Both the position numbers and the translations under genes were made by a program. A DNA stretch of 64,000 nucleotides from Streptomyces sp. NBC_01460 (GTDB taxonomy: Bacteria > Actinomycetota > Actinomycetes > Streptomycetales > Streptomycetaceae), in NCBI RefSeq assembly GCF_036227405.1, contig NZ_CP109473.1, forward strand, positions 1,674,001 to 1,738,000, given 5' to 3'. The notes under the pieces are model-generated. The model ran no database searches and was not told the origin of the DNA. It saw only the letters and a list, made by a program, of their open reading frames with translations. Below, piece after piece: positions 1-64,000 of this stretch; positions within the stretch are counted from its first letter, which is position 1; each line of letters opens with the position of its first letter.

Positions 1-63
1 GGGGGATCTCGGCGTGGGGATGTCGCACGGAAGCCCGATGCCGGGAATCCGCGTGGGCCCGGT

Positions 64-1116
64 TCACCGGACGGCGCGTGCCGGGACCAGCTTCTGCGCC
101 CGCAGTTCGCCGAGGACGAGCGCGGCGTACTCGCCGGCCCCGCGCGCCGAGGTGTGGGTGTTGTCGCGCTTCTCGTCGTAGAGGTAGAGGGCCTTGGACG
201 CCTCGGGGCCGAGTTCCTCGACCCGCGCCCTGGTCAGGGCGGTGAGGTCGATGAGCGGGGTGTCCTGCTCGGCGGCGAGGGTGCGCACCTCGGCGGGCAG
301 GTCGACGCCCAGGCCGTTGACGAGCAGTGCCGTGCCGTTGTCGAGGGTGCCGTCGGCATTGAACCAGCGGCGGACGATCGGGGTGACGAGCACGGGGCGC
401 CCGCCCTCGGCGCGCACCCCCTCGATCATCGCGGTGAGGTTGGCGCGGTAGGTGTCGCGGTCGGTCTGCTTGTCGTTGTGGGCGAGCTGGATGAGGACGA
501 GGTCCCCGTGGTGGATGCGGGCCCGGAGGGCGGGGAAGAGGGCCGGGTTGTCCCGGAAGGTCTGCGAACTCTCGCCGGAGTCGGCGTAGTTGGCGACGGA
601 GACCCGGTCGGTCAGATGGCGCGGGAGCTGCTGCCCCCAGCCCGCGTAGGGGTCGCCCGGCTGGTCGCAGACGGTGGAGTCGCCGGCGAGCAGGATCTGG
701 GGCACCCCGACGCGTTCGACGCGCAGCGAGGCGAGCTGCGGGGCGGCGCCGCCGAAGGTCAGGTCGAGCCCCGGGCTGCCCGTGGGGCCGGTGGGTTCGC
801 CCTCCGGGTCGCGCACGTCCACGGTGAAGGTGCGGCGGACGGTCCGACCGGGGGCACTGGGAGTCTCCGCGAGCACGGATCTGCGGGACTCGGCGGTGAC
901 CGCCGTGGAGCCGGCCTCCGCACCACCCCCGAGGACGGCCCGGACACGGTAGGTGCCGGGGGCGACGTCGAAGTGGCAGACGACGGGAGCGGTACCGGTG
1001 CAGTGGTCCCGCCCGGCCGTGACGCGGCCCTCGGCTCCGGCGGGAACGGCCGCCAGGGCGGTCAGGGCGGCAGCGGCGGTGCAGGCGGCCAGCAGTACGG
1101 ATCCAGCTCGGCGCAT
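64..1116 (-). CDS. Secreted SGNH hydrolase, rhamnogalacturonan acetylesterase-like
   Basis: The 350-residue product starts with a signal peptide (cleavage likely after VPAGA, about residue 28), so it is exported. The SGNH nucleophile block is GDSTVCD at about residues 145-151. A later IQLAHND segment matches block III of rhamnogalacturonan acetylesterases, and the C-terminal DNTH supplies the Asp/His pair. The 110 residues before the GDS block probably form a separate beta domain. Esterases of this family remove acetyl groups from pectin. It is divergent from a GH43 glycosidase, which supports a role in pectin or arabinan side-chain use. Substrate is inferred. Confidence 0.85.
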   Translation of the reverse strand: MRRAGSVLLAACTAAAALTALAAVPAGAEGRVTAGRDHCTGTAPVVCHFDVAPGTYRVRAVLGGGAEAGSTAVTAESRRSVLAETPSAPGRTVRRTFTVDVRDPEGEPTGPTGSPGLDLTFGGAAPQLASLRVERVGVPQILLAGDSTVCDQPGDPYAGWGQQLPRHLTDRVSVANYADSGESSQTFRDNPALFPALRARIHHGDLVLIQLAHNDKQTDRDTYRANLTAMIEGVRAEGGRPVLVTPIVRRWFNADGTLDNGTALLVNGLGVDLPAEVRTLAAEQDTPLIDLTALTRARVEELGPEASKALYLYDEKRDNTHTSARGAGEYAALVLGELRAQKLVPARAVR

Positions 1117-1170
1117 GGCGGGTCTCCGGGGGTTGAATGGATTCAGCGGGGCCAGACCATACGCGGTCCC

Positions 1171-1182
1171 GCAAGCGCTTTC
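1171..1182. promoter_or_regulatory. LacI-type operator candidate
   Basis: GCAAGCGCTTTC lies in the esterase/GH43 divergent gap and carries the self-complementary core AAGCGCTT that is common in LacI-family sugar operators. No LacI gene is present in this window, so the regulator would lie elsewhere. The same GCAAGCGCTT string recurs in the MaoC/TetR operators near 36.3 and 37.5 kb, so the family assignment is uncertain. Confidence 0.4.
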
Positions 1183-1242
1183 TACGGTGCGAACGGCTTT
1201 CTCCGCACCTCTTGACGCGAGTCGCCGGCAGCCCTAGCGTCG

Positions 1243-1277
1243 GTCCGATTTCACGAACGCAGTCCGATATACCGAAC
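1243..1277 (+). promoter_or_regulatory. Tandem direct repeat upstream of GH43 gene, IclR-like operator candidate
   Basis: Two copies of a 16-base element, GTCCGATTTCACGAAC (1243-1258) and GTCCGATATACCGAAC (1262-1277), sit 19 bases apart, start to start. They end 18 bases before the GH43 start codon. Each half resembles IclR-type sites with GTCCG and CGAAC arms around an AT-rich centre. The helical-turn spacing suggests cooperative binding on one DNA face. The binding protein is not in the window. Confidence 0.45.
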
Positions 1278-1294
1278 AAGCCGTCGGGAGAGTC

Positions 1295-2644
1295 ATGCGT
1301 CCGCACCTCACCGGAAGAGCCTTCGGCTCTCTGCTGCCCCTGCTGTCCCTCGTCGTCGGCCTGCTCGCTTTCCCCGGTGGAACCGCTGAGGCGGGGCCCG
1401 TCCCGCCGGGCGACAGCGCCGCCACCGCGCGTGCCGCCGCCTCCCTCGCGGTCCACGGCCTCGACGACGTGCGCGGCAATCTGACGCTGCCCGCCACCGG
1501 AGCCCACGGCACGTCCGTCGCCTGGAGGTCCCACAAGCCCCGCGTCATCGACGCGACGGGTCTCGTGCACCGCCCGCAGCCCGGCGCGGGGCCGGAGCGG
1601 GTGGAGCTCACCGCCGTCGTCACACGCGGGCGGGCCGTATCGCGACGCACCTTCACCGCCTCGGTGCCCGAACTCCCCCGGAAGCAGGCGTACACCGGCT
1701 ATGCCATGAGCTACTTCACCGGTGAGGGGACCGCGGACGGCGAACAGATCCGCATGGCGCTCAGCCGTGGCGGCGACGCCCTGCACTGGCAGGAGCTGAA
1801 CGGCGGCAAGCCGGTGCTCACCTCGGATCTCGGCACCGAGGGGCTCCGCGACCCGTTCGTCATCCGCTCCCCGGAGGGCGACACGTTCTACCAGATCGCC
1901 ACCGACCTCCGGATGTACGGGGGCGGCGGCGGAAGCTGGGACCAGGTGCAGCGCACCGGCAGCAGGTCGGTCATGGTCTGGGAGTCCACGGACCTGGTGA
2001 ACTGGACCGATCAGCGCCTGGTGGAGGTCGCGCCGGAGACCGCCGGCAACACCTGGGCACCCGAGGCGTACTACGACGAGGAGCTCGGCTCGTACGTCGT
2101 CTTCTGGGCCTCCAGGATCTACTCGGCGGACGACCCGGAGCACACCGGCAGCACGTACAACAGGATGCTGTACGCGACCACGCGCGACTTCCGGACGTTC
2201 AGCGAGCCGGCGGTGTGGCACGACCCCGGCTACTCGGTGATCGACTCGACGGTGATCCGCCACGACGGCAGCTACTACCGCTTCACCAAGGACGAGCGGA
2301 ACACGTCGTCCGACACCCCCTGTTCCAAGTTCATCACGGTGGAGAAGTCCCAGGAGCTGACCTCCGGGACCTACGGGTTCGTCGCCGACTGCGTCGGCAA
2401 GGGCTCGGTCGACCGGGGCGAGGGCCCGGCGGTCTTCCGGTCCCACACCGAGGAGAAGTGGTACCTCCTCATCGACGAGTTCGGCGGCCGGGGCTACGTG
2501 CCGTTCGAGACCGACGACCTCGACTCCGGCACGTGGACGATGTCGGCGCGGTACGAGCTCCCGCCGGGCGCCCGGCACGGGACGGTCCTCCCGGTCACGC
2601 AGGAGGAGTACGAGCGTCTGCTGGGGGCCTACGCGGTGGGATGA
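1295..2644 (+). CDS. Secreted GH43-type glycosidase (arabinosidase-like)
   Basis: The 449-residue product has a signal peptide (residues 1 to about 33), an Ig-like segment around residues 40-125 and then a five-bladed GH43-type domain. The expected acidic residues are visible: Asp in GLRDPFV (about residue 186), Glu in NTWAPEA and Asp in SVIDSTV. Family members release arabinose or xylose from plant cell-wall polysaccharides. The divergent acetylesterase suggests joint attack on pectin side chains. The exact linkage specificity cannot be read from sequence. Confidence 0.85.
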   Translation: MRPHLTGRAFGSLLPLLSLVVGLLAFPGGTAEAGPVPPGDSAATARAAASLAVHGLDDVRGNLTLPATGAHGTSVAWRSHKPRVIDATGLVHRPQPGAGPERVELTAVVTRGRAVSRRTFTASVPELPRKQAYTGYAMSYFTGEGTADGEQIRMALSRGGDALHWQELNGGKPVLTSDLGTEGLRDPFVIRSPEGDTFYQIATDLRMYGGGGGSWDQVQRTGSRSVMVWESTDLVNWTDQRLVEVAPETAGNTWAPEAYYDEELGSYVVFWASRIYSADDPEHTGSTYNRMLYATTRDFRTFSEPAVWHDPGYSVIDSTVIRHDGSYYRFTKDERNTSSDTPCSKFITVEKSQELTSGTYGFVADCVGKGSVDRGEGPAVFRSHTEEKWYLLIDEFGGRGYVPFETDDLDSGTWTMSARYELPPGARHGTVLPVTQEEYERLLGAYAVG

Positions 2645-2697
2645 TGGAGAGCCCCGCCCGTCCTTTCCGGGCCCCTCCGGCGACAAGGACCGACGCG

Positions 2698-3636
2698 ATG
2701 AGAGGACGGGCGAAGCCTCCCGCCGCCCCGCTCCCCCAGCGCGCGGGCGTCGACCCGGTGCGGGTGCGGCTCCCGGCGGACCCGGCGGGGGTGTGGGCGA
2801 CCGTCGGGGACCATCTGCTGGACCGGTTCGCGGGGGCGATCGGCGCCGGGCGGGTGGACGCCATGCTGGCGGAGGGCAGGTTCGTCGGTGCGGACGGCTG
2901 CACGGTGCGGGCGGACGAGCCGTACACCGCCGGGCGCCACCTCTGGTTCCACCGGGACTTCGCGCCGGAGGAGCCGGTGCCGTTCCCCGTCGGTGTGGTG
3001 TACCGCGACGAGCACCTCGTGATCGCGGACAAGCCGCACTTCCTCGCCACGACTCCGCGCGGCCGGCACATCACCCAGACCCTGGTCGCACGGCTGCGCG
3101 ACGGGCTGGACCTGCCGGAGCTTCAGCCCGCGCACCGGCTGGACCGGATGACGGCGGGGCTGGTGCTCTGCGTCGTACGGGCCGGGGACCGGGGCGCGTA
3201 CCAGACGCTGTTCCGCGACCGGCTGGTGCGCAAGGAGTACGAGGCGGTGGCACCGTACGATCCGGGGCTCACGCTCCCCCGCACCGTGCGGAGCCGGATC
3301 GTCAAGGAGCGCGGGGTCATCGCCGCACGCGAGGAGCCGGGGGACGCGAACAGCGAGAGCCGGATCGAACTGCTGGAGCACCGGAGCGGCGCGGGCCGCT
3401 ACCGCCTGCTGCCCGCCACCGGCCGGACCCATCAGCTGCGGGTCCACATGAACGCGCTGGGGCTGCCCCTGGTGAACGATCCGGTCTACCCGGTGGTGGA
3501 GCCCGAGCCGGAGCGGGAGGACTACGGGCGGCCGTTGCAACTGCTGGCCAGGGTGCTGGAGTTCACCGACCCGGTCACGGGTGAGCCGCACCGCTTCGAG
3601 AGCGGGCTGCGGCTCTCCGCGTGGCCGGACCGGTGA
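2698..3636 (+). CDS. RluA-family RNA pseudouridine synthase
   Basis: Converts uridine to pseudouridine in structured RNA, in the cytoplasm. The family signature HRLDRMTAGLVL holds the catalytic Asp, and GRTHQLRVHM near the C-terminus is the second conserved block. I chose ATG 2698 because AAGGA at 2685-2689 is spaced 8 bases before it. An earlier ATG at 2641 overlaps the GH43 stop and would give 331 residues. The N-terminal 80 residues carry no evident S4 domain. Whether the target is 23S rRNA or tRNA is not decidable here. Confidence 0.88.
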   Translation: MRGRAKPPAAPLPQRAGVDPVRVRLPADPAGVWATVGDHLLDRFAGAIGAGRVDAMLAEGRFVGADGCTVRADEPYTAGRHLWFHRDFAPEEPVPFPVGVVYRDEHLVIADKPHFLATTPRGRHITQTLVARLRDGLDLPELQPAHRLDRMTAGLVLCVVRAGDRGAYQTLFRDRLVRKEYEAVAPYDPGLTLPRTVRSRIVKERGVIAAREEPGDANSESRIELLEHRSGAGRYRLLPATGRTHQLRVHMNALGLPLVNDPVYPVVEPEPEREDYGRPLQLLARVLEFTDPVTGEPHRFESGLRLSAWPDR

Positions 3637-3648
3637 TCCCCGCCGCCG

Positions 3649-4278
3649 TCAGTGACCTCGGTTGATCCAGTCCTCCAGCTGCGGGGCCTCCGCGCCGATG
3701 GTGGTGGGGTCCCCGTGGCCGGTGCGGGCGGTGGTCTCCGGCGGAAGGCTGAGCAGCCGGTCCCTGATCGAGTCGATGATCGTCGGGAAGTGCGAGAAGG
3801 ACCGCCCCGTGGCGCCGGGACCGCCCTGGAAGAGGGTGTCGCCGGTGAAGACCGTGCCCAGTTCGGGGGCGTACAGGCAGACGGCTCCGGGTGCGTGGCC
3901 CGGTGTGTGGAGCACCGTCAGGCGGGTCCCGGCGACCTCGATCTCCTGACCGTCGGTCAGTCCGGCGTCGGGCGCGCGGTCCGGGTGGGTCTGCTGCCAG
4001 AGCGGCAGGTCGTCCCGGTGCAGCAGGATCGGCGCGCCCGTCGCGTCGGCGAGGGCGGGGGCGGCGTCGATGTGGTCGTTGTGCGCGTGGGTGCAGATGA
4101 TCGCGCGCAGACTGCGTCCGCCGAGCGCCGCCTCGATCGCGGCTGCGTCGTGGGCGGCGTCGATGACGACGGCCTCGGTGTCGTCGCCGACGATCCAGAC
4201 GTTGTTGTCGACGTCCCACTCGCCGCCGTCGAGGGCGAAGGTGCCGGAGGTGACCAGGTGGTCGATGCGGGCGGCCAT
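3649..4278 (-). CDS. MBL-fold metallo-hydrolase linked to mycothiol formaldehyde pathway
   Basis: A 209-residue glyoxalase II-like hydrolase with the zinc signature THAHNDHID and later HTPGHAPGA and GDTLF blocks. Its start codon shares one base with the stop of the upstream mycothiol-dependent dehydrogenase, so the two are translationally coupled. In actinomycetes this pair is recurrent. The hydrolase is thought to act on the mycothiol thioester made by the dehydrogenase, or on a related adduct. That substrate is inference from context. Confidence 0.85.
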   Translation of the reverse strand: MAARIDHLVTSGTFALDGGEWDVDNNVWIVGDDTEAVVIDAAHDAAAIEAALGGRSLRAIICTHAHNDHIDAAPALADATGAPILLHRDDLPLWQQTHPDRAPDAGLTDGQEIEVAGTRLTVLHTPGHAPGAVCLYAPELGTVFTGDTLFQGGPGATGRSFSHFPTIIDSIRDRLLSLPPETTARTGHGDPTTIGAEAPQLEDWINRGH

Positions 4279-5363
4279 CAGAGGACCACCACCGAGCGCA
4301 GGACGTCGCCGTCGTGCATCCGGGCGAAGGCCTGCTCGATCTCGCCGAGCCCGATGGTCTCGGTGACGAAGGCGCCCAGGTCGAGGCGTCCCTGCTGGTG
4401 CAGGTCGATCAGCATCGGGAAGTCGCGCGAGGGCAGGCAGTCGCCGTACCAGGAGGACTTGAGCGAACCGCCGCGGCCGAACACGTCGAGCAGGGGGAGT
4501 TCGAGCTGCATCTCCGGCGTGGGGACGCCGACGAGGACGACGGTGCCGGCGAGGTCGCGGGCGTAGAAGGCCTGCTTGTACGTCTCCGGGCGGCCGACCG
4601 CCTCGATGACGACGTCGGCCCCGTTGCCGCCGGTCAGTGCGCGGATGGCCTCGACGGGGTCGTCGGAGCGGGAGTTGACGGTGTGGGTGGCACCCATCGT
4701 CTTCGCCGTCTCCAGCTTGCGGTCGTCGATGTCGACCGCGATGATCTTCGCCGCTCCCGCGAGCTGGGCGCCGGCGATCGCCGCGTCGCCGACTCCGCCG
4801 CAGCCGATGACGGCGACGGAGTCGCCGCGGCCGACCTGGCCGGTGTTGATGGCGGCGCCGATGCCCGCCATGACTCCGCAGCCGAGCAGTCCGGCGACGG
4901 CCGGGGAGACCTCGGGGTCGACCTTGGTGCACTGCCCCGCGGCGACGAGGGTCTTCTCGGCGAAGGCGCCGATACCGAGCGCCGGGGAGAGCTCGGTGCC
5001 GTCCAGAAGAGTCATCTTCTGCTTCGCGTTGTGGGTGTCGAAGCAGTACCAGGGGCGTCCGCGCAGACAGGCACGGCACTGGCCGCACACCGCACGCCAG
5101 TTGAGGACGACGAAGTCGCCCGGCTCGACGTCCGTGACGCCCTCGCCGACGGACTCCACGACGCCCGCGGCCTCATGGCCGAGCAGGAAGGGGAAGTCGT
5201 CGTTGATGCCGCCCTGCTTGTAGTGGAGGTCGGTGTGGCAGACGCCGCACGCCTGGATCGTGACCACGGCCTCGCCGGGGCCGGGGTCCGGAATCACGAT
5301 GGTCTCGACCCGTACCGGCTCGTTCTTTCCCGGAGCGATGACCCCTTGTACGTGCTGCGGCAT
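4278..5363 (-). CDS. mscR: S-(hydroxymethyl)mycothiol dehydrogenase
   Basis: Zinc-dependent medium-chain dehydrogenase that oxidises the formaldehyde-mycothiol adduct with NAD (EC 1.1.1.306 family), the actinobacterial counterpart of glutathione-dependent formaldehyde dehydrogenase. Visible are the catalytic zinc segments CGVCHTDL and GHEAAG, the structural zinc cluster [15 protein letters not shown] and the nucleotide loop [10 protein letters not shown]. At 361 residues it has the usual length. It is first in a two-gene operon, with a GGGAG ribosome site just upstream. The high similarity to mycothiol-linked enzymes, not plain alcohol dehydrogenases, rests on the QHVQGVIA start and the NAKQKMTL block. 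Confidence 0.9.
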
Positions 5364-5499
5364 TCCCGTGGACTCCCTTTCCCGACTTTTCCTCTGAGAT
5401 CGATCACGAACAACCGTACGCCGTCCGAGGGGGCCGTGGGAGCGCGCCGCGTTGGCGCATCACGGTGTCGGCCCTCCCCCGCCGGACAGGCCGCGTGCG

Positions 5500-7137
5500 T
5501 CAGTCCCCGTGCACCCGGCGGCCGCCCACATAGGTGGCCAGGACCCCCGTACCGGCGATCTCCTCCGCGGGGGCGGCGTAGGGGTCGCGGTCCAGGACCA
5601 CCAGGTCGGCCAGGGCGCCGGCACGGATGACGCCGGTGTCGTCCAGGTGGTTCACGTACGCCGAGCCGGCCGTGTACGCGGTGAGCGCGTCGGTCAGGGA
5701 GATGCGCTGGTCCGGGAGGAAGACGGGCCCGTCGCCGCCGGGCGCGACGCGGTTGACGGCGGTGTGGATGCCCTGCAGCGGGTCGGCGCTGCTGACCGGC
5801 CAGTCGGAGCCCGCGGCGACGGTGGCGCCGGAGCGCAGCAGCGCGGCGAACGGGTACTGGAGCGCGGCCCGTTCGCCGCCGAGGAAGGGGATGGTCAGTT
5901 CGTCCATCTGGGGTTCGTGGGCCGCCCAGAGCGGCTGGATGTTGGCCGTCGCGCCGAGGGCGCGGAAGCGGGGGATGTCGTCGGGGTGGACGATCTGGAG
6001 GTGGGCCAGGTGGGGGCGGGTGTCGGTGTTCCCGTTGGCGGCGCGGGCGGCCTCGACGGCGTCCAGGGCCTCGCGCACCGCGCGGTCGCCCAAGGCGTGG
6101 AAGTGGGTCTGGAAGCCCAGGGCGTCCAGTTCGGTGACGTAGCGGCACAGCGCGGCGGGGTCGACGAAGCTGGTGCCGCTGTCTGCCGTGGCGCAGCCGC
6201 AGGCGTCGAGGTACGGGGCGAGGAGGGCGGCGGTTCCGGTCTCGGCGACCCCGTCCTGCATGATCTTCACCGTCCCGGCCCGGACGTTCCGGCCGTTCAG
6301 CTCGGAGCGCCGGGCGAGGAGTCCGGGGATCTGCTCGCTGCCGCGTTCGCGGTCCCACCACAGGGCGCCGGTGACGCGGGCGGTGAGCGAGCCGTCGCGG
6401 TCCGCCGTCAGGTAGGCGTCGGACACGTCGTCCATCGAGCCGTACTCCCCGACGATGGCGTCCTGCCAGGCGGTGATGCCGTGGGCGTGGAGCAGGCGCT
6501 GGGCCCGGAGGAGGGCGGCGAGCCGGTCGGCGGGGGTGGAGCGGGGCGTGTGCCGGGCGACGAGGTCCATGGCGCCCTCCTGGAGGAGTCCGGTGGGCTC
6601 GCCCCGTCCGTCGCGTTCGATACGGCCGTCCGCCGGGTCGGGGGTGCGGGCGGTGATTCCGGCGAGGGCGAGGGCCCGGCTGTTGACCCAGGCACCGTGG
6701 TGGTCGCGGTTGACCAGGTAGGCGGGGCGGTCCGGGACGACGGCGTCGAGCTGCTGCCGGGTGGGGGCTCCTCCGTCGAAGGCCTCCATGGACCAGCCGC
6801 CGCCGGTGATCCACTCCTGGTCCCGGCAACCCTCGGCGTAGGCCCGTACGGCGGCTGTGGTGGCCGCCGCGGTACGGGCGCCGGTGAGGTCGCAGCGGGC
6901 GAGCTCCAGACCGGCGGTGACCGGGTGGACGTGGGCGTCCTGGAAGCCGGGGACCAGGAGGCGTCCGGCGAGGTCGACGACCTCGGTGCGGGGGCCGATG
7001 AGTGCGCGTACCTCGTCGTGGCCGACGGCCGTGATCCGCTCTCCGGTGACGGCGACGGTGGTGGCGCGGGTGTGGGCGGGGTCCCCCGTGTGGACGGGGC
7101 CGCCGGTGAACACGAGGTCGGCGGGGGTGCGGTGCAT
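5500..7137 (-). CDS. YtcJ-type metal-dependent amidohydrolase
   Basis: A 545-residue amidohydrolase family 3 member. The metal ligand motif DAHVHP lies near residue 80, with HFHALGDRA and a late DWPVSSADP segment completing the TIM-barrel site. Proteins of this group hydrolyse N-acyl or cyclic amide bonds, but most have no known substrate. The APC permease gene lies 52 bases upstream on the same strand, with a divergent TetR beyond it. The three probably form an import-and-degrade unit for an amino-acid-like compound. Confidence 0.82.
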   Translation of the reverse strand: MHRTPADLVFTGGPVHTGDPAHTRATTVAVTGERITAVGHDEVRALIGPRTEVVDLAGRLLVPGFQDAHVHPVTAGLELARCDLTGARTAAATTAAVRAYAEGCRDQEWITGGGWSMEAFDGGAPTRQQLDAVVPDRPAYLVNRDHHGAWVNSRALALAGITARTPDPADGRIERDGRGEPTGLLQEGAMDLVARHTPRSTPADRLAALLRAQRLLHAHGITAWQDAIVGEYGSMDDVSDAYLTADRDGSLTARVTGALWWDRERGSEQIPGLLARRSELNGRNVRAGTVKIMQDGVAETGTAALLAPYLDACGCATADSGTSFVDPAALCRYVTELDALGFQTHFHALGDRAVREALDAVEAARAANGNTDTRPHLAHLQIVHPDDIPRFRALGATANIQPLWAAHEPQMDELTIPFLGGERAALQYPFAALLRSGATVAAGSDWPVSSADPLQGIHTAVNRVAPGGDGPVFLPDQRISLTDALTAYTAGSAYVNHLDDTGVIRAGALADLVVLDRDPYAAPAEEIAGTGVLATYVGGRRVHGD

Positions 7138-7189
7138 GGGAGGTTCCGTTTCGTCGGACGGGCGGATGGGGCGTGCGGTTGAGGGGTCG

Positions 7190-8701
7190 TCAGGCCGGGT
7201 CGCGGACGGGCTCCGGGAGGGGGTCGGGTGCGAGGGAGCGGCCGGTGGCGAAGTACGGGGACTTCCTCACCCACTTGGCCCAGGCGGCGGCGACGACCCC
7301 GGTCAGCAGCATCACCGCCGGGCACGTGAGCATGAACCAGCCGTTGTCCGGGCTGACCTCGAAGTGGTCGGCGGAGGTGTAGAAGGTCCAGCAGAGGTAG
7401 CCGCCGAGGGAGAGCAGGACGAGGGCGCCGGCCACGGGGAACACCACCGCGCGCAGCGCCTGGTGCAGGCTCTCCCGCACGGTGCCCCGGAAGCGTGCCG
7501 CGGCGGCCAGCGCGGTGAGGGCGTAGGAGAGCGCGACGACGACGCCGATCGCGTTGACGGAGGCGAGGATCAGGTCGCCGACCTTCGGCAGGACGAGGGA
7601 GAGCACGGCGACGGCGGCGGCGACGCAGCCCACCGCGACGGTCCCCGCGGCGGGTGTCCCGTACCGGGGGCTGACCCTGGTCCAGAACGGCCCGAGCGTG
7701 CGGTCGCGGCCCATCGCGAACATGCCGCGGACCGTGGGGATCACGCCGGACTGCAGGGACGCCACGGCGGAGAAGGTGAGGGCGATCAACGGCAGCGCCG
7801 CGAGCGGCTGGTCGGCCAGCCGGTCGCCCAAGTAGGTGAGGCCCTGGGCACCGTGGCCCGTGAGCTCGTCGAGGGAGAGGACGCGCTGGAAGGCGAAGGA
7901 GCCGAGCAGGAACAGGCCGAGCATGGTGAAGAGCGTGATGACGCCGGCCCTGGAGGCGTCCTCGGGGTCGCGGACCTCCTCGGTGACGCTGAACGAGGCC
8001 TCGAAGCCCCAGAAGCAGAAGACGGAGAGCAGGAGTCCCTGGGCGAGCTGCTGCCCGGAGGGGATGGTGAACGGGTTGATCCAGTCGAGGCTGAAGGGGT
8101 GCGGGCCGGCGAACAGCCCGTATCCGCAGAAGCCGAGGAGGACCACGTACTCGAACACCAGGAGGTACTTCTGGAGGTTGGCGGCCGACCGGATGCCGGT
8201 GACCGCGGTGAGGGTGACGGCGACCAGGACCACGATGCCGAGCAGGGTCGACTGCGCGGTGGAGTCCGGGTCGAGCCGGAGCCCGGCCGCCTCGTGCACC
8301 CCGGCCTCGCCGGCGAGCTGGAGCAGGGCGGATCCGGAGACGGTGGTGGTGTAGGCCAGGAACACCAGCGTGGCGACGATGCCGATCCAGCCGACCAGGA
8401 AGCCGAGCCAGGGGCTGAGGGAGCGTCCGACCCAGACGTAGCCGCTGCCCATGTTCGGCTCGACCCTGTTGAGCCGGGAGTACGCGCCCGCGATGGCCAG
8501 GACGGGCAGGAAGGCGAGCAGCATGATGATCGGCAGGTGCAGTCCGACGGCGCCCGCGGTGACACCGAGTCCGATCCCGATGCTGGTGGTGGCAGCGGTC
8601 GACGAGGCCGCGATGGCGAACCCGTCGATCACGCCGAGGTTCTTGTTCAGGCCCGCGGGTGCCGGTGGCACGCCGCCGGAGGGTGTACGAGGGGACGCCA
8701 T
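7190..8701 (-). CDS. APC-superfamily amino acid/polyamine permease
   Basis: A 503-residue membrane protein with about 12 hydrophobic segments and the APC signature around residues 20-60. ATG 8701 is chosen because AAGGAG (8707-8712) is ideally spaced before it. A longer reading from 8749 lacks such a site. The permease precedes the amidohydrolase gene by 52 bases and is divergent from a TetR, so the regulator likely controls both. Substrate unknown. Confidence 0.87.
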   Translation of the reverse strand: MASPRTPSGGVPPAPAGLNKNLGVIDGFAIAASSTAATTSIGIGLGVTAGAVGLHLPIIMLLAFLPVLAIAGAYSRLNRVEPNMGSGYVWVGRSLSPWLGFLVGWIGIVATLVFLAYTTTVSGSALLQLAGEAGVHEAAGLRLDPDSTAQSTLLGIVVLVAVTLTAVTGIRSAANLQKYLLVFEYVVLLGFCGYGLFAGPHPFSLDWINPFTIPSGQQLAQGLLLSVFCFWGFEASFSVTEEVRDPEDASRAGVITLFTMLGLFLLGSFAFQRVLSLDELTGHGAQGLTYLGDRLADQPLAALPLIALTFSAVASLQSGVIPTVRGMFAMGRDRTLGPFWTRVSPRYGTPAAGTVAVGCVAAAVAVLSLVLPKVGDLILASVNAIGVVVALSYALTALAAAARFRGTVRESLHQALRAVVFPVAGALVLLSLGGYLCWTFYTSADHFEVSPDNGWFMLTCPAVMLLTGVVAAAWAKWVRKSPYFATGRSLAPDPLPEPVRDPA

Positions 8702-8801
8702 GGCCACTCCTTCGCCGAGGGGCGCTCGTCGGCCCCGATGGCGGCACATCGAACTCCCCGGGGCTTCCGCACGTCAACGCCGTTGTCATAAGGTGCCCGG
8801 C

Positions 8802-9530
8802 ATGAACGCGAGCGAGCGGGTGGTCGCCGAGGGCGCGCGTCGCCGCAGGCGGCCCACGAAGCAGGGCACGGTGCTGTCGGAACAGCTGATCGTGGAGACG
8901 GCGCTACGGCTCATCGGCGAGCACGGGGCGGCGGCCCTCACCGTGCGCAGGCTCGGCGCGGCACTGGGCTGCGATCCGAGCGCGCTCTACCGGTACTTCC
9001 GGGACACGGACGAGCTGCTCCTCGCGGTGGCCGACGAGCTGATCGGACGGACCCTGCGTGCCTGGCGCCCGACAGGCGACTGGCGGGCCGACCTTCGGGC
9101 TCTGGGACTGCGGATGCACGCGGACTACCTGGCGCATCCGCAGGCGGCGATGCTGACCTGTTCGCGGGTGACCGGCCGGACGCACGAGGTGCGGTCGGTG
9201 GAGGCGATCCTCGGGGTGCTGCGCGGGGCCGGTTTCCCGGACGCCGAGGCGGTGCGGATCTACCACGTCTTCGTCGACCAGACCCTGTCGTTCGCGGCAC
9301 TGGACGCCTCGACGCTGGTGCTCTCGGAGCAGGCGCGCGCCCTGGAGGTCCGGGCCTGGCCGGAGGTCTACGCCCGGCAGTCGGCGCGGACCCATCCGAA
9401 CATCGCGGCGACCGCCCCGGTGCTGGTGGCGGAGATGGGCCGCAGCGGATATCCGGCGGCGCTGGAGATGATGCTCGCCGCGGCGTCGGCACGGCTGCTG
9501 CACCTGGACGGCGCCGGGCCGGGCGGCTGA
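8802..9530 (+). CDS. TetR-family transcriptional regulator
   Basis: A 242-residue repressor. Residues 20-75 hold the TetR helix-turn-helix, with the recognition helix around CDPSALYRYFRDTDELL. The C-terminal half resembles TetR_C ligand domains. The start has AAGGTG at 8790-8795. The 100-base divergent gap to the permease holds the palindrome CAACGCCGTTG at 8775-8785, a plausible operator overlapping both promoters. Predicted to control the permease/amidohydrolase genes. Confidence 0.85.
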   Translation: MNASERVVAEGARRRRRPTKQGTVLSEQLIVETALRLIGEHGAAALTVRRLGAALGCDPSALYRYFRDTDELLLAVADELIGRTLRAWRPTGDWRADLRALGLRMHADYLAHPQAAMLTCSRVTGRTHEVRSVEAILGVLRGAGFPDAEAVRIYHVFVDQTLSFAALDASTLVLSEQARALEVRAWPEVYARQSARTHPNIAATAPVLVAEMGRSGYPAALEMMLAAASARLLHLDGAGPGG

Positions 9531-9603
9531 GGGCGCCCCAGGGCATGCGCCCGTCCGGGCCCGGTGGCCGAGGGGGTCCGGCCGCGCGCGCACGCACCTG
9601 ACC

Positions 9604-10305
9604 TCAGGGCGCGAGGACGTCCAGTTCGTGCAGGGCGCCGACCGCGATCTCCTGGGTGAGCCGCTCGGCGCCCGCCGCGTCCCCCTCACGCACGGCTTCG
9701 GCGAGCCGGACGTGGAGCGTGACGGCGGCGGGATCGGGGTCCTCGAACATCACCTGGTGGTGGGTGCGCCCGGCGAGGACCTCGGCGACGACGTCACCGA
9801 GCCGCGCGAACATCTCGTTCCCGGACGCGTCGAGCACGATGCGGTGGAAGGCGATGTCGTGCCGGAGGTACCCCTCCAGCTGCTGGCCGCGCGAGGTCGC
9901 CACCATGCCGAGGGCGCATTCGGTGAGCGCCGCGCACTGCTCGGGCGTGGCGTGCCGGGCCGCGAGACCCGCGGCGACGGGTTCGACGGCGGACCGCAGC
10001 ACGGTGAGGGAGCGCAGTTGGCGGGGCCGGTCGGCCCCGGCGAGCCGCCAGCGGATGACCTGGGGGTCGTAGACGTTCCACTCCTCGGTGGGCCGCACGG
10101 TCACTCCGACCCGGCGCCGGGACTCGACCAGGTGCATGGACTCCAGGACGCGGACGACCTCGCGCACGACGGTGCGTGACACGTCGAAGCGCTGGGCGAG
10201 CTCGTCGGTGCGCAGGACCAGACCGGGCGGGGACTCACCCGCGGCGATCTCCAGGCCCAGGGTGTCCAGCACATGCGTATGGAGCCCCTGGGCAGGTGTG
10301 GTCAT
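9604..10305 (-). CDS. FadR/FCD-type GntR regulator, probable gluconate repressor
   Basis: The N-terminal winged helix (LVLRTDELAQRFDVSRT, about residues 28-45) is followed by an FCD ligand domain rich in His and Arg (RHATPEQ, RHDIAFHRI). It is divergent from gluconokinase and a gluconate permease, so gluconate or 6-phosphogluconate is the expected ligand. ATG 10305 is used. A GTG two codons earlier (10311) is equally possible because neither has a clear ribosome site. Convergent with the TetR gene upstream. Confidence 0.85.
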   Translation of the reverse strand: MTTPAQGLHTHVLDTLGLEIAAGESPPGLVLRTDELAQRFDVSRTVVREVVRVLESMHLVESRRRVGVTVRPTEEWNVYDPQVIRWRLAGADRPRQLRSLTVLRSAVEPVAAGLAARHATPEQCAALTECALGMVATSRGQQLEGYLRHDIAFHRIVLDASGNEMFARLGDVVAEVLAGRTHHQVMFEDPDPAAVTLHVRLAEAVREGDAAGAERLTQEIAVGALHELDVLAP

Positions 10306-10343
10306 GTCCACAAGCCTACGGGGCGGCCTGGAGGAACAAAAAG

Positions 10344-10380
10344 TACGACGTTTACGTCACAGCCTCTTGAATAAGTCGTA
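10344..10380. promoter_or_regulatory. Inverted repeats in gluconate divergent promoter, GntR operator candidates
   Basis: The AT-richer stretch between the GntR gene and gluconokinase holds TACGAC (10344-10349) and its inverse GTCGTA (10375-10380). A nested perfect repeat, GACG-TTTA-CGTC, spans 10347-10358. FadR-type regulators bind short palindromes of this kind. The position fits repression of both directions. Confidence 0.5.
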
Positions 10381-10449
10381 TGTAATGGGTTTCAGTAGCG
10401 CGACGGACCGATGTCGCGGACCGATGTCGATGAAGACAGCGAGGCACCA

Positions 10450-10959
10450 ATGAGCACCCCCCACGTCGTCGTGGTGATGGGCGTAGCAGGGACCGGCAAG
10501 ACCACGATCGGCCCCCTGCTCGCCGACGCCCTGGGCGTCCCCTACGCCGAGGGCGACGACTTCCACCCGCCGGCCAACATCGCCAAGATGTCCGCCGGTA
10601 CGCCTCTGGACGACAACGACCGCTGGCCGTGGCTGGACGCGATCGGGCAGTGGGCGCACGGCCGGGCGGGGCTCGGCGGCGTCGTCAGCAGCTCGGCGCT
10701 GAAGCGCGCCTACCGCGACCGGCTGCGGGCCGAGGCCCCCGGTGCCGTCTTCCTGCATCTGACCGGCGACCGGTCCCTCATCGAACGCCGCATGGCGGAC
10801 CGCAAGGGCCACTTCATGCCGACCGCGTTGCTCGACTCCCAGTTCGCGACCCTGCAGCCGCTGCAGGAGGACGAAGCGGGCGTCTCCGTCGACGTGTCCG
10901 GCACCCCTGAGGAAATCACCGACCGGGCCGTCGCCGCGCTGCGCCGGCTCGCGAACTAA
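10450..10959 (+). CDS. gntK: Gluconokinase
   Basis: Phosphorylates gluconate to 6-phosphogluconate with ATP, feeding the pentose phosphate pathway. The 169-residue size, Walker A motif GVAGTGKTT at about residues 10-18 and the EGDDFHPPANIAKM substrate block are diagnostic of the GntK/IdnK family. GAGG at 10441-10444 precedes the ATG. The permease starts 11 bases downstream, so the two are one transcript. Likely repressed by the divergent GntR. Confidence 0.95.
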   Translation: MSTPHVVVVMGVAGTGKTTIGPLLADALGVPYAEGDDFHPPANIAKMSAGTPLDDNDRWPWLDAIGQWAHGRAGLGGVVSSSALKRAYRDRLRAEAPGAVFLHLTGDRSLIERRMADRKGHFMPTALLDSQFATLQPLQEDEAGVSVDVSGTPEEITDRAVAALRRLAN

Positions 10960-10970
10960 GGATCACCACC

Positions 10971-12368
10971 GTGACCAGTCTCAGCGTCGAGATGCTGGCA
11001 GCGGATGCCGTCGAACCCATCACTTCGGCCGGTAACGCACAGCTGGGCATCGCCGTCCTGGCGGGCATCGCCGTCATCGTCCTGCTCATCACCAAGTTCA
11101 AGATGCACGCGTTCCTCGCGTTGACCATCGGCTCGCTGGCGCTCGGCTCCTTCGCCGGAGCCAACCCGGCGAAGACCATCGCGAGTTTCACCGCGGGCCT
11201 CGGTTCGACCGTCGCGGGTGTCGGTGTCCTCATCGCCCTCGGCGCCATCCTGGGCAAGCTGCTCGCCGATTCCGGCGGCGCCGACCAGATCGTCGACACG
11301 ATCCTCGCGAAGGCGAGCGGGCGTGCGATGCCGTGGGCGATGGTCCTGATCGCCTCGATCATCGGGCTTCCGCTGTTCTTCGAGGTCGGAATCGTGCTGA
11401 TGATTCCGGTGGTGCTGCTGGTCGCCAAGCGCGGCAACTACTCGCTGATGCGGATCGGCATCCCCGCGCTCGCCGGTCTCTCCGTGATGCACGGGCTGAT
11501 CCCCCCGCACCCCGGCCCGCTGGTCGCGATCGACGCGCTGGGCGCCAACCTGGGTGTCACGCTGGCCCTCGGTGTGCTGGTGGCCATCCCGACGGTGATC
11601 ATCGCGGGTCCGGTCTTCTCCCGCTACGCCGCCCGCTGGGTGGACATCCAGGCGCCGGAGAAGATGATCCCGCAGCGTCCGTCCGAGGACCTGGACCGCC
11701 GCCCCAGCTTCGGCGCGACCCTGGCGACGATCCTCCTGCCCGTCGTGCTGATGCTGATCAAGGCACTCGTCGACATCGTGGTGGACGACCCGGAGAACCA
11801 CGTCCAGCGGGTCACCGACGTCATCGGCTCGCCCCTGATCGCCCTGCTCGCCGCCGTGATCGTCGGCATGTTCACCCTGGGCAGGGCGGCCGGGTTCACC
11901 AAGGACCGGCTCGCCGGCACCGTCGAGAAGTCGCTCGCCCCGATCGCGGGCATCCTCCTGATCGTGGGCGCCGGCGGCGGGTTCAAGCAGACCCTCATCG
12001 ACGCCGGTGTGGGCCAGATGATCCTGGAGTTCTCCGAGAACTGGTCGATCCCCGCCCTGCTGCTGGGCTGGCTGATCGCCGTCGCGATACGCCTGGCGAC
12101 GGGCTCGGCGACGGTGGCCACCATCTCGGCGGCCGGTCTGGTCGCCCCGCTGGCCGCCGACCTGTCGACCTCGCACGTCGCCCTGCTCGTCCTCGCCGTC
12201 GGTGCCGGTTCGCTCTTCTTCAGCCACGTCAACGACGCGGGGTTCTGGCTGGTGAAGGAGTACTTCGGCATGGACGTCCCGCAGACGATCAAGACCTGGT
12301 CGGTGATGGAGACGATCATCTCCGTCGTCTCGCTGGGCTTCATCCTCCTGCTGTCGCTGGTGTTGTAG
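10971..12368 (+). CDS. GntP-family gluconate permease
   Basis: A 465-residue proton-coupled carrier with 12-14 hydrophobic segments; the MHGLIPPHPGPL block is the GntP signature. It starts with GTG after AAGGA overlapping the gluconokinase stop region, which indicates coupled translation. It imports gluconate for the kinase encoded just upstream. Only 6 bases separate it from the convergent cytochrome b gene. Confidence 0.93.
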   Translation: MTSLSVEMLAADAVEPITSAGNAQLGIAVLAGIAVIVLLITKFKMHAFLALTIGSLALGSFAGANPAKTIASFTAGLGSTVAGVGVLIALGAILGKLLADSGGADQIVDTILAKASGRAMPWAMVLIASIIGLPLFFEVGIVLMIPVVLLVAKRGNYSLMRIGIPALAGLSVMHGLIPPHPGPLVAIDALGANLGVTLALGVLVAIPTVIIAGPVFSRYAARWVDIQAPEKMIPQRPSEDLDRRPSFGATLATILLPVVLMLIKALVDIVVDDPENHVQRVTDVIGSPLIALLAAVIVGMFTLGRAAGFTKDRLAGTVEKSLAPIAGILLIVGAGGGFKQTLIDAGVGQMILEFSENWSIPALLLGWLIAVAIRLATGSATVATISAAGLVAPLAADLSTSHVALLVLAVGAGSLFFSHVNDAGFWLVKEYFGMDVPQTIKTWSVMETIISVVSLGFILLLSLVL

Positions 12369-12374
12369 GCGGCA

Positions 12375-13040
12375 TCACTCCTCCGGCTCCCGCCACAGCG
12401 GGTGCTCGGAACGGGCCCAGGGGCGCTCGACCGACCCGGTGCGCATGCCACGGCGTGCCTCCGGGTCGGCGAGCGCCTTCGCCATGTGCCCGGCGAGGAC
12501 GACGCCGATCGCGAGCGCGAGCCAGTCGTGCACGAAGGTCGCGCCGGTGCGCCACACCAGCGGGGCGAGCCCGGTGAACCACATCAGCAGCCCGGTGCCG
12601 GCCATCACCAGCACGGCGCCCGCGATCCAGGCGGCGTAGAGCTTCTGGCCCGCGTTGAACTTCCCGGCCGGCCGGGAGCCGGGCCCGCGGTCGCGGCGCA
12701 GGGCGGCCCGCAGCCACAGGCGGTCGTGCGGCCCGAACCGGTTGAGCCGGGAGAGGTCGGCGCGCAGCGCCCGGGAGACCAGCCCCGCCAGGAGCGGCAG
12801 GGGGATGAGGATCCCGGACCATTCGTGGACGGTCACCACGAGGTGCCGGCGGCCGACGAGCTGCGCCAGCTGGGGGACGTACAGGCAGGCCGCCGTGGCC
12901 ACGCAGAGCAGCACCAGCCACGCCGTGGTGCGGTGCACCCAGCGCTCGGCGGCGGTGAAGCGCCGGACCGGCGGGCCGTGTTCAGGCAGTAGGGGTGTCG
13001 TCCCGGCCGTTGGAACGGCCCACCCAGGCGTCGACGTCAT
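12375..13040 (-). CDS. Cytochrome b/b561-like membrane subunit
   Basis: Membrane protein with four hydrophobic helices. Histidines in the first (RWVHRTT), second (VTVHEWSG) and last (FVHDW, GHMAK) helices are candidate haem b ligands. It follows a molybdopterin oxidoreductase and probably passes quinol electrons to it, as YedZ does for YedY. ATG 13040 has a strong GGGAGGAG eight bases upstream and overlaps the upstream gene by 59 bases. A shorter non-ATG start near the upstream stop cannot be excluded. Confidence 0.78.
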   Translation of the reverse strand: MTSTPGWAVPTAGTTPLLPEHGPPVRRFTAAERWVHRTTAWLVLLCVATAACLYVPQLAQLVGRRHLVVTVHEWSGILIPLPLLAGLVSRALRADLSRLNRFGPHDRLWLRAALRRDRGPGSRPAGKFNAGQKLYAAWIAGAVLVMAGTGLLMWFTGLAPLVWRTGATFVHDWLALAIGVVLAGHMAKALADPEARRGMRTGSVERPWARSEHPLWREPEE

Positions 13041-13719
13041 AGCCGAGCTCCTCCCAGTAGCCGGGGCGCACGGAGTCGGTGACGGTGATCCCGGACAGCC
13101 ATTTTGCGGACTTGTAGAAGTACATGGGGGCGACGTACAGCCGGACCGGTCCCCCGTGGGCGTGGGCCAGCGCCTTGTCCTGCATGCGCAGGGCGACCAG
13201 CACGTCCGGGCGGCGGGCCTGTTCCAGGGTGAGGCTCTCGCTGTAGGCCCCGTCGAAGCAGGTGAAGCGGATCGCCTTCGCACCGGGCCGCACCCCTGCC
13301 GCGTCCAGCAGCGCCGAGAGCGTGACGCCCTCGAACGGGGTCTCGGGCACCCGCCAGCCGGTCACGCACTGGACGTCCCGTACGAGGCGGGTCTGCGGCA
13401 GGGCCTTCAGGCGGTCGAGCGTGTACGTCGCCGGGCGGTCGACCATGCCGTCCACGGTCAGCTCGTAGTCCGCGGAGGTCCTGCGCGGCACCGAGGAGGT
13501 GACGGAGTAGTAGCGGAAGCCGCCTCCGTTGGGCAGCAGGCCGCTGAGCCCGGTGGGGTCCTTGTCGGCGACGGCTCCCAGGCCGCTTTCCACCGCCCCC
13601 TGGAGGAAGGGCGCGGCCGCGACGCCGGCGGCGCCGAGGCCGAGCATGGCCAGGACCAGACGGCGTCCGACCGGCGTGCCGCCGGCATCGGGTGAGGGGC
13701 CGGGAGGGGGACTGTTCAC
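12982..13719 (-). CDS. Tat-exported molybdopterin oxidoreductase (YedY/sulfite oxidase fold)
   Basis: The start has GRRLVLAMLGLGAAG, a twin-arginine-type export signal. The sulfite-oxidase core follows. The cysteine in RDVQCVTGWR is the expected molybdenum ligand, and MYFYKSAKW is typical of the YedY branch. These enzymes reduce oxidised methionine or similar S- and N-oxides outside the membrane. The overlapping cytochrome b gene gives the electron donor. GTG 13719 is preferred; a GTG 33 bases earlier is possible. Confidence 0.82.
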   Translation of the reverse strand: MNSPPPGPSPDAGGTPVGRRLVLAMLGLGAAGVAAAPFLQGAVESGLGAVADKDPTGLSGLLPNGGGFRYYSVTSSVPRRTSADYELTVDGMVDRPATYTLDRLKALPQTRLVRDVQCVTGWRVPETPFEGVTLSALLDAAGVRPGAKAIRFTCFDGAYSESLTLEQARRPDVLVALRMQDKALAHAHGGPVRLYVAPMYFYKSAKWLSGITVTDSVRPGYWEELGYDVDAWVGRSNGRDDTPTA

Positions 13720-13797
13720 CCGCTCATTCGAACACCCGCGGCCGTCCTTCACCAGGGGCCGCGGGCGCGCGTCATGCTTCGGTAAGGATCGGGCCGC

Positions 13798-15369
13798 TCA
13801 GCGCGGCACGGCCGTGCCCTCCGCCGCCTTCTCCAGCTGGAACGCCTCGTTGCCGAGACCGATCCGCGCGTGGACCTCGGGCTTGGTGCGGCGCAGCACC
13901 GCCCCGTAGGCCAGGCCTCCGGCGAGGGCCAGGACGATGACGCCGGGCAGCAGCCAGTTCAGCGACGAGCCGGGGCCCGAGCCGACCAGGACGTCGAAGT
14001 CCCGGACGGTGAGGACGGCGATGGCCAGCAGGGCCAGGCCCGCCAGTCCGGAGGCCACCAGCCGGAGGGCCTGGACCCGGCCCGCGCCGCGGCGCACGAA
14101 GAAGGCGATGACGGCGAAGGAGGCGGCGGCCATCAGCACGATCACGCCGAGCGCGCCGACGTTGCCCATCCAGGTGAACAGGTGCAGGACGGGCGCGGTG
14201 GGGTCGCCGACCGGGTGGTCGTCGGTGAGGGCGAAGGCGAGCACGATCACGGCGGAGAGCGCGGACTGGAGCATGGACCCGGTGGCGGGGGCGCCGCTCG
14301 CCTTGTTGGTGCGGCCGAAGGCGGCGGGCAGCAGCCCTTCGCGGCCCATGGCGAACGCGTAGCGGGCGACCACGTTGTGGAAGCTGAGCAGCGCCGCGAA
14401 CATGCCGGTGACGAAGAGGACGTGCAGGACGTCGGTGAAGGTGGCGCCGAGCCGTTCCTCGGTGAGGCCGAAGAGCATGCCCGGCCCCTGCTTCAGCGAG
14501 GTGTCCGCGATGGAGGCGGGCCCGGCGGCGACCGTCAGGGCCCAGGAGCTGACGGCGAGGAACAGGGCGGCGTAGCCGACCGCCATGAACATCACGCGGG
14601 AGACGACGACCTGCGGGCGGCTGGTCTCCTCGGCGTACACCGGGGCCTGCTCGAAGCCGACGAACGCCGCGATGCAGAAGCAGAGCGCGGTGCCGAGGCC
14701 CGCTCCGGTGAGGGTCTCCGGGTTGAACGCGTGGAAGGACAGCCCCTCGGGGCCCGGGTCGCCGACGGCGGCGATGTCGAAGATCACGACGAGGGCGCAC
14801 TCGATCACGAGCAGGACGCCGAGGACCTTGGCGTTGAGGTCGATCTTCAGCCAGCCCAGTACACCGACGACGGCCACGGCGAGCAGGGCGGGGATCCACC
14901 ACTGGAGTTCGGTGTCGAGGTAGGTGGCGAAGAGGCCGGAGACCTCGAAGCCGAGGATGCCGTAGATGCCCACCTGCATCGCGCTGTAGGCGACGAGGGC
15001 GACGAACGAGGCGCCCGCGCCGGCCGTGGCGCCGAGGCCGCGCGCGATGTACGCGTAGAAGGCCCCGGCGTTGTGGACGTGCCGGCTCATCTCCGCGTAG
15101 CCGACGCCGAACAGCATGAGGACGACGCCGAGGATGACGTAGAGCAGGGGCTGGCCGACGATGCCCATCACGCCGAAGACCGTGGGCATCACCCCCGCGA
15201 CGACCATCAGGGGGGCGCTCGCCGCGAGGACGGACAGGAGCAGCCCCGGGGTGCCGAGCCGGTCGGCGCGCAGGGCGCGTTCCTCACCCTTGTAGGTGCT
15301 GATCCCGCCGGTGTCGCCGGCCGCTCCGGTGGTGCCGGTCTCGCTCGTATCTGTTCTGCCCGTCGACAT
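13798..15369 (-). CDS. APC-superfamily amino acid permease
   Basis: A 523-residue integral membrane protein. It has a hydrophilic N-terminus (about 35 residues, Gly/Thr rich) followed by about 12 hydrophobic segments. The GVGYAEMSRHVHNAGAFYAY block is characteristic of APC amino acid transporters. The upstream TPR-like protein gene ends 35 bases before its start on the same strand, suggesting an operon. AAGGGA precedes the ATG at slightly long spacing. Substrate not predictable. Confidence 0.87.
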   Translation of the reverse strand: MSTGRTDTSETGTTGAAGDTGGISTYKGEERALRADRLGTPGLLLSVLAASAPLMVVAGVMPTVFGVMGIVGQPLLYVILGVVLMLFGVGYAEMSRHVHNAGAFYAYIARGLGATAGAGASFVALVAYSAMQVGIYGILGFEVSGLFATYLDTELQWWIPALLAVAVVGVLGWLKIDLNAKVLGVLLVIECALVVIFDIAAVGDPGPEGLSFHAFNPETLTGAGLGTALCFCIAAFVGFEQAPVYAEETSRPQVVVSRVMFMAVGYAALFLAVSSWALTVAAGPASIADTSLKQGPGMLFGLTEERLGATFTDVLHVLFVTGMFAALLSFHNVVARYAFAMGREGLLPAAFGRTNKASGAPATGSMLQSALSAVIVLAFALTDDHPVGDPTAPVLHLFTWMGNVGALGVIVLMAAASFAVIAFFVRRGAGRVQALRLVASGLAGLALLAIAVLTVRDFDVLVGSGPGSSLNWLLPGVIVLALAGGLAYGAVLRRTKPEVHARIGLGNEAFQLEKAAEGTAVPR

Positions 15370-15404
15370 GGCGGGGATGGTCCCTTCGTCGATAACAACG
15401 TGCG

Positions 15405-16367
15405 TCAGGGGGCACCGAGCGCGAGGGCGCGCGCGGCGAGGAATTCGGGGTACGCGTCGCGGCCGGCGTACGACCACGGCGCCTCGGTCGCGTGGGAGCC
15501 GATGCGGTGGAACAGCGCGGCGGCCTCCGCGGGCCGGCCCTCGCAGGTCTTGGCGTGGGCGAGGAAGTTGAGGTCGGCACGGTGGCGGGGGTGGTCCTCG
15601 CGTTCCCATTCGAGCCACCAGTCGAAGGCGGCCTTCATCACCTGTCTGGCCCGGCGTCCCGACCAGTGGCCGGAGGCCGCCGGGTCGTCGGACACGGCAC
15701 CGGCGGCGACGAGGACGCGGTAACGCTCGGCGTGGGCGACGACGGGGAGGACGGCGAGCGGCGAGTCCGCCGGGGCCTGTTCGGCGGCCCACGCGGCGAA
15801 GTCGTAGACCTCGTGGAGCGGATCGCTCTCGGGGTGGGACTCGGCGAGCGCGGCCGTCATGAGGTGGTGGGCATGGTGGTGTTCGGGGTGTCGCGCCCGG
15901 ATCTCCTCGAAGTGCCTGGCGGTCTCCTCCGGGGTGCCGTGCGTGCGCGCCAGGGTCATCAGACCGAGCCAGGGCGTGGGATCGGCGGGGTCGAGCGCGG
16001 CGGCTGCCAGGCATGCCTCGCGGGCCGGGCCGCTCTCGGCGGCGGCCTTGGGGCGCTGGGCGCGGGCGACGGTCGCGCAGGCGAGGAGCGTCGTGGCGTC
16101 CGGGCTGCCGGGTTCGGCGAGCAGCCAGTCGCGGGCCCAGCCTGCGGCGGACGGGACGGCGGCGAGCGCGAGGAGCCGGTGGCCCCGGCGGTCCCAGTCC
16201 GTACCCGTCGCGACGAGCAGGGACCGCGCCCGGGTCCAGCGCCCCTGCGCGAACTGTGCGCGTACGTCGATGAGTTCGGTGTCGTCGAGAGCCGGGTCGA
16301 AGATGTGGTCCGAGCGTCCGCCCTTACGGCGGGAACGGCCCAGGGGCGGCGGCGGAGGCGGAGACAT
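15405..16367 (-). CDS. Conserved protein of TPR-like helical character
   Basis: A 320-residue soluble protein with a proline- and arginine-rich N-terminus, then alternating Ala-rich helices with W/L periodicity (ACAAVALDP-like turns, EETARHFEEIRARHPEH). These suggest tetratricopeptide-type helical pairs. No catalytic motif is recognised. AGGA nine bases before ATG 16367 supports the start. It lies upstream of an APC permease in the same direction. The promoter side carries two strong palindromes (16415-16444 and 16486-16512). Confidence 0.75.
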   Translation of the reverse strand: MSPPPPPPLGRSRRKGGRSDHIFDPALDDTELIDVRAQFAQGRWTRARSLLVATGTDWDRRGHRLLALAAVPSAAGWARDWLLAEPGSPDATTLLACATVARAQRPKAAAESGPAREACLAAAALDPADPTPWLGLMTLARTHGTPEETARHFEEIRARHPEHHHAHHLMTAALAESHPESDPLHEVYDFAAWAAEQAPADSPLAVLPVVAHAERYRVLVAAGAVSDDPAASGHWSGRRARQVMKAAFDWWLEWEREDHPRHRADLNFLAHAKTCEGRPAEAAALFHRIGSHATEAPWSYAGRDAYPEFLAARALALGAP

Positions 16368-16414
16368 CCGCAGGGTTCCTTTTCGACTTCGACATGACAC
16401 CAGCACATTTCGAT

Positions 16415-16444
16415 GCTGTGTGCGAGCAAACGATCGCGCACAGC
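16415..16444. promoter_or_regulatory. Long inverted repeat upstream of the TPR-like gene
   Basis: GCTGTGTGCGA (16415-16425) and TCGCGCACAGC (16434-16444) are complementary at 10 of 11 positions around an 8-base spacer. It lies 48 bases before the TPR-like gene start, in the promoter region. An operator is more likely than a terminator, because no gene ends nearby. Confidence 0.5.
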
Positions 16445-16485
16445 AAAGCGGTAGGCAAGGCTCCCCGTCAAGCGCCGCCCTGCCC

Positions 16486-16512
16486 CAACTGCATTCACAA
16501 TGCAGGCAGTTG
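16486..16512. promoter_or_regulatory. Nested palindrome element
   Basis: CTGCATT-CAC-AATGCAG (16489-16505) is a perfect 7+3+7 repeat. It is nested with outer arms CAACTGC (16486-16492) and GCAGTTG (16506-16512). TTGACTGCC follows directly and could be a -35 region. The AT content contrasts with the surroundings. The binding factor is unknown to me. Confidence 0.5.
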
Positions 16513-16608
16513 ACTGCCCGGAGGGGCTTCCCGCGCGATTCACGCAGTTCGCGCGCACGCTACGGGAGTGACGCGCGGGGGCGGAGTGACGCGTGCCACA
16601 CTGCCGCC

Positions 16609-17034
16609 ATGGAGAACCGCGAACCGCTCAAGCCCTGCCTCCTCGCCTTCCCCGGGCCCCTGCGCGACCGGCTGGTGGCCGCGGTGCTCTCGGGCGAGAA
16701 GGTCTCCACGTCCGGGCTGCTCCTGGAGTACGAGGTCGAGCGCGAGGAGCTCCCGCCCGTGGGTGAGCGGTCCGCGCTCATCGACTCCGACGGACGGGAG
16801 GTCGCCGTGCTCGAGCTCACGGAGGTGCGTGTGCTGCCGCTGGGAGCGGTGGACCTGCGGCACGCGCTCGACGAGGGCGAGGGATACACGTCGGTGGCCG
16901 GGTGGCGGGCGGGGCACGAGGGGTTCTGGCACAGCGAGGAGATGCGGGAGGCCCTCGGGGACCCGCTGTTCACCGTGGACGACTCGACGATGATCGTCGC
17001 GGAGCGCTTCCGGGTGGTGGAGCGGCTCGTCTGA
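16609..17034 (+). CDS. ASCH-domain protein
   Basis: A 141-residue single-domain protein. The beta-barrel pattern and the FPGPLRDRLVAAVLSGEKVSTSGL opening, split by KVSTS, match ASCH domains, which are thought to bind RNA or modified nucleotides. The later LTEVRVLPLGAVDLRHALDEG and GFWHSEEM blocks agree. No good ribosome site precedes ATG 16609, so the mRNA may be leaderless or weakly translated. Convergent with the FAD dehydrogenase gene. Confidence 0.8.
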   Translation: MENREPLKPCLLAFPGPLRDRLVAAVLSGEKVSTSGLLLEYEVEREELPPVGERSALIDSDGREVAVLELTEVRVLPLGAVDLRHALDEGEGYTSVAGWRAGHEGFWHSEEMREALGDPLFTVDDSTMIVAERFRVVERLV

Positions 17035-17052
17035 CGGCGGGTCCGGGGGCCC

Positions 17053-18708
17053 TCAGCCGATCGCCTTCGCCGCCGCCCGGCCCGCTGCCCGGCCCGAGAA
17101 GATGCAGCCGCCGAGGAAGGTGCCCTCCAGGGAGCGGTAGCCGTGCACCCCGCCGCCGCCGAAGCCCGCCGCCTCCCCCGCCGCGTAGACCCCGGGGAGC
17201 GGGGTGCCGTCCTCGGTCAGGACGCGGGAGGACAGGTCCGTCTCCAGCCCCCCGAGGGACTTCCGGGTCAGGATGTTCAGCCGTACGGCGATGAGCGGGC
17301 CCGCGGCCGGGTCGAGGATGCGGTGCGGCTTCGCCGTGCGGATCAGCTTGTCGCCGAGGTAGGAGCGGGCACCGTTGATCGCCGTGATCTGGAGGTCCTT
17401 GGTGAAGGGGTTGGCGATCTCGCGGTCGCGGGCCGTGATCTCGCGGCGCAGGTCCTCCTCGTCGATGAGCCCTTCGCCGGTGAGCGCGTTCATTCCCCTC
17501 ACGAGCGCGCCGAGGTCCTTCTCGACGACGAAGTCGGCGCCGTTGTCCATGAAGGCCTTCACCGGTGCGGGGACCTCGGCGCGTGCCCTGCCGATGACCC
17601 CGCGCACCGACTTCCCGGTCAGGTCCGGGTTCTGCTCGGATCCGGAGAGCGCGAACTCCTTGCCGATGATCTTCTGGTCGAGGACGAACCAGGTGTAGCC
17701 GTGACCGGACCTCATGATGTGTTCGAGGGTGCCCAGCGTGTCGAAGCCCGGGAAGAGCGGAACCGGCAGCCGCTTGCCGCGGGCGTCCAGCCAGAGGGAG
17801 GACGGGCCCGGCAGGATCCGGATGCCGTGCTTGTCCCAGATCGGGTTCCAGTTCTCGATGCCCTCGGTGTAGTGCCACATCCGGTCGCGGTTGATGTGGT
17901 GGGCACCGGCCTTCTCGGCGATGCCCAGCATCAGCCCGTCGACGTGGGCGGGGACCCCGGAGAGCATCTTCTCCGGCGGGGTGCCCAGCCGCTCGGGCCA
18001 CTGGGCGCGCACCAGGTCGTGGTTGCCCCCGATACCTCCGGACGTGACGATCACGGCCTGCGCCCTGAGCTCGAAGGCGCCGGTCACCTCGCGGCTGCTC
18101 GCGGTGCCCCGCTCGGCGCCGCTCTCCTCGAGGACCTCGCCGGTGACCGTGTCGACCGCTCCGGCCGAGCGGCCGAGGCCGGTCACCCGGTGCCGGAAGC
18201 GCGCCTGGACGAGCCCCTTCGCCATGCCTTCGCGGACCCGCCGCTCGAAGGGGGCGACGACGCCGGGCCCGGTGCCCCAGGTGATGTGGAAGCGGGGGAC
18301 GGAGTTGCCGTGGCCGTTCGCGTCGTAGCCTCCGCGTTCGGCCCAGCCGACGACGGGGAAGAACCGCAGTCCCTGGGCGTGCAGCCAGGACCGCTTCTCG
18401 CCCGCCGCGAAGTCGACGTACGCCTCCGCCCACTTCCGCGGCCAGTGGTCCTCGTCGCGGTCGAAGCCGGCCGTGCCGTACCAGTCCTGGAGGGCCAGGT
18501 CGTGGCTGTCCTTGATCCGGAAGCGGCGCTGCTCGGGCGAGTCGACGAGGAAGAGCCCGCCGAAGGACCAGTGCGCCTGGCCGCCCAGGGACTGCTCGGG
18601 CTCCTGGTCGAGCAGGATCACCGTGCGGCCCGCGTCGACCAGCTCCGCGGTGGCCACCAGCCCGGCGAGCCCTGCCCCGATCACGATCACATCAGCGTCG
18701 TACGCCAT
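17053..18708 (-). CDS. FAD-binding dehydrogenase of the ketosteroid-dehydrogenase-like group
   Basis: A 551-residue flavoprotein. The N-terminal VIGAGLAGLVAT is the FAD dinucleotide loop, and DQEPEQSLGGQAHWSFGG follows as in FAD_binding_2 enzymes. A C-terminal GVYAAGEAAGFGGGGVHGY segment completes the FAD site. AAGGA eight bases before ATG 18708 decides the start over the ATG at 18717. Related proteins oxidise steroids or fumarate-like substrates. The natural substrate here is unknown. Confidence 0.83.
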   Translation of the reverse strand: MAYDADVIVIGAGLAGLVATAELVDAGRTVILLDQEPEQSLGGQAHWSFGGLFLVDSPEQRRFRIKDSHDLALQDWYGTAGFDRDEDHWPRKWAEAYVDFAAGEKRSWLHAQGLRFFPVVGWAERGGYDANGHGNSVPRFHITWGTGPGVVAPFERRVREGMAKGLVQARFRHRVTGLGRSAGAVDTVTGEVLEESGAERGTASSREVTGAFELRAQAVIVTSGGIGGNHDLVRAQWPERLGTPPEKMLSGVPAHVDGLMLGIAEKAGAHHINRDRMWHYTEGIENWNPIWDKHGIRILPGPSSLWLDARGKRLPVPLFPGFDTLGTLEHIMRSGHGYTWFVLDQKIIGKEFALSGSEQNPDLTGKSVRGVIGRARAEVPAPVKAFMDNGADFVVEKDLGALVRGMNALTGEGLIDEEDLRREITARDREIANPFTKDLQITAINGARSYLGDKLIRTAKPHRILDPAAGPLIAVRLNILTRKSLGGLETDLSSRVLTEDGTPLPGVYAAGEAAGFGGGGVHGYRSLEGTFLGGCIFSGRAAGRAAAKAIG

Positions 18709-18862
18709 GGGTTCCATCCTTCGGGGCGGTGCGGGGCAGCGGCGGGCGCGGCAGGCCAAGTTACCTGTGGGTCAGATCTTGGGCACGGGCCGCCCCCACG
18801 TCAACCGTCCGGTCGGTGGCGCCCTCACCGATCCTGTACGGCTGCCGGGCTATCGTCGGACC

Positions 18863-19780
18863 GTGTCGGTGCTGGTAATCCTGCTGTCCGTGGGCGCCGC
18901 CTGCTGCCTGGGCTTCGGCTTCGTGTTCCAGCAGGACGCCGCCCGCCGCGCGCCCCTGAGCGATTTCCTCTCGCCCCGGCTGCTGCTCGACCTCATGCGG
19001 GTGCCGAGCTGGCTGGCCGGGCTCGGCCTGATGGTCTGCGGGATGGTCCTCGGGGCCCTCGCCCTCGGTCAGGGCGAGGTGTCCGTCGTGGAACCTCTCC
19101 TGGCGACCAATCTCCTCTTCGCGATGGCGCTGTCACGCCACCGCACGGGCCAGAGCCTCGGGCGCCAGGGCTGGGGTGGGCTCTGCCTGCTGGCGGGCGG
19201 CGTCACCGCGTTCCTGCTGGCGGGCGAGCCGCAGGGCGGCGAGGCGGAGACGTCGTCCCTGAGGCAGTGGCTGGTGATCGGTGTGGTGGCGGGCCTCGCC
19301 CTGGTCCTGACCGCGTGTGCCAGACATCCCCGGACTCGGGGGACCCCGGTCTACCTCGGCCTCGCGGCGGGCCTGCTCTACGGTCTCCAGGACGCCCTGA
19401 CCAGGCTCAGCGGGGAGCGGCTGACGGCCGACGGCTGGGACGCGCTGCTGACGAGCTGGTACCCGTACGCCGTCCTCTTCCTGGGGGTGACCGGGCTGCT
19501 CCTGGTCCAGAGCGCGTTCGAGGCCGGGCCGCTGCGGATGTCCCTGCCGGCGCTGACCGCCGCGCAGCCGCTGTCGGGGATCCTCTGCGGGATCGGGTTC
19601 CTCGGCGACCAGGTGCGGACCGACACCGGCGCCCTGGCCTGGCAGGCGGCGGGGCTCGCGGCGATCGTGGCCGGGATCGTGCTGCTGGGGCTGCACCCGG
19701 CGATGCCGGAGGGGAAGGACCGGCACGGATCAACGGCCGCGGACCGGTTGATGTTGGATGGGCCCCATGAATCCGGCTGA
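18863..19780 (+). CDS. DMT-superfamily (EamA-like) membrane transporter
   Basis: A 305-residue protein with about nine to ten hydrophobic helices in two repeated halves, typical of drug/metabolite transporters. It starts with GTG, and its 3' end overlaps the following Nudix gene by 14 bases. The four genes from here to 20997 overlap end to start and form one transcript. Substrate unknown. Confidence 0.8.
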   Translation: MSVLVILLSVGAACCLGFGFVFQQDAARRAPLSDFLSPRLLLDLMRVPSWLAGLGLMVCGMVLGALALGQGEVSVVEPLLATNLLFAMALSRHRTGQSLGRQGWGGLCLLAGGVTAFLLAGEPQGGEAETSSLRQWLVIGVVAGLALVLTACARHPRTRGTPVYLGLAAGLLYGLQDALTRLSGERLTADGWDALLTSWYPYAVLFLGVTGLLLVQSAFEAGPLRMSLPALTAAQPLSGILCGIGFLGDQVRTDTGALAWQAAGLAAIVAGIVLLGLHPAMPEGKDRHGSTAADRLMLDGPHESG

Positions 19781-20297
19781 CGAGATCCTGGACATCGTGG
19801 ACGAGAACGACGAGGTGGTCGGGCAGGCGCCCCGCGGCGAGGCCACCGCGCGCGGCCTGCGCCACCGCTGCGTCTTCATCGAGGCCAGGGACCCGGAGGG
19901 CCGGCTCTTCGTCCACCGCAGGACGGCCACGAAGCTGGTCTTCCCCTCGCACCACGACATGTTCGTCGGCGGGGTCGTGGGCGCGGGCGAGTCGTACGAC
20001 GAGGCCGCGCTGCGGGAGGCCGAGGAGGAGCTGGGGGTCTCCGGTCTCCCCCGCCCGACGCCCCTCTTCACGTTCCTCTACGAGAGCCCGCGGCACAGCT
20101 GGTGGTCGTCCGTGTACGAGGTGCGCTGCCCGGTGCCGGTGGCCCCGCAGGTGGAGGAGGTCGCCTGGCACGCCTTCCTGACCGACGCCGAGGTGGAGGA
20201 ACGTCTGGGCTCGTGGTCGTGGGTGCCCGACGGGCTGGAGGCCTACCACCGGCTGCGTGAGTTCCGGGCCGCGGGCGGGGCGGGTGGCGGCGCGTGA
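19767..20297 (+). CDS. Nudix hydrolase
   Basis: A 176-residue pyrophosphohydrolase. The Nudix box is complete: GGVVGAGESYDEAALREAEE followed by ELGV. The MNPADEILDIVDENDEVVG opening resembles the isopentenyl-diphosphate isomerase/YfcD-like branch, but the isomerase-specific residues are not obvious. The start lies inside the upstream transporter gene, and a second ATG three codons earlier is possible. GTGA overlap couples it to the DUF202 gene. Confidence 0.88.
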   Translation: MNPADEILDIVDENDEVVGQAPRGEATARGLRHRCVFIEARDPEGRLFVHRRTATKLVFPSHHDMFVGGVVGAGESYDEAALREAEEELGVSGLPRPTPLFTFLYESPRHSWWSSVYEVRCPVPVAPQVEEVAWHAFLTDAEVEERLGSWSWVPDGLEAYHRLREFRAAGGAGGGA

Positions 20298-20689
20298 GCG
20301 ACTTCGTACGCGGCCTGCGGCTGTGGTTCGCGCCGGGGCGGATCCGCGAGGAGGGCGACACCCCCGACTACCGCTTCTCCCTCGCGAACGAGCGCACCTT
20401 CCTCGCCTGGATCCGGACGGCCCTCGCACTCATCGGCGGCGGCTTCGCCGTCGACCAGTTCCTGCCCGGACTGGCCTGGGGCGTACGCGCCGGGCTGGCC
20501 CTCGGGCTGCTGGCCGCCGGGGTGCTCTGCTCCCTGCGCGCGGTCAACCACTGGGTCCGGTGCGAGCGGGCGATGCGGCGCGGGGAGGACCTGCCGGCGT
20601 CGCGCTTCCCCGCGCTGCTCAGCCTGGTGGTCGCGGTGGTGGCGGTCGCGATGGTGGTGGTGGTCCTGTTCGGCTGGGAGGGCCGGTGA
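20294..20689 (+). CDS. YidH/DUF202 membrane protein
   Basis: A 131-residue protein with three hydrophobic helices. The ANERTFLAWIRTALALIGGG block is the DUF202 signature. GTG 20294 overlaps the Nudix stop (GTGA). The family occurs in bacteria and in the N-terminus of eukaryotic VTC-linked proteins, and its function is unproven. A second DUF202 gene follows immediately, so the two may pair in the membrane. Confidence 0.88.
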   Translation: MSDFVRGLRLWFAPGRIREEGDTPDYRFSLANERTFLAWIRTALALIGGGFAVDQFLPGLAWGVRAGLALGLLAAGVLCSLRAVNHWVRCERAMRRGEDLPASRFPALLSLVVAVVAVAMVVVVLFGWEGR

Positions 20690-20997
20690 CCCCCGCGGAG
20701 CGCGACCCCGGCCTCCAGCCCGAGCGGACACGGCTGGCCTGGCGGCGCACCACCCTGTCCTGCACGGTGGTGGCCCTGCTCGCGCTGCGGCAGGCGCTGT
20801 ATCAGGGGGCGACCGCGGCCTCGGGGCTCGCGGTGGCCCTGTCCCTGCTGGCCTGGCTGGGGTTCCTCGCGGTGGCGCACCGCAGGGTGACCGGCATGGG
20901 GAGCGCGGAGCCCGCCCCCCTGTCGCCGCGCCGTGCGCTGACGGCGGCCGGGTGCACGGTCGCGCTCGCCGTGTTCGCCGCCGTGACGCTGTTCTGA
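20686..20997 (+). CDS. Second DUF202 membrane protein
   Basis: A 103-residue protein with three hydrophobic helices; LQPERTRLAWRRTTLSCTV is the DUF202-type opening. It starts with GTG overlapping the upstream stop and ends the four-gene overlap operon. It is shorter and more diverged than its neighbour, suggesting a heteromeric partner, not a redundant copy. Confidence 0.85.
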   Translation: MTPAERDPGLQPERTRLAWRRTTLSCTVVALLALRQALYQGATAASGLAVALSLLAWLGFLAVAHRRVTGMGSAEPAPLSPRRALTAAGCTVALAVFAAVTLF

Positions 20998-21021
20998 CCG
21001 GCCGCCCCGCCGGACGGCCGG
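20998..21021. terminator. Weak hairpin between convergent genes
   Basis: CCGGCCG (20998-21004) pairs with CGGCCGG (21015-21021) over a 10-base loop between the DUF202 operon and the convergent oxidoreductase. No U-tract, as is usual in this GC-rich genome. Confidence 0.4.
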
Positions 21022-21032
21022 GCCGCGCGGCC

Positions 21033-21968
21033 TCAGTCCTCCCAGTCCACGGAGACGACGATCTTGCCCCGGGTGCGCCCCTCCTGGTTGAGCCGGTAGG
21101 CGTCGGCGGCCTGTTCCAGGGGGAACACCCGGTCGACGTGGACGGAGACGATGCCCTGCTCGGCCAGGCCCGCGAGGTGGGCGAGGTCGGCGGCGTCGGG
21201 CCGTACGAAGGCGTAGCGCCCGCCGTAGGAGAAGACCTCGCCGTCGGCGATCGACGCGAGCCGGCCTCCGGGGGCGAGGGTCTCGGCGGAGATCCGGAGC
21301 GCCTCCCCGCCGACGGTGTCGAACGCCGCGTCGAAGCCGTCGGGAACGAGGTCCCGCAGCCGGGCGGCCAGGCCCTCGCCGTACTCGACCGGTTCGCCGC
21401 CCAGCCGGCGCACGTAGTCGTGGTTGTGGGGCCCGGCGGTGCCGACGACCCGGCAGCCCGCGTGCCGGGCGAGCTGGACGGCGAGCGACCCGACCCCGCC
21501 GGCGGCCGCGTGGACGAGGACGGCCTCGCCCTCCCGGATCTTCAGGGTGTGGTGCAGCACCTGGTAGGCGGTGAGGCCGCACAGCGGGAGGCCGGCGGCT
21601 TCCTCGAAGCCGATGCTCAGGGGTTTGCGGGCGAGGGTGCGCACGGGTGCGGCGACGTACTCGGCGAAGGTCCCGCGCGAGAGGAAGTCCTCGCGCACGT
21701 AGCCGATGACCTCGTCCCCCACCGCGAACTCGTCCACGGCGGCTCCGGGCTGGACCACGACACCGGCGACGTCCCAGCCGGGGATGACGGGGAACACCGC
21801 TTCGAGCCCCGCCTGGAGATAGCCCTCCCGGGCCTTCCAGTCGACGGGATTGACGGCGGCGGCCCGCACCTTCACCAGGACCGAGTCGGGACCGACCTTG
21901 GGGTCGGGCCGCTCGCCGTACTCCAGGACGTCGGCAGAGCCGTACCTGCTGTAGCTGATCGCCTTCAT
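21033..21968 (-). CDS. Quinone-oxidoreductase-type NADP-dependent MDR
   Basis: A 311-residue zinc-free medium-chain reductase. The MKAISYSRYG start, AAVNPVDWKAREG block and HAAAGGVGSLAVQLA nucleotide site match the quinone reductase/zeta-crystallin group. These reduce enones or quinones with NADPH. It lies 36 bases downstream of the F420-reductase-like gene on the same strand, and both may answer to the nearby HxlR regulator. Confidence 0.87.
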   Translation of the reverse strand: MKAISYSRYGSADVLEYGERPDPKVGPDSVLVKVRAAAVNPVDWKAREGYLQAGLEAVFPVIPGWDVAGVVVQPGAAVDEFAVGDEVIGYVREDFLSRGTFAEYVAAPVRTLARKPLSIGFEEAAGLPLCGLTAYQVLHHTLKIREGEAVLVHAAAGGVGSLAVQLARHAGCRVVGTAGPHNHDYVRRLGGEPVEYGEGLAARLRDLVPDGFDAAFDTVGGEALRISAETLAPGGRLASIADGEVFSYGGRYAFVRPDAADLAHLAGLAEQGIVSVHVDRVFPLEQAADAYRLNQEGRTRGKIVVSVDWED

Positions 21969-22004
21969 CCTCCGACGATCGGCGCGCCCGGGGGTCCCCG
22001 CAAC

Positions 22005-22643
22005 TCAGGCCGTGACGACGTCGAAGGGCGGCAGCAGCGTGCGCGGGTCGTGACCGGAGTGCCAGAGCCCGATGAGGAAGGCGGTGGTCGCCTCCAGGTA
22101 CGCGGCCCGGTCGAGCCCGCCCACGGTCAGGGGCACGCAGCCCAGGTCCCGGACCAGGGTCCCCACCGTCTCCAGGGCCGACGCGTCGTCGCCGCACAGC
22201 GGGACGGTGAGCGGACCGTCGGGGGAGCAGGGCGCGGGGCGCCTCCAGACGGAGTCGGGCAGGTGGTTGAAGGCCTTGACGACCCGCGCCCCGGTGGCCT
22301 CGGCGATCGCACGGGCTGCGCCGGGGCCCGTACCGGTGGTGAGCCGGAAGCCCGGGCCGACGGCGTTGGTGCAGTCGACGAGGAGCCGGCCGCGCAGCGC
22401 TCCGTCCGCCGCGCCGAGCCCGGCCAGCACGCCCGCCACGGCGTCGTGGGGCAGGGCGAGCAGGACCGCGTCACCGAAGGCCGCCGCCTCCCGGACCGTG
22501 CCGGCGCTCTGTCCGGTGCGCCCGGCGAGCGCACCCGCCCGTTCCGCGGACCTGCCGCCGAAGAGCACCTGATGTCCGGCCGCCGCCCACCGGCTGCCCA
22601 GCGCGTCCGCCATGTTGCCGGTCCCGATGATCCCGATACGCAT
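22005..22643 (-). CDS. NADPH-dependent F420 reductase-like protein
   Basis: A 212-residue Rossmann protein with N-terminal MRIGIIGTGNMADALG dinucleotide site and NHL-type ending FNHLPDSVW, typical of the F420 reductase-like (NAD_binding_F420-dependent) family. GGAGGAG precedes ATG 22643. It is divergent from an HxlR regulator across a 102-base gap. It may reduce an F420-like or small carbonyl substrate with NADPH; the true substrate is unproven. Confidence 0.8.
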   Translation of the reverse strand: MRIGIIGTGNMADALGSRWAAAGHQVLFGGRSAERAGALAGRTGQSAGTVREAAAFGDAVLLALPHDAVAGVLAGLGAADGALRGRLLVDCTNAVGPGFRLTTGTGPGAARAIAEATGARVVKAFNHLPDSVWRRPAPCSPDGPLTVPLCGDDASALETVGTLVRDLGCVPLTVGGLDRAAYLEATTAFLIGLWHSGHDPRTLLPPFDVVTA

Positions 22644-22745
22644 GTCTCTCCTCCGAAGTCCGGTCACGTAGCGTCGTACCGAAGGGGACGTTAGGGGGCC
22701 CGTCGCGCACCGTTCGGTGCCCGACGGCCGGGGGAAGGGGAACGC

Positions 22746-23087
22746 ATGGACCGGCTGCTCGCCGACTGCCGGGCGCGGCTCGGCTTCGACCTGCTGGGCA
22801 ACACCTGGAATCCGGTCGTCCTGTACGCGCTCGCGGCGGGCCCGCGCAGGCCGCGTGAGCTGCGTAGGGAGATCGGCGGCATCAGCGCGAAGGTGCTCAC
22901 GGAGACGCTGCGCAGGCTGGAGGAGTACGCGCTGGTGGAGCGCCGGGCGTACGCCGAGGCCCCGCCGCGCGTGGAGTACGCGCTGACGGCGCTGGGCCGG
23001 ACGCTGCTGGAGCCGATCGAGGCGCTGGGCCGCTGGTCCGCCGCGCACGGGGACGCGTTCGTGGCGGCGCAGGGCTGGGACGACTGA
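22746..23087 (+). CDS. HxlR-family transcriptional regulator
   Basis: A 113-residue winged-helix protein. The LLGNTWNPVVLYALAAGPRR opening (HxlR helix 1-2), ISAKVLTETLRRLEEYALVER recognition helix and following wing match the family. HxlR proteins sense reactive electrophiles or oxidants. Divergent orientation suggests control of the two oxidoreductase genes at 21033-22643. Confidence 0.88.
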   Translation: MDRLLADCRARLGFDLLGNTWNPVVLYALAAGPRRPRELRREIGGISAKVLTETLRRLEEYALVERRAYAEAPPRVEYALTALGRTLLEPIEALGRWSAAHGDAFVAAQGWDD

Positions 23088-23145
23088 GCCGTACAGCAGG
23101 GTGGAGCCGGAGATCACCTCTCGGATTCCGGGCGGACACTGGACG

Positions 23146-23165
23146 ACATACCGACTGGTCGGCAT
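23146..23165. promoter_or_regulatory. TetR operator, site 1 of shared regulon
   Basis: ACATACCGACTGGT (23146-23159) is followed by CGGCAT. The core CCGAC-TG-GTCGG (23151-23162) is a perfect 5+2+5 palindrome 40-60 bases before the kinase gene. The same 14-mer occurs inverted at 30342-30355 before the SDR/ligase/TetR operon. The regulator encoded at 27243-27836 is the likely ligand. Confidence 0.75.
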
Positions 23166-23204
23166 CATGGTCCCGACCGTTCAACCGCCCCGGAGGTGCG
23201 CACC

Positions 23205-24227
23205 ATGAGCCCAGTCCACCCGCCAGGTCTCGATCTCGACCTGCTGCGCGGCCATCTCGACCGCGAGCGGCCGGGGCTGGTGAACGGACCGCTCGAAGCC
23301 CGGGTGATCGAGGGCGGCCGGTCGAACCTCACCTACGTCGTCACCGACGGGTCCGGTCAGTGGGTCGTGCGCAGGCCTCCCCTCGGCCACGTACTGGCCA
23401 CCGCGCACGACATGAAGCGCGAGCACCGGGTGATCAGCGCCCTCCACCCGACGGCGGTCCCGGTCCCCGAGACCCTCCTGCTCTGCGAGGACGACGCCGT
23501 CATCGGCTCGCCCTTCTACGTCATGGAGTACGTCGAGGGCACCCCGTACCGCACCGCCGAACAGCTCGCCCCGCTCGGCGCCGAGCGCACCAGGGCCGTC
23601 GTCCTGGAGCTCGTCGACACCCTGGTGGACCTGCACGCCGTGGATCCGGCCTCGGTGGGCCTCGGCGACTTCGGGCGTCCGGACGGCTTCCTGGACCGGC
23701 AGCTGCGCCGGTGGGGCAAGCAGCTCGACGCCTCCCGCAACCGCGAGCTCGCCGGGATCGACGAGCTGCACGCGGCGCTCGGCCGGGAGCTCCCCGTCTC
23801 CCCCGCGCCCACCGTCGTCCACGGCGACTACCGCCTGGACAACGTGCTGGTCGGCCGGGACGACCGGATCAAGGCGGTGCTGGACTGGGAGATGTCCACG
23901 CTCGGCGACCCGTTGACCGACCTCGGCCTGCTGGTGATGTACAGCTCCGACCTGGACCTGCCCGCGTCGCCGGTCTCCACGACGAGCGGTGCGCCCGGCC
24001 ATCCCAGCCCCGCCGAGCTGATCGAGCGCTACGCGGCCCGCTCCGGCCGCGACACCTCCGCCATCTCCTGGTACACGGCCTTCGCCTGGTTCAAGCTCGC
24101 CGTGATCCTCGAGGGCATCCACTACCGCTACACCCTGGGCCAGACCGTCGGAGCCGGCTTCGACCGCATCGGCGACCTGGTCCCCGTCTTCATCGCGCAC
24201 GGCCTCACCACCCTCCAGGAAGGCTGA
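23205..24227 (+). CDS. APH-family acyl-CoA phosphotransferase (LvaA/ACAD11 N-terminal-like)
   Basis: A 340-residue kinase-fold protein. The catalytic loop VVHGDYRLDNVLVG and the later AVLDWEMSTLGDPLTDL metal loop are those of aminoglycoside/choline kinase-like enzymes, in the form found at the N-terminus of ACAD10/ACAD11 and in LvaA. There they phosphorylate 4-hydroxyacyl-CoA. GGAGGTG six bases before ATG 23205 is ideal. An acyl-CoA dehydrogenase begins 7 bases downstream, the same two functions fused in ACAD11. Function is inferred from this pairing, not antibiotic resistance. Confidence 0.82.
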   Translation: MSPVHPPGLDLDLLRGHLDRERPGLVNGPLEARVIEGGRSNLTYVVTDGSGQWVVRRPPLGHVLATAHDMKREHRVISALHPTAVPVPETLLLCEDDAVIGSPFYVMEYVEGTPYRTAEQLAPLGAERTRAVVLELVDTLVDLHAVDPASVGLGDFGRPDGFLDRQLRRWGKQLDASRNRELAGIDELHAALGRELPVSPAPTVVHGDYRLDNVLVGRDDRIKAVLDWEMSTLGDPLTDLGLLVMYSSDLDLPASPVSTTSGAPGHPSPAELIERYAARSGRDTSAISWYTAFAWFKLAVILEGIHYRYTLGQTVGAGFDRIGDLVPVFIAHGLTTLQEG

Positions 24228-24234
24228 TCACCCC

Positions 24235-25449
24235 ATGGACTTCGCATTCGACGCCCGTACCGAGGAGCTGCGCACCAGGCTGCTCACCTTCATGGACGAG
24301 CACGTGTACCCGGCCGAGCAGGTCGCCGAGGAGCAGCGCGCGGCGCTTGCGTCACCGTGGGACACCCCGCGGATCGTGGAGGACCTCAAGGCCGAGGCGC
24401 GCGGGCAGGGGCTGTGGAACGTCTTCCTGCCGGACGCGGAGTACGGCGCCGGTCTGACGAACCTCCAGTACGCCCCGCTCGCCGAGATCACCGGCCGCAG
24501 CCCGCACCTGGCGCCGACGGCGCTGAACTGCGCGGCCCCGGACACCGGGAACATGGAGGTGCTCTTCCAGTTCGGGTCGGACGAGCAGAAGAAGCAGTGG
24601 CTGGAGCCGCTGCTCGCCGGGGAGATCCGCTCGGCGTTCGCGATGACGGAGCCCGACGTGGCCTCGTCGGACGCGACGAACATCGAGACGCGGATCACCC
24701 GGGACGGTGACGACTACGTCATCAACGGCCGCAAGTGGTACATCTCCGGGGCGATGAACCCGGACTGCGCGGTGTTCATCGTGATGGGCAAGACGGACCC
24801 GGACAGCGAGGACATCCGCCGCCAGCAGTCCATGATCCTCGTCCCCCGTGACACCCCGGGCCTCGAGGTGCGCCGCGCGATGCAGGTGTACGGCTACGAG
24901 GACCACTCCCACGGCGGCCACGCCGAGGTGGTCTTCACCGACGTGCGCGTGCCCGCCGCGAACCTGATCGGCGAGGAGGGCGGCGGCTTCGCCATCGCGC
25001 AGGCGCGGCTGGGTCCGGGGCGGATCCACCACTGCATGCGGCTGATCGGGATGGCGGAGCGCGCGATCGAGCTGATGTGCAGGCGTGCCGTGGCCCGTAC
25101 GGCCTTCGGCAAGCCGCTGGCCCAGCAGGGGGTCGTCCAGAACTGGATCGCCGACGCCCGGGTGACGGTGGAGCAGCTGCGGCTGCTCGTCCTGAAGACC
25201 GCCTGGCTGATGGACACGGTGGGCAACCGCGGCGCGCACACCGAGATCCAGTCGATCAAGATCGCCACCCCGCGCGCGGTCGTCTCCATCCTGGACCAGG
25301 CGGTGCAGCTGTACGGCGCCGGCGGCGTGAGCCAGGACTACCCGCTGGCCGAACTCTGGTCGTCGGCGCGGACGCTGCGGCTGGCCGACGGGCCGGACGA
25401 GGTGCACCAGCGGTCGCTGGCCCGGCGTGAGATCAAGAAGTACCTCTGA
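24235..25449 (+). CDS. Acyl-CoA dehydrogenase (ACAD10/11-like, LvaC-like)
   Basis: A 404-residue flavin-dependent dehydrogenase. FAMTEPDVASSDATNI and the FGKPLAQQG arginine-containing C-terminal helices are typical, and QLYGAGGVSQDYPLAELW is the ACAD11-like ending. It is coupled to the phosphotransferase. In the 4-hydroxy acid pathway the phosphate is eliminated by this subunit. The reaction here is inference from pairing. Confidence 0.88.
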   Translation: MDFAFDARTEELRTRLLTFMDEHVYPAEQVAEEQRAALASPWDTPRIVEDLKAEARGQGLWNVFLPDAEYGAGLTNLQYAPLAEITGRSPHLAPTALNCAAPDTGNMEVLFQFGSDEQKKQWLEPLLAGEIRSAFAMTEPDVASSDATNIETRITRDGDDYVINGRKWYISGAMNPDCAVFIVMGKTDPDSEDIRRQQSMILVPRDTPGLEVRRAMQVYGYEDHSHGGHAEVVFTDVRVPAANLIGEEGGGFAIAQARLGPGRIHHCMRLIGMAERAIELMCRRAVARTAFGKPLAQQGVVQNWIADARVTVEQLRLLVLKTAWLMDTVGNRGAHTEIQSIKIATPRAVVSILDQAVQLYGAGGVSQDYPLAELWSSARTLRLADGPDEVHQRSLARREIKKYL

Positions 25450-25456
25450 TCCCGGT

Positions 25457-25487
25457 GCGGGGAGGCGACCGGAAGGCGCCTCCCCGC
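25457..25487. terminator. Strong bidirectional hairpin terminator
   Basis: GCGGGGAGGCG (25457-25467) and CGCCTCCCCGC (25477-25487) are perfectly complementary over a 9-base loop, between the acyl-CoA dehydrogenase and the convergent aminopeptidase gene. Confidence 0.85.
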
Positions 25488-25503
25488 GGGTGTCTCCGAC
25501 GGG

Positions 25504-26916
<1,413 letters not shown>

Positions 26917-26960
26917 TCAATCAATGACCGCGCACCGTCAAGGGCGGGTTTCGGACAACG

Positions 26961-26979
26961 CCGTCCGCATATCGGACGG
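26961..26979. promoter_or_regulatory. Palindrome upstream of aminopeptidase, IclR-like site
   Basis: CCGTCCG-CATAT-CGGACGG is a perfect 7+5+7 repeat. A further CGGAC-AACGCC-GTCCG overlaps its left side (26952-26967). Read inverted it contains GTCCGATAT, the same nonamer as the second repeat before the GH43 gene (1262-1270). It lies about 150 bases upstream of the aminopeptidase start. Confidence 0.45.
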
Positions 26980-27063
26980 AACAGGCAGGCCTGATGCGTT
27001 GTCAGCGCCTCCCGCCAGCCTCCGGAGCATGGGGAACAGCGGGCGGTTCCCGGCGAGCGGGCC

Positions 27064-27210
27064 GTGGAGGACGCGACGTCCTGGGCGCTCGCGGCCGGGC
27101 CGGCGCCCGACGAGGAGCGTGTCCGCCTGGCGTTCACCGGCTCGGCGGTCTTCGCCGAGGAGCTCGCCTCGCTGCTGCTCGCCGCGCTGGGCCTGCCGGT
27201 GCCGGGCTGA
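27064..27210 (+). pseudogene. Remnant of a TetR-type regulator C-terminus
   Basis: A 48-residue open frame, ending ...VFAEELASLLLAALGLPVPG, has the look and codon usage of the last helix of a TetR-family protein but lacks any helix-turn-helix. Upstream the same frame is stopped by a TGA near 26992. It occupies most of the 431-base gap between the aminopeptidase and the next gene. No start signal is convincing, so I read it as a decayed gene fragment. A short real peptide is the alternative. Confidence 0.4.
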
Positions 27211-27242
27211 CGGGCGCGGTCCGGCGGGGCCTCGGTGGGCCG

Positions 27243-27836
27243 TCAGGGACGCAGGGCCCTCAGCAGCAGGTCCGCCAGGTGGTCGGCGACCTCCTGCTGG
27301 GTGAGCGGGCCGTCCGGGCGGTACCAGGTGGACAGGTGGTGGACCGAGCCGAAGTGGTAGTCGACGACCAGGTCGGCCGGGGTCGCGGAGGAGAACACCC
27401 CGGCCCGCTGCCCCTCCTCGATCAACGCCCGGAAGCGCTCGTGGTAGCGGCGTCTCTCCACCCTGACCTGCTTGTTCTTCTCCGGGCTCAGGTGGTGCAT
27501 CGAGCGGAAGAAGATCGAGGCGTCGTCGAGGTTGTCGATGGTCGTGACGACCACGTCCGCCGCCGCGTCGCGCAGCCGCCGCTCGATCGGCGCCTCGGCG
27601 TCCGCGTAGGCGTCGAGCCGCTCCTGCTGGAGCCGCAGCACCCGGGCGTAGACCTCCTGGAGGAGGTCCTCCTTGGAGCCGAAGTAGTGGTAGAGCGCCC
27701 CCTTGGTGACGCCCGCCGCCTCGACGATCTCCTGGACGGAGGTGCGGTCGTAGCCGTGCTCCGCGAAGAGCCGGGTGGCGGCGGCCAGCAGCCTCTGGGG
27801 GACGGGGGTACCGTTCCCGTCCGTCGCCTTGGCCAT
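27243..27836 (-). CDS. TetR regulator of the fatty/hydroxy-acid operons
   Basis: A 197-residue repressor. The N-terminal helix-turn-helix is clear (TSVQEIVEAAGVTKGALYHYF, broken here after VQE), followed by a Tyr/His-rich ligand domain. It is third in the SDR-ligase-TetR operon (38 bases after the ligase gene), so it is probably autoregulated. The operator before this operon (30342) is repeated before the kinase/acyl-CoA dehydrogenase operon (23146), tying both to this protein. ATG 27836 has AGGTGG seven bases upstream. Confidence 0.87.
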   Translation of the reverse strand: MAKATDGNGTPVPQRLLAAATRLFAEHGYDRTSVQEIVEAAGVTKGALYHYFGSKEDLLQEVYARVLRLQQERLDAYADAEAPIERRLRDAAADVVVTTIDNLDDASIFFRSMHHLSPEKNKQVRVERRRYHERFRALIEEGQRAGVFSSATPADLVVDYHFGSVHHLSTWYRPDGPLTQQEVADHLADLLLRALRP

Positions 27837-27874
27837 TGCCGCCACCTGCCCTCTCGTACCGCGCGTGAACTGTT

Positions 27875-29542
27875 CTAACGGGGGGAACGCAGTTCCCGCC
27901 TGAGGATCTTCCCACTCGCCGTCTTCGGGAGTTCGGCCAGGATCTCCACTTCGCGCGGGTACTTGTACGCCGCCAGCCGCTCCTTGCAGTACGCGCCGAG
28001 CTCACCGTCGGCGAGCTCGGCCCCCGGCCGCAGGCTGACGTAGGCCCGTACGGTCTCGCCGCGGTAGGCGTCGGGAACGCCCACGACGGCCGCCTCGCGG
28101 ACCGCCGGGTGGGTGTAGAGGACGTCCTCCACCTCCCGGGGCCAGACCTTGAAGCCGGAGGCGTTGATCATGTCCTTCTTGCGGTCCACGACGTAGAGCC
28201 AGCCCGCCGTGTCCATGAAACCGATGTCACCGGTCCGCAGCTCGCCGTCCGGGAAGCCCGCGGCGGTGGCCTCCGGCAGGTTCCAGTAGCCGGATACCAC
28301 CTGGGGCCCGCGTACGGCGATCTCGCCCAGTTCACCGAAGGCGACGTCGTCGCCCTTCTCGTCGATGATCCGCACCACAGTGTCCGGCCCGGGGACGCCG
28401 ACGGACAGGGTCCCCGACACGGGGTCGACGGGCGCCTCGTGCTGCGGCGGTACGGAGGCGCAGGGCGCGGTGCACTCGGTGAGTCCGTAGCCGTTGCGGA
28501 TGTAGGGGCCGAACCCCTCGCGGAACTTCTCGACCAGCGCGGGCGGCAGCGGTGCGCCGCCGGAGGAGATGACCTCGAAGGAGGCGAAGTGCTCCCGGGT
28601 GGCCCCGGGGTGCGCGGCGAGCGCCATGAAGGCGGTCGAGGGTCCCACGGTGTAGGCGGGGCGGTGCTCGGCGAAGGCCTCCAGGACGACGCTCGCCTCG
28701 AAGCGGTAGGCGAGGACGAGGGTGCCCGCGTTGGCGACGCACGCGGCGAGCTGGCAGACCATGCCGGTGATGTGGAAGAGCGGGGCGAGGGCGAAGTAGG
28801 CGGATCCCTCGGCGATGGGGTGGCCGGCCCGCTGCCGCTCGGCGTTGACCATGATGTTGCCCTGGGAGTTCATGGCCCCCTTGGGGGTGCCGCTCGTCCC
28901 GGAGGTGTAGCTGATGAGGGCGGTGTCCGAGGCGGTGAGCTCGCGGCCCTCGGGGGCGGCGAGGCCCTGACGGGCGACGGCGACGAGGTCGGAGGCCAGG
29001 TCGTCGGCGCCGGGCGCGGGAAGCCGCTCGAAGCCGAGCACGCGCGGGTCGTCGGCCGACTGGAGGTCGAGCTCGCAGGCCGTGAGGGCGATCCGCACGC
29101 TCGGGGCGGCCTCGGCGGCGGCCCGCAGATAGGACCCCCAGGCGCGGTCCGAGCAGATCAGCGCCGAGACCTCCGCGTCCTTCAGCACGTGCCCGACCTC
29201 GCCCGACTTGTACATCGGGTTGAGCGGGACGACGGTCGCGCCGGCCTTCCAGGCGCCGAGGAGGGCGAGCACGAAGTGCGGGGTGTTCTGGAGCATGATC
29301 GCGACGCGGTCGCCGCGGCGCAGGCCCTCGGCCGCGAGGTGTCCCGCCACGGAGTCGGACAGCTCGTCGGTCTCGCGGTAGCTGAGGCGTCCGTCGAAGT
29401 AGGCGAGCGCGGTGTGGTCCGGGGCCCGTCCGACGGCTGCGCGGAAGGCGTGCACCATCGTCTCGGCGGGGTGGACGGGGGCGAGCTGGGCCTCGCTGAG
29501 CAGGGCGGTCCAGGGCTTCGCCGCGTAGATCGACTCGGTCAT
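27875..29542 (-). CDS. Acyl-CoA ligase (class I adenylate-forming)
   Basis: A 555-residue AMP-forming fatty-acid CoA ligase. The P-loop SYTSGTSGTPKG, YGLTEC and GDIGFMDTAGWLYVVDRKKD blocks and C-terminal PKTASGKILRREL are all intact, so it should be active. Its start overlaps the SDR stop (ATGA). It activates a carboxylic acid as CoA thioester, feeding the linked dehydrogenases. Chain length not predictable. Confidence 0.92.
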   Translation of the reverse strand: MTESIYAAKPWTALLSEAQLAPVHPAETMVHAFRAAVGRAPDHTALAYFDGRLSYRETDELSDSVAGHLAAEGLRRGDRVAIMLQNTPHFVLALLGAWKAGATVVPLNPMYKSGEVGHVLKDAEVSALICSDRAWGSYLRAAAEAAPSVRIALTACELDLQSADDPRVLGFERLPAPGADDLASDLVAVARQGLAAPEGRELTASDTALISYTSGTSGTPKGAMNSQGNIMVNAERQRAGHPIAEGSAYFALAPLFHITGMVCQLAACVANAGTLVLAYRFEASVVLEAFAEHRPAYTVGPSTAFMALAAHPGATREHFASFEVISSGGAPLPPALVEKFREGFGPYIRNGYGLTECTAPCASVPPQHEAPVDPVSGTLSVGVPGPDTVVRIIDEKGDDVAFGELGEIAVRGPQVVSGYWNLPEATAAGFPDGELRTGDIGFMDTAGWLYVVDRKKDMINASGFKVWPREVEDVLYTHPAVREAAVVGVPDAYRGETVRAYVSLRPGAELADGELGAYCKERLAAYKYPREVEILAELPKTASGKILRRELRSPR

Positions 29543-30303
29543 GCGCCGGCCTCCTCCCACTTCTGCTGAAGGTGGTTCATGTTGCCGATCCAGTGGTCGG
29601 GGTCCTTGGCGCGGGCGCGGTAGTAGCCGGCCACCTCGGGGTGCGGCAGGACCAGGAAGCGGTCCTCGGCCATGGCGTCGAACAGGGCGTCGGCGACGGC
29701 CTCCGGCTCGATCGCGGTGGGTGCGAGCACCAGGTCGCCCGCGGAGCCGGCCGCCGTGAGCATGTCCGTGCGCACGCCCTGGGGACAGATCGTGTGGACC
29801 TTGACGCCCCGGTGCCGGTAGGTCAGCGAGAGCCACTCGGCAAAGGCGACGGCACCGTGCTTGGTCACGCTGTACGGGGCCGCGCCGATCATCGTCAGCA
29901 GACCGGCCGCCGACGCGGTGGACACGAAACGGCCGCTGCCGCGCTCCAGCCAGTCCGGCAGCAGCGCCTTGGCCGCGCGGACGTGCGCCATCACGTTGAC
30001 GTCCCAGGCCCTGGCCCAGACGTCCTCCTCCGCGAAGGCGTCCCCGCCCGACGCGAGGCCCGCGTTGGCGCAGTAGACGTCGATCGTGCCGTCGAGCGCG
30101 TCGCGGGCGGCGTCCACGACGGTGGAGGCGTCGCCCGCCACGACGATGCCGCCGATCTCCTCGGCGAGGGCCTCGACCCGGTCGGCGGCGAGGTCGTTGA
30201 CGACGACCCGCGCGCCCTCCGCGGCGAATCTGCGGGCCAGGGCGGCTCCGATGCCGCCTCCGGCTCCGGTCACCACTACGCCAGCGCCCTGCACCGTACT
30301 CAT
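29539..30303 (-). CDS. Classical short-chain dehydrogenase
   Basis: A 254-residue NAD(P)-dependent SDR with nucleotide motif [16 protein letters not shown] in the central strand and catalytic Ser-Tyr-Lys ([14 protein letters not shown]). First gene of the operon under the 30342 operator. A role as hydroxyacyl dehydrogenase or ketone reductase beside the CoA ligase is inferred. Confidence 0.9.
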
Positions 30304-30341
30304 CGGTCCCGCCTTTCTCAGCAGTCGTCCACGGCAGACTA

Positions 30342-30355
30342 ACCAGTCGGTATGT
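30342..30355. promoter_or_regulatory. TetR operator, site 2 of shared regulon
   Basis: ACCAGTCGGTATGT is the exact reverse complement of the 14-mer at 23146-23159. It lies 39-52 bases before the SDR start, in its promoter region. It also sits 120 bases before the divergent NamZ-like gene. Its second half-site (GTTAG) is degenerate. Confidence 0.75.
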
Positions 30356-30475
30356 GATCGGGGAAGGGGTTCGGGGCAGGACTGGGAATCTGCCCAGTCG
30401 TGGCCGTTCCACCTGGCCCGGACCCGCGCTAGCGTGCGTGACCATGACAGTCGTCGCGATCATGGAGGTAGCGGA

Positions 30476-31735
30476 ATGACCCTGTCCAGGCGTGGTGTGC
30501 TGGCCGTCGGCGGCGCGATGGGAGCCCTCGCGGCGACCGCCGCCGGCCCAGGGACGGCCGCGGCCGCCGGCCGGGGTCACGGGGCCGGTGTGCGCACCGG
30601 CTTCGACCGGCTGGCCGCCGACGGCTACCGGCTGCTGGCCGGGCAGAAGGTCGGCATCGTGACCAATCCCACGGGGATCACCGCGGACGTCCGGCACATC
30701 GTCGACGTGATGCACCCTGACGACCGGGTGGACCTGACCGCCGTCTTCGGCCCCGAGCACGGCTTCCGCGGGACGGCACAGGCGGGCGGTTCGGAGGGGC
30801 GGTACGACGACCCGGCGACCGGCCTGCCGGTCTACGACACGTATCTGAAGAGCGGGCAGGCCCTCGCCGACGTCTTCACGGCGTCGGGAGTCGACACGGT
30901 GGTCTTCGACATCCAGGACGCGGGCGCCCGCTTCTACACGTACATCTGGACCCTGTACGACTGCATGGAGGCGGCCGCGCTCGCCGGCAAGCGGTTCGTC
31001 GTCCTGGACCGGCCGAATCCGGTGACCGGCAGGGCCGCCCTGGGGCCCGTGCTCGATCCGGCGTTCGCGACCTTCGTGGGACGGCGGGAGATCTCCCAGG
31101 CGCACGGCATGACGGTGGCGGAGCTCGCGCTGCTCTTCAACGCGGAGTTCCTGGCCTCCCGGCCGGTGGAACTGGACATCGTGAAGATGTCCGGATGGCG
31201 GCGTTCGGACTTCTTCGACGCGACCGGCCTGCCGTGGGTGCCGCCGAGCCCCAACATGCCGACGCCGGAGACGGCGGTGGTCTACCCCGGGACCTGTCTC
31301 TTCGAGGGGACGAACCTCTCCGAGGGGCGCGGGACGACACGGCCGTTCGAGCTGCTGGGCGCGGAGGGGATCGACCACCGGTGGGCGGCCGCGGCGAACG
31401 CGCTGGAGCTGCCCGGCGTCGCCTTCCGTGAGGCGTACTTCGCGCCGACGTTCTCCAAGTTCCAGGGGAAGACGGTGGGTGGGGTGCAGGTGCACGTCCA
31501 GGACCGGGCGGCCTTCGACCCCGTACGGACGGGGATCGCGCTGCTGGTCACCGCGAAGCGGACGTGGAGCGGGTTCGCGTGGCGGGCGGACAACTGGATC
31601 GACAAGCTCACGGGCAACACACGGGTCCGCACGATGATCGACGCGGGCGCGGACACGGACGAGGTCGTCGGCGCGTGGTCGGCGGATCTGGCCGCCTTCC
31701 GGGCCGTCCGCAGGAGGTACCTCCAGTACCGGTGA
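30476..31735 (+). CDS. Exo-beta-N-acetylmuramidase NamZ-like (DUF1343)
   Basis: A 419-residue Tat-exported protein: the start MTLSRRGVLAVGG carries the SRR twin-arginine motif, with cleavage around AAAAG. The DUF1343 pattern follows: IVTNPTGI, FGPEHGFRG, FDIQDAGARFYTYIW and SPNMPTPETA. Members of this family release N-acetylmuramic acid from peptidoglycan fragments, so a cell-wall recycling role is likely. GGAGGT six bases before ATG 30476 is ideal. Divergent from the SDR operon. Confidence 0.85.
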   Translation: MTLSRRGVLAVGGAMGALAATAAGPGTAAAAGRGHGAGVRTGFDRLAADGYRLLAGQKVGIVTNPTGITADVRHIVDVMHPDDRVDLTAVFGPEHGFRGTAQAGGSEGRYDDPATGLPVYDTYLKSGQALADVFTASGVDTVVFDIQDAGARFYTYIWTLYDCMEAAALAGKRFVVLDRPNPVTGRAALGPVLDPAFATFVGRREISQAHGMTVAELALLFNAEFLASRPVELDIVKMSGWRRSDFFDATGLPWVPPSPNMPTPETAVVYPGTCLFEGTNLSEGRGTTRPFELLGAEGIDHRWAAAANALELPGVAFREAYFAPTFSKFQGKTVGGVQVHVQDRAAFDPVRTGIALLVTAKRTWSGFAWRADNWIDKLTGNTRVRTMIDAGADTDEVVGAWSADLAAFRAVRRRYLQYR

Positions 31736-31765
31736 GCGACCGGGTGCCGGAGCTCCGCACGCGGA

Positions 31766-31802
31766 GGCGGGGTGGTACGGGCCGGGCCCGTACCACCCCG
31801 CC
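31766..31802. terminator. Strong terminator hairpin after NamZ-like gene
   Basis: Two perfectly complementary 18-base arms (31766-31783 and 31785-31802, starting GGCGGGGTGG) face each other over one spacer base, so the closing loop must open by a few pairs. It lies between convergent genes. A short CGCTCCCGTTCC repeat follows at 31810-31834. Confidence 0.85.
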
Positions 31803-31930
31803 CCGGTCTCGCTCCCGTTCCCGCTCCCGTTCCCGTTCCGCGACGCGAGTCCCCCGTACCACCGTGAACGGCGCTACGGGGGACCGCTTCTGTTGTCGCG
31901 TCAGGACCGCGGGGGACGCACGGACCGGAC

Positions 31931-34759
31931 TCAGCGGTGCGAGGGGAACTCCACGACCTGCTGGTAGGTCGGCCGGTTCTGCCAGTGGATGGACTTCTGC
32001 GAGATCCCGCCCAGCGCGCGGTGGATGATCGCGTCGGTGCACCACTGCTCACCGGCCTTGCAGTTGTCGTCCCCCGGGTAGACCGTCGCCGCGGGCACGG
32101 CTGCCGCCTCCTTCAGGGTGCTGAGCAGCGCGGAACGGCAGGCGCTCAGGTCACCGCCGCCGCAGTACGTCTTCGCCAGCGGCCCCTTGACGGGCTGTCC
32201 GAGCACCTGGCGCAGGTCCTTGTCCGCGAACCCCCACCAGCCGTACTGGAAGGCGGAGCCGCTGTGCGCCCCGCTCGGTCCGTGGCTCGCGGCCGGCGAC
32301 TCGTCCGTGGCCAGGCTCGCGGTCAGCGCGGTGTAGAGGGAGTCCCCCAGGCCGGGACGGAACTCCGCCTCGACCAGCTTCGGCCACCACGCGTCCATGA
32401 TCCGGACCGCGTCGGCGTGCGTGTACGTGTGCGAGCCCGGGGAGGTCTCCTTGCGTTGCGCCCCTGCGGCGCGCCAGGAGTCCAGCTGCTGCACCACCGT
32501 GTCGAGCTCCGGGTCGGTGACCGGCTGGGAGCGCAGCACCTTCAGGAGTTCCGGCAGCAGCTGCTCCCCGCGCAGATCGGTGAGCGCCGCTTCGGCCATG
32601 GCACGGGTGAGGGAGGCGCGGGTCACTCCGCCGTCCTCGACCAGTGCGGACACCCGGTCGTCGAGCAGGTCGCCCCGGTGCACGGCCCCGAAGCCGAACG
32701 CGGCGGTGGAGTAGTCCTTGGCCTGGCGGTTGTTCCAGGAGATGTAGTAGTCCTGGCCGCTGGAGTGGGGGTGCGCGGCGAACGGGGTGTAGTCGGTGGT
32801 GTTGGCCGCCGGGTCGTAGCCCCGCCACTCGTAGGCCTTCTCGGCCTTGACCGGCAGCGCGGCGTCCACGCCCTCCGCCCGCACCGGGTTCATGCCGCTG
32901 TTGTAGTAGGCCGCGGTGCGCGAGTCCGCGTAGAACCAGTTGAAGGCGTAGTCGATGTTGCTCGCGGCCTGCTGGAAGGAGGCCGCGTCCGTCACGTACG
33001 CCGGGTCGTTGAGCATCTGGAAGCCGATGATCGAGTCGGCCTCGTGCCGGTAGGTGGTGCGCAGCGAGGTGTAGGCGACGGGCTTGCCGTCCACGGTGGC
33101 GCGGTGGGTGACGATGCCGTAGTCGGTGCGCCACACCTGCATCCGGTAGGAGCCCTTGGCCGTGGAGTCGGCGACCGTCGGCTTCCAGGAGTTGGTGCGC
33201 TCCATCTTCTCCATGGCCGTGCAGGCGCCGTCGTTCCGGTAGTGCGCGGAGTCCTTGGTGGGCGTGGATCCGTCGGGTTCGCAGAGCTCGACGGCGTAGG
33301 TGTCGGTGATGTCCTGGGCGGCCGACGTGGCGCTCCAGGCGTAGTCCTGCCCGCGGCCCATCTGGATGTACATGCCGACCCCGGCGAAGGACACCCCGCG
33401 GGCGCTGATGCCCGGGCCCTGGATCTCCTGAAGCATCATCAGCTGGGGCGCGAAGTAGCCGGTCTGGGGGCCCATGACGGCGATCGGGTTGCCGCTCGCG
33501 GTGCGTTTGCCGGACACCAGGAGCGCGTTGGACATCCCGCGCTTCTGGGCGCCTTCACCGGATCCGGGCAGCGATCCCTCCGGGATGACACCGTCGTCGA
33601 ACATGCCCTGCAGCGGCTTCAGGGCGGCCGGCGCCTTCACCGGGGCCTTCACGCCGGTCCCGGCCGAACCGGTGCGGTCGTGGATCAGGGGTTCGGGGGT
33701 GACGGAGCCCGGGTCGGGGAGCGCGGTCCCGCGGGCCTTGTCGGGCTTGCCCGCGTACGGGAACGAGGTGCCGTCGTGGACGGTGAGGACGGCCTCGGGG
33801 TCGTTGCGCTGGCGGAAGGACTCCCAGACGCGGGTGCCCTCCTCGACGCCGTACTTCTGCTGGGCGGCGAGCAGCGAGAGCGCGGCCTGGACCTCGCCGC
33901 CGCCTCCCCCGCCGAACTGTCCGCCGACGACCGAGGCGATCGATATCAGGTCCGTCAGTCCGAACGGCTGGATCTCGCCGATGTTCGTGATGGAGTCGAT
34001 CTTCCCGGTGAGCACGTACTCACCGGGGAAGTAGCGGCCGTTCTTGGACTTCACCCGGTAGGCGTTGATGCCGTCGACGTAGGCCTGTGCATCGGCCATC
34101 GCCTGCTCACCGCGTGCGCCCTCGGTGGTCCTGATCCGCTCGACCTGCGCCTGGAGATCCGCCTCGGTGTACGGCGCCTGCGGCCAGAACTGCTGCTCCA
34201 GGCCCTGGTTGGCCAGCGCTCCCCCGGCGAAGGAGGTCAGCTGGCCGCGGCCGATGTGGCGGAAGAGGTCCATCAGCCACAGGCGGTCCTGCCCGGCGGC
34301 GAACCCCGCGCCGAATTCGGTGCCGTAGCGGGTGGTGCCCTTGATGTGGGGCACGCCGCTCTTCTTGTCCCGCGTGATGGTGACGTCCTCGCGCGGCTTC
34401 GTGACGGACTCGGTCTGGTCGGCGGCGACCCCGAAGGAGGCGTCGTTGAAGAAGTCCGTGAGCTTCTGGTCGGTGAGGCCCGTATGGCCCGCGACCAGGC
34501 CGTTGTAGCGGTCGAGCTGGTCGTCGCTGTGGGCGGGGTGGGTGCCGAACGCCTTGTTCCCGAGGATCTCGACGAGCGTGGCGTTGCCGTTCTCGCCGGG
34601 CGGCAGGATGTCCGCGCACTGACTGCGGCAGTGGTCGGTGACGGCGAGGGGTTCCGGTTCCGCCGCTCCGGCCGAGGGGGCCGAGGCGAGCAGGGACGTA
34701 CCGAGAGCGAGAACAGCCGCGAACGTGGCGGCTCCGAGCGTGCGGGTGCGTGGGGGCAT
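31931..34759 (-). CDS. Secreted penicillin-acylase-family N-terminal nucleophile amidase
   Basis: A 942-residue exported protein (signal peptide to about residue 33). The Ntn-hydrolase autocleavage region is visible as QKRG-M-SNALLVSGKRT, with Ser410 as presumptive nucleophile. A large N-terminal alpha part is followed by a beta subunit of about 530 residues. A poly-glycine stretch lies near residue 285. Homologues hydrolyse amides such as acyl homoserine lactones, penicillin G or cyclic lipopeptides. No beta-lactam genes are near, so a general amidase or quorum-quenching role is more likely. The Gly-Met-Ser junction is unusual, because most members have Gly-Ser. Confidence 0.87.
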   Translation of the reverse strand: MPPRTRTLGAATFAAVLALGTSLLASAPSAGAAEPEPLAVTDHCRSQCADILPPGENGNATLVEILGNKAFGTHPAHSDDQLDRYNGLVAGHTGLTDQKLTDFFNDASFGVAADQTESVTKPREDVTITRDKKSGVPHIKGTTRYGTEFGAGFAAGQDRLWLMDLFRHIGRGQLTSFAGGALANQGLEQQFWPQAPYTEADLQAQVERIRTTEGARGEQAMADAQAYVDGINAYRVKSKNGRYFPGEYVLTGKIDSITNIGEIQPFGLTDLISIASVVGGQFGGGGGGEVQAALSLLAAQQKYGVEEGTRVWESFRQRNDPEAVLTVHDGTSFPYAGKPDKARGTALPDPGSVTPEPLIHDRTGSAGTGVKAPVKAPAALKPLQGMFDDGVIPEGSLPGSGEGAQKRGMSNALLVSGKRTASGNPIAVMGPQTGYFAPQLMMLQEIQGPGISARGVSFAGVGMYIQMGRGQDYAWSATSAAQDITDTYAVELCEPDGSTPTKDSAHYRNDGACTAMEKMERTNSWKPTVADSTAKGSYRMQVWRTDYGIVTHRATVDGKPVAYTSLRTTYRHEADSIIGFQMLNDPAYVTDAASFQQAASNIDYAFNWFYADSRTAAYYNSGMNPVRAEGVDAALPVKAEKAYEWRGYDPAANTTDYTPFAAHPHSSGQDYYISWNNRQAKDYSTAAFGFGAVHRGDLLDDRVSALVEDGGVTRASLTRAMAEAALTDLRGEQLLPELLKVLRSQPVTDPELDTVVQQLDSWRAAGAQRKETSPGSHTYTHADAVRIMDAWWPKLVEAEFRPGLGDSLYTALTASLATDESPAASHGPSGAHSGSAFQYGWWGFADKDLRQVLGQPVKGPLAKTYCGGGDLSACRSALLSTLKEAAAVPAATVYPGDDNCKAGEQWCTDAIIHRALGGISQKSIHWQNRPTYQQVVEFPSHR

Positions 34760-34981
34760 GCGTGCTCCTCCGGGTGGCCGATGCGCCGGAGGTTACTGGC
34801 GGTACGCCCCGCCCGGGAAGATGAACATCAGTCACTTTTTCCGAATCACCACACGCCGGTGCACGGCCCCACAGGCACTGTCTCGATCCGTGGACGCTTT
34901 TCACCTTTCGATGGAGCCGAATCGGGCAGTCGTACGTCCATCCCTTGACGCCGAAGTACGAGCGACGGAGGTGGCAGTGCC

Positions 34982-35596
34982 ATGGCCGGTTTCCGGAGTC
35001 TTGCGAGACAGGTCCGCGATCCGCGGGGTGATCTGGCTTTGCGGCGGTACTCGCTGCGCAAATGCCTGGAACGATTCGCCCCGTACGGTCACCGGGCGAC
35101 CTGGGATCATCTGTGCGCCCGGCACGGGATCGAGCCCGAGGACCGGGCCCCCGACCCGGTGCGCCTGATCCGCGCACTGGACGAACTGGAGGACGCGCGG
35201 GCCGTCTGGCTCGCGTACGAGACAGGCTTCGCCGAACGGCGGCGCCGCGAGAAGCACGACGGGCTGCGCCGGCCCGGCTCGTTCGACGACTGGCACCGCC
35301 TGACGTGGGGCGGCAACGGGATCGCGCACTGCGAGGATCCGGGCGTCCACCCCAGCGCCCCTCTCGGCGACGTCCTGGGGCGGCTGATCGCGGCACTGGG
35401 CGCGAAGCCGGGCACCGCCTGCCCGGTCTGCACGGGGACCGGGATCGTCTGGCGGCAGGATCCGGACCACGAGCCCTGGGCCGGCCCGGTCTGCACGGGG
35501 TGCGGCATCGTGGTCCCCCGGCCCGTCCTGACGGCGAGCGCGCTGGCCAGCGCCAGGAGCATCCGGACGAGGGGGCTGACCGCGTCGGCGGCCTGA
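34982..35596 (+). CDS. Zinc-motif protein of unknown function
   Basis: A 204-residue soluble protein. The C-terminal quarter has a DnaJ-like zinc pattern, CPVCTGTGIVW and, 20 residues later, VCTGCGIVV. The N-terminal half is charged and helical. GGAGGTGG eight bases before ATG 34982 gives a firm start. It is divergent from the penicillin acylase gene across a 222-base gap with no clear operator. It may bind nucleic acid or a protein partner. Confidence 0.65.
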   Translation: MAGFRSLARQVRDPRGDLALRRYSLRKCLERFAPYGHRATWDHLCARHGIEPEDRAPDPVRLIRALDELEDARAVWLAYETGFAERRRREKHDGLRRPGSFDDWHRLTWGGNGIAHCEDPGVHPSAPLGDVLGRLIAALGAKPGTACPVCTGTGIVWRQDPDHEPWAGPVCTGCGIVVPRPVLTASALASARSIRTRGLTASAA

Positions 35597-35691
35597 GGGC
35601 GCGGGGCCGCGGCGGGACCGACCGGAGGCGGGACGCCCCGGGGGCGGTTCGCCGCGCCCTGCCCACGGAACGCCCACGCAGGAGCGCCCTC

Positions 35692-35719
35692 TCAGGAGCG
35701 CTTCGTCAGGAGCGCTTCG
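35692..35719. repeat. Tandem 14-base duplication at the soxR 3' end
   Basis: TCAGGAGCGCTTCG is repeated twice head to tail (35692-35705 and 35706-35719). On the coding strand the second copy includes the last residues and stop codon of soxR, so a slippage event duplicated the gene end without changing the protein. Confidence 0.7.
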
Positions 35720-36179
35720 CGCCGCCCCGTTCGGGCATGAGTCGCGAGCCGCTCATCCGCTCGCCTACGGCGTCGTCGGGGTTGGACAGCACACAGGCCT
35801 CCAGCGACAGGCAGCCGCAGCCGATGCAGTCGGTGAGGTGGTCGCGCAGGCGCCCCAGCTGCTTGATGCGCTCGTCCAGCTCCGAGCGCCACGTCTCGGA
35901 GAGCCGGGCCCAGTCCTCACGGTTCGGCGTGCGCTCCTCCGGCAGCTCGGCCAGCGCCTCCCGGATGGTGGCGAGCGGGATGCCCACCCGCTGCGCGGCC
36001 CGGACGAATGCCACCCGGCGCAGCGCGTCCCTGGTGTAGCGGCGCTGGTTGCCACTGGTGCGGCGGCTGCTGATCAGGCCCTTGGACTCGTAGAAGTGCA
36101 GGGCGGACACCGCGGCGCCACTACGGGCGGAGAGCTGACCGACGGTGAGTTCCTGGAATGTCTGCGGGATGTGTGGCAC
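35706..36179 (-). CDS. soxR: Redox-sensitive MerR-family regulator SoxR
   Basis: A 157-residue activator. The MerR DNA-binding region (TVGQLSARSGAAVSALHFYESKG split after SALHF) and dimerisation helix lead to the four-cysteine [2Fe-2S] cluster CIGCGCLSLEAC. In Streptomyces SoxR responds to redox-cycling metabolites, not superoxide, and controls a few oxidoreductases and exporters. GTG 36179 has no Shine-Dalgarno, but TAGGGT about 7 bases upstream could be a -10 element, so a leaderless transcript is likely. No second SoxR box was found nearby. Confidence 0.93.
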   Translation of the reverse strand: MPHIPQTFQELTVGQLSARSGAAVSALHFYESKGLISSRRTSGNQRRYTRDALRRVAFVRAAQRVGIPLATIREALAELPEERTPNREDWARLSETWRSELDERIKQLGRLRDHLTDCIGCGCLSLEACVLSNPDDAVGERMSGSRLMPERGGAKRS

Positions 36180-36271
36180 TCCCCGAACCCTAATGGCCGC
36201 ACCGCGGCCCCTGCCGCCACTTCGAGAACCCGGGCGGTCCGTCGTTGACAGGGACGCGCGGCCCAACCATG

Positions 36272-36288
36272 CTGAGCAAGCGCTTAGA
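36272..36288. promoter_or_regulatory. TetR operator upstream of MaoC gene
   Basis: CTGAGCAAGCGCTTAGA is present as an exact 17-base copy at 37525-37541 upstream of the TetR gene. Its centre AAGCGCTT is a perfect palindrome with flanking AGC and TAG arms, 51 bases before the MaoC start. The TetR at 36854-37477 is the likely binding protein. Confidence 0.8.
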
Positions 36289-36338
36289 CACTGCCCCGGA
36301 GAGGGGCGACCGACAGCCGGAAGGCAGGGACCAGCACC

Positions 36339-36800
36339 ATGGCAGAGCCGAAGATCTTCACGTCCGCACAGGAGCTGCGGGACGCCGTGGGCGAGGAGCT
36401 CGGGCACAGCGACTGGCTGGAGGTCGAGCAGAAGAGGATCGACCAGTTCGCCGAGGCCACGGGCGACCACCAGTGGATCCACGTGGACCCGGAACGCGCC
36501 GCGAACGGCCCCTTCGGGACGACGATCGCGCACGGGTACCTGACCCTGTCGCTGCTGCCGGTGCTCGTACCGCAGATCCTGCGGGTCGACGGGGCGAAGA
36601 TGGGCATCAACTACGGGACGAACAAGGTCCGCTTCCCCTCGACCGTGCCGGTCGGCTCGCGGCTGCGCGCCACGGCCGTCCTCAAGAACGTCGAGGAGGC
36701 CGGCGGCGGCGTGCAGGTGACCGCCCTGGTCACCGTCGAGCGCGAGGGCGGCGACAAGCCGGCCTGCGTCGCGGAGTCGGTGTCGCGCTACTACTTCTGA
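36339..36800 (+). CDS. MaoC-type enoyl-CoA hydratase
   Basis: A 153-residue hot-dog protein. The hydratase 2 catalytic motif is visible as ATGDHQWIHVDPERAANGPFG (Asp-His pair; written here only as the region at about residues 40-60). It hydrates trans-2-enoyl-CoA to R-3-hydroxyacyl-CoA. AGGGA precedes ATG 36339. It faces a TetR gene and shares its operator, so fatty acid or steroid side-chain catabolism is plausible. Confidence 0.88.
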   Translation: MAEPKIFTSAQELRDAVGEELGHSDWLEVEQKRIDQFAEATGDHQWIHVDPERAANGPFGTTIAHGYLTLSLLPVLVPQILRVDGAKMGINYGTNKVRFPSTVPVGSRLRATAVLKNVEEAGGGVQVTALVTVEREGGDKPACVAESVSRYYF

Positions 36801-36812
36801 GCCGTCGCGCGC

Positions 36813-36845
36813 GGAGCCGCGCGGTCCGCCGGACCGCGCGGCTCC
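36813..36845. terminator. Strong bidirectional terminator
   Basis: Two perfectly complementary 16-base arms (36813-36828 and 36830-36845, left arm GGAGCCGCGCGGTCCG) are separated by one base, between the convergent MaoC and TetR genes. Confidence 0.85.
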
Positions 36846-36853
36846 CGCACGCG

Positions 36854-37477
36854 CTACTTCTGGGCGCCCACCATGCGCAGGACGAGGTCCGCGTAGAGGT
36901 CGCCGACCTCTTCGGGCGTCCGGCTGCCCTGCGCGTTGAACCAGCGCGCCACGTCGATGCAGAGGGACAGCACGGCGAGCGTCGTGCCCGGGACGTCCGG
37001 GACGTCGAACTCGCCGGCCCGGACACCCTCGCCGATGATCCGGCGCACGGCGGCGTCGCTGCGCCTGCGCAGCGCCACGATCTCGGCGCGGTGCTCGTCG
37101 CCGAGCGCCTCCAACTCGTACTGCACGACCCGGGCCGTGGTGTGCCGCTCGGCGTGCCAGCTGACGAAGGAGCGGACCGCGTCGGCGAGCCGCTCGGACG
37201 CCGTGCCGTCCTGGCCGGCCGCCGTCTCCAGGAGGAGCAGGGCGCGGTCGTGGCCGATCCTGCTGATCCGGTGGAGCAGCTCTTCCTTGGTCTTGTAGTG
37301 GATGTAGAGCGCGGCCGGGCTCATCCCGGCACGGCCGGCGATGTCGCGGGTGGTGGTCGCGTGGTAGCCACGCTCGGCGAAGGCCTCGACGGCCGCGACG
37401 AGCAGCCGCCTCGCCGCCTCGGGCGTGACCTCGCTCCACGGCGTGCTGTCGCCGTCGGTCTCCTCCGCCGTGCTCAT
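36854..37477 (-). CDS. TetR-family regulator (MaoC-linked)
   Basis: A 207-residue repressor. The helix-turn-helix TRDIAGRAGMSPAALYIHYK is at about residues 44-63, with an RHTTARVVQYELEAL ligand-domain helix later. Its promoter holds a 17-base palindrome identical to that before the MaoC gene, so it probably controls both. AAAGGGG before ATG 37477 supports the start; a GTG two codons upstream is possible. Confidence 0.88.
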   Translation of the reverse strand: MSTAEETDGDSTPWSEVTPEAARRLLVAAVEAFAERGYHATTTRDIAGRAGMSPAALYIHYKTKEELLHRISRIGHDRALLLLETAAGQDGTASERLADAVRSFVSWHAERHTTARVVQYELEALGDEHRAEIVALRRRSDAAVRRIIGEGVRAGEFDVPDVPGTTLAVLSLCIDVARWFNAQGSRTPEEVGDLYADLVLRMVGAQK

Positions 37478-37524
37478 CGCCACGTGCCCCTTTCCGCTGG
37501 CAGGACGAACACCATACCGCGAAC

Positions 37525-37541
37525 CTGAGCAAGCGCTTAGA
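37525..37541. promoter_or_regulatory. Autoregulatory TetR operator
   Basis: Exact duplicate of the site at 36272-36288 (CTGAGCAAGCGCTTAGA), 48 bases before the TetR start and 21 bases beyond the end of the YiaA/B-like gene. It implies feedback control of the repressor. Confidence 0.8.
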
Positions 37542-37561
37542 GCGCTCGGGGGGTGAGACGG

Positions 37562-37852
37562 TCAGAGCTTCTGGAAGGGGTCGTGCTCGGCGAGGATCTT
37601 CTCCAGCCTGGCCTGGTCGACCCTGCTGACGATCTGCCCCGCCTCCTGCCGGTCCCTGATGACCTTGGCGAGGGTGAAGCACGAGGTGACGAGGTAGAGG
37701 ACGCCGATGGCGAGGAACGCCCGCACCCAGGCGTCGGCGTCGAGGAAGAAGATACCGAGGGCCACCGCCCCCATGGCCACCCCGAAGGAGAGGACGGCCT
37801 GTCCGTAGAAGGCGGCGGTGCTCTGCTGCTTGACCGATGATGTCTCACTCAT
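37562..37852 (-). CDS. YiaA/YiaB-like small membrane protein
   Basis: A 96-residue protein with a polar N-terminus and two hydrophobic helices, followed by a charged C-terminus (VSRVDQARLEKIL). This is typical of the YiaAB two-helix family in actinomycetes. Only a weak GGA precedes ATG 37852. Function unknown. Confidence 0.75.
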   Translation of the reverse strand: MSETSSVKQQSTAAFYGQAVLSFGVAMGAVALGIFFLDADAWVRAFLAIGVLYLVTSCFTLAKVIRDRQEAGQIVSRVDQARLEKILAEHDPFQKL

Positions 37853-37957
37853 GTCGCTCAGCATCCGGCGCGGTGGCGTACGCCGGTATCCGCCGGCGTA
37901 CTCACCCGGTACTCAGAAGAGGGGCGGCCCGGCGCGCCGGGCCGGCCGGCGGCGGCC

Positions 37958-39109
37958 TCAGAAGGCGGAGACCCCGGTCAGCGCGCGGCCGATGATGAGC
38001 TTCTGGATCTGGCTGGTGCCCTCGTACAGGGTCATCACCCGGGCGTCCCTGACCAGCTTGCCGACGGGGTACTCGTCGATGTACCCGTAGCCGCCGAAGA
38101 CCTGCAGGGCGTTGTTCGCGGCCCGCACCGCGGCCTCGGAGGCGAAGAGCTTCGCGGTGGACGCCGCCGTGGCGAAGTCCTTGCCGCGGTCGACGAGGTC
38201 GGCGACGCGCCAGGTCAGCATCCGCGCGGCGTCGACGTCCACGGAGATGTCGCTGATGAGTTCCTGGACGAGCTGGTAGCTCGCGATGGACTTGCCGAAC
38301 TGCTCGCGCTCGCCCGCGTAGCGGACGGCCGCGTCCAGGGCGGCCTGCGCGATGCCGACACAGCCCGCCGCGACGGACATCCGGCCCTTGGCCAGGGCGG
38401 ACATGGCGACGGAGAATCCCTTGCCCTCGGGCCCCAGGAGGGTGGAGGCGGGGACGCGGACGTCCTCCAGGGCCAGTTCGGCCGTGGCCTGGCCGCGCAG
38501 TCCGAGCTTGCCGTGGACGGTGCGCCGGGTGAGCCCGGGGGTGTCGGCCGGCACCAGGAAGGCCGAGACGCCCCGGTGGCCGGGGGCGTCGCCGGTACGG
38601 GCGAACAGCAGGACGACATCGGCCCAGGTGCCGTTGGTGATGAACATCTTGGAGCCGTTGATGACGTAGTCGTCGCCGTCGCGCACGGCCCTCGTCGTCA
38701 GGTTCCCGGCGTCGGACCCGGTGCCCGGCTCGGTGAGGCCGAAGCAGCCGACCGCCTCGCCCGCGGTGAGCTTCGGCAGCCACTGCCGCTTCTGCTCCTC
38801 GCTGCCCCAGGACGCGATCGTCTTGGCGACCAGGCCGAGCGAGACGGAGACGATGCCGCGCACCGAGGAGTCACCGCGGCCGAGCTCCTCGGTCACCAGG
38901 CAGTAGGCGAGGTGGTCACCGCCGGAACCGCCGTACTCCTCCGGGATCGTCAGGCCCAGGAAGCCGAGGGCGCCCAGCTTCTTCACGATCGACTTGTCGA
39001 CACTCTCGGCACGGTCCCACTCGACGACGTGCGGAGTGATCTCCCGTGCGACGAAGTCCTCGGCGAGCTGCCGTACGGCGTCCTGCTCCTCGCTCAGCTC
39101 CAGGTTCAT
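37958..39109 (-). CDS. Acyl-CoA dehydrogenase
   Basis: A 383-residue FAD enzyme with CFGLTEPGTGSDAGNLTTRA and C-terminal NALQVFGGYGYIDEYPVGKL, the short-chain/isovaleryl type. The Glu in the LYEGTSQIQ block is the expected catalytic base. ATG 39109 follows GTGGGG; a GTG at 39124 is possible. It is divergent from a TetR whose operator lies over the shared promoter. Substrate chain length is not certain. Confidence 0.92.
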   Translation of the reverse strand: MNLELSEEQDAVRQLAEDFVAREITPHVVEWDRAESVDKSIVKKLGALGFLGLTIPEEYGGSGGDHLAYCLVTEELGRGDSSVRGIVSVSLGLVAKTIASWGSEEQKRQWLPKLTAGEAVGCFGLTEPGTGSDAGNLTTRAVRDGDDYVINGSKMFITNGTWADVVLLFARTGDAPGHRGVSAFLVPADTPGLTRRTVHGKLGLRGQATAELALEDVRVPASTLLGPEGKGFSVAMSALAKGRMSVAAGCVGIAQAALDAAVRYAGEREQFGKSIASYQLVQELISDISVDVDAARMLTWRVADLVDRGKDFATAASTAKLFASEAAVRAANNALQVFGGYGYIDEYPVGKLVRDARVMTLYEGTSQIQKLIIGRALTGVSAF

Positions 39110-39128
39110 CCTGCGGCACCCCACTTTT

Positions 39129-39167
39129 AATTAGCACTGCTAGTTTAATGCTTGCAGGCCCTACTAT
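39129..39167. promoter_or_regulatory. Divergent promoter with TetR operator
   Basis: AATTAGCACTGCTAGTTT (39129-39146) contains the palindrome TAGCA-C-TGCTA (39132-39142). It overlaps the expected -35 region of the TetR gene, whose -10 is TACTAT (39162-39167), 7 bases before ATG 39175. The spacing suggests a leaderless mRNA and steric repression. A closely similar site lies at 45366. Confidence 0.75.
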
Positions 39168-39174
39168 GTGCCGC

Positions 39175-39852
39175 ATGGCCCGACCGCGCAAGCCCCTCCT
39201 CAGCAGAGACCGCATCGTCGAGGCGGCGAGCTCGCTCGTGGACGCCGAAGGGCTGGACGCCGTGTCGACCCGCCGTCTCGCCGCCGAACTGGGGGTCAGC
39301 GGGCCCTCGCTCTACAACCACTTCCGGAACAAGGACGAGATCCTCGACGCGGTGGCCGACGCGGTGTCGGCACAGGTCGACCTGTCGATGTTCGAGGAGG
39401 ACGACCCGCGCGACTGGCCCGCCGCCCTGCACGACTGGGCCGTCTCCTACCGCGCGGCGCTCGCCGCCCACCCGCACATCGTCCCGGTGCTCGCCCAGGG
39501 GCCCGGCCGCAGACCGGCCGGCCTGCGGGTCGCCGACGCGGTCTTCGGCGCGATGGTCAGGGCCGGATGGCCTCCCGCCCAGGCGACGTACATCGGCGCG
39601 CTGATGCGCTACTTCATCACCGGGTCGGCGCTCGGCTCCTTCGCCCGCGGCTTCGTCGACGACGAGACGGCGTACGACCCCGCCGACTACCCCCACCTGG
39701 GCCAGGCCCACCTGCTGGCCGACCGCCGCCAGCAGGTGGACGAAGGCGCCTTCGAGACCGGGCTGCGCGCCCTGTTGGACGGCCTGGCCCTCCAGTACGA
39801 GCAGACGGCCGCCGCGGGCCGCACGGTTCGGCACACGCCGAACGGTGCCTGA
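39175..39852 (+). CDS. TetR-family regulator (acyl-CoA dehydrogenase-linked)
   Basis: A 225-residue repressor with HTH STRRLAAELGVSGPSLYNHFR at about residues 31-50 and a TetR_C domain, in the group related to tetracycline-type regulators. Operators here and at 45366 suggest it regulates the acyl-CoA dehydrogenase and the distant alcohol/aldehyde dehydrogenase operon. An ATG at 39166 would add three residues. The following ArsR gene starts 15 bases later. Confidence 0.87.
   Translation: MARPRKPLLSRDRIVEAASSLVDAEGLDAVSTRRLAAELGVSGPSLYNHFRNKDEILDAVADAVSAQVDLSMFEEDDPRDWPAALHDWAVSYRAALAAHPHIVPVLAQGPGRRPAGLRVADAVFGAMVRAGWPPAQATYIGALMRYFITGSALGSFARGFVDDETAYDPADYPHLGQAHLLADRRQQVDEGAFETGLRALLDGLALQYEQTAAAGRTVRHTPNGA
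39823..39846. promoter_or_regulatory. ArsR operator 1
   Basis: A 24-base inverted repeat: ACGGTTCGGC (39823-39832), four spacer bases, GCCGAACGGT (39837-39846). It overlaps the TetR 3' end and lies 21-44 bases before the ArsR start. A same-length repeat at 40592-40615 precedes the exporter gene. Confidence 0.75.
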
Positions 39853-39866
39853 CGCATCCTGGGCGT

Positions 39867-40592
39867 ATGCCCCGTACGACACCGCCCGATCCGGCGGCAC
39901 CCAGGCTCGCCGCGCTGGCAGCCCTGCTCGCCGACGAGACCCGCGCCTCCTTCTGCCTGGCCCTGCTCGACGGCCGGGCCTGGACCGCGGGCGAGCTGGC
40001 GCGCGGAGCGGGGGTGGCCGCCTCGACGGCCAGTGAGCATCTGGGCAAGCTGGTCGCCGGCGGGCTGCTCGCGGAGGAGCGCCAGGGCCGTCACCGCTAC
40101 GTGCGGCTCGCCGACGCCCGGACCGCACAGCTCATCGAGGAGCTGGCCGCCCACACCCACCCCGGTACGCGGACGCCTCCGCGCACCCTGCGCGAGGCGA
40201 GCCTCCAGCACGCGCTGGCACGGGGGCGCACCTGCTACGACCACCTCGCGGGGAGGCTCGGGATCCGCGTCACCGACGCGATGACCGGGCGCGGACTCCT
40301 GCGGCAGGACAACGGTTTCGCGCTCACCGACGACGGCGTGGAGTGGTTCGGCGCCCTCGGTGTCCCGCTCGACACGGCGTCGCGGCGCCCCCTGGCACGC
40401 GGCTGCCTGGACTGGACCGAGCGGCGGCCGCACCTGGCGGGGACCGCGGGTGCCGCCCTGTGCCGGCACGTGCTGGACGCCGGGTGGTGCGAACGCGTCG
40501 GCACGGGACGGGCGGTCCGGGCGACGCCCACCGGGCTGCGTGCCCTGCGGGAGCACCTGGGCATCGAGCCCGCGGCCCTCGACGCGGACTGA
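39867..40592 (+). CDS. ArsR-family regulator (two-domain)
   Basis: A 241-residue regulator. The winged helix is at about residues 15-95 (LARGAGVAASTASEHLGKL, with wing LAEERQGRHRYVRL). A long second half (about 100-241) has its own helical and winged character, an extended form of ArsR. Cysteines are few, so a metal site is not evident. Operators flank it, one overlapping its own promoter and one before EamA, so the small-molecule exporter is its likely target. Confidence 0.86.
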   Translation: MPRTTPPDPAAPRLAALAALLADETRASFCLALLDGRAWTAGELARGAGVAASTASEHLGKLVAGGLLAEERQGRHRYVRLADARTAQLIEELAAHTHPGTRTPPRTLREASLQHALARGRTCYDHLAGRLGIRVTDAMTGRGLLRQDNGFALTDDGVEWFGALGVPLDTASRRPLARGCLDWTERRPHLAGTAGAALCRHVLDAGWCERVGTGRAVRATPTGLRALREHLGIEPAALDAD

Positions 40593-40615
40593 CCGTTCGG
40601 TGGGCGCCGAAGGGT
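40592..40615. promoter_or_regulatory. ArsR operator 2 before exporter
   Basis: ACCGTTCGGT (40592-40601), spacer, GCCGAAGGGT (40606-40615): the same 10+4+10 layout as the site at 39823. It overlaps the ArsR stop and the region before TACCGT (40624-40629), which sits 7 bases upstream of the EamA ATG. Confidence 0.75.
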
Positions 40616-40636
40616 CTCCGGCCTACCGTCGTATCC

Positions 40637-41590
40637 ATGACGACGACACCGACCGCGCGCCCCGCCGCGCCCGCCACCTCCGGACGCGACTGGCGCGCCC
40701 CGGCCGCCGCGTGCACCACGGTCATCCTGTGGGCCTCGGCGTTCGTCTCCATCCGCAGCGCGGGAGAGGCGTACTCGCCCGGTGCGCTGGCCCTGGGACG
40801 GCTCGTGGCGGGCACACTGACCCTCGGCGCGTTCCTGCTCGTACGCCGCGAGGGCCTGCCGGCCCGGGCGGCCTGGCCGGGGATCGTCACCTCCGGGCTG
40901 CTCTGGTTCGGGCTCTACATGGTGGTGCTCAACTGGGGTGAGCAGCAGGTGGACGCGGGCACCGCCGCGATGGTCGTGAACATCGGCCCCCTCCTGATCG
41001 CCCTGCTGAGCGCCGGACTCCTCGGTGAGGGGCTCCCCCGGCGGCTGCTCGCTGGCATGGCCGTGTCGTTCGGCGGCGCGGCGGTGGTCGGGCTCTCCAT
41101 GTCGGGGCACGGGAGCTCGTCGGTGCTCGGTGTCGTGCTGTGCCTGGTGGCCGCGGTGGCGTACGCGGGCGGCGTGGTCGGCCAGAAGCCCGCGCTCCGG
41201 CACGGGTCGGCCCTGCAGATCACCACGTTCGGCTGTCTGATCGGTACGGTCGCCTGCCTGCCGTTCACCGGCGTGCTGGTCTCCGAGGCGGCCGACGCGC
41301 CCCTGTCCGCCACGCTGAACATGATCTATCTAGGTGTCTTCCCGACGGCGCTGGCCTTCACCACCTGGGCCTACGCGCTGGCGCGGACCACCGCGGGCCG
41401 GATGGGCGCGACGACGTACGCGGTGCCCGCGCTGGTGGTGCTGATGTCCTGGCTGCTGCTCGACGAGGTTCCCGCGCTGCTCGCCGTCGCGGGCGGGCTG
41501 CTCTGCCTGGCGGGGGTGGCGGTCTCCCGGACCCGTGGGCGCGGGGGCCGCGGCGGGCCGGCGGATCCGCCGGCTGATGCCCGCGGGTGA
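40637..41590 (+). CDS. EamA-type DMT transporter
   Basis: A 317-residue protein of ten hydrophobic helices in two repeats, starting TTVILWASAFVSIRSAGEAYSPG typical of EamA (first block split by AF). The C-terminus is Arg/Gly rich. Predicted to export a metabolite or amino acid. The -10-like TACCGT 7 bases upstream of ATG 40637 suggests a leaderless mRNA. Controlled by the upstream ArsR. Confidence 0.88.
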   Translation: MTTTPTARPAAPATSGRDWRAPAAACTTVILWASAFVSIRSAGEAYSPGALALGRLVAGTLTLGAFLLVRREGLPARAAWPGIVTSGLLWFGLYMVVLNWGEQQVDAGTAAMVVNIGPLLIALLSAGLLGEGLPRRLLAGMAVSFGGAAVVGLSMSGHGSSSVLGVVLCLVAAVAYAGGVVGQKPALRHGSALQITTFGCLIGTVACLPFTGVLVSEAADAPLSATLNMIYLGVFPTALAFTTWAYALARTTAGRMGATTYAVPALVVLMSWLLLDEVPALLAVAGGLLCLAGVAVSRTRGRGGRGGPADPPADARG

Positions 41591-41754
41591 CCGCACCGGC
41601 ACCGGGAGCCGCCGGGCGGGCCGGAAGTCCTTCCGGCCGGTGACCGAGGTCCCTCACGGCGGCCCGGCCCGAATCGCACAGTGGGAGGTGCGTCACATCC
41701 GTGCGGGCCGTCCTTCCGCACGGCCGGTCCGACCCTCCTGGAGGCACCCGAGTC

Positions 41755-42744
41755 ATGCAGTACACCGACCACGCCGTGCTCAACGCTTCGGAACAGCTCG
41801 TCGTGGCAGCCGCGGCGGCTGCCGCCCCGTCGGTGTTCAACACCCAGCCGTGGTCGTTCGCCTTCGCCGACGGCGGGCTGGAGGTACGCGCCGATCCGGA
41901 CGACGCCTCCATGCCGACGCCGTCCGCGGGGCGCGACGTCCGCCTGTCGTGCGGGGCCGCCGTGTTCAACGCGCGCGTCGCCCTGGCCCGCCTCGGCCAC
42001 GGGTCCCGGGTGTCGGTGCTGCCCGACGCCGGCGAGCCGCTCCTGGTCGCGCGGGTCACCCTGAGCGGTGACGCCCCCGACCCGGCGCTGGACGCGCTGT
42101 ACCGGTGGGTGGACACCCGTCGCACGAACCGCTACCCCTTCCGGCCCGAGGGCGTCCCCGCCGGCGTGCTGGCGCTGCTGCACGACGCCGCCCGCCTCGA
42201 AGGGGCGACCCTGCGCCTCCTGGACGGGGAGCCCGAGTACCAGCGGATGCTGACGACCATCCGGCGCGCGGTGTGGACCGAGGACGAGTCGGTCCGGGAC
42301 GACCGGGAGGCCCGCCTGTCGCCGGGCGCCGGCGGGCCCGCCATCCCGGTTGGCAACCTCGGACCCGTGCCCCGGCGGGAACTCCCCGACGACCCGCCGG
42401 TGCGGGACATGGCCGAGGGGCTCGATGTGGCGGGACGGGGAAGCGCGGCCTTCGAGCCGCACCCGGATCTGGCCGTCCTGGAGACCGCGGACGACGACCC
42501 CGGTTCCTGGGTCACCGCCGGCCAGGCGCTGCAGAGGCTCCTGCTCGAAGCCACCGGACACGGCGTCGCGGCCTCGTTCGCCAATCAGCCCCTGGAGGAC
42601 GCCGAACTGCGCCCCGTAGTGTCCGGCGGCGCCGCGCACCACGGCAGCCCTCAGATGGTCCTGCGCCTGGGCTACCCGACCGCACGGCCCCCGGTCCCGC
42701 CCCGCCGGCCGCTGAGCGAGGTGTTCCCCGGGCTGCGGGGCTGA
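41755..42744 (+). CDS. Acg-family FMN nitroreductase-like protein
   Basis: A 329-residue protein of the Acg/DosR-regulated nitroreductase-like family: APSVFNTQPWSF at the start and TRRTNRYPFR are its hallmark flavin-binding blocks. Most members bind FMN with closed sites and appear to sequester, not use, it. GGAGG at 41740-41744 gives the start. It lies in its own transcription unit with a 164-base promoter gap holding no clear operator. Confidence 0.82.
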   Translation: MQYTDHAVLNASEQLVVAAAAAAAPSVFNTQPWSFAFADGGLEVRADPDDASMPTPSAGRDVRLSCGAAVFNARVALARLGHGSRVSVLPDAGEPLLVARVTLSGDAPDPALDALYRWVDTRRTNRYPFRPEGVPAGVLALLHDAARLEGATLRLLDGEPEYQRMLTTIRRAVWTEDESVRDDREARLSPGAGGPAIPVGNLGPVPRRELPDDPPVRDMAEGLDVAGRGSAAFEPHPDLAVLETADDDPGSWVTAGQALQRLLLEATGHGVAASFANQPLEDAELRPVVSGGAAHHGSPQMVLRLGYPTARPPVPPRRPLSEVFPGLRG

Positions 42745-42746
42745 GT

Positions 42747-42780
42747 GCCGGGCCGGGGCGGTGTGCCGCCCCGGCCCGGC
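42747..42780. terminator. Strong bidirectional terminator
   Basis: GCCGGGCCGGGGCGG (42747-42761) and its exact complement (42766-42780) face each other over TGTG, between convergent nitroreductase and alcohol dehydrogenase genes. Confidence 0.85.
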
Positions 42781-42789
42781 CGGCCCCCG

Positions 42790-43869
42790 TCAGAACACGA
42801 CCAGCGCGCGTCCGCCCTTGCCCGCGATCATGTTCTCGAAGGCCGCCGGGATGCCGTCCAGCGAGATCCGCTCCGTGACCAGCATCGAGAGGTCGAACCG
42901 TCCGGCGCGGATGTGGTCGGCGAGCACCGGCAGGTCGCGGGCCGGGTCGCTGTTCCCGTAGACGCAGCCGGTGAGGGAACGGCCCCAGTGGAAGATCTCC
43001 AGGGCGTTGAAGGTCACGGGCTGGTCCTTGCCGCCGATGCCGACGACCGTGGTGCGGCCGCCGCGACGGGTCGACTCCCAGGCAGCGCGGATCGTGGCGG
43101 CCCGGCCGACGCACTCGACGGCTACGTCCGCGCCCTGACCGCCCGTGAGCTTACGGACGGCACGCGGTGTGGTGTCGGAGGCGACGACGTAGTCGGTGGC
43201 ACCGGCCCGGCGGGCGAGTTCCTCCTTCTCCGGCGACACGTCCACGGCGATGATCTTCGAGGCCCCGGCGATGCGCGCGGCCTGGAGGACGGCGAGACCG
43301 ACCCCGCCGATCCCGAAGACGACGACGCTCTCGCCCTCACGCACCCGGGCGGAGTGGTGGACCGCCCCGTAGCCGGTCAGGACCGCGCAGCCGAGCAGGG
43401 CCGCGTCGTCGAGCGGGATGCCGGCCGGGGCCGGCAGCACGCAGTTGGCGGCGACGACGGTCTCCTGGGCGAAGGCCGCGACGTTCAGGCCGGGGTGGAG
43501 CTCGGTGCCGTCGGCCGTACGGGCGTGGACGTTCGCCGCGCCCTTGAGCGCGTCGGCGCAGAGCCAGACCTCGCCGATCCCGCAGTGGAAGCACTCACCG
43601 CAGGACGGGGCCCAGTTGAGGACGACCGCGTCGCCCGCGGCGACGTGGGTGACGCCCTCGCCGACGGCGAGCACCGTGCCGGCGCCCTCGTGGCCGAGGA
43701 CGGCGGGGACGGGCAGCCTCATGGTGCCGTTGGAGAGGGACAGGTCGGAGTGGCAGACGCCGGCGGCGGCGAGCGAGATGCTCACCTGGCCGGGTCCGGG
43801 CTCCGGGAGTTCGATGTCGGTGATCTCCAGGGGAGCTCCGACGGCGGGCAGTACGGCGGCGCGGACCAC
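42790..43869 (-). CDS. Zinc-dependent alcohol dehydrogenase (MDR)
   Basis: A 359-residue enzyme with catalytic zinc motif AGVCHSDLS, GHEGAG, structural zinc cluster CGECFHCGIGEVWLC and nucleotide loop GIGGVGLAVLQ. GTG 43869 has GAGGAG before it. Follows the aldehyde dehydrogenase gene by 29 bases in one operon. Together they oxidise an alcohol to the acid. Likely repressed by the TetR at 39175 through the site at 45366. Confidence 0.9.
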   Translation of the reverse strand: MVRAAVLPAVGAPLEITDIELPEPGPGQVSISLAAAGVCHSDLSLSNGTMRLPVPAVLGHEGAGTVLAVGEGVTHVAAGDAVVLNWAPSCGECFHCGIGEVWLCADALKGAANVHARTADGTELHPGLNVAAFAQETVVAANCVLPAPAGIPLDDAALLGCAVLTGYGAVHHSARVREGESVVVFGIGGVGLAVLQAARIAGASKIIAVDVSPEKEELARRAGATDYVVASDTTPRAVRKLTGGQGADVAVECVGRAATIRAAWESTRRGGRTTVVGIGGKDQPVTFNALEIFHWGRSLTGCVYGNSDPARDLPVLADHIRAGRFDLSMLVTERISLDGIPAAFENMIAGKGGRALVVF

Positions 43870-43898
43870 GAACAGACTCCTCGGTGGATCGGCGGGGA

Positions 43899-45293
43899 TC
43901 AGAACTGGAGGGACTTGGTCTGGAGGTACTCGGAGAGGCCGTGCGGGCCGAGCTCGCGCCCCACCCCCGACTGCTTGTAGCCGCCGAAGGGGGCCAGGGG
44001 GTTGAAGCGGCCGCCGTTGATGTCGACCTGCCCGGTGTCCATGCGGCGGGCGAAGGCCACGGCCTCCGCGTCGTCCGCACCCCAGACCGCGCCGGCCAGG
44101 CCGTACACGGTGTCGTTGGCGATGCGCAGGGCGTCGTCCACGTCCTCGTACCGCAGGATGGAGAGCACGGGGCCGAAGATCTCCTCCTGGGCGATGGTCA
44201 TGCCGGGCGTCACGTCCGCGAACACGGTGGGGCTGACGTAGTAGCCCCGGTCCCTGGGCGCCTCGGGGCCTCCCGCGACGAGGCGGGCGCCCTCCTCGAC
44301 GCCCTTCTCGATGTAACCCCGCACCCGGGCCTGCTGCTTGGCGTTGACGACGGGGCCGACGCGCTCCCCCGGCACGTACTTGGCCACGGCGGCGGCGGCG
44401 AGGCCCACGGCCTCCTCGTACCGCTCGGCGTCGACCAGCATCCGGGTCCAGGCGCTGCACGTCTGGCCGGAGTTGGACATCACGTTGGCCACGCCGACGT
44501 TGACGGCCTTGGCGAGGTCGGCCCCGGGAAGGATCACGTTGGCCGACTTGCCGCCGAGCTCCAGCGCGACGCGCTTGACCGCCGCTCCGGCGGTGGCCCC
44601 GATCTGCCGGCCGACGGCGGTGGAGCCGGTGAAGGAGACCAGGTCGACCCCTTCGTGCTCGGCCAGCGCCTGGCCGGCGACCGCGCCGATGCCGGTGACC
44701 AGGTTGAAGACACCGGCGGGCAGGCCCGCCTCCTGGGTGGCCTCGGCGAAGAGCTGCGCGGTGAGCGGGGTGTCCTCCGCGGGCTTCAGGACGACGGTGC
44801 AGCCCGCGGCCAGTGCCGGGGCCACCTTGGCGACGATCTGGTGGAGCGGGTAGTTCCAGGGCGTGATCGCGCCGACGACGCCCACGGGCTCCAGCAGGAC
44901 CGTGGAGTTGCCCAGCTTCTCCTCGAAGGAGTACGAGGCCGCCAGCTCGGCGTACGAACCGGCGACCAGGACCGGTACGCCCGCGTGCACGGCCCGGGAG
45001 AGCGGCAGCGGCGAGCCGAGCTCGGCGGTGACCGTCTCGGCGATCTCGTCCTGGCGGGCGGCGAGGACGTCGCGCAGGGCGGCGATCCTCGCGGCGCGCT
45101 CGGCGGGCGGTGTGGCGGCCCAGCCGGGGAACGCGTCGCGTGCGGCGCGTACCGCGGCGTCGACGTCCTCGGCGGTGCCCGCCGGGACGTGGCCGATGAC
45201 CTGCTCGTCCGCCGGGTTCACGACCGCGATCGTGTCCTGGCCCGAGGCGGGCCGCCACTCCCCGCCGATGTACATCCCGTCATGCGCCTTCAT
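43899..45293 (-). CDS. NAD(P)-dependent aldehyde dehydrogenase
   Basis: A 464-residue ALDH. The nucleotide-binding PWNYPLHQ and FTGSTAVG motifs, catalytic Glu in [10 protein letters not shown] and nucleophilic Cys in [10 protein letters not shown] are all present. GGGAGG precedes ATG 45293. First in an operon with an alcohol dehydrogenase. Aliphatic or aromatic specificity is not decided by sequence. Confidence 0.92.
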
Positions 45294-45365
45294 GGCTGTT
45301 CCTCCCGGGCTCGCTGTGCCTGCCGCCGAAGCCGTGCGTCGTACGGACGGATCCGTCCCGGCCCC

Positions 45366-45384
45366 AAACTAGCGCTGTTAGTTT
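45366..45384. promoter_or_regulatory. TetR operator, distant copy
   Basis: AAACTAGCGCTGTTAGTTT has perfect AAACTA/TAGTTT arms. It matches the site at 39129-39146 at most core positions (TAGCGCTGTTA against TAGCACTGCTA) and lies 73-91 bases before the aldehyde dehydrogenase start. The TetR at 39175 is the likely shared regulator. Confidence 0.7.
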
Positions 45385-45439
45385 TTCGGCGCCAGGGAAC
45401 CACTGGAGACACAGATCACGCACGGGCCGCGGGCAGCGG

Positions 45440-46774
45440 TCACACGTCGAGCCCGGGAATGTCCCTCGGCAGGGGGCAGATCCTGCGCCCGGAGTGGTCG
45501 AAGACGTACAGATGCGCCAGATCGACGAGGAGCGGCACCTGTCCGCCGGTGCGAAGCCGCATGTCGGGGCCGGTGCGGACCACGAGGTCGCTCGCCGTGA
45601 CGGCCGGGCGGTCGGGACTGCGCACGGCGTACGGCTCCGGGGCCGGCGGGTCGAGTACGGCGACGGAGCCGGTGGCGCGCCGCTTGAGGCGGTCCAGCAC
45701 ACCGGTTCCGCCGCCCCCGGGACGGCGGCGCTGGGGGGCCTGCGGCCGGGCGGACTCCAGGTCGGGCACCACGGCCGGCCGGGAGCCGGTGTTGAGGTGG
45801 ACGAGCGCCTCGTGCCCCTGGTACTCGACGTGTTCGACGATGCCGCTGAGCGCCACCTCGCCAGGGCGGGCATGGCTGCGCGGGGCGATCCGGACGGCCT
45901 CGGAGCGCAGACCCACGATGATCGGGCGGCCCTGCTGGATGCGGAGCAACTGGTGGTCGGCGCTGAGCGGTTCGGGGAGCGGGAGGCGCTGCCGGCCGAG
46001 GTCGATCGACATCATCCCCTCCAGCGGGGCGTGGACGACGGCTTGGAGCAGATTGATCCTCGGGGTGCCGATGAACGCGGCGACGAACACGTTCTCCGGC
46101 AGCGCGTAGACCTCCCGCGGCGTGCTGACCTGCTGGAGCACGCCGCCGCGCATCACGGCCACGCGGTCGCCGAGCGACATCGCCTCCGACTGGTCGTGCG
46201 TGACGTACACGGTGGTGACGCCCAGTTCGGCGGTGAGGTGGGCGATCTCGGCGCGCAGGTGGTTGCGCAGCTTGGCGTCGAGGTTGGAGAGCGGTTCGTC
46301 CATCAGGAAGACGGACGGCCGCCGCGAGATGGCCCGGCCCATCGCGACCCGCTGGCGTTCGCCTCCGGAGAGCTGGCGGGGGTAGCGGTCCAGCACGCTC
46401 TCGATGCCGAGCATCCGGGCGGTGGACTCCACGCGCTCGGAGTGGTCGTCGCGGGGGCTCTCCAGCTTCAGCGGGAAGCCGATGTTGTCCCGGTTGGTCA
46501 TGCTCGGATAGAGCGCGAAGTTCTGGAAGACCATGGCCATACCGCGTTCGCGCGGCGGCAGTTCGTTCGCCGGCTCGCCGTCGAGCAGCAGCTCCCCCTC
46601 GGAGATGTCCTCCAGACCCGCGATCATCCGGAGCACGGTCGACTTGCCGCAGCCCGAGGGGCCCAGCAGCACCACGAACTCGCCGGGGGCGACCGAGAGC
46701 GAGAACCGGTCGACGGCGCGCGGGGACCGTCCGTAGGTCTTGCTCACGTGGTGCAGGGAGATGGCACGAGACAT
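45440..46774 (-). CDS. MsiK-like sugar ABC transporter ATPase
   Basis: A 444-residue ATPase of the MalK/MsiK class: Walker A GPSGCGKST, Q-loop FQNFALYP, signature LSGGERQRV, Walker B VFLMDEP and H-loop VTHDQ. The C-terminal TOBE region follows. It is longer than usual because of a Pro/Arg-rich insert near residues 320-400. No permease or binding protein is near, so it probably serves several sugar transporters encoded elsewhere. Confidence 0.88.
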   Translation of the reverse strand: MSRAISLHHVSKTYGRSPRAVDRFSLSVAPGEFVVLLGPSGCGKSTVLRMIAGLEDISEGELLLDGEPANELPPRERGMAMVFQNFALYPSMTNRDNIGFPLKLESPRDDHSERVESTARMLGIESVLDRYPRQLSGGERQRVAMGRAISRRPSVFLMDEPLSNLDAKLRNHLRAEIAHLTAELGVTTVYVTHDQSEAMSLGDRVAVMRGGVLQQVSTPREVYALPENVFVAAFIGTPRINLLQAVVHAPLEGMMSIDLGRQRLPLPEPLSADHQLLRIQQGRPIIVGLRSEAVRIAPRSHARPGEVALSGIVEHVEYQGHEALVHLNTGSRPAVVPDLESARPQAPQRRRPGGGGTGVLDRLKRRATGSVAVLDPPAPEPYAVRSPDRPAVTASDLVVRTGPDMRLRTGGQVPLLVDLAHLYVFDHSGRRICPLPRDIPGLDV

Positions 46775-46890
46775 GGTTCCGCCCGGGAAGGAGTGAGCGT
46801 GCGCGTGGGGAGCGGCTGCGTGGCCCGAAGCTAACCCACCCGGCGGGGTGTGGGAACGGCTCGTGCAGGACCCATCGGTTCCGGGAACTG

Positions 46891-48213
46891 TCAGGCGTGG
46901 TTCCGGTTGGCGGGGGGTCTCTCGGCACGGTGGCCGGGCGCGGCGGGGGCGGGGTCACCGGCGCGGGAGGCGGGCCCGGCCGGGTCGGGGTCAGCTGCCC
47001 GGGAGGCGGGTCCGGCCGGGTCGGGGTCCCCGGTCGCGCTCCGGTCCCCCCGCAGACCGAGTCCGGCCGCCCCGATCAGCAGGGCGCCCAGCATCACGAA
47101 CGGCGCCGCGGTGCCCGCGACCCCGGCGATCAGCCCGGCGGACGCGGGCGCGGCGACCTGGCCGAGCCGGTTGCCGGTGAGCCTGAGGGCGAGCGCGGTC
47201 GAGCGGGCCGCCGCGGGGGCCGCCCGGACGACGGTGGTCATCGAGAGCGGCTGGCCGACCCCCAGGCAGAAGCCCAGCACGGCGAGCATCACGGCCAGCC
47301 CCCGGACGGGCACCGGCAGGGCGATGCCCGCGCACAGCAGGCCGCCGAGCAGGCAGGTCGTGGTGAGCAGGGCGGTCCGGCCGAGGAGGCGCAGCATCGG
47401 CGTCATGACGAGACGGCAGGCGATGGTGGCGGCCGCCCGCAGGCTGAGCAGCAGTCCGACTGTGGCGGGCGCGATGCCGCGGTGTTCGCCGACGACCGGC
47501 AGGTACGCGGTGAGGATGTCGGTGGCGCTGAGCACGGCGAGGCTGATGAAGATCCCGGCCGGGACGCCGCGGGTCCGCAGGATGCTCCCCACCGGGACCT
47601 TCCCGGCGGCCCGGCGGGCGGCACCGGACGCCCCGCGGTGCTCGATGCGCCACAGCGCCGTGAAGGAGACGGCGGCGACGACCGCCGAGACGAGCAGGGC
47701 GAGCGCGCTCGTACGGGCCATGGCCCCGTCCCGCCCGGAGATCAGGTGGCCCGCGGCGATCGGCCCGACGAGCTGGCCGAGGGAGGCGCCGATGGTGAAG
47801 TGGCCGAAATTGCGGTCCTGTTCGGCCGGCGCCGACTGCCGGGCGACGAGCGACTGGGCGCCGATCACGAAGCAGAGGTGACCGAGGCCCATGACCCCGC
47901 TCCAGGCGGCCAGCGCCGCGAGGGAGCCGGAGGTGCCGCCGAGCGCGCAGCCGCCGCCGATCAGGAGGACCCCGACGGGCAGCAGGGGTGCGCAGCGGCC
48001 GTGGTCGGTCCGCCGGCCGAGCGGTACGGCGGCGAAGAGCGGCAGCAGCGCGTACACCCCCGCGATGACGCCGATCGCGCGCTCGTCGGCACCCAGCGAG
48101 AGGGCCCGGTAGGAGACGGCGGGCCGCGCCATCGACACCGCTCCCTGCGCGAAGGCGAAGGCGATGACGAGGCGCAGCAGCCAGCCCCTGCCGGGCCCGG
48201 GTTCCGGAGGCAT
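46891..48213 (-). CDS. MFS transporter
   Basis: A 440-residue protein with 12 hydrophobic helices (PLGRRTDHGR is the MFS loop motif). The last 45 residues are a Pro/Ala/Asp-rich tail with a nearly repeated DPAGPASRA unit. Its start overlaps the CitMHS stop by one base, so it is translationally coupled to the citrate carrier. Substrate unknown. Confidence 0.83.
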   Translation of the reverse strand: MPPEPGPGRGWLLRLVIAFAFAQGAVSMARPAVSYRALSLGADERAIGVIAGVYALLPLFAAVPLGRRTDHGRCAPLLPVGVLLIGGGCALGGTSGSLAALAAWSGVMGLGHLCFVIGAQSLVARQSAPAEQDRNFGHFTIGASLGQLVGPIAAGHLISGRDGAMARTSALALLVSAVVAAVSFTALWRIEHRGASGAARRAAGKVPVGSILRTRGVPAGIFISLAVLSATDILTAYLPVVGEHRGIAPATVGLLLSLRAAATIACRLVMTPMLRLLGRTALLTTTCLLGGLLCAGIALPVPVRGLAVMLAVLGFCLGVGQPLSMTTVVRAAPAAARSTALALRLTGNRLGQVAAPASAGLIAGVAGTAAPFVMLGALLIGAAGLGLRGDRSATGDPDPAGPASRAADPDPAGPASRAGDPAPAAPGHRAERPPANRNHA

Positions 48214-49622
48214 CAGATGATCCCGAAGAGGATGCCGGCGGCGAGGACCACCAGCGAGGTGAGCACGGCCCACTTGACGGTGAAGCGCGTGTGGTCGCCG
48301 AACTCGACCTTGGCCATGCCGACCAGGACGTAGACGGCGGGCACGAGCGGGGACGACATGTGCAGCGGCTGGCCCACGATGGAGGCGCGGGCGATCTCCA
48401 GGGAGGAGACGCCGTGGGCGGCGCCGGCCTCGGCGAGCACGGGCAGTACGCCGAAGTAGAAGCCGTCGTTGGACATGAAGTAGGTGAGCGGGAGGCTCAG
48501 CACACCGGTGACGACGGCCATGTGCGGGCCCATGGCGTCGGGGATCGCCCCGACGAGCCAGTCCGCCATGTGCTCGACCATACCGGTGCCGGTGAGCACG
48601 CCGGTGAAGACGGCCGCGGCGAAGACCATGCCGGAGACGTTGAGGACGTTGTCGGCGTGGGCCGCGATCCTGGCCCGCTGGTCGGGCATGTGGGGGAAGT
48701 TGACGGTGAGGGCGAGGGCCGCGCCGAGCAGGAAGAGCACCGGGATCGGCATGAGCTCCAGGATCATCGCGGCCAGCAGGGCGACGGTGAGGCCGGCGTT
48801 GAACCAGTAGAGCTTGGGACGCAGGGTGGACCGGTGGGGGTCGAGGCCCTTGAACTCCTCGTCCGCCCCGGCGTCGTCGGCGCCGCCGCCCGTGGTTCCC
48901 GTCCCGCCGGTGGCGGTTCCCTCGGGGGCCTTCGTGAGCCGGTCGCCGCCGCCCGCGCCGACCAGGACGGTCTCGGGCTCGGTGACCAGCGCCTCGTCGA
49001 GGGTGAGCATGCCGAGGCGCCTGCGCTCGCGGCGGCCCAGGACACAGGCGAGGAGGACGACCGCGAGGAGGCCGACGGCGAGCGCCGGGATCATGGGGAC
49101 GAAGATGTCGGCGGCGTCCACCTTGAGCGCCGTGGCGGCGCGGGCGGTGGGGCCGCCCCACGGGAGGGTGTTCATGACGCCGTTCGCCGTGGCGGCGACA
49201 CCGGTCAGGACCACGAGGCTCATCTTCAGCCGCTTGTAGAGCGGGTACATCGCCGAGACGGTGATCATGAAGGTGGTGGAGCCGTCGCCGTCCAGCGAGA
49301 CGACCGCGGCGAGCAGCGCCGTGCCCACGACGATCCGCATCGGGTCCGCCTTGCAGAAGCGCAGGATGCCCCGGACGACCGGGTCGAAGAGGCCGACGTC
49401 GATCATCACGCCGAAGTAGACGATGGCGAACATCAGCATCGCCGCGGTCGGCGCGAGGGTGCCGACCCCTTCGATGACGTAGTCACCGAGCTGCGCGCCC
49501 TGTCCGACGGCCACGCAGAACAGGGCGGGGATCAGGACGAGGGCCGCGATCGGCGACATCTTCTTCGTCATGATCAGGACCAGGAAGGTCGCGATCATGG
49601 CGAAGCCGAGGATTGTCAACAT
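48213..49622 (-). CDS. CitMHS-type citrate/metal symporter
   Basis: A 469-residue transporter with about 12 hydrophobic helices, opening MLTILGFAMIATFLVLIM. The SLDGDGSTTFMIT and PWGGPTAR blocks are characteristic of CitMHS, which imports citrate with a divalent metal. A Gly/Asp-rich loop near residue 225 links two halves. Paired with an MFS gene. The promoter holds an AACGTTA repeat (49631-49684). Confidence 0.92.
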   Translation of the reverse strand: MLTILGFAMIATFLVLIMTKKMSPIAALVLIPALFCVAVGQGAQLGDYVIEGVGTLAPTAAMLMFAIVYFGVMIDVGLFDPVVRGILRFCKADPMRIVVGTALLAAVVSLDGDGSTTFMITVSAMYPLYKRLKMSLVVLTGVAATANGVMNTLPWGGPTARAATALKVDAADIFVPMIPALAVGLLAVVLLACVLGRRERRRLGMLTLDEALVTEPETVLVGAGGGDRLTKAPEGTATGGTGTTGGGADDAGADEEFKGLDPHRSTLRPKLYWFNAGLTVALLAAMILELMPIPVLFLLGAALALTVNFPHMPDQRARIAAHADNVLNVSGMVFAAAVFTGVLTGTGMVEHMADWLVGAIPDAMGPHMAVVTGVLSLPLTYFMSNDGFYFGVLPVLAEAGAAHGVSSLEIARASIVGQPLHMSSPLVPAVYVLVGMAKVEFGDHTRFTVKWAVLTSLVVLAAGILFGII

Positions 49623-49630
49623 ATGGGATA

Positions 49631-49684
49631 CCTAACGTTCACCTTTGAACTCTCACCGGTCTCGGCGGTCCGGATGACGTTAGG
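49631..49684. promoter_or_regulatory. Spaced inverted repeat upstream of CitMHS
   Basis: CCTAACGT (49631-49638) and ACGTTAGG (49677-49684) are inverse copies 38 bases apart, with GCGTTAAC a further partial copy close by. The first overlaps the ribosome site region before ATG 49622, so it may be a regulator or two-component site. Confidence 0.45.
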
Positions 49685-49743
49685 GGCCCCGAAGCAGCGT
49701 TAACAAGATGTTGACGTGTGAGCAATACGAGCAGAACCCCAGG

Positions 49744-51924
49744 TCAGCGCGTTGGCGCTACGGAGACGGGGACGGCGTTGAGCACCGCGGTGCCGGACAG
49801 CGGGTCCAGGAGGGTGCCGTCCAGGAGCTGGTTCACATTGACGCCCGGCTCCGCCCCCGCGACCGACATACGGGTGCCGGAGCGGCTGTGGCCCCAGCCG
49901 TGCGGGAGGCTCACGACCCCGGACCTCACCGAGTCCGTGATCTCGGCGGGCGCCTCGACCTCGCCGCCGGCCGCGGTGATCCGGGCCGTGTCGCCCTCGG
50001 CGAGTCCGATCCGGGCCGCGTCGTCGGGGTGGATCTGCAGGGTGCAGACGTTCGTGCCGCCGCGCAGCGCGGCGACGTTGTGCATCCAGCTGTTGTTGGA
50101 CCGCAGGTGGCGGCGGCCGACGAGGACGAGCCCGGCGGGCCGCGCGCCGAGGGCGGCGCGGAGCCGGGGCAGGTCGGCGGCGATCGGCGCGGGGAACAGC
50201 TCGATGCGGCCGCTGCGGGTCCTGAGCACCTGCGGCACGCGGGGCTCCAGCGGGCCGAGGTCGATCCCGTGCGGCTGTGCGAGGAGCTGCTCCAGCGTGA
50301 GGTCGTACGGGCCGAGGCGGAGCATCAGGTCGAGGCGCCGCTCCCCGCCCGTGCGGCCCGTCAGCCCGGCGGCGTACTCCTCGGGGACGCCGGCCCTGGC
50401 GAGCGCCGCGGTGACGGCCAGGTCGTCGACGGTCTCGGGCGGCGCGCCGTGCCGGCCGCCGACGGCGAGGACGAGCCGGGCGAGGATCTCGCTCTCGTCC
50501 ATCCGCCCCTCGTCCAGCGGCACGGCGGGGCGGCTGTAGCGGACCTGGTTGCGGACGGCCAGGGAGTTGAGGGAGAAGTCGAAGTGGGCGCTCTGCGAGG
50601 GCGGCGGCGGAGGCAGTACGACGTCCGCGTGGCGGGCGGTCTCGTTGAGGTAGGGATCGACGCTGACCATGAAGTCGAGGCCGTCGGCGAGGGCGCGGTC
50701 CAGCCGGTTCCCGTCGGGGGCGGAGAGCACCGGGTTGCCCGCGATGACGATCAGCGCCCGGATCCGGCCCTCCCCCGGTGTCTCGATCTCCTCGGCGAGC
50801 GCGGCGACGGGCAGCTCCCCCTTCGCCTCGGGGTGCCCGGAGACCCTGCTCCTCCAGCGGCCGAGCGCGAAGCCCTTGCCCGGCGCGGCGGGGCGCGGGG
50901 CGCGGGCGGTCGCGGAGAGGGGGAAGAGGGCCCCGCCGGGGCGGTCGAGGTTGCCGGTGAGGATGTTGAGCACGTCGACGAGCCAGCTGGCCAGGGTGCC
51001 GTGCTCGACGGTGCAGCTGCCGATGCGCCCGTAGACGGCGGCGGCGGGGGCGGCGGCCAGTTCGCGCGCGATCTCCCGGATGGTCCCCGCGTCCAGGTCG
51101 CACGCCGCGGCCACCGCCTCGGGGGTGAAGTCCGCCATGGCCTCGGCCAGTTCGTCGTACCCGTCGAGGTGCTCGGCGAGTGCGCCGGGGTCGGTGAGCT
51201 TCTCCTCGACGAGGACCTGGGTGAGTGCGGCGAGCAGCAGGGCGTCGGTGCCGGGCCTGATGGCGGCGTGGCGGTCGGCGAGGCGCGCGGTGCGGGTGCG
51301 GCGCGGGTCGATGACGGTGAGGGTGCCACCGCGCTTGCGGAGCGCCTTGAGCTTGCCGGGGAAGTCGGGGGCGGTGCACAGACTGCCGTTGGACTCCAGC
51401 GGGTTGGCGCCGATGAGCAGCAGGTGGGCGGTGCGGTCCAGGTCGGGGACGGGAATGGCGTGGGCGTCGCCGAAGAGCAGCCCGCTGGAGACGTGCTTGG
51501 GCATCTGGTCCAGGGTGCTGGCGGTGAAGACGTTACGGGTGCCGAGCGCGGACAGCAGCAGCGGCGGGTAGAGGCCGCCCGCCATGGTGTGCACGTTGGG
51601 GTTGCCGAGGAAGACCCCCACGGCCTGGGCGCCGTGCTCCTGGACCAGGGCCGGGATCCTCGCGGCGATCAGGTCGAAGGCCTCGCTCCAGGTCGCCTCG
51701 CGCAGGACCCCGTCGGTGCGGACGAGCGGGGTGCGCAGCCGGTCCGGGTCGGCGTCGAGCCCTCCGAAGGAGGCGCCCTTGGGGCAGATGAAGCCCTGGC
51801 TGAAGACGTCGTCGCGGTCACCGCGGGCACCGGTGACCTCGGTCCCCTCGATGGTGAGGGTGAGTCCGCAGGTGGCTTCGCAGAGCGGGCAGACACGCAG
51901 AGCGGTACGGGATTCGTGGGACAT
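49744..51924 (-). CDS. Molybdopterin oxidoreductase (formate dehydrogenase/nitrate reductase-type catalytic chain)
   Basis: A 726-residue catalytic subunit. The N-terminal four-cysteine [4Fe-4S] motif is VCPLCEATC then FICPKG about 35 residues later, followed by the bis-MGD domains and C-terminal MopB cap (GWGHSRSGTRMS). No Tat signal is present, so it is cytoplasmic. No electron-transfer subunit lies nearby. GGGGAGGG precedes ATG 51924. The operator-like palindrome at 52014-52035 overlaps its promoter. Confidence 0.87.
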   Translation of the reverse strand: MSHESRTALRVCPLCEATCGLTLTIEGTEVTGARGDRDDVFSQGFICPKGASFGGLDADPDRLRTPLVRTDGVLREATWSEAFDLIAARIPALVQEHGAQAVGVFLGNPNVHTMAGGLYPPLLLSALGTRNVFTASTLDQMPKHVSSGLLFGDAHAIPVPDLDRTAHLLLIGANPLESNGSLCTAPDFPGKLKALRKRGGTLTVIDPRRTRTARLADRHAAIRPGTDALLLAALTQVLVEEKLTDPGALAEHLDGYDELAEAMADFTPEAVAAACDLDAGTIREIARELAAAPAAAVYGRIGSCTVEHGTLASWLVDVLNILTGNLDRPGGALFPLSATARAPRPAAPGKGFALGRWRSRVSGHPEAKGELPVAALAEEIETPGEGRIRALIVIAGNPVLSAPDGNRLDRALADGLDFMVSVDPYLNETARHADVVLPPPPPSQSAHFDFSLNSLAVRNQVRYSRPAVPLDEGRMDESEILARLVLAVGGRHGAPPETVDDLAVTAALARAGVPEEYAAGLTGRTGGERRLDLMLRLGPYDLTLEQLLAQPHGIDLGPLEPRVPQVLRTRSGRIELFPAPIAADLPRLRAALGARPAGLVLVGRRHLRSNNSWMHNVAALRGGTNVCTLQIHPDDAARIGLAEGDTARITAAGGEVEAPAEITDSVRSGVVSLPHGWGHSRSGTRMSVAGAEPGVNVNQLLDGTLLDPLSGTAVLNAVPVSVAPTR

Positions 51925-52013
51925 GGGCCCTCCCCGGGGCGGCGGCGGTGGCGCGCGGGCGTGGTCCGGCGCCCCGCGGCACGCTCGGCGGGTGCGGGCT
52001 CCCGGCGGACCGA

Positions 52014-52035
52014 GCATACCGACCGGTACGGATGC
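52014..52035. promoter_or_regulatory. TetR-type palindrome before the molybdoenzyme
   Basis: GCATACCGACCGGT (52014-52027) followed by ACGGATGC forms an imperfect palindrome around CCGG with matching GCAT/ATGC arms. It shares CATACCGACYGGT with the sites at 23146 and 30342. It lies 90-111 bases before the molybdoenzyme start, just past the TetR gene end. Either this TetR or the 27.2 kb regulator may bind it. Confidence 0.6.
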
Positions 52036-52079
52036 TGGCGAGGGCCTGGAGCGGCCGGTTGCGCCGGCCGCTCACCCCC

Positions 52080-52709
52080 TCAGCCGAGGACGCGCGCGAG
52101 ATACGCCTGGAGCAGGAGACGGGTCTCGGCTATCAGGTCCGGGTCGCCCGACGGATCGGCGCGGAACGCGAGTTGGAGCAGGGCGTCGGCGGCCTGCACG
52201 CAGACCAGGACCGTGCGGCGCAGGGCGGCATCGGAGGCGTCCCCGTCGCGGCCCTGCCCGAGGTGACCGGAGAGCAGCTCCGCCAGGCGGTCCGCGACGC
52301 GGCGGTTCGCCTCCTCGTCGAGCGGACCGGCGGCGGGGACCGGCGGGCCGAAGTCGACGAGGGCGAAGCCGGCGACCGAACGCTTCATCGCCAGGTACGC
52401 GTCGAGCACGACGTCGATGGCCGGACGCCATTCCCGCTCCGGGACCGCTTCGAGTCCGGCGACGACCCGCTCGGCGAAGACCTCCAGGTTGCGCTCGGCG
52501 AGGGCGTCGACGAGCGCCCTCTTGTTGGGGAAGAAGCGGTAGACGGAGCCGATGGGCACGCCGGCCCGGTCGGCCACCGCCCGGGTGGAGAGCTGCTCGT
52601 AGCCGGTCTCGTCGAGGAGCGCGGCGCCGGCGTCGAGGATGCGGGCGAGACGGTCGGCGCTGCGCTGCTGCACGGGGACGCGTCGGAGGTTCGTATGAGC
52701 GTGGGACAC
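52080..52709 (-). CDS. TetR-family regulator (hmgA/molybdoenzyme-linked)
   Basis: A 209-residue repressor. The helix-turn-helix is LSTRAVADRAGVPIGSVYRF at about residues 40-59, followed by an acyl/aromatic ligand-type TetR_C. It is divergent from hmgA and precedes the molybdoenzyme gene on the same strand. It may control either or both. No ligand is predictable. Confidence 0.85.
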   Translation of the reverse strand: MSHAHTNLRRVPVQQRSADRLARILDAGAALLDETGYEQLSTRAVADRAGVPIGSVYRFFPNKRALVDALAERNLEVFAERVVAGLEAVPEREWRPAIDVVLDAYLAMKRSVAGFALVDFGPPVPAAGPLDEEANRRVADRLAELLSGHLGQGRDGDASDAALRRTVLVCVQAADALLQLAFRADPSGDPDLIAETRLLLQAYLARVLG

Positions 52710-52749
52710 GCCTCCATGATGCCCGTATGCCGTTGACGGGCCACGTTTC

Positions 52750-52801
52750 GATTCCTACGGTGTTCCATAGGATTCTTCGTCAGGGGATCCACGGGATCCC
52801 C
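52750..52801. promoter_or_regulatory. Two palindromes in the hmgA promoter
   Basis: GATTCCTA (52750-52757) and TAGGATTC (52768-52775) are near-perfect inverse halves. GGGGATCC-ACG-GGATCCCC (52783-52801) is a perfect 8+3+8 repeat just before the hmgA ribosome site. The first is an operator candidate for the divergent TetR or GntR; the second could also form an mRNA hairpin. Confidence 0.6.
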
Positions 52802-52820
52802 CATCCACCAGGAGCACACG

Positions 52821-54140
52821 ATGAGCGGCATCGAGCAGGCGAGGAAGACGGCGGAGAACCTCGCCCATCTGTCCGGCTTCGGCAACGAGCACAGCTCGGA
52901 GGCCGTCCCGGGCGCCCTCCCGCACGGCCGCAACTCGCCGCAGCGCGCCCCCCTCGGGCTCTACGCCGAGCAGCTCAGCGGCTCCGCCTTCACCGAACCC
53001 CGCGCCCGTAACCGCCGGTCCTGGCTCTACCGGATCCGCCCCTCGGCCGCCCACCCCGCCTTCGTCCGCGTCGACAACGGGACCCTGCGCACCGCGCCCT
53101 TCGCCGAGGCGGTCCCCGACCCCAACCGGCTGCGCTGGGACCCGCTCCCCGACCCCGCGCCGGGCACGGACTTCCTGACCGGCCTGTGGACGCTGGGCGG
53201 CAACGGCGACGCCACGCAGCGCACCGGCATGGCCGTGCACCTCTACAGCGCGAACACCTCGATGACCGACCGGGTGTTCAGCGACTCCGACGGGGAGCTC
53301 CTGATCGTGCCGGAGCGCGGCGGCCTGCTGCTCCGCACCGAGCTGGGGGTGCTCGCGGCCGGTCCGGGCCAGATCGCGCTGATCCCCCGGGGCGTCCGCT
53401 TCCGCGTCGAGTTGCTCGACGCCACGGCCCGCGGCTACGTCTGCGAGAACTACGGCCAGCCCTTCGTCCTGCCCGACCTGGGTCCGATCGGCGCCAACGG
53501 CCTGGCGAACGCCCGGGACTTCCTGGCGCCCGTCGCGGCGTTCGAGGACCGAGAGGGCCCGGTCGAGGTGGTCAACAAGTTCTGCGGGAACCTCTGGTCG
53601 GCGACGTACGGGCACTCCCCGCTCGATGTCGTCGCCTGGCACGGCAACCACACCCCGTACGTCTACGACCTGCGCCGCTTCAACGTCCTGGGCACGATCA
53701 GCTACGACCACCCGGACCCGTCGATCTTCACCGTGCTGACCTCGCCGTCCGACACCCCGGGGCTGGCGGGCGTCGACTTCGTCGTCTTCGCCCCCCGCTG
53801 GCTGGTCGGTGAGGACACCTTCCGCCCGCCGTACTTCCACCGCAACGTGATGAGCGAGTACATGGGCCTGATCGAGGGCGCGTACGACGCGAAGGCGGGC
53901 GGGTTCGTCCCGGGCGGCGGCTCGCTCCACAACATGATGTCGGCGCACGGCCCGGACCGGGAGACCTTCGACCGGGCGAGCGCGGCGGAGCTGGAGCCGC
54001 AGCGGATCGACGACGGCCTGGCGTTCATGTTCGAGACCCGCTGGCCGGTCACGGCGACCGCGCAGGCGGCGGGCGCGGGGCATCTCCAGCGCGGATACGA
54101 CGAGGTGTGGCAGGGTCTGAGCCGCAACTTCCGGCCGTGA
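52821..54140 (+). CDS. hmgA: Homogentisate 1,2-dioxygenase
   Basis: A 439-residue iron enzyme that cleaves the homogentisate ring in tyrosine and phenylalanine degradation. The [15 protein letters not shown] start and [14 protein letters not shown] near the C-terminus (iron-ligand His and Glu) are diagnostic. AGGAG at 52810-52814 fits. The other genes of the pathway are not in this window, so hmgA is detached here. Between a divergent TetR and a downstream GntR. Confidence 0.95.
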
Positions 54141-54174
54141 GACCTCCCGGCCGGCCGCACCGCGGAGAGATCGG

Positions 54175-54957
54175 GTGAACCGGATGGATCAGGTGAACGA
54201 GGTGGGTCGGCCCGGCTTCGCCCCCGACTCCCTGGTGCTGAACCGGAAGCTGCCCCTCTGGTACCAGGTCTCGCAGTCCCTGCGGGCCTCCATACTGGGC
54301 CGCCCCCAGGACGCCTCGACCCGGCTGCCCACCGAGGAGCAGCTCGCCCTGCACTACGGCGTCAGCGTCCTCACCATGCGCCAGGCCCTCAAGGAGCTGG
54401 AGAGCGAGGGGCTGATCAGCAGGCACCGGCGGCGCGGCACGTTCATCGAGCCGCGGGCCCGGCGGGTGTCACCGGTCCGGCTGCTGGGGTCGATCGACGC
54501 GATCGTCGCCCAGCAGTCGGGTGAGCGGACGACGGTGCTCGGCCACGGCCGGGCGCCCGTCCCGGGCGATCTCGCCGAGTTCTTCCCGGACTGCCCGGAC
54601 GTGGTCAGCTACCGGCGGCTCCGCTGCGACGACGGGTCGGGCGAGCCCACCAACTGGGCGGAGAACGCCGTGCGTCCGGAGGTCGCGGCCCGGATCGACG
54701 TGGCCGACCTGGAGCGGTGGCCGATGACCAAGGTGCTGCGTGACGCCGTCGGCGTACGGATCTCCCGGATCACCGACACCGTCGAGGCGCGCCTCGCCGA
54801 CCCCGTCACGGCCGAGCTCCTCCAGGTCCCGCTGCTCAGCCCGATCCTGCACTACACCGGCGTGACGTACGACGACGACGGCACCGTGGTGGACGTGGCG
54901 CGCATCCGCTACCGGGGCGACCGCTTCTCCTTCTCCGTCACCGTCGACGCGCACTGA
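54175..54957 (+). CDS. HutC/UTRA-type GntR regulator
   Basis: A 260-residue regulator. The GntR winged helix is at about residues 30-95 (LPTEEQLALHYGVSVLTMRQ) and a UTRA ligand domain follows (residues 110-255). GTG 54175 has GGAG upstream; an ATG at 54184 is possible. It lies 34 bases after hmgA on the same strand, so it probably senses an aromatic or related catabolite and regulates hmgA or its own operon. Confidence 0.88.
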   Translation: MNRMDQVNEVGRPGFAPDSLVLNRKLPLWYQVSQSLRASILGRPQDASTRLPTEEQLALHYGVSVLTMRQALKELESEGLISRHRRRGTFIEPRARRVSPVRLLGSIDAIVAQQSGERTTVLGHGRAPVPGDLAEFFPDCPDVVSYRRLRCDDGSGEPTNWAENAVRPEVAARIDVADLERWPMTKVLRDAVGVRISRITDTVEARLADPVTAELLQVPLLSPILHYTGVTYDDDGTVVDVARIRYRGDRFSFSVTVDAH

Positions 54958-55065
54958 GGCGGCCGCCGCCGTCGGGTCCTCGCACCGAGCGACCCGCCGG
55001 GGCGTGGCGGCCGGTCGTTACGATGCCTGGGGCGGAGGACGTGGCGACACGGGGAGGACGACACG

Positions 55066-56289
55066 GTGGCAGCACGGGTGGCGGCCGGGACCGGCGGGGG
55101 CGACGCGCTCCCGCTGCTGGACGACCTCATGCCCTGGTCGGTGCGGCCCCTGAGACCGGGCCGCCCGTGGGTGACGGCTCCCGACGCCTCCTCGCTCCGC
55201 GCCCGCTGGGACCTGCTCGTACGGTCCGAGGGTGCCGAGCGAGACCGGCTCTTCCTGCCCAGCCGCTCCCGGACGCCGATGACCCCGGCCGCGGCACTGC
55301 CGGGCAGGTCCACGTCGACGAGCGCCTTCGCCCGTGACCCCGGCCCGTACCCCGAACCCGTACGGATCCTGCACGGCCCGTTCGACGAGCAGTGGCTGAT
55401 TCCCGACCACCGGCTGCTCGACGCGGCCCGCCCGGAGCTGTGGCGGGTCGCCGACGGGCACCAGCTCTTCGCCGTCGAGCACGGATACGTCCCCCAGGAC
55501 GGCGGGCCCGTCCTGTCGGCGACCGCGCTCCTGCCCGACGGACACTCCCCCGCGGGTCGGCCCGGCCGGATCCGGCCGCTCTACCGGCGGCCGGGCGGCC
55601 AGGAACCCAATCTCCCGCCGGGTCTGCCCGCTCTGCTGACCGCCCGGTACGGGGTGCCGGTCGGCGCCGAGGCCGTGCTGGCCTGGGTCCTCGCCGCCGC
55701 CCTTCCCTCCCCCGGCGGGCCGCTCGTCCCGCTGCCCGCCGACGGAGCCCTCTGGTCCGAGGGGGTGGAGCTCGGCCGGGAGCTGCTGCGGCTCCATCTG
55801 CGCGGCGCGCGCGGCGGGGAGCGGCCGAGGCTGCCGGGCGGCCGGCGCCCGTACGTGCGGGCCGCGATCCCGCCCCGGCCGGACGAACTGCGCTACGACG
55901 CCGAGGAGGAGGCGATCGTCCTCGGCGGGGGACGCGTCTCCCCCGTGCCCGCCGGGGCCTGGGACTTCCGGGTCGACGGGGTGCGGATGCTGGAGCTCTG
56001 GTTCGAGCGGCGCACGGCGACGGCGGAGGGGCTGGCCGCGGTGGGGCCGCCCGACTGGCCGCGGGAGCGGACCTCGGAGCTGCTGGAGCTGATCACCGTG
56101 CTGGCACTGCTCGCCGCACTGCACCCCCGGCAGCAGGCGCTGCGGGAGCGGATCGCGCGGGAACCGGCTCTGACGCGGGAGGAGTTGTGCGCGGCCGGGG
56201 TGCTTCCCGTCGCCGCGTCGGCCCGTCGCCCCGCGTCCGTACTGGATCATCAGGAGGAGGGGCCGGAGGGGCAGTTCGCCCTGCTGTGA
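55066..56289 (+). CDS. Stand-alone type ISP-like C-terminal specificity domain
   Basis: A 407-residue protein without helicase or methyltransferase motifs. VRILHGPFDEQWLIPDHRLL, LWRVADGHQLFAVEHG, YGVPVGAEAVLAWVLAA (where type ISP proteins have the Y..a.LhSP block), ELGRELLRLHL and AGAWDFRVDGVRMLELW follow the order seen in the C-terminal DNA-recognition domain of type ISP restriction enzymes such as LlaGI. Streptomyces homologues are annotated in this way. GTG 55066 has GGGAGG nine bases upstream. No methylase partner is adjacent, so restriction activity is doubtful. Confidence 0.65.
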   Translation: MAARVAAGTGGGDALPLLDDLMPWSVRPLRPGRPWVTAPDASSLRARWDLLVRSEGAERDRLFLPSRSRTPMTPAAALPGRSTSTSAFARDPGPYPEPVRILHGPFDEQWLIPDHRLLDAARPELWRVADGHQLFAVEHGYVPQDGGPVLSATALLPDGHSPAGRPGRIRPLYRRPGGQEPNLPPGLPALLTARYGVPVGAEAVLAWVLAAALPSPGGPLVPLPADGALWSEGVELGRELLRLHLRGARGGERPRLPGGRRPYVRAAIPPRPDELRYDAEEEAIVLGGGRVSPVPAGAWDFRVDGVRMLELWFERRTATAEGLAAVGPPDWPRERTSELLELITVLALLAALHPRQQALRERIAREPALTREELCAAGVLPVAASARRPASVLDHQEEGPEGQFALL

Positions 56290-56557
56290 GGTCGCCGTGA
56301 GGTCGCCGTGCGGTGCCCCCGCCGTCAGAGGAGGCGGGGTGCGGGACGTGCCGGGCGTCGCCGTGGCCAGGGTGGTGACATCCGCTGCGGGGCGGGACGC
56401 CGGCGCCGATGGGTGCCGTACCGGCGCTGGGGAACACACCGACGCAACGCTGCGGGCCCTGGGGATGACGGACGGGCTTGCAGCAGCACTGCGCCGGGGC
56501 GGAGTGATCGTGGACACGGCCCTGAGCGGAGGCCGGACCGGTCCTGACAGCCGTCGG

Positions 56558-56821
56558 TCAGCGGCGGCTGCCGAAGAGCGAACGCCGCAGTCGCCGCAGC
56601 GGGGCGAAGAGCGAGACACGCGCGCTCCTGCTCCTGCGGGTGTGCGCGGCGTCGCGCGACGTAAGTTCGAGCATCAGCAGCGTCGCTTCCGCCGACTCGC
56701 GCTGCGGGACGGCGGGACCGCCCAGCACTGCGAGATGACGGTCGAGGCGCGAACTGGTCGCACCGCTCCCACATGTGATCGCAGGCACACGCGGCCTGCT
56801 GCGCACCGTTATCTGTTCCAT
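56558..56821 (-). CDS. Small conserved Arg/Ser-rich protein
   Basis: An 87-residue basic protein (start MEQITVRSRPRVPAITCG, end RRLRRSLFGSRR) that I recognise as a conserved Streptomyces small protein without a named function. GGGGAGTGAC before ATG 56821 and an AT-rich promoter with GTTAACC (56862-56868 region) support expression. The remaining 268 bases up to the type ISP-like gene hold nothing recognisable. Confidence 0.65.
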   Translation of the reverse strand: MEQITVRSRPRVPAITCGSGATSSRLDRHLAVLGGPAVPQRESAEATLLMLELTSRDAAHTRRSRSARVSLFAPLRRLRRSLFGSRR

Positions 56822-57029
56822 GTCACTCCCCACCCGTACGAGGGCACCCGGCCCGGGCAGGTTAACCCTATCGTCCCGCGGCGACACACGTGTATCCCGG
56901 CCGCAGGATTGCACACCCGTACACGGGTGTTGACGTCCCGTTACCGCATCCTGTCGGTTCCGGGACGGGTTGAGTTAGCTTGGAGGGGATTCGTCCGTAC
57001 CGCACCACGCTGCTGATGGAGGGTCACCG

Positions 57030-58139
57030 ATGAGCGAGGTCCCCGGAACCGGACATGTGATCGTGGATCGATACCGCCTTCTGGACGCCCTGGGCCAGGG
57101 CGGGGCCGGCATCGTGTGGCGCGCCCGTGACGAGGTGCTGGGGCGCGAGGTGGCCGTGAAGGAGGTACGGGCCCCTGCGGGCCTGCCGGCCGCCGAGGCG
57201 GAGCGGCTGTTCGCGCGCCTGGAGCGGGAGGCCCGGTCCGCGGCCCGCGTCTCGCACCGCAACGTCGTCGCCGTCCACGACGTGGTCACCCAGGACGCCC
57301 GCCCCTGGATCGTCATGGAGCTGGTCCGCGGACTCACCCTGGCCGACGTGCTCGACGCCGACGGCCCGCTGTCCCCACGGCGGGCGGCCCGCATCGGCGC
57401 GGAGGTGCTCGCGGCGCTGCGCGGCGCCCACGGCGCCGGCGTACTGCACCGCGACGTGAAACCGGGCAACGTCCTGCTGGCCAACGACGGGCGGGTGATG
57501 CTGACGGACTTCGGCGTCACCACGGCCGAGGATTCGTCCGCGCTCACCTCGGCGGGTGAACCGATCGGCTCACCGGAATACCTCGCCCCCGAGCGTGCGC
57601 TGGGGCGCACACCGGGGCCCGAGTCCGACCTCTGGTCGCTCGGAGTGCTTCTGTACGCCGCCACCGAGGGAAGGTCGCCGTTCCGGCGGGACACCCCTCC
57701 GGAGACCCTGCGCGCGGTGACCGAGGAGGAGCCGGCACCGCTCCTGCGGGCGGATGCGCTCACCCCCGTCGTCGAGGAGTTGCTGCGCAAGGACCCGGCC
57801 GCACGGCTCGCCGCCCCGGAGGCCGAGCGCCGGCTGCGGATCCTGGCCGCGGGCGGGAGCGGATCGCCCGGCGCCGGGGCGGCGGGCCCCACACCCCCGG
57901 CGGATGATCCGGCCGCGCCGGACGACCCGGCCACGAGGGCCGGGGAGCCCGGTCCCCCGGCGGGCCCGGCGGCTCCCGACGGGAGTACGCGGCGCACCGG
58001 TGTCCTGGTGGCGGTGGCAGCGGTGGTCGCGCTCCTCATCGCCGGAGGTCTCGTCTGGGCGCTGACGGACGACGACGACTCGGGCGGGAGGAGCGACGGG
58101 AAGGCCCCGACGAGCGTCTCGGCGGCGTCCTCGCCGTGA
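57030..58139 (+). CDS. Membrane serine/threonine protein kinase
   Basis: A 369-residue Hanks-type kinase. Glycine loop LGQGGAGIVW, lysine AVKEV, catalytic loop HRDVKPGNVLL, DFG and SPEYLAPE activation segment are complete, so it should be active. After the kinase domain (to about residue 275) comes a Pro/Ala-rich linker, one membrane helix (about 327-347) and a short extracellular tail without PASTA repeats. Its ligand-sensing ability is therefore probably limited. Confidence 0.92.
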   Translation: MSEVPGTGHVIVDRYRLLDALGQGGAGIVWRARDEVLGREVAVKEVRAPAGLPAAEAERLFARLEREARSAARVSHRNVVAVHDVVTQDARPWIVMELVRGLTLADVLDADGPLSPRRAARIGAEVLAALRGAHGAGVLHRDVKPGNVLLANDGRVMLTDFGVTTAEDSSALTSAGEPIGSPEYLAPERALGRTPGPESDLWSLGVLLYAATEGRSPFRRDTPPETLRAVTEEEPAPLLRADALTPVVEELLRKDPAARLAAPEAERRLRILAAGGSGSPGAGAAGPTPPADDPAAPDDPATRAGEPGPPAGPAAPDGSTRRTGVLVAVAAVVALLIAGGLVWALTDDDDSGGRSDGKAPTSVSAASSP

Positions 58140-58142
58140 CGT

Positions 58143-58181
58143 GCGGGGAGGGAGCCCCACGGGAGAGGACCCCCTCCCCGC
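58143..58181. terminator. Terminator hairpin after the kinase
   Basis: GCGGGGAGGG (58143-58152) pairs with CCCTCCCCGC (58172-58181) over a 19-base loop, between the kinase and the convergent esterase gene. Confidence 0.6.
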
Positions 58182-58220
58182 AGCACGGCCGGACCGGCCG
58201 GCCGCACTGCGGAAGTGCGG

Positions 58221-59030
58221 TCAGTCGTTCGCGTTGAGGACCGGCAGATAGCCGCCCGACTGCCCGGCGGCGGTGGGGTGGTAGGACTCGCCGATGTTGA
58301 GCCAGTTCACGCTGTGGAGCCATGCGCTGCCCGAGCAGATCTCGTGCCCGGTGAAGGTGGAGGAGACGTCGCCGAAGGTGAAGCCGTGGTCGGCCGCGCG
58401 CTTGGCCGTGGCGGCGTTGAGGTAGTCGGCGGCGCCGTTGATGGCGGAGCGTTCCTTCTCGCTCAGACCGGCGATGCAGCCGCCGCCGAGCTTGTAGAAG
58501 CGGGGGTACCCGAGGACGACGACACGGGCCGAGGGCGCTTTCGCGCTGATCGCCGTGTACACGGAGTCCAGTTTGCCGGGGAGGGTCGAGTCGACGTAGG
58601 CACGGGCGGTGGCGATCCGGCTCAGGCAGGTGGCCTCGGACTGCAGGACACAGGTCGTCATGACATCGGCGAAGCCCGCGTCGTTGCCGCCGATGGAGAT
58701 CGAGACGAGATCGGTGGCGGAGCTGAGAGGACCGAGCTGGCCGGCCGTCACATCACCGGTCCTGGCCCCCGAACACGCGGTGAAGGCGAACGAGGCGGGC
58801 TTGTTGGCCGCCTGCCAGAGGGCGGGATACGCACGGGTGCTGCGCTTGCAGTCGCCGCTCGCACCGTCGTAGCTGCCGGCGCCGACACCTGACGAGTACG
58901 AGTCACCCAGGGCCACGTAGTCGACCGACGCCGCCGATGTCCGGGCCTGGGCCACGCCCACGCCCGTCAGGGCGAGAACGGTACCGAGCAGGAGAGAGGA
59001 CGAGAACGCCACGAGTCTGGACATTTTCAT
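58221..59030 (-). CDS. Secreted SGNH-type lipase/esterase
   Basis: A 269-residue exported esterase with signal peptide to about residue 29. GDSYSSGVGAG is the catalytic block, GARTGD, SIGGNDAGF and YHPTAAG complete the SGNH set. The residue three before the catalytic His is Glu (ESYH) in place of the usual Asp, so it may work with a Ser-His dyad as reported for some Streptomyces esterases. AAGGAGG before ATG 59030 is strong. The 5' leader holds a CTGCCTAC/GTAGTAGCAG near-palindrome at 59054-59074. Confidence 0.9.
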   Translation of the reverse strand: MKMSRLVAFSSSLLLGTVLALTGVGVAQARTSAASVDYVALGDSYSSGVGAGSYDGASGDCKRSTRAYPALWQAANKPASFAFTACSGARTGDVTAGQLGPLSSATDLVSISIGGNDAGFADVMTTCVLQSEATCLSRIATARAYVDSTLPGKLDSVYTAISAKAPSARVVVLGYPRFYKLGGGCIAGLSEKERSAINGAADYLNAATAKRAADHGFTFGDVSSTFTGHEICSGSAWLHSVNWLNIGESYHPTAAGQSGGYLPVLNAND

Positions 59031-59322
59031 GGAACCTCCTTGGGCAGGATCTCTGCCTACTCCGTAGTAGCAGTCCCGGCCGGAATTCCGGAAGTGTCCA
59101 TGCCAACTTGCTTCGACGTGGCGCACTCGGAGCCCTGCTGACGGTGCACCACATCAGAATCAGGCATCCGGCACATGGAGGGGCAAAGCTTCCCATCCGG
59201 ATCATCCGACCGGAGACCGGGAGACTCGGTTCACATCCCCCGGACGGCGCCCCGTCCGCCACCCGGGGGCAGCTCCTGAAACCTGGGTGCGCGGGGTGCC
59301 GCCGTGCCGGATCATGGGCGCC

Positions 59323-60417
59323 ATGCCTCCCAACCCCGAGTCCGCCCTGCCGATCCGGCTCAACGTCGACGACAGCGATTCGCCGTCCGACGTCGTGGAC
59401 GCACTGTTCCTGGGCCGCTTCGCGATGGGCGAGCAGCCGTATTCGCACAGCGCCTCCCTCGACCGGGTCAAGTCGGGCGCGACCCTGCTGCCCCCGGCCG
59501 CCGAGGTGCTGAGGGCCGCACGGGACGACGACCGGAGCGCCACCCTCGCCGAGGGCGACGGCTGGACGGTGCTGGTCTCGCGGTGGAACAGGGGCGCCGA
59601 TGTCACGGTCACCGCCACCACCCCCGAGCTGGCCCGGAAGATCCTCTCCGAGGCGACCGACGGAGCCCAGGACGAGCCGGAGCCGCAGCCTGAGAACGTG
59701 CCGATGGGGTTCTGGTACGTCTCCCCGCGCCGGGGTCCGCACCGCACCACCCGGCAGATCGCCGCGGGCACGTGGGACGAGGTCCGGTCCAACTACACGG
59801 CCCCGGTGGCCGATGCGATGGACCGGCTGATGAAGGTCACCCCCGACGACATCTCCGGCCGGCTGCTCCTGCTGCACGGCCCTCCCGGCACCGGGAAGAC
59901 CTCCGCACTGCGCACCCTCGCCCGGTCCTGGCGCGACTGGTGCCAGGTCGACTGCGTCCTGGATCCGGAGCGGCTCTTCAACGACGTCGGCTACCTGATG
60001 GACATCGCCATCGGTGAGGACGACGGTTCGGCGAAGGGACGGTGGCGGCTGCTGCTCCTGGAGGACTGCGACGAGCTGATCCGGGGCGAGGCCAAGCACA
60101 CGGCGGGTCAGGCGCTGTCCCGGCTGCTCAATCTGACGGACGGGCTGCTGGGCCAGGGCCGCAACGTCCTGGTGGGGGTGACGACCAACGAGGACCTGGA
60201 ACGGCTGCACCCCGCGGTCGTCAGGCCGGGCCGCTGCCTGGCCCGTATCGAGGTGGGCTCGCTGACCCGCGCCGAGTCGGTGTCCTGGCTGGGTACGGAG
60301 GAGGGGCTCGGCCGCGAGGGGGCGACGCTCGCGGAGCTGTACGCCCTGCGGCGCGGCAGCGGACCCGCCTCGGTGCCGAAGCAGGACGCGGGGGCGGACG
60401 CGGGGCTGTATCTCTGA
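59323..60417 (+). CDS. AAA-type ATPase with DUF5925-like N-terminal region
   Basis: A 364-residue protein. The N-terminal 130 residues (LFLGRFAMGEQPYSHS, VSRWNRGADVTVTA) are a conserved actinobacterial extension that I associate with DUF5925. The AAA core has Walker A LHGPPGTGKTSALRTLA, Walker B WRLLLLEDCDELI and sensor VGVTTNEDLERL. These ATPases are often of unknown substrate and may remodel a protein complex. The start is ambiguous between ATG 59314 and 59323. It points towards the histone-fold gene at 60582. Confidence 0.83.
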   Translation: MPPNPESALPIRLNVDDSDSPSDVVDALFLGRFAMGEQPYSHSASLDRVKSGATLLPPAAEVLRAARDDDRSATLAEGDGWTVLVSRWNRGADVTVTATTPELARKILSEATDGAQDEPEPQPENVPMGFWYVSPRRGPHRTTRQIAAGTWDEVRSNYTAPVADAMDRLMKVTPDDISGRLLLLHGPPGTGKTSALRTLARSWRDWCQVDCVLDPERLFNDVGYLMDIAIGEDDGSAKGRWRLLLLEDCDELIRGEAKHTAGQALSRLLNLTDGLLGQGRNVLVGVTTNEDLERLHPAVVRPGRCLARIEVGSLTRAESVSWLGTEEGLGREGATLAELYALRRGSGPASVPKQDAGADAGLYL

Positions 60418-60581
60418 ACCGGGGCCCGTGCCAGGCACTTCCGGGCCGGAGGCGCCGAGTCGTCGCCGGGCCTCCTCGCGGGTGGACCCGGCGACGGCTC
60501 ACCGACGCATGCGGTGCGCGTCCCGCTCGGTGGGGCGCCCGGTGCCGGCGTCCGGGCCGGGCGCGATCCCCGTGGCCCCGC

Positions 60582-61361
60582 TCAGCCGTCCGAACCGGTC
60601 TCCGTCGCTTCCCGGGCCGCGGCAAGGGCTCGCTGCCTGGCCTCACCGAACAGCTGGATCATGGTGGCGGCCAGGACGTCGTCCCTGCCGATCGTCCGCC
60701 CATCTCCCGTGCGGGTGGACAGGGCCAGGACGGACTCCGGCACGGACGGCCGCGTGTCGGCGGGTTCGCCCGGCGTCATCAGGGTGACCGTGCCGAACCG
60801 GGTGATCCCCTTCTCCCTGACGACCATGGCAGCGTCCCGGGCGAGGTCCGTCAGGAACACGCTCGCGAGCCCGTCCAGATCACGGACCATCGCCGGGACG
60901 GCTGCCGTACCCCGGCTGCGCAGCAGCTTCCTGACCCCGGGCTCGAACCTGTGGGCGCCCACCACGGCACTCGGCTTGCGTGACCTGCTGCGCCTGGGGG
61001 CGTGTACGACGGCGCCCTCGGCGTCGTACGCGACTCCGGTCAGCCCCTTGAACGTGGGACTGTGGTGGTACCAACCGCCTCCCACCTCCAGCTCGACGTC
61101 CCGGTCGATGGCTGTCACGAGGTCCTTGGGAAGCAGCTTCCTACGGGCTTCCTCCCGCGCCGCCCGCAGCGCGCCGTCGATGATGTCCGTCAGTACCGCC
61201 CGCGTCACCGACGCGGCGGCCCGGGCGGCCGACCGCGAGACGTGCAGCGGGGTGACGTCCCTGAACACCGCTCTGACGAGGGAGGGCTTGAACGAGGGAA
61301 CGTCCCTGCCCGCGGCGGACGCGGCGCCGGTGCGCTGGGGGTGTACGGGGGATGCGGGCAT
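60582..61361 (-). CDS. Candidate histone-doublet protein
   Basis: A 259-residue protein. Residues 24-90 look like a histone fold: KLLPKDLVTAIDRDVEL resembles the last helix of H2A (RIIPRHLQLAIRNDEEL). Residues 139-236 look like a second fold near H4: PGVRKLLRSRG (H4 PAIRRLARRGG) and VFLTDLARDA (H4 VFLENVIRDA), then a 30-residue insert before RTIGRDDVLAA (the R-T loop and helix 3). A basic PRRSRSRKP linker (122-130) joins them. It would be a single-chain histone dimer that binds and bends DNA. AGGGAG precedes ATG 61361. A short GntR gene lies upstream. Recognition is by eye; no search was run. Confidence 0.7.
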   Translation of the reverse strand: MPASPVHPQRTGAASAAGRDVPSFKPSLVRAVFRDVTPLHVSRSAARAAASVTRAVLTDIIDGALRAAREEARRKLLPKDLVTAIDRDVELEVGGGWYHHSPTFKGLTGVAYDAEGAVVHAPRRSRSRKPSAVVGAHRFEPGVRKLLRSRGTAAVPAMVRDLDGLASVFLTDLARDAAMVVREKGITRFGTVTLMTPGEPADTRPSVPESVLALSTRTGDGRTIGRDDVLAATMIQLFGEARQRALAAAREATETGSDG

Positions 61362-61388
61362 CGGAAAGAGCTCCCTGCTGTCGGTACG

Positions 61389-61427
61389 CGTCGGTGGCCG
61401 GCCGGTGCGACCGGCCGGTCACCGACG
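61389..61427. terminator. Long hairpin between GntR and histone-like genes
   Basis: CGTCGGTGGCCGGCCGGT (61389-61406) and ACCGGCCGGTCACCGACG (61410-61427) pair at 17 of 18 positions over a three-base GCG loop. It would terminate the GntR transcript before the histone-like gene or attenuate read-through. Confidence 0.75.
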
Positions 61428-61476
61428 GGCTGCCCGTCCTTGGCCGGACAGCCCCTCCACGATCTTCATCGGACTT

Positions 61477-61851
61477 CTAGCGCGCGTAGGCCGCCCGCAC
61501 CGCGTCCTCGGCCAGCGCGAGCGCGTCGGCCCGCTCCAGGCCGAGGCGCCGGGCCTGCTCGGCGTACTCCTGCGCTGCCGACGCCGCGTGACGGGCCGCG
61601 GCGTCGCCCGCGGCGGCGACGAACGTCCCGTTGCGTCCCCGGGTCTCGATCACGCCGTCGGCCTCCAGCGCGCGGTAGGCCTTGGCCACCGTGTTCGCGG
61701 CGAGACCCAGCTCCCCGGCGAGGCCGCGTACGGTCGGGAGCCGGTGGCCGACCGGCAGGGCGCCGGAGCGTGCCTGTTCGGACAGCTGGGCACGCAGTTG
61801 CTCGTACGGGGCGGTGGCGGAGTCCGGGTCAACGGCGATCTTGAGGGTCAC
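61477..61851 (-). CDS. YtrA-type GntR regulator
   Basis: A 124-residue regulator with only the GntR winged helix (GHRLPTVRGLAGELGLAANTV at about residues 34-52) and a short helical tail, the YtrA pattern. YtrA proteins normally sit with ABC transporters, but none is here. GTG 61851 has GGGAG before it. It precedes the histone-like gene by 115 bases with a strong hairpin in between. Confidence 0.87.
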   Translation of the reverse strand: MTLKIAVDPDSATAPYEQLRAQLSEQARSGALPVGHRLPTVRGLAGELGLAANTVAKAYRALEADGVIETRGRNGTFVAAAGDAAARHAASAAQEYAEQARRLGLERADALALAEDAVRAAYAR

Positions 61852-61943
61852 GCGGAGATTCTCCCCCACCGGGCTCCGCATCGCCCCGCCCACCGCCGGA
61901 AATTCGGAGGCGGCGGGTTCGGGTCCGGGGTTAGCGTCCGCTC

Positions 61944-62864
61944 ATGACGGTCCTCGTGCGTGACTTCCTGCCTGCCGACGCGGAGGCCTGGGTACGGGTG
62001 CGGCGCGCCGCGCTTCCGTACATGGTGACGACTCAGGAGCAGGTCCTGAGCGACCTCGCCGACGCCCATCCCGACCGGCGGTACCGGCTGCTGGTCGCCG
62101 AGGAGGACGGCGAGGTCATCGGGACCGCGCAGGTGGGCATCTCCCACGAGAGCCCGGAGCCGGGGCAGGGGTTCTGCAATCCGTACGTGCATCCGGACCG
62201 GAGGGGCCGGGGCGCGGGGTCGCTGCTGCTGCGGTCCGGCGAGGAGCACCTGGCCGGGGCCGGGGCGACCGCCGTGTACGCATGGGTGCTCGACGAACCC
62301 GCACACCGCGCGTTCGCGGCGAAGCGCGGTTACGCGGCGCGGAGACCGGCGCACTTCCTCCGTCTCGACCTGGCGAACGGCCCGCTGCCGCCGCTCCTGG
62401 AGCTCCCCGCCGGGGTCGCGCTGCTCACCGCCGCGGACTTCGCGGACGACCCCCGCCCCCTGTTCGAGGCCGACGCGGAGACGACCGCGGATGAGCCGAG
62501 CGACACCCCGGTGGAGTTCTCCGACTACGAGAACTGGCTGGCCACGACCTGGCGGCGGCCCGGCTTCGACCACGCGCTCACCACGGTGGTGACGGTGGAC
62601 GGGCGGATCGCCGCGTTCAGCGCGGCGGAGACCGACGGCCTGACCCGGTACCGGACGGCCATGACCGGCACCCTGCGCGCCTTCCGGGGCAGGGGGCTGG
62701 CGAAGCTCGCCAAGAACGACTCGCTCCACCGGGCGCGTGCCGCGGGATACACCGACGCCTACACCGGCAACGACGCCGGCAACGGTCCGATGCTGGCGGT
62801 CAACCGCTGGTTCGGCTACGAGATCTGCGCCACGGAGGTACGCCATGTCCGCACCATCGGCTGA
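61944..62864 (+). CDS. GNAT acetyltransferase with two GNAT domains
   Basis: A 306-residue protein. The first GNAT domain has VHPDRRGRGAGSLLL (CoA-binding A motif, about residues 76-90); the second half repeats the fold with FRGRGLAKLAKNDSLHRA (about 253-270). It likely acetylates a small amine or peptide. It overlaps the DUF402 gene by 20 bases. Confidence 0.87.
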   Translation: MTVLVRDFLPADAEAWVRVRRAALPYMVTTQEQVLSDLADAHPDRRYRLLVAEEDGEVIGTAQVGISHESPEPGQGFCNPYVHPDRRGRGAGSLLLRSGEEHLAGAGATAVYAWVLDEPAHRAFAAKRGYAARRPAHFLRLDLANGPLPPLLELPAGVALLTAADFADDPRPLFEADAETTADEPSDTPVEFSDYENWLATTWRRPGFDHALTTVVTVDGRIAAFSAAETDGLTRYRTAMTGTLRAFRGRGLAKLAKNDSLHRARAAGYTDAYTGNDAGNGPMLAVNRWFGYEICATEVRHVRTIG

Positions 62865-63345
62865 GCCCGGTTCCACTCTGACGGTCGCCCTGGTCAAGGG
62901 AGGCCGCACCAAGATCCGCTACCCGGCCGAGCCGGTCGGCGACGACGGGACCCGGATCACGGTCCGGGCCCCGTGGGCGGCCCCGGGGGTCCGGGACTTC
63001 GGCTTCGTGCGCTTCGAGCCGGGCGACGTCTTCACCGAGCACTACTGGCGCGACCGGTGGTACGCGGTGAAGGAGGTCCGTACCGGCGGCGGGGAGCTCA
63101 AGGGCTGGTACTGCGACATCACCCGGCCCGCCGTGCTGCGCGGCACCGAGCTCCTGGTGGAGGACCTCGACCTGGATCTGTGGGTGTCCGCGGACGGCCG
63201 GTCCGTACTGCGCCTGGACGAGGACGAGTTCGAGGAGAGCGGCCTCGCCGGCCGTGACCCCCTGGCCGCCCGGGCCGCCGTACGCGCCCTGGACGATCTG
63301 GAGCACCTCGCCCGCACCGAGGGACTCACGGGTCTCCTGCGCTGA
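62845..63345 (+). CDS. DUF402 phosphatase-like protein
   Basis: A 166-residue DUF402 protein. EPGDVFTEHYWRDRWYAVKEV and GWYCDITRPAV are the family's nucleotide/metal-binding blocks, as in Sa1684-type nucleoside diphosphatases. GGAGG six bases before ATG 62845 is ideal. Its gene starts inside the GNAT gene, so the two are translationally coupled. Confidence 0.85.
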   Translation: MSAPSAEPGSTLTVALVKGGRTKIRYPAEPVGDDGTRITVRAPWAAPGVRDFGFVRFEPGDVFTEHYWRDRWYAVKEVRTGGGELKGWYCDITRPAVLRGTELLVEDLDLDLWVSADGRSVLRLDEDEFEESGLAGRDPLAARAAVRALDDLEHLARTEGLTGLLR

Positions 63346-63446
63346 CCCCCCGAGCCCCGGCCCGACGATCCGCAACGCACGCCTGCCCGCCGGCCGGTCA
63401 CCGTACGATGGCGGGCACTTGTAGGCTCCACCGGCTCGGGGGAATC

Positions 63447-63851
63447 GTGGGCAATACCGGAACCGCGGGTACCGCCGGACGGCAGGACGACCGGGTCGCG
63501 TCGGTCCTGCGCTTCTCCTGCGAGCTCGTCGCCTGGGTGGCCACCCCGTGGGCGCTGTCGGCGCACTCGTGGCTGCTCGCGATCGTGTCCGTGGTCGTCC
63601 TGATCGGCCTCCCCACGGTCTTCTCGACACCCGGGGACAAGGCACAGGTGATCGTCCCGGTGCCGGGGGCGGTCACCGTCCTGCTGGTCCTGCTCCAGCT
63701 CACCGCGGCCGTGGCCTCCTCCTGGGCGGCCTGGCCCGTGTGGGCGGCGGTCCCGGTGACGGTGCTGGCCGCCGCCTCGCTCGTCGCCGAACAGCCCCGG
63801 TGGCGGTGGCTCGTGGCGAAGCACGGCGTGCCCGTGGGCGACGAGGCATGA
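63447..63851 (+). CDS. Small membrane protein of unknown function
   Basis: A 134-residue protein with about four hydrophobic helices (first WVATPWALSAHSWLLAIVSV, then LIGLPTVFS and two more) and no recognised family. GTG 63447 has GGGGGA upstream. It may be a DUF2568-like protein. The region from 63852 to 63961 has no gene. Confidence 0.6.
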   Translation: MGNTGTAGTAGRQDDRVASVLRFSCELVAWVATPWALSAHSWLLAIVSVVVLIGLPTVFSTPGDKAQVIVPVPGAVTVLLVLLQLTAAVASSWAAWPVWAAVPVTVLAAASLVAEQPRWRWLVAKHGVPVGDEA

Positions 63852-63961
63852 CCCCTTCGCGGCGCAGGGGCCGAGGGCTCCGGGCATCCTGCCGCGGCCC
63901 GGTTGAGGTCAAGCCGATGAGCCCCGGATGGCGGGCGGCGCACACGGATCCGGACGAGGCC

Positions 63962-64000
63962 CTACGGCGCCACCAGCTCCACCTCGTGTCCCGCCGTGTT
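63962..64000 (-). CDS. C-terminus of a gene extending past the window (VOC-like)
   Basis: The last 12 codons on the minus strand read NTAGHEVELVAP before a TAG stop at 63962-63964. This matches the ending of glyoxalase/VOC-fold proteins (D..GH.ELV.P). The rest of the gene lies beyond position 64000, so the call is tentative. Confidence 0.35.
   Translation of the reverse strand, partial: NTAGHEVELVAP

Follow-up and report, generated by a model that had tools for sequence, protein, structure and literature searches.

The window analysed in this study, a 64,000-nucleotide stretch of Streptomyces sp. NBC_01460 DNA, contains on its minus strand, at positions 60582 to 61361, a gene with an ATG start that encodes a 259 aa protein (P0001) with a predicted double histone fold. 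An earlier note on this DNA had placed the ORF at exactly these positions, giving no strand; uninterrupted ORFs are also found in relatives of the gene, which a search of its own genome revealed to be present as a single copy. The AAA ATPase and GntR genes that the earlier note had described as flanking were confirmed: a DUF5925-AAA ATPase gene converges on the histone gene from the plus strand (59287 to 60417), and a GntR-type regulator is encoded upstream on the same strand as the histone gene (61477 to 61893, minus). Based on neighbour clustering, neither is a conserved partner. ORF calling and clustering over 81 loci gave no neighbour family present at more than 11 of them. An operon partner was rejected: the AAA ATPase of the window is without relatives in the remaining 80 loci, and the GntR gene belongs to a cluster of four members, three of which do not adjoin a histone gene.

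The slot between the AAA ATPase and GntR genes (60418 to 61476 in the window) was compared with loci L115-L118, L123 and L126-L130. In four relatives (G597, G585, G586 and G548) the gap is empty and measures 84-257 bp, and no match to the histone family is present anywhere in their genomes, while in six other relatives a DUF72 gene occupies the gap. The content of the slot thus varies (empty in four cases, DUF72 in six, the histone gene in the window), and the histone gene was probably acquired at this site.

The region between the GntR and histone genes contains a strong inverted repeat (61390 to 61426, to which no strand was assigned), and RNA folding of 61362 to 61480 yielded a z-score of -3.80, with 1 of 200 shuffles being as stable. 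Together with a second strong hairpin at 61427 to 61454, the repeat may serve to terminate transcription of the GntR gene. Scans upstream of the histone gene for terminators with a T-run and for sigma-70 promoters found none of either. Many relatives have in common an upstream leader of approximately 100 bp; when 29 loci were compared with the window, the window copy proved to retain no more than about the final 20 bases before the start, and its expression is uncertain.

Predicted structure

The earlier note had perceived a histone-fold pattern in both halves of the protein, and two AlphaFold2 models predict an alpha1-alpha2-alpha3 arrangement in each, the halves also being matched separately by profile. 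The first fold comprises residues 26-87 (61101 to 61286, minus strand, as are all parts given below), with alpha1 at 26-36, alpha2 at 43-70 and alpha3 at 78-87, and is H2A-like according to the model, profile matches and an alignment with HMfB. Alpha1 and alpha2 of the second fold span residues 140-183 (60813 to 60944) and are H4-like, as judged from the models and from profile matches obtained with members that have no insertion; its alpha3 (226-236) is followed by an H2B-like C-terminal helix (239-254), the two being encoded at 60600 to 60686. Alpha3 measures 10 and 11 residues, and alpha2 28 and 27 residues, in the first and second folds, respectively. The ranges put forward in the earlier note (24-90 and 139-236) lie near the model boundaries, but the second half runs on as the C-terminal helix to residue 254.

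The two folds are predicted to pair within the chain in the manner of a double histone fold, or pseudodimer. Foldseek comparison with the PDB was inspected for a confident match to another all-alpha family, and none was observed: of the 50 rows shown, 49 are chains of histones or of the SAGA complex, the exception being 6pbs_I with a probability of 0.28, while the E-values are weak (best 3.8e-3). Residues 134-259 of the model superpose on an H2B chain with an rmsd of 1.4 Å over 90 residues which, together with an H2B profile match at an E-value of 0.012, supports a second fold that is H2B-like in its predicted fold and C-terminal helix, though H4-like in sequence.

Between the folds, the earlier note had pointed to a basic segment, and the linker does contain a basic stretch, RRSRSRK (residues 123-129; 60975 to 60995), in which R124 and R128 are each conserved in at least 90% of 92 sequences. 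It is preceded by the motif WYxHSPTFxGLTG (residues 97-109; 61035 to 61073), a possible docking site that is strongly conserved (W97, P102 and F104 are invariant, and most other positions are at least 90% conserved, in the 92 sequences) and has low pLDDT. The pLDDT is also low for residues 187-221 (60699 to 60803), which form an insertion within the second loop of the second fold that is absent or shorter in some natural members, P0179, P0182, P0185, P0186 and P0189 being without most of it.

HMfB residues served as the ruler for DNA-contact positions. The RD clamp of nucleosomal-type histones, between loop 2 and alpha3 (R52/D59 of HMf), is present in both folds, as R73/D80 in fold 1 and R222/D228 in fold 2, the latter alignment requiring a one-residue gap as loop 2 is one residue shorter. 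The position of T54 in HMf corresponds to K75 in fold 1 and to T223 in fold 2. R73, D80 and R222 are each conserved in at least 90% of the 92 sequences, while T223 and D228 are invariant. The sprocket arginine that nucleosomal-type histones have in loop 1 (R19 of HMf, R45 of H4) is replaced by H40 in fold 1 and by A154 in fold 2; bacterial singlet histones are likewise described as having no conserved sprocket arginine (PMC10627809). P0001 has a pI of 10.5, and the mean among 40 family members is 10.3 (range 5.3-11.0).

Sequence resemblance to histones

The claim in the earlier note that the halves resemble different eukaryotic histones, H2A and H4, was upheld by profile searches. At E ≤ 10 the whole-family profile yielded 132 PDB matches; those shown, 60 in number, are without exception H2A or H2A-H2B constructs, with Melbournevirus miniH2B-H2A as the best sequence match (E 0.005). 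A profile of the N-terminal half, built from the window protein and 20 of the 78 intact loci, yielded 176 matches, of which the 60 shown are all H2A (best 0.0019). For the C-terminal half with its insertion (window and 17 loci) only five matches were obtained, namely H2B (0.012), H4 (0.6) and then three non-histones (0.62-1.7). Following this weak result, the five members named above were chosen for their missing insertion, and the resulting profile (A5), which excludes the window protein, yielded 110 matches, the 60 shown all being H4 (best 1.9e-6) with an alignment spanning the whole fold. By profile, the first half is best matched by H2A and the second by H4, although H2B leads for the second half when its insertion is included; this is resemblance and not a claim of orthology.

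The identities quoted in the earlier note (seven to H2A, and six of ten between VFLTDLARDA and H4) were reproduced by hand alignment with human sequences and are above chance, as the half profiles score H2A and H4 above 126 control sequences (120 shuffled and six reversed): H2A scored 15.6 bits with profile A2 (controls at most 6.9 bits) and H4 28.0 bits with A5 (controls at most 7.3 bits). In the same test the A3 profile, which takes in the C-terminal half of the window protein itself, scored only 10.8 bits with H2B and 10.1 bits with H4, and archaeal HMfA and HMfB scored only 4-9 bits.

With the Pfam Histone model (PF00125), P0001 scored 18.3 bits, below the cut-off of 26.4, and P0179 scored 26.0 bits; one relative, in G193, exceeds the cut-off. 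Among 40 members, 34 matched Pfam Histone (counted at E ≤ 1) and 36 matched TAFII28. A PF00125 search of 296 genomes of the phylum returned one match, at the position of a family member, this search being insensitive because it missed the gene of the window itself. Some source annotations read 'histone H3/H4' (e.g. P0016 and P0105) or 'Histone H2A/H2B/H3' (P0051), and the resemblance has therefore already been caught by automatic annotation. P0001 has no match to Pfam DUF1931 (PF09123) up to an E-value of 10, and three of 40 relatives match it weakly at E ≤ 1 (best 0.006).

In half-by-half searches limited to short proteins, the matches listed (26 and 58) are all fragments or variants of this one family; these searches score the 8000 candidates sharing most words, a selection from which distant singlets may escape. 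Two short proteins, P0137 (118 aa) and P0128 (150 aa), in which unrelated sequence comes after the first fold, are either single-fold derivatives or products of broken genes.

Distribution and selection

A search of 5.77 billion proteins, in which 8000 candidates were scored, identified 425 homologues at E ≤ 0.01; the 120 homologues listed, where named, belong to Streptomyces, Embleya, Actinacidiphila and '[Kitasatospora]'. The gene was found in 4 of 396 genomes (1 of 236 genera) in a sample of the phylum, and in 30 of 197 genomes (1 of 6 genera) in a sample of the order, while a match was present in 36 of 295 genomes of the genus. In 28 of these 36 genomes the match spans 238 or more of the 258 profile positions, one of the 28 having a stop, and in the remaining eight (G697, G719, G682, G694, G639, G667, G735 and G590) it is shortened or broken; the family decays often. 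GTDB contigs provided 101 relatives, including those of Kitasatospora aureofaciens, Actinacidiphila and Yinghuangia, and an uninterrupted ORF is present in 78 of the 80 that were fetched as the best of the 101 matches.

Four plasmid records carry a match to the family, three of which cover at least 80%. Of the 13 chromosome-scale copies with known contig extent, two further copies in large genomes (G422 and G573) being left out, six are located in the outermost 5% at one end or the other (binomial p 0.0009 against an expected 10%), and similarity between distant copies stops near the ends of the ORF. No relative was found in phage records, none of 37 pattern matches in IMG/VR encodes a relative, and P0001 has no match in PADLOC or PHROGs; its assignment as a mobile element, phage or defence gene was thus rejected. 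Neither a transposase nor terminal repeats associated with the gene were noticed in an unsystematic look. The gene is conserved as a family, patchily distributed and devoid of fixed neighbours.

Selection was assessed using 75 coding sequences, comprising the window gene and those 74 of the 78 intact loci that passed a length filter. The median dN/dS of the window gene against the 74 others is 0.47 (0.38-0.65), and that of random pairs is 0.53 (298 of 300 usable). By segment, values of 0.96 for the N-terminal tail (72 comparisons), 0.40 for fold 1, 0.31 for the linker, 0.36 for helices 1 and 2 of fold 2, 0.71 for the insertion and 0.37 for helix 3 with the C-terminal helix were obtained; the protein is therefore constrained where the model has structure, yet evolves fast for a core gene.

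Discussion

Employing structural models and profile searches, we find support for the view that P0001 combines in a single chain an H2A-like histone fold with a second one that is H4-like by sequence. The double-histone interpretation of the earlier note is thereby supported as regards the fold.

The histone doublets of the Marseilleviridae (7n8n, 9cvt) include Melbournevirus miniH2B-H2A, which tops the family-profile matches; however, their order is H2B-H2A, whereas P0001 begins with its H2A-like half and has a second half resembling H4 in sequence, and identity in the aligned rows is 10-14%. The eukaryotic H2A-H2B dimer resembles the model in fold, pairing and the helix that follows alpha3 of the second half, but P0001 is not a member of this group, having lost the L1 DNA-contact arginines and possessing a long linker and a second fold that is H4-like in sequence. 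The double histone of Methanopyrus kandleri (1f1e) is archaeal, has 151 residues in the PDB chain and is without a long linker or loop insertion. It is also not known to have an H2B-like C-terminal helix.

The bacterial histones described so far fall mainly into two families, alpha3-truncated singlets and DUF1931 doublets (PMC12701072), and histones of the nucleosomal type are said to be confined to archaea (PMC11390915). The DUF1931 pseudodimers (Aquifex AQ_328, 1r4v; Thermus, 1wwi) have about 150 aa in the PDB rows and are described in PMC12701072 as being without DNA-binding residues, in contrast to the 259 aa of P0001 with its basic linker. The alpha3-truncated histones (Bdellovibrio HBb and Leptospira HLp) share with P0001 a histone fold in bacteria and an unconserved sprocket arginine (PMC10627809), but are single folds in which alpha3 has only 3-4 residues and alpha2 is shortened (PMC11390915), whereas P0001 is modelled with an alpha3 of 10-11 residues, an alpha2 of 27-28 and two fused folds. 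The family fits neither published bacterial class. In a literature search no paper on a Streptomyces histone-fold protein was recognised; the main texts of PMC11390915, PMC10627809, PMC13260811 and PMC12701072 mention neither Streptomyces nor actino- names, and PMC13088155 mentions no actinomycetes, actinobacteria or Streptomyces, although supplementary tables may list some.

The explanation that we favour, and consider probable as a whole, is that P0001 is an architectural double histone, encoded by an accessory and horizontally moving gene of Streptomyces and its near kin. The H2A-like and H4/H2B-like folds of one chain are predicted to pair, as H2A does with H2B, into a self-contained pseudodimer, whose basic alpha1 face and paired L1-L2 loops would grip a short duplex. 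The duplex is said, in work by Schwab from 2024, to measure about 30 bp per histone dimer. Bound DNA would be bent, without formation of a eukaryotic nucleosome, and the conserved WYxHSPTF motif and basic linker may dock a second copy or another protein.

The main competing explanation is that the double histone fold operates off DNA as a protein-protein module, with its site in the WYxHSPTF linker motif, for which the DUF1931 doublets and the Sos1 histone domain provide models. We regard this as rather unlikely, as P0001 has a pI of about 10.5 and retains the RD-clamp and basic linker residues, whereas the DUF1931 proteins are described as being without the DNA-binding residues (PMC12701072). 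It is improbable, in our assessment, that the gene is merely a weakly constrained mobile gene of little benefit to the host, which spreads via chromosome arms and plasmids and then decays. Its patchy presence (36 of 295 genomes of the genus), the eight of 36 genomes with shortened or broken matches, median dN/dS values of 0.47-0.53, the six of 13 copies near chromosome ends and the four plasmid records would all agree with such a gene, but an open frame is kept in 78 of 80 fetched relatives (these being the best of 101 matches), the core and motif are under purifying selection, and high-GC codon bias may saturate dS and so inflate the ratio. That P0001 is no histone but a convergent helical protein is scarcely credible: the sub-threshold Pfam score (18.3 against 26.4 bits) and weak Foldseek E-values (best 3.8e-3) speak for it, but independent profiles of the halves pick H2A and H4 specifically and one family member exceeds the Pfam histone cut-off.

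A full-helix, basic-surfaced H2A-like/H4-like doublet in Streptomyces would represent a third kind of bacterial histone, and histone function in bacteria could be tested in this easily cultured and genetically tractable host, with the patchy and mobile distribution offering natural comparisons of strains with and without the gene. A more far-reaching version appears unlikely, namely that the gene encodes a mobile, nucleosomal-grade histone, its helices of full length and its H2A-like and H4-like folds joined in a single chain, which descends from a eukaryote- or virus-type histone and not from a bacterial family already known, and which, by binding and bending DNA, reshapes the linear chromosome where it lands.

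A separate observation concerns nine of 80 loci (L061, L064, L070, L077, L081, L082, L087, L094 and L099), in which the histone gene is directly preceded, on the same strand, by an ORF with ALF short repeats and an N-terminus resembling a signal sequence. The ALF match has an E-value of 1.9e-36 in L077, the one such locus tested, and the ALF-repeat ORF and the histone gene form a travelling pair in one subclade.
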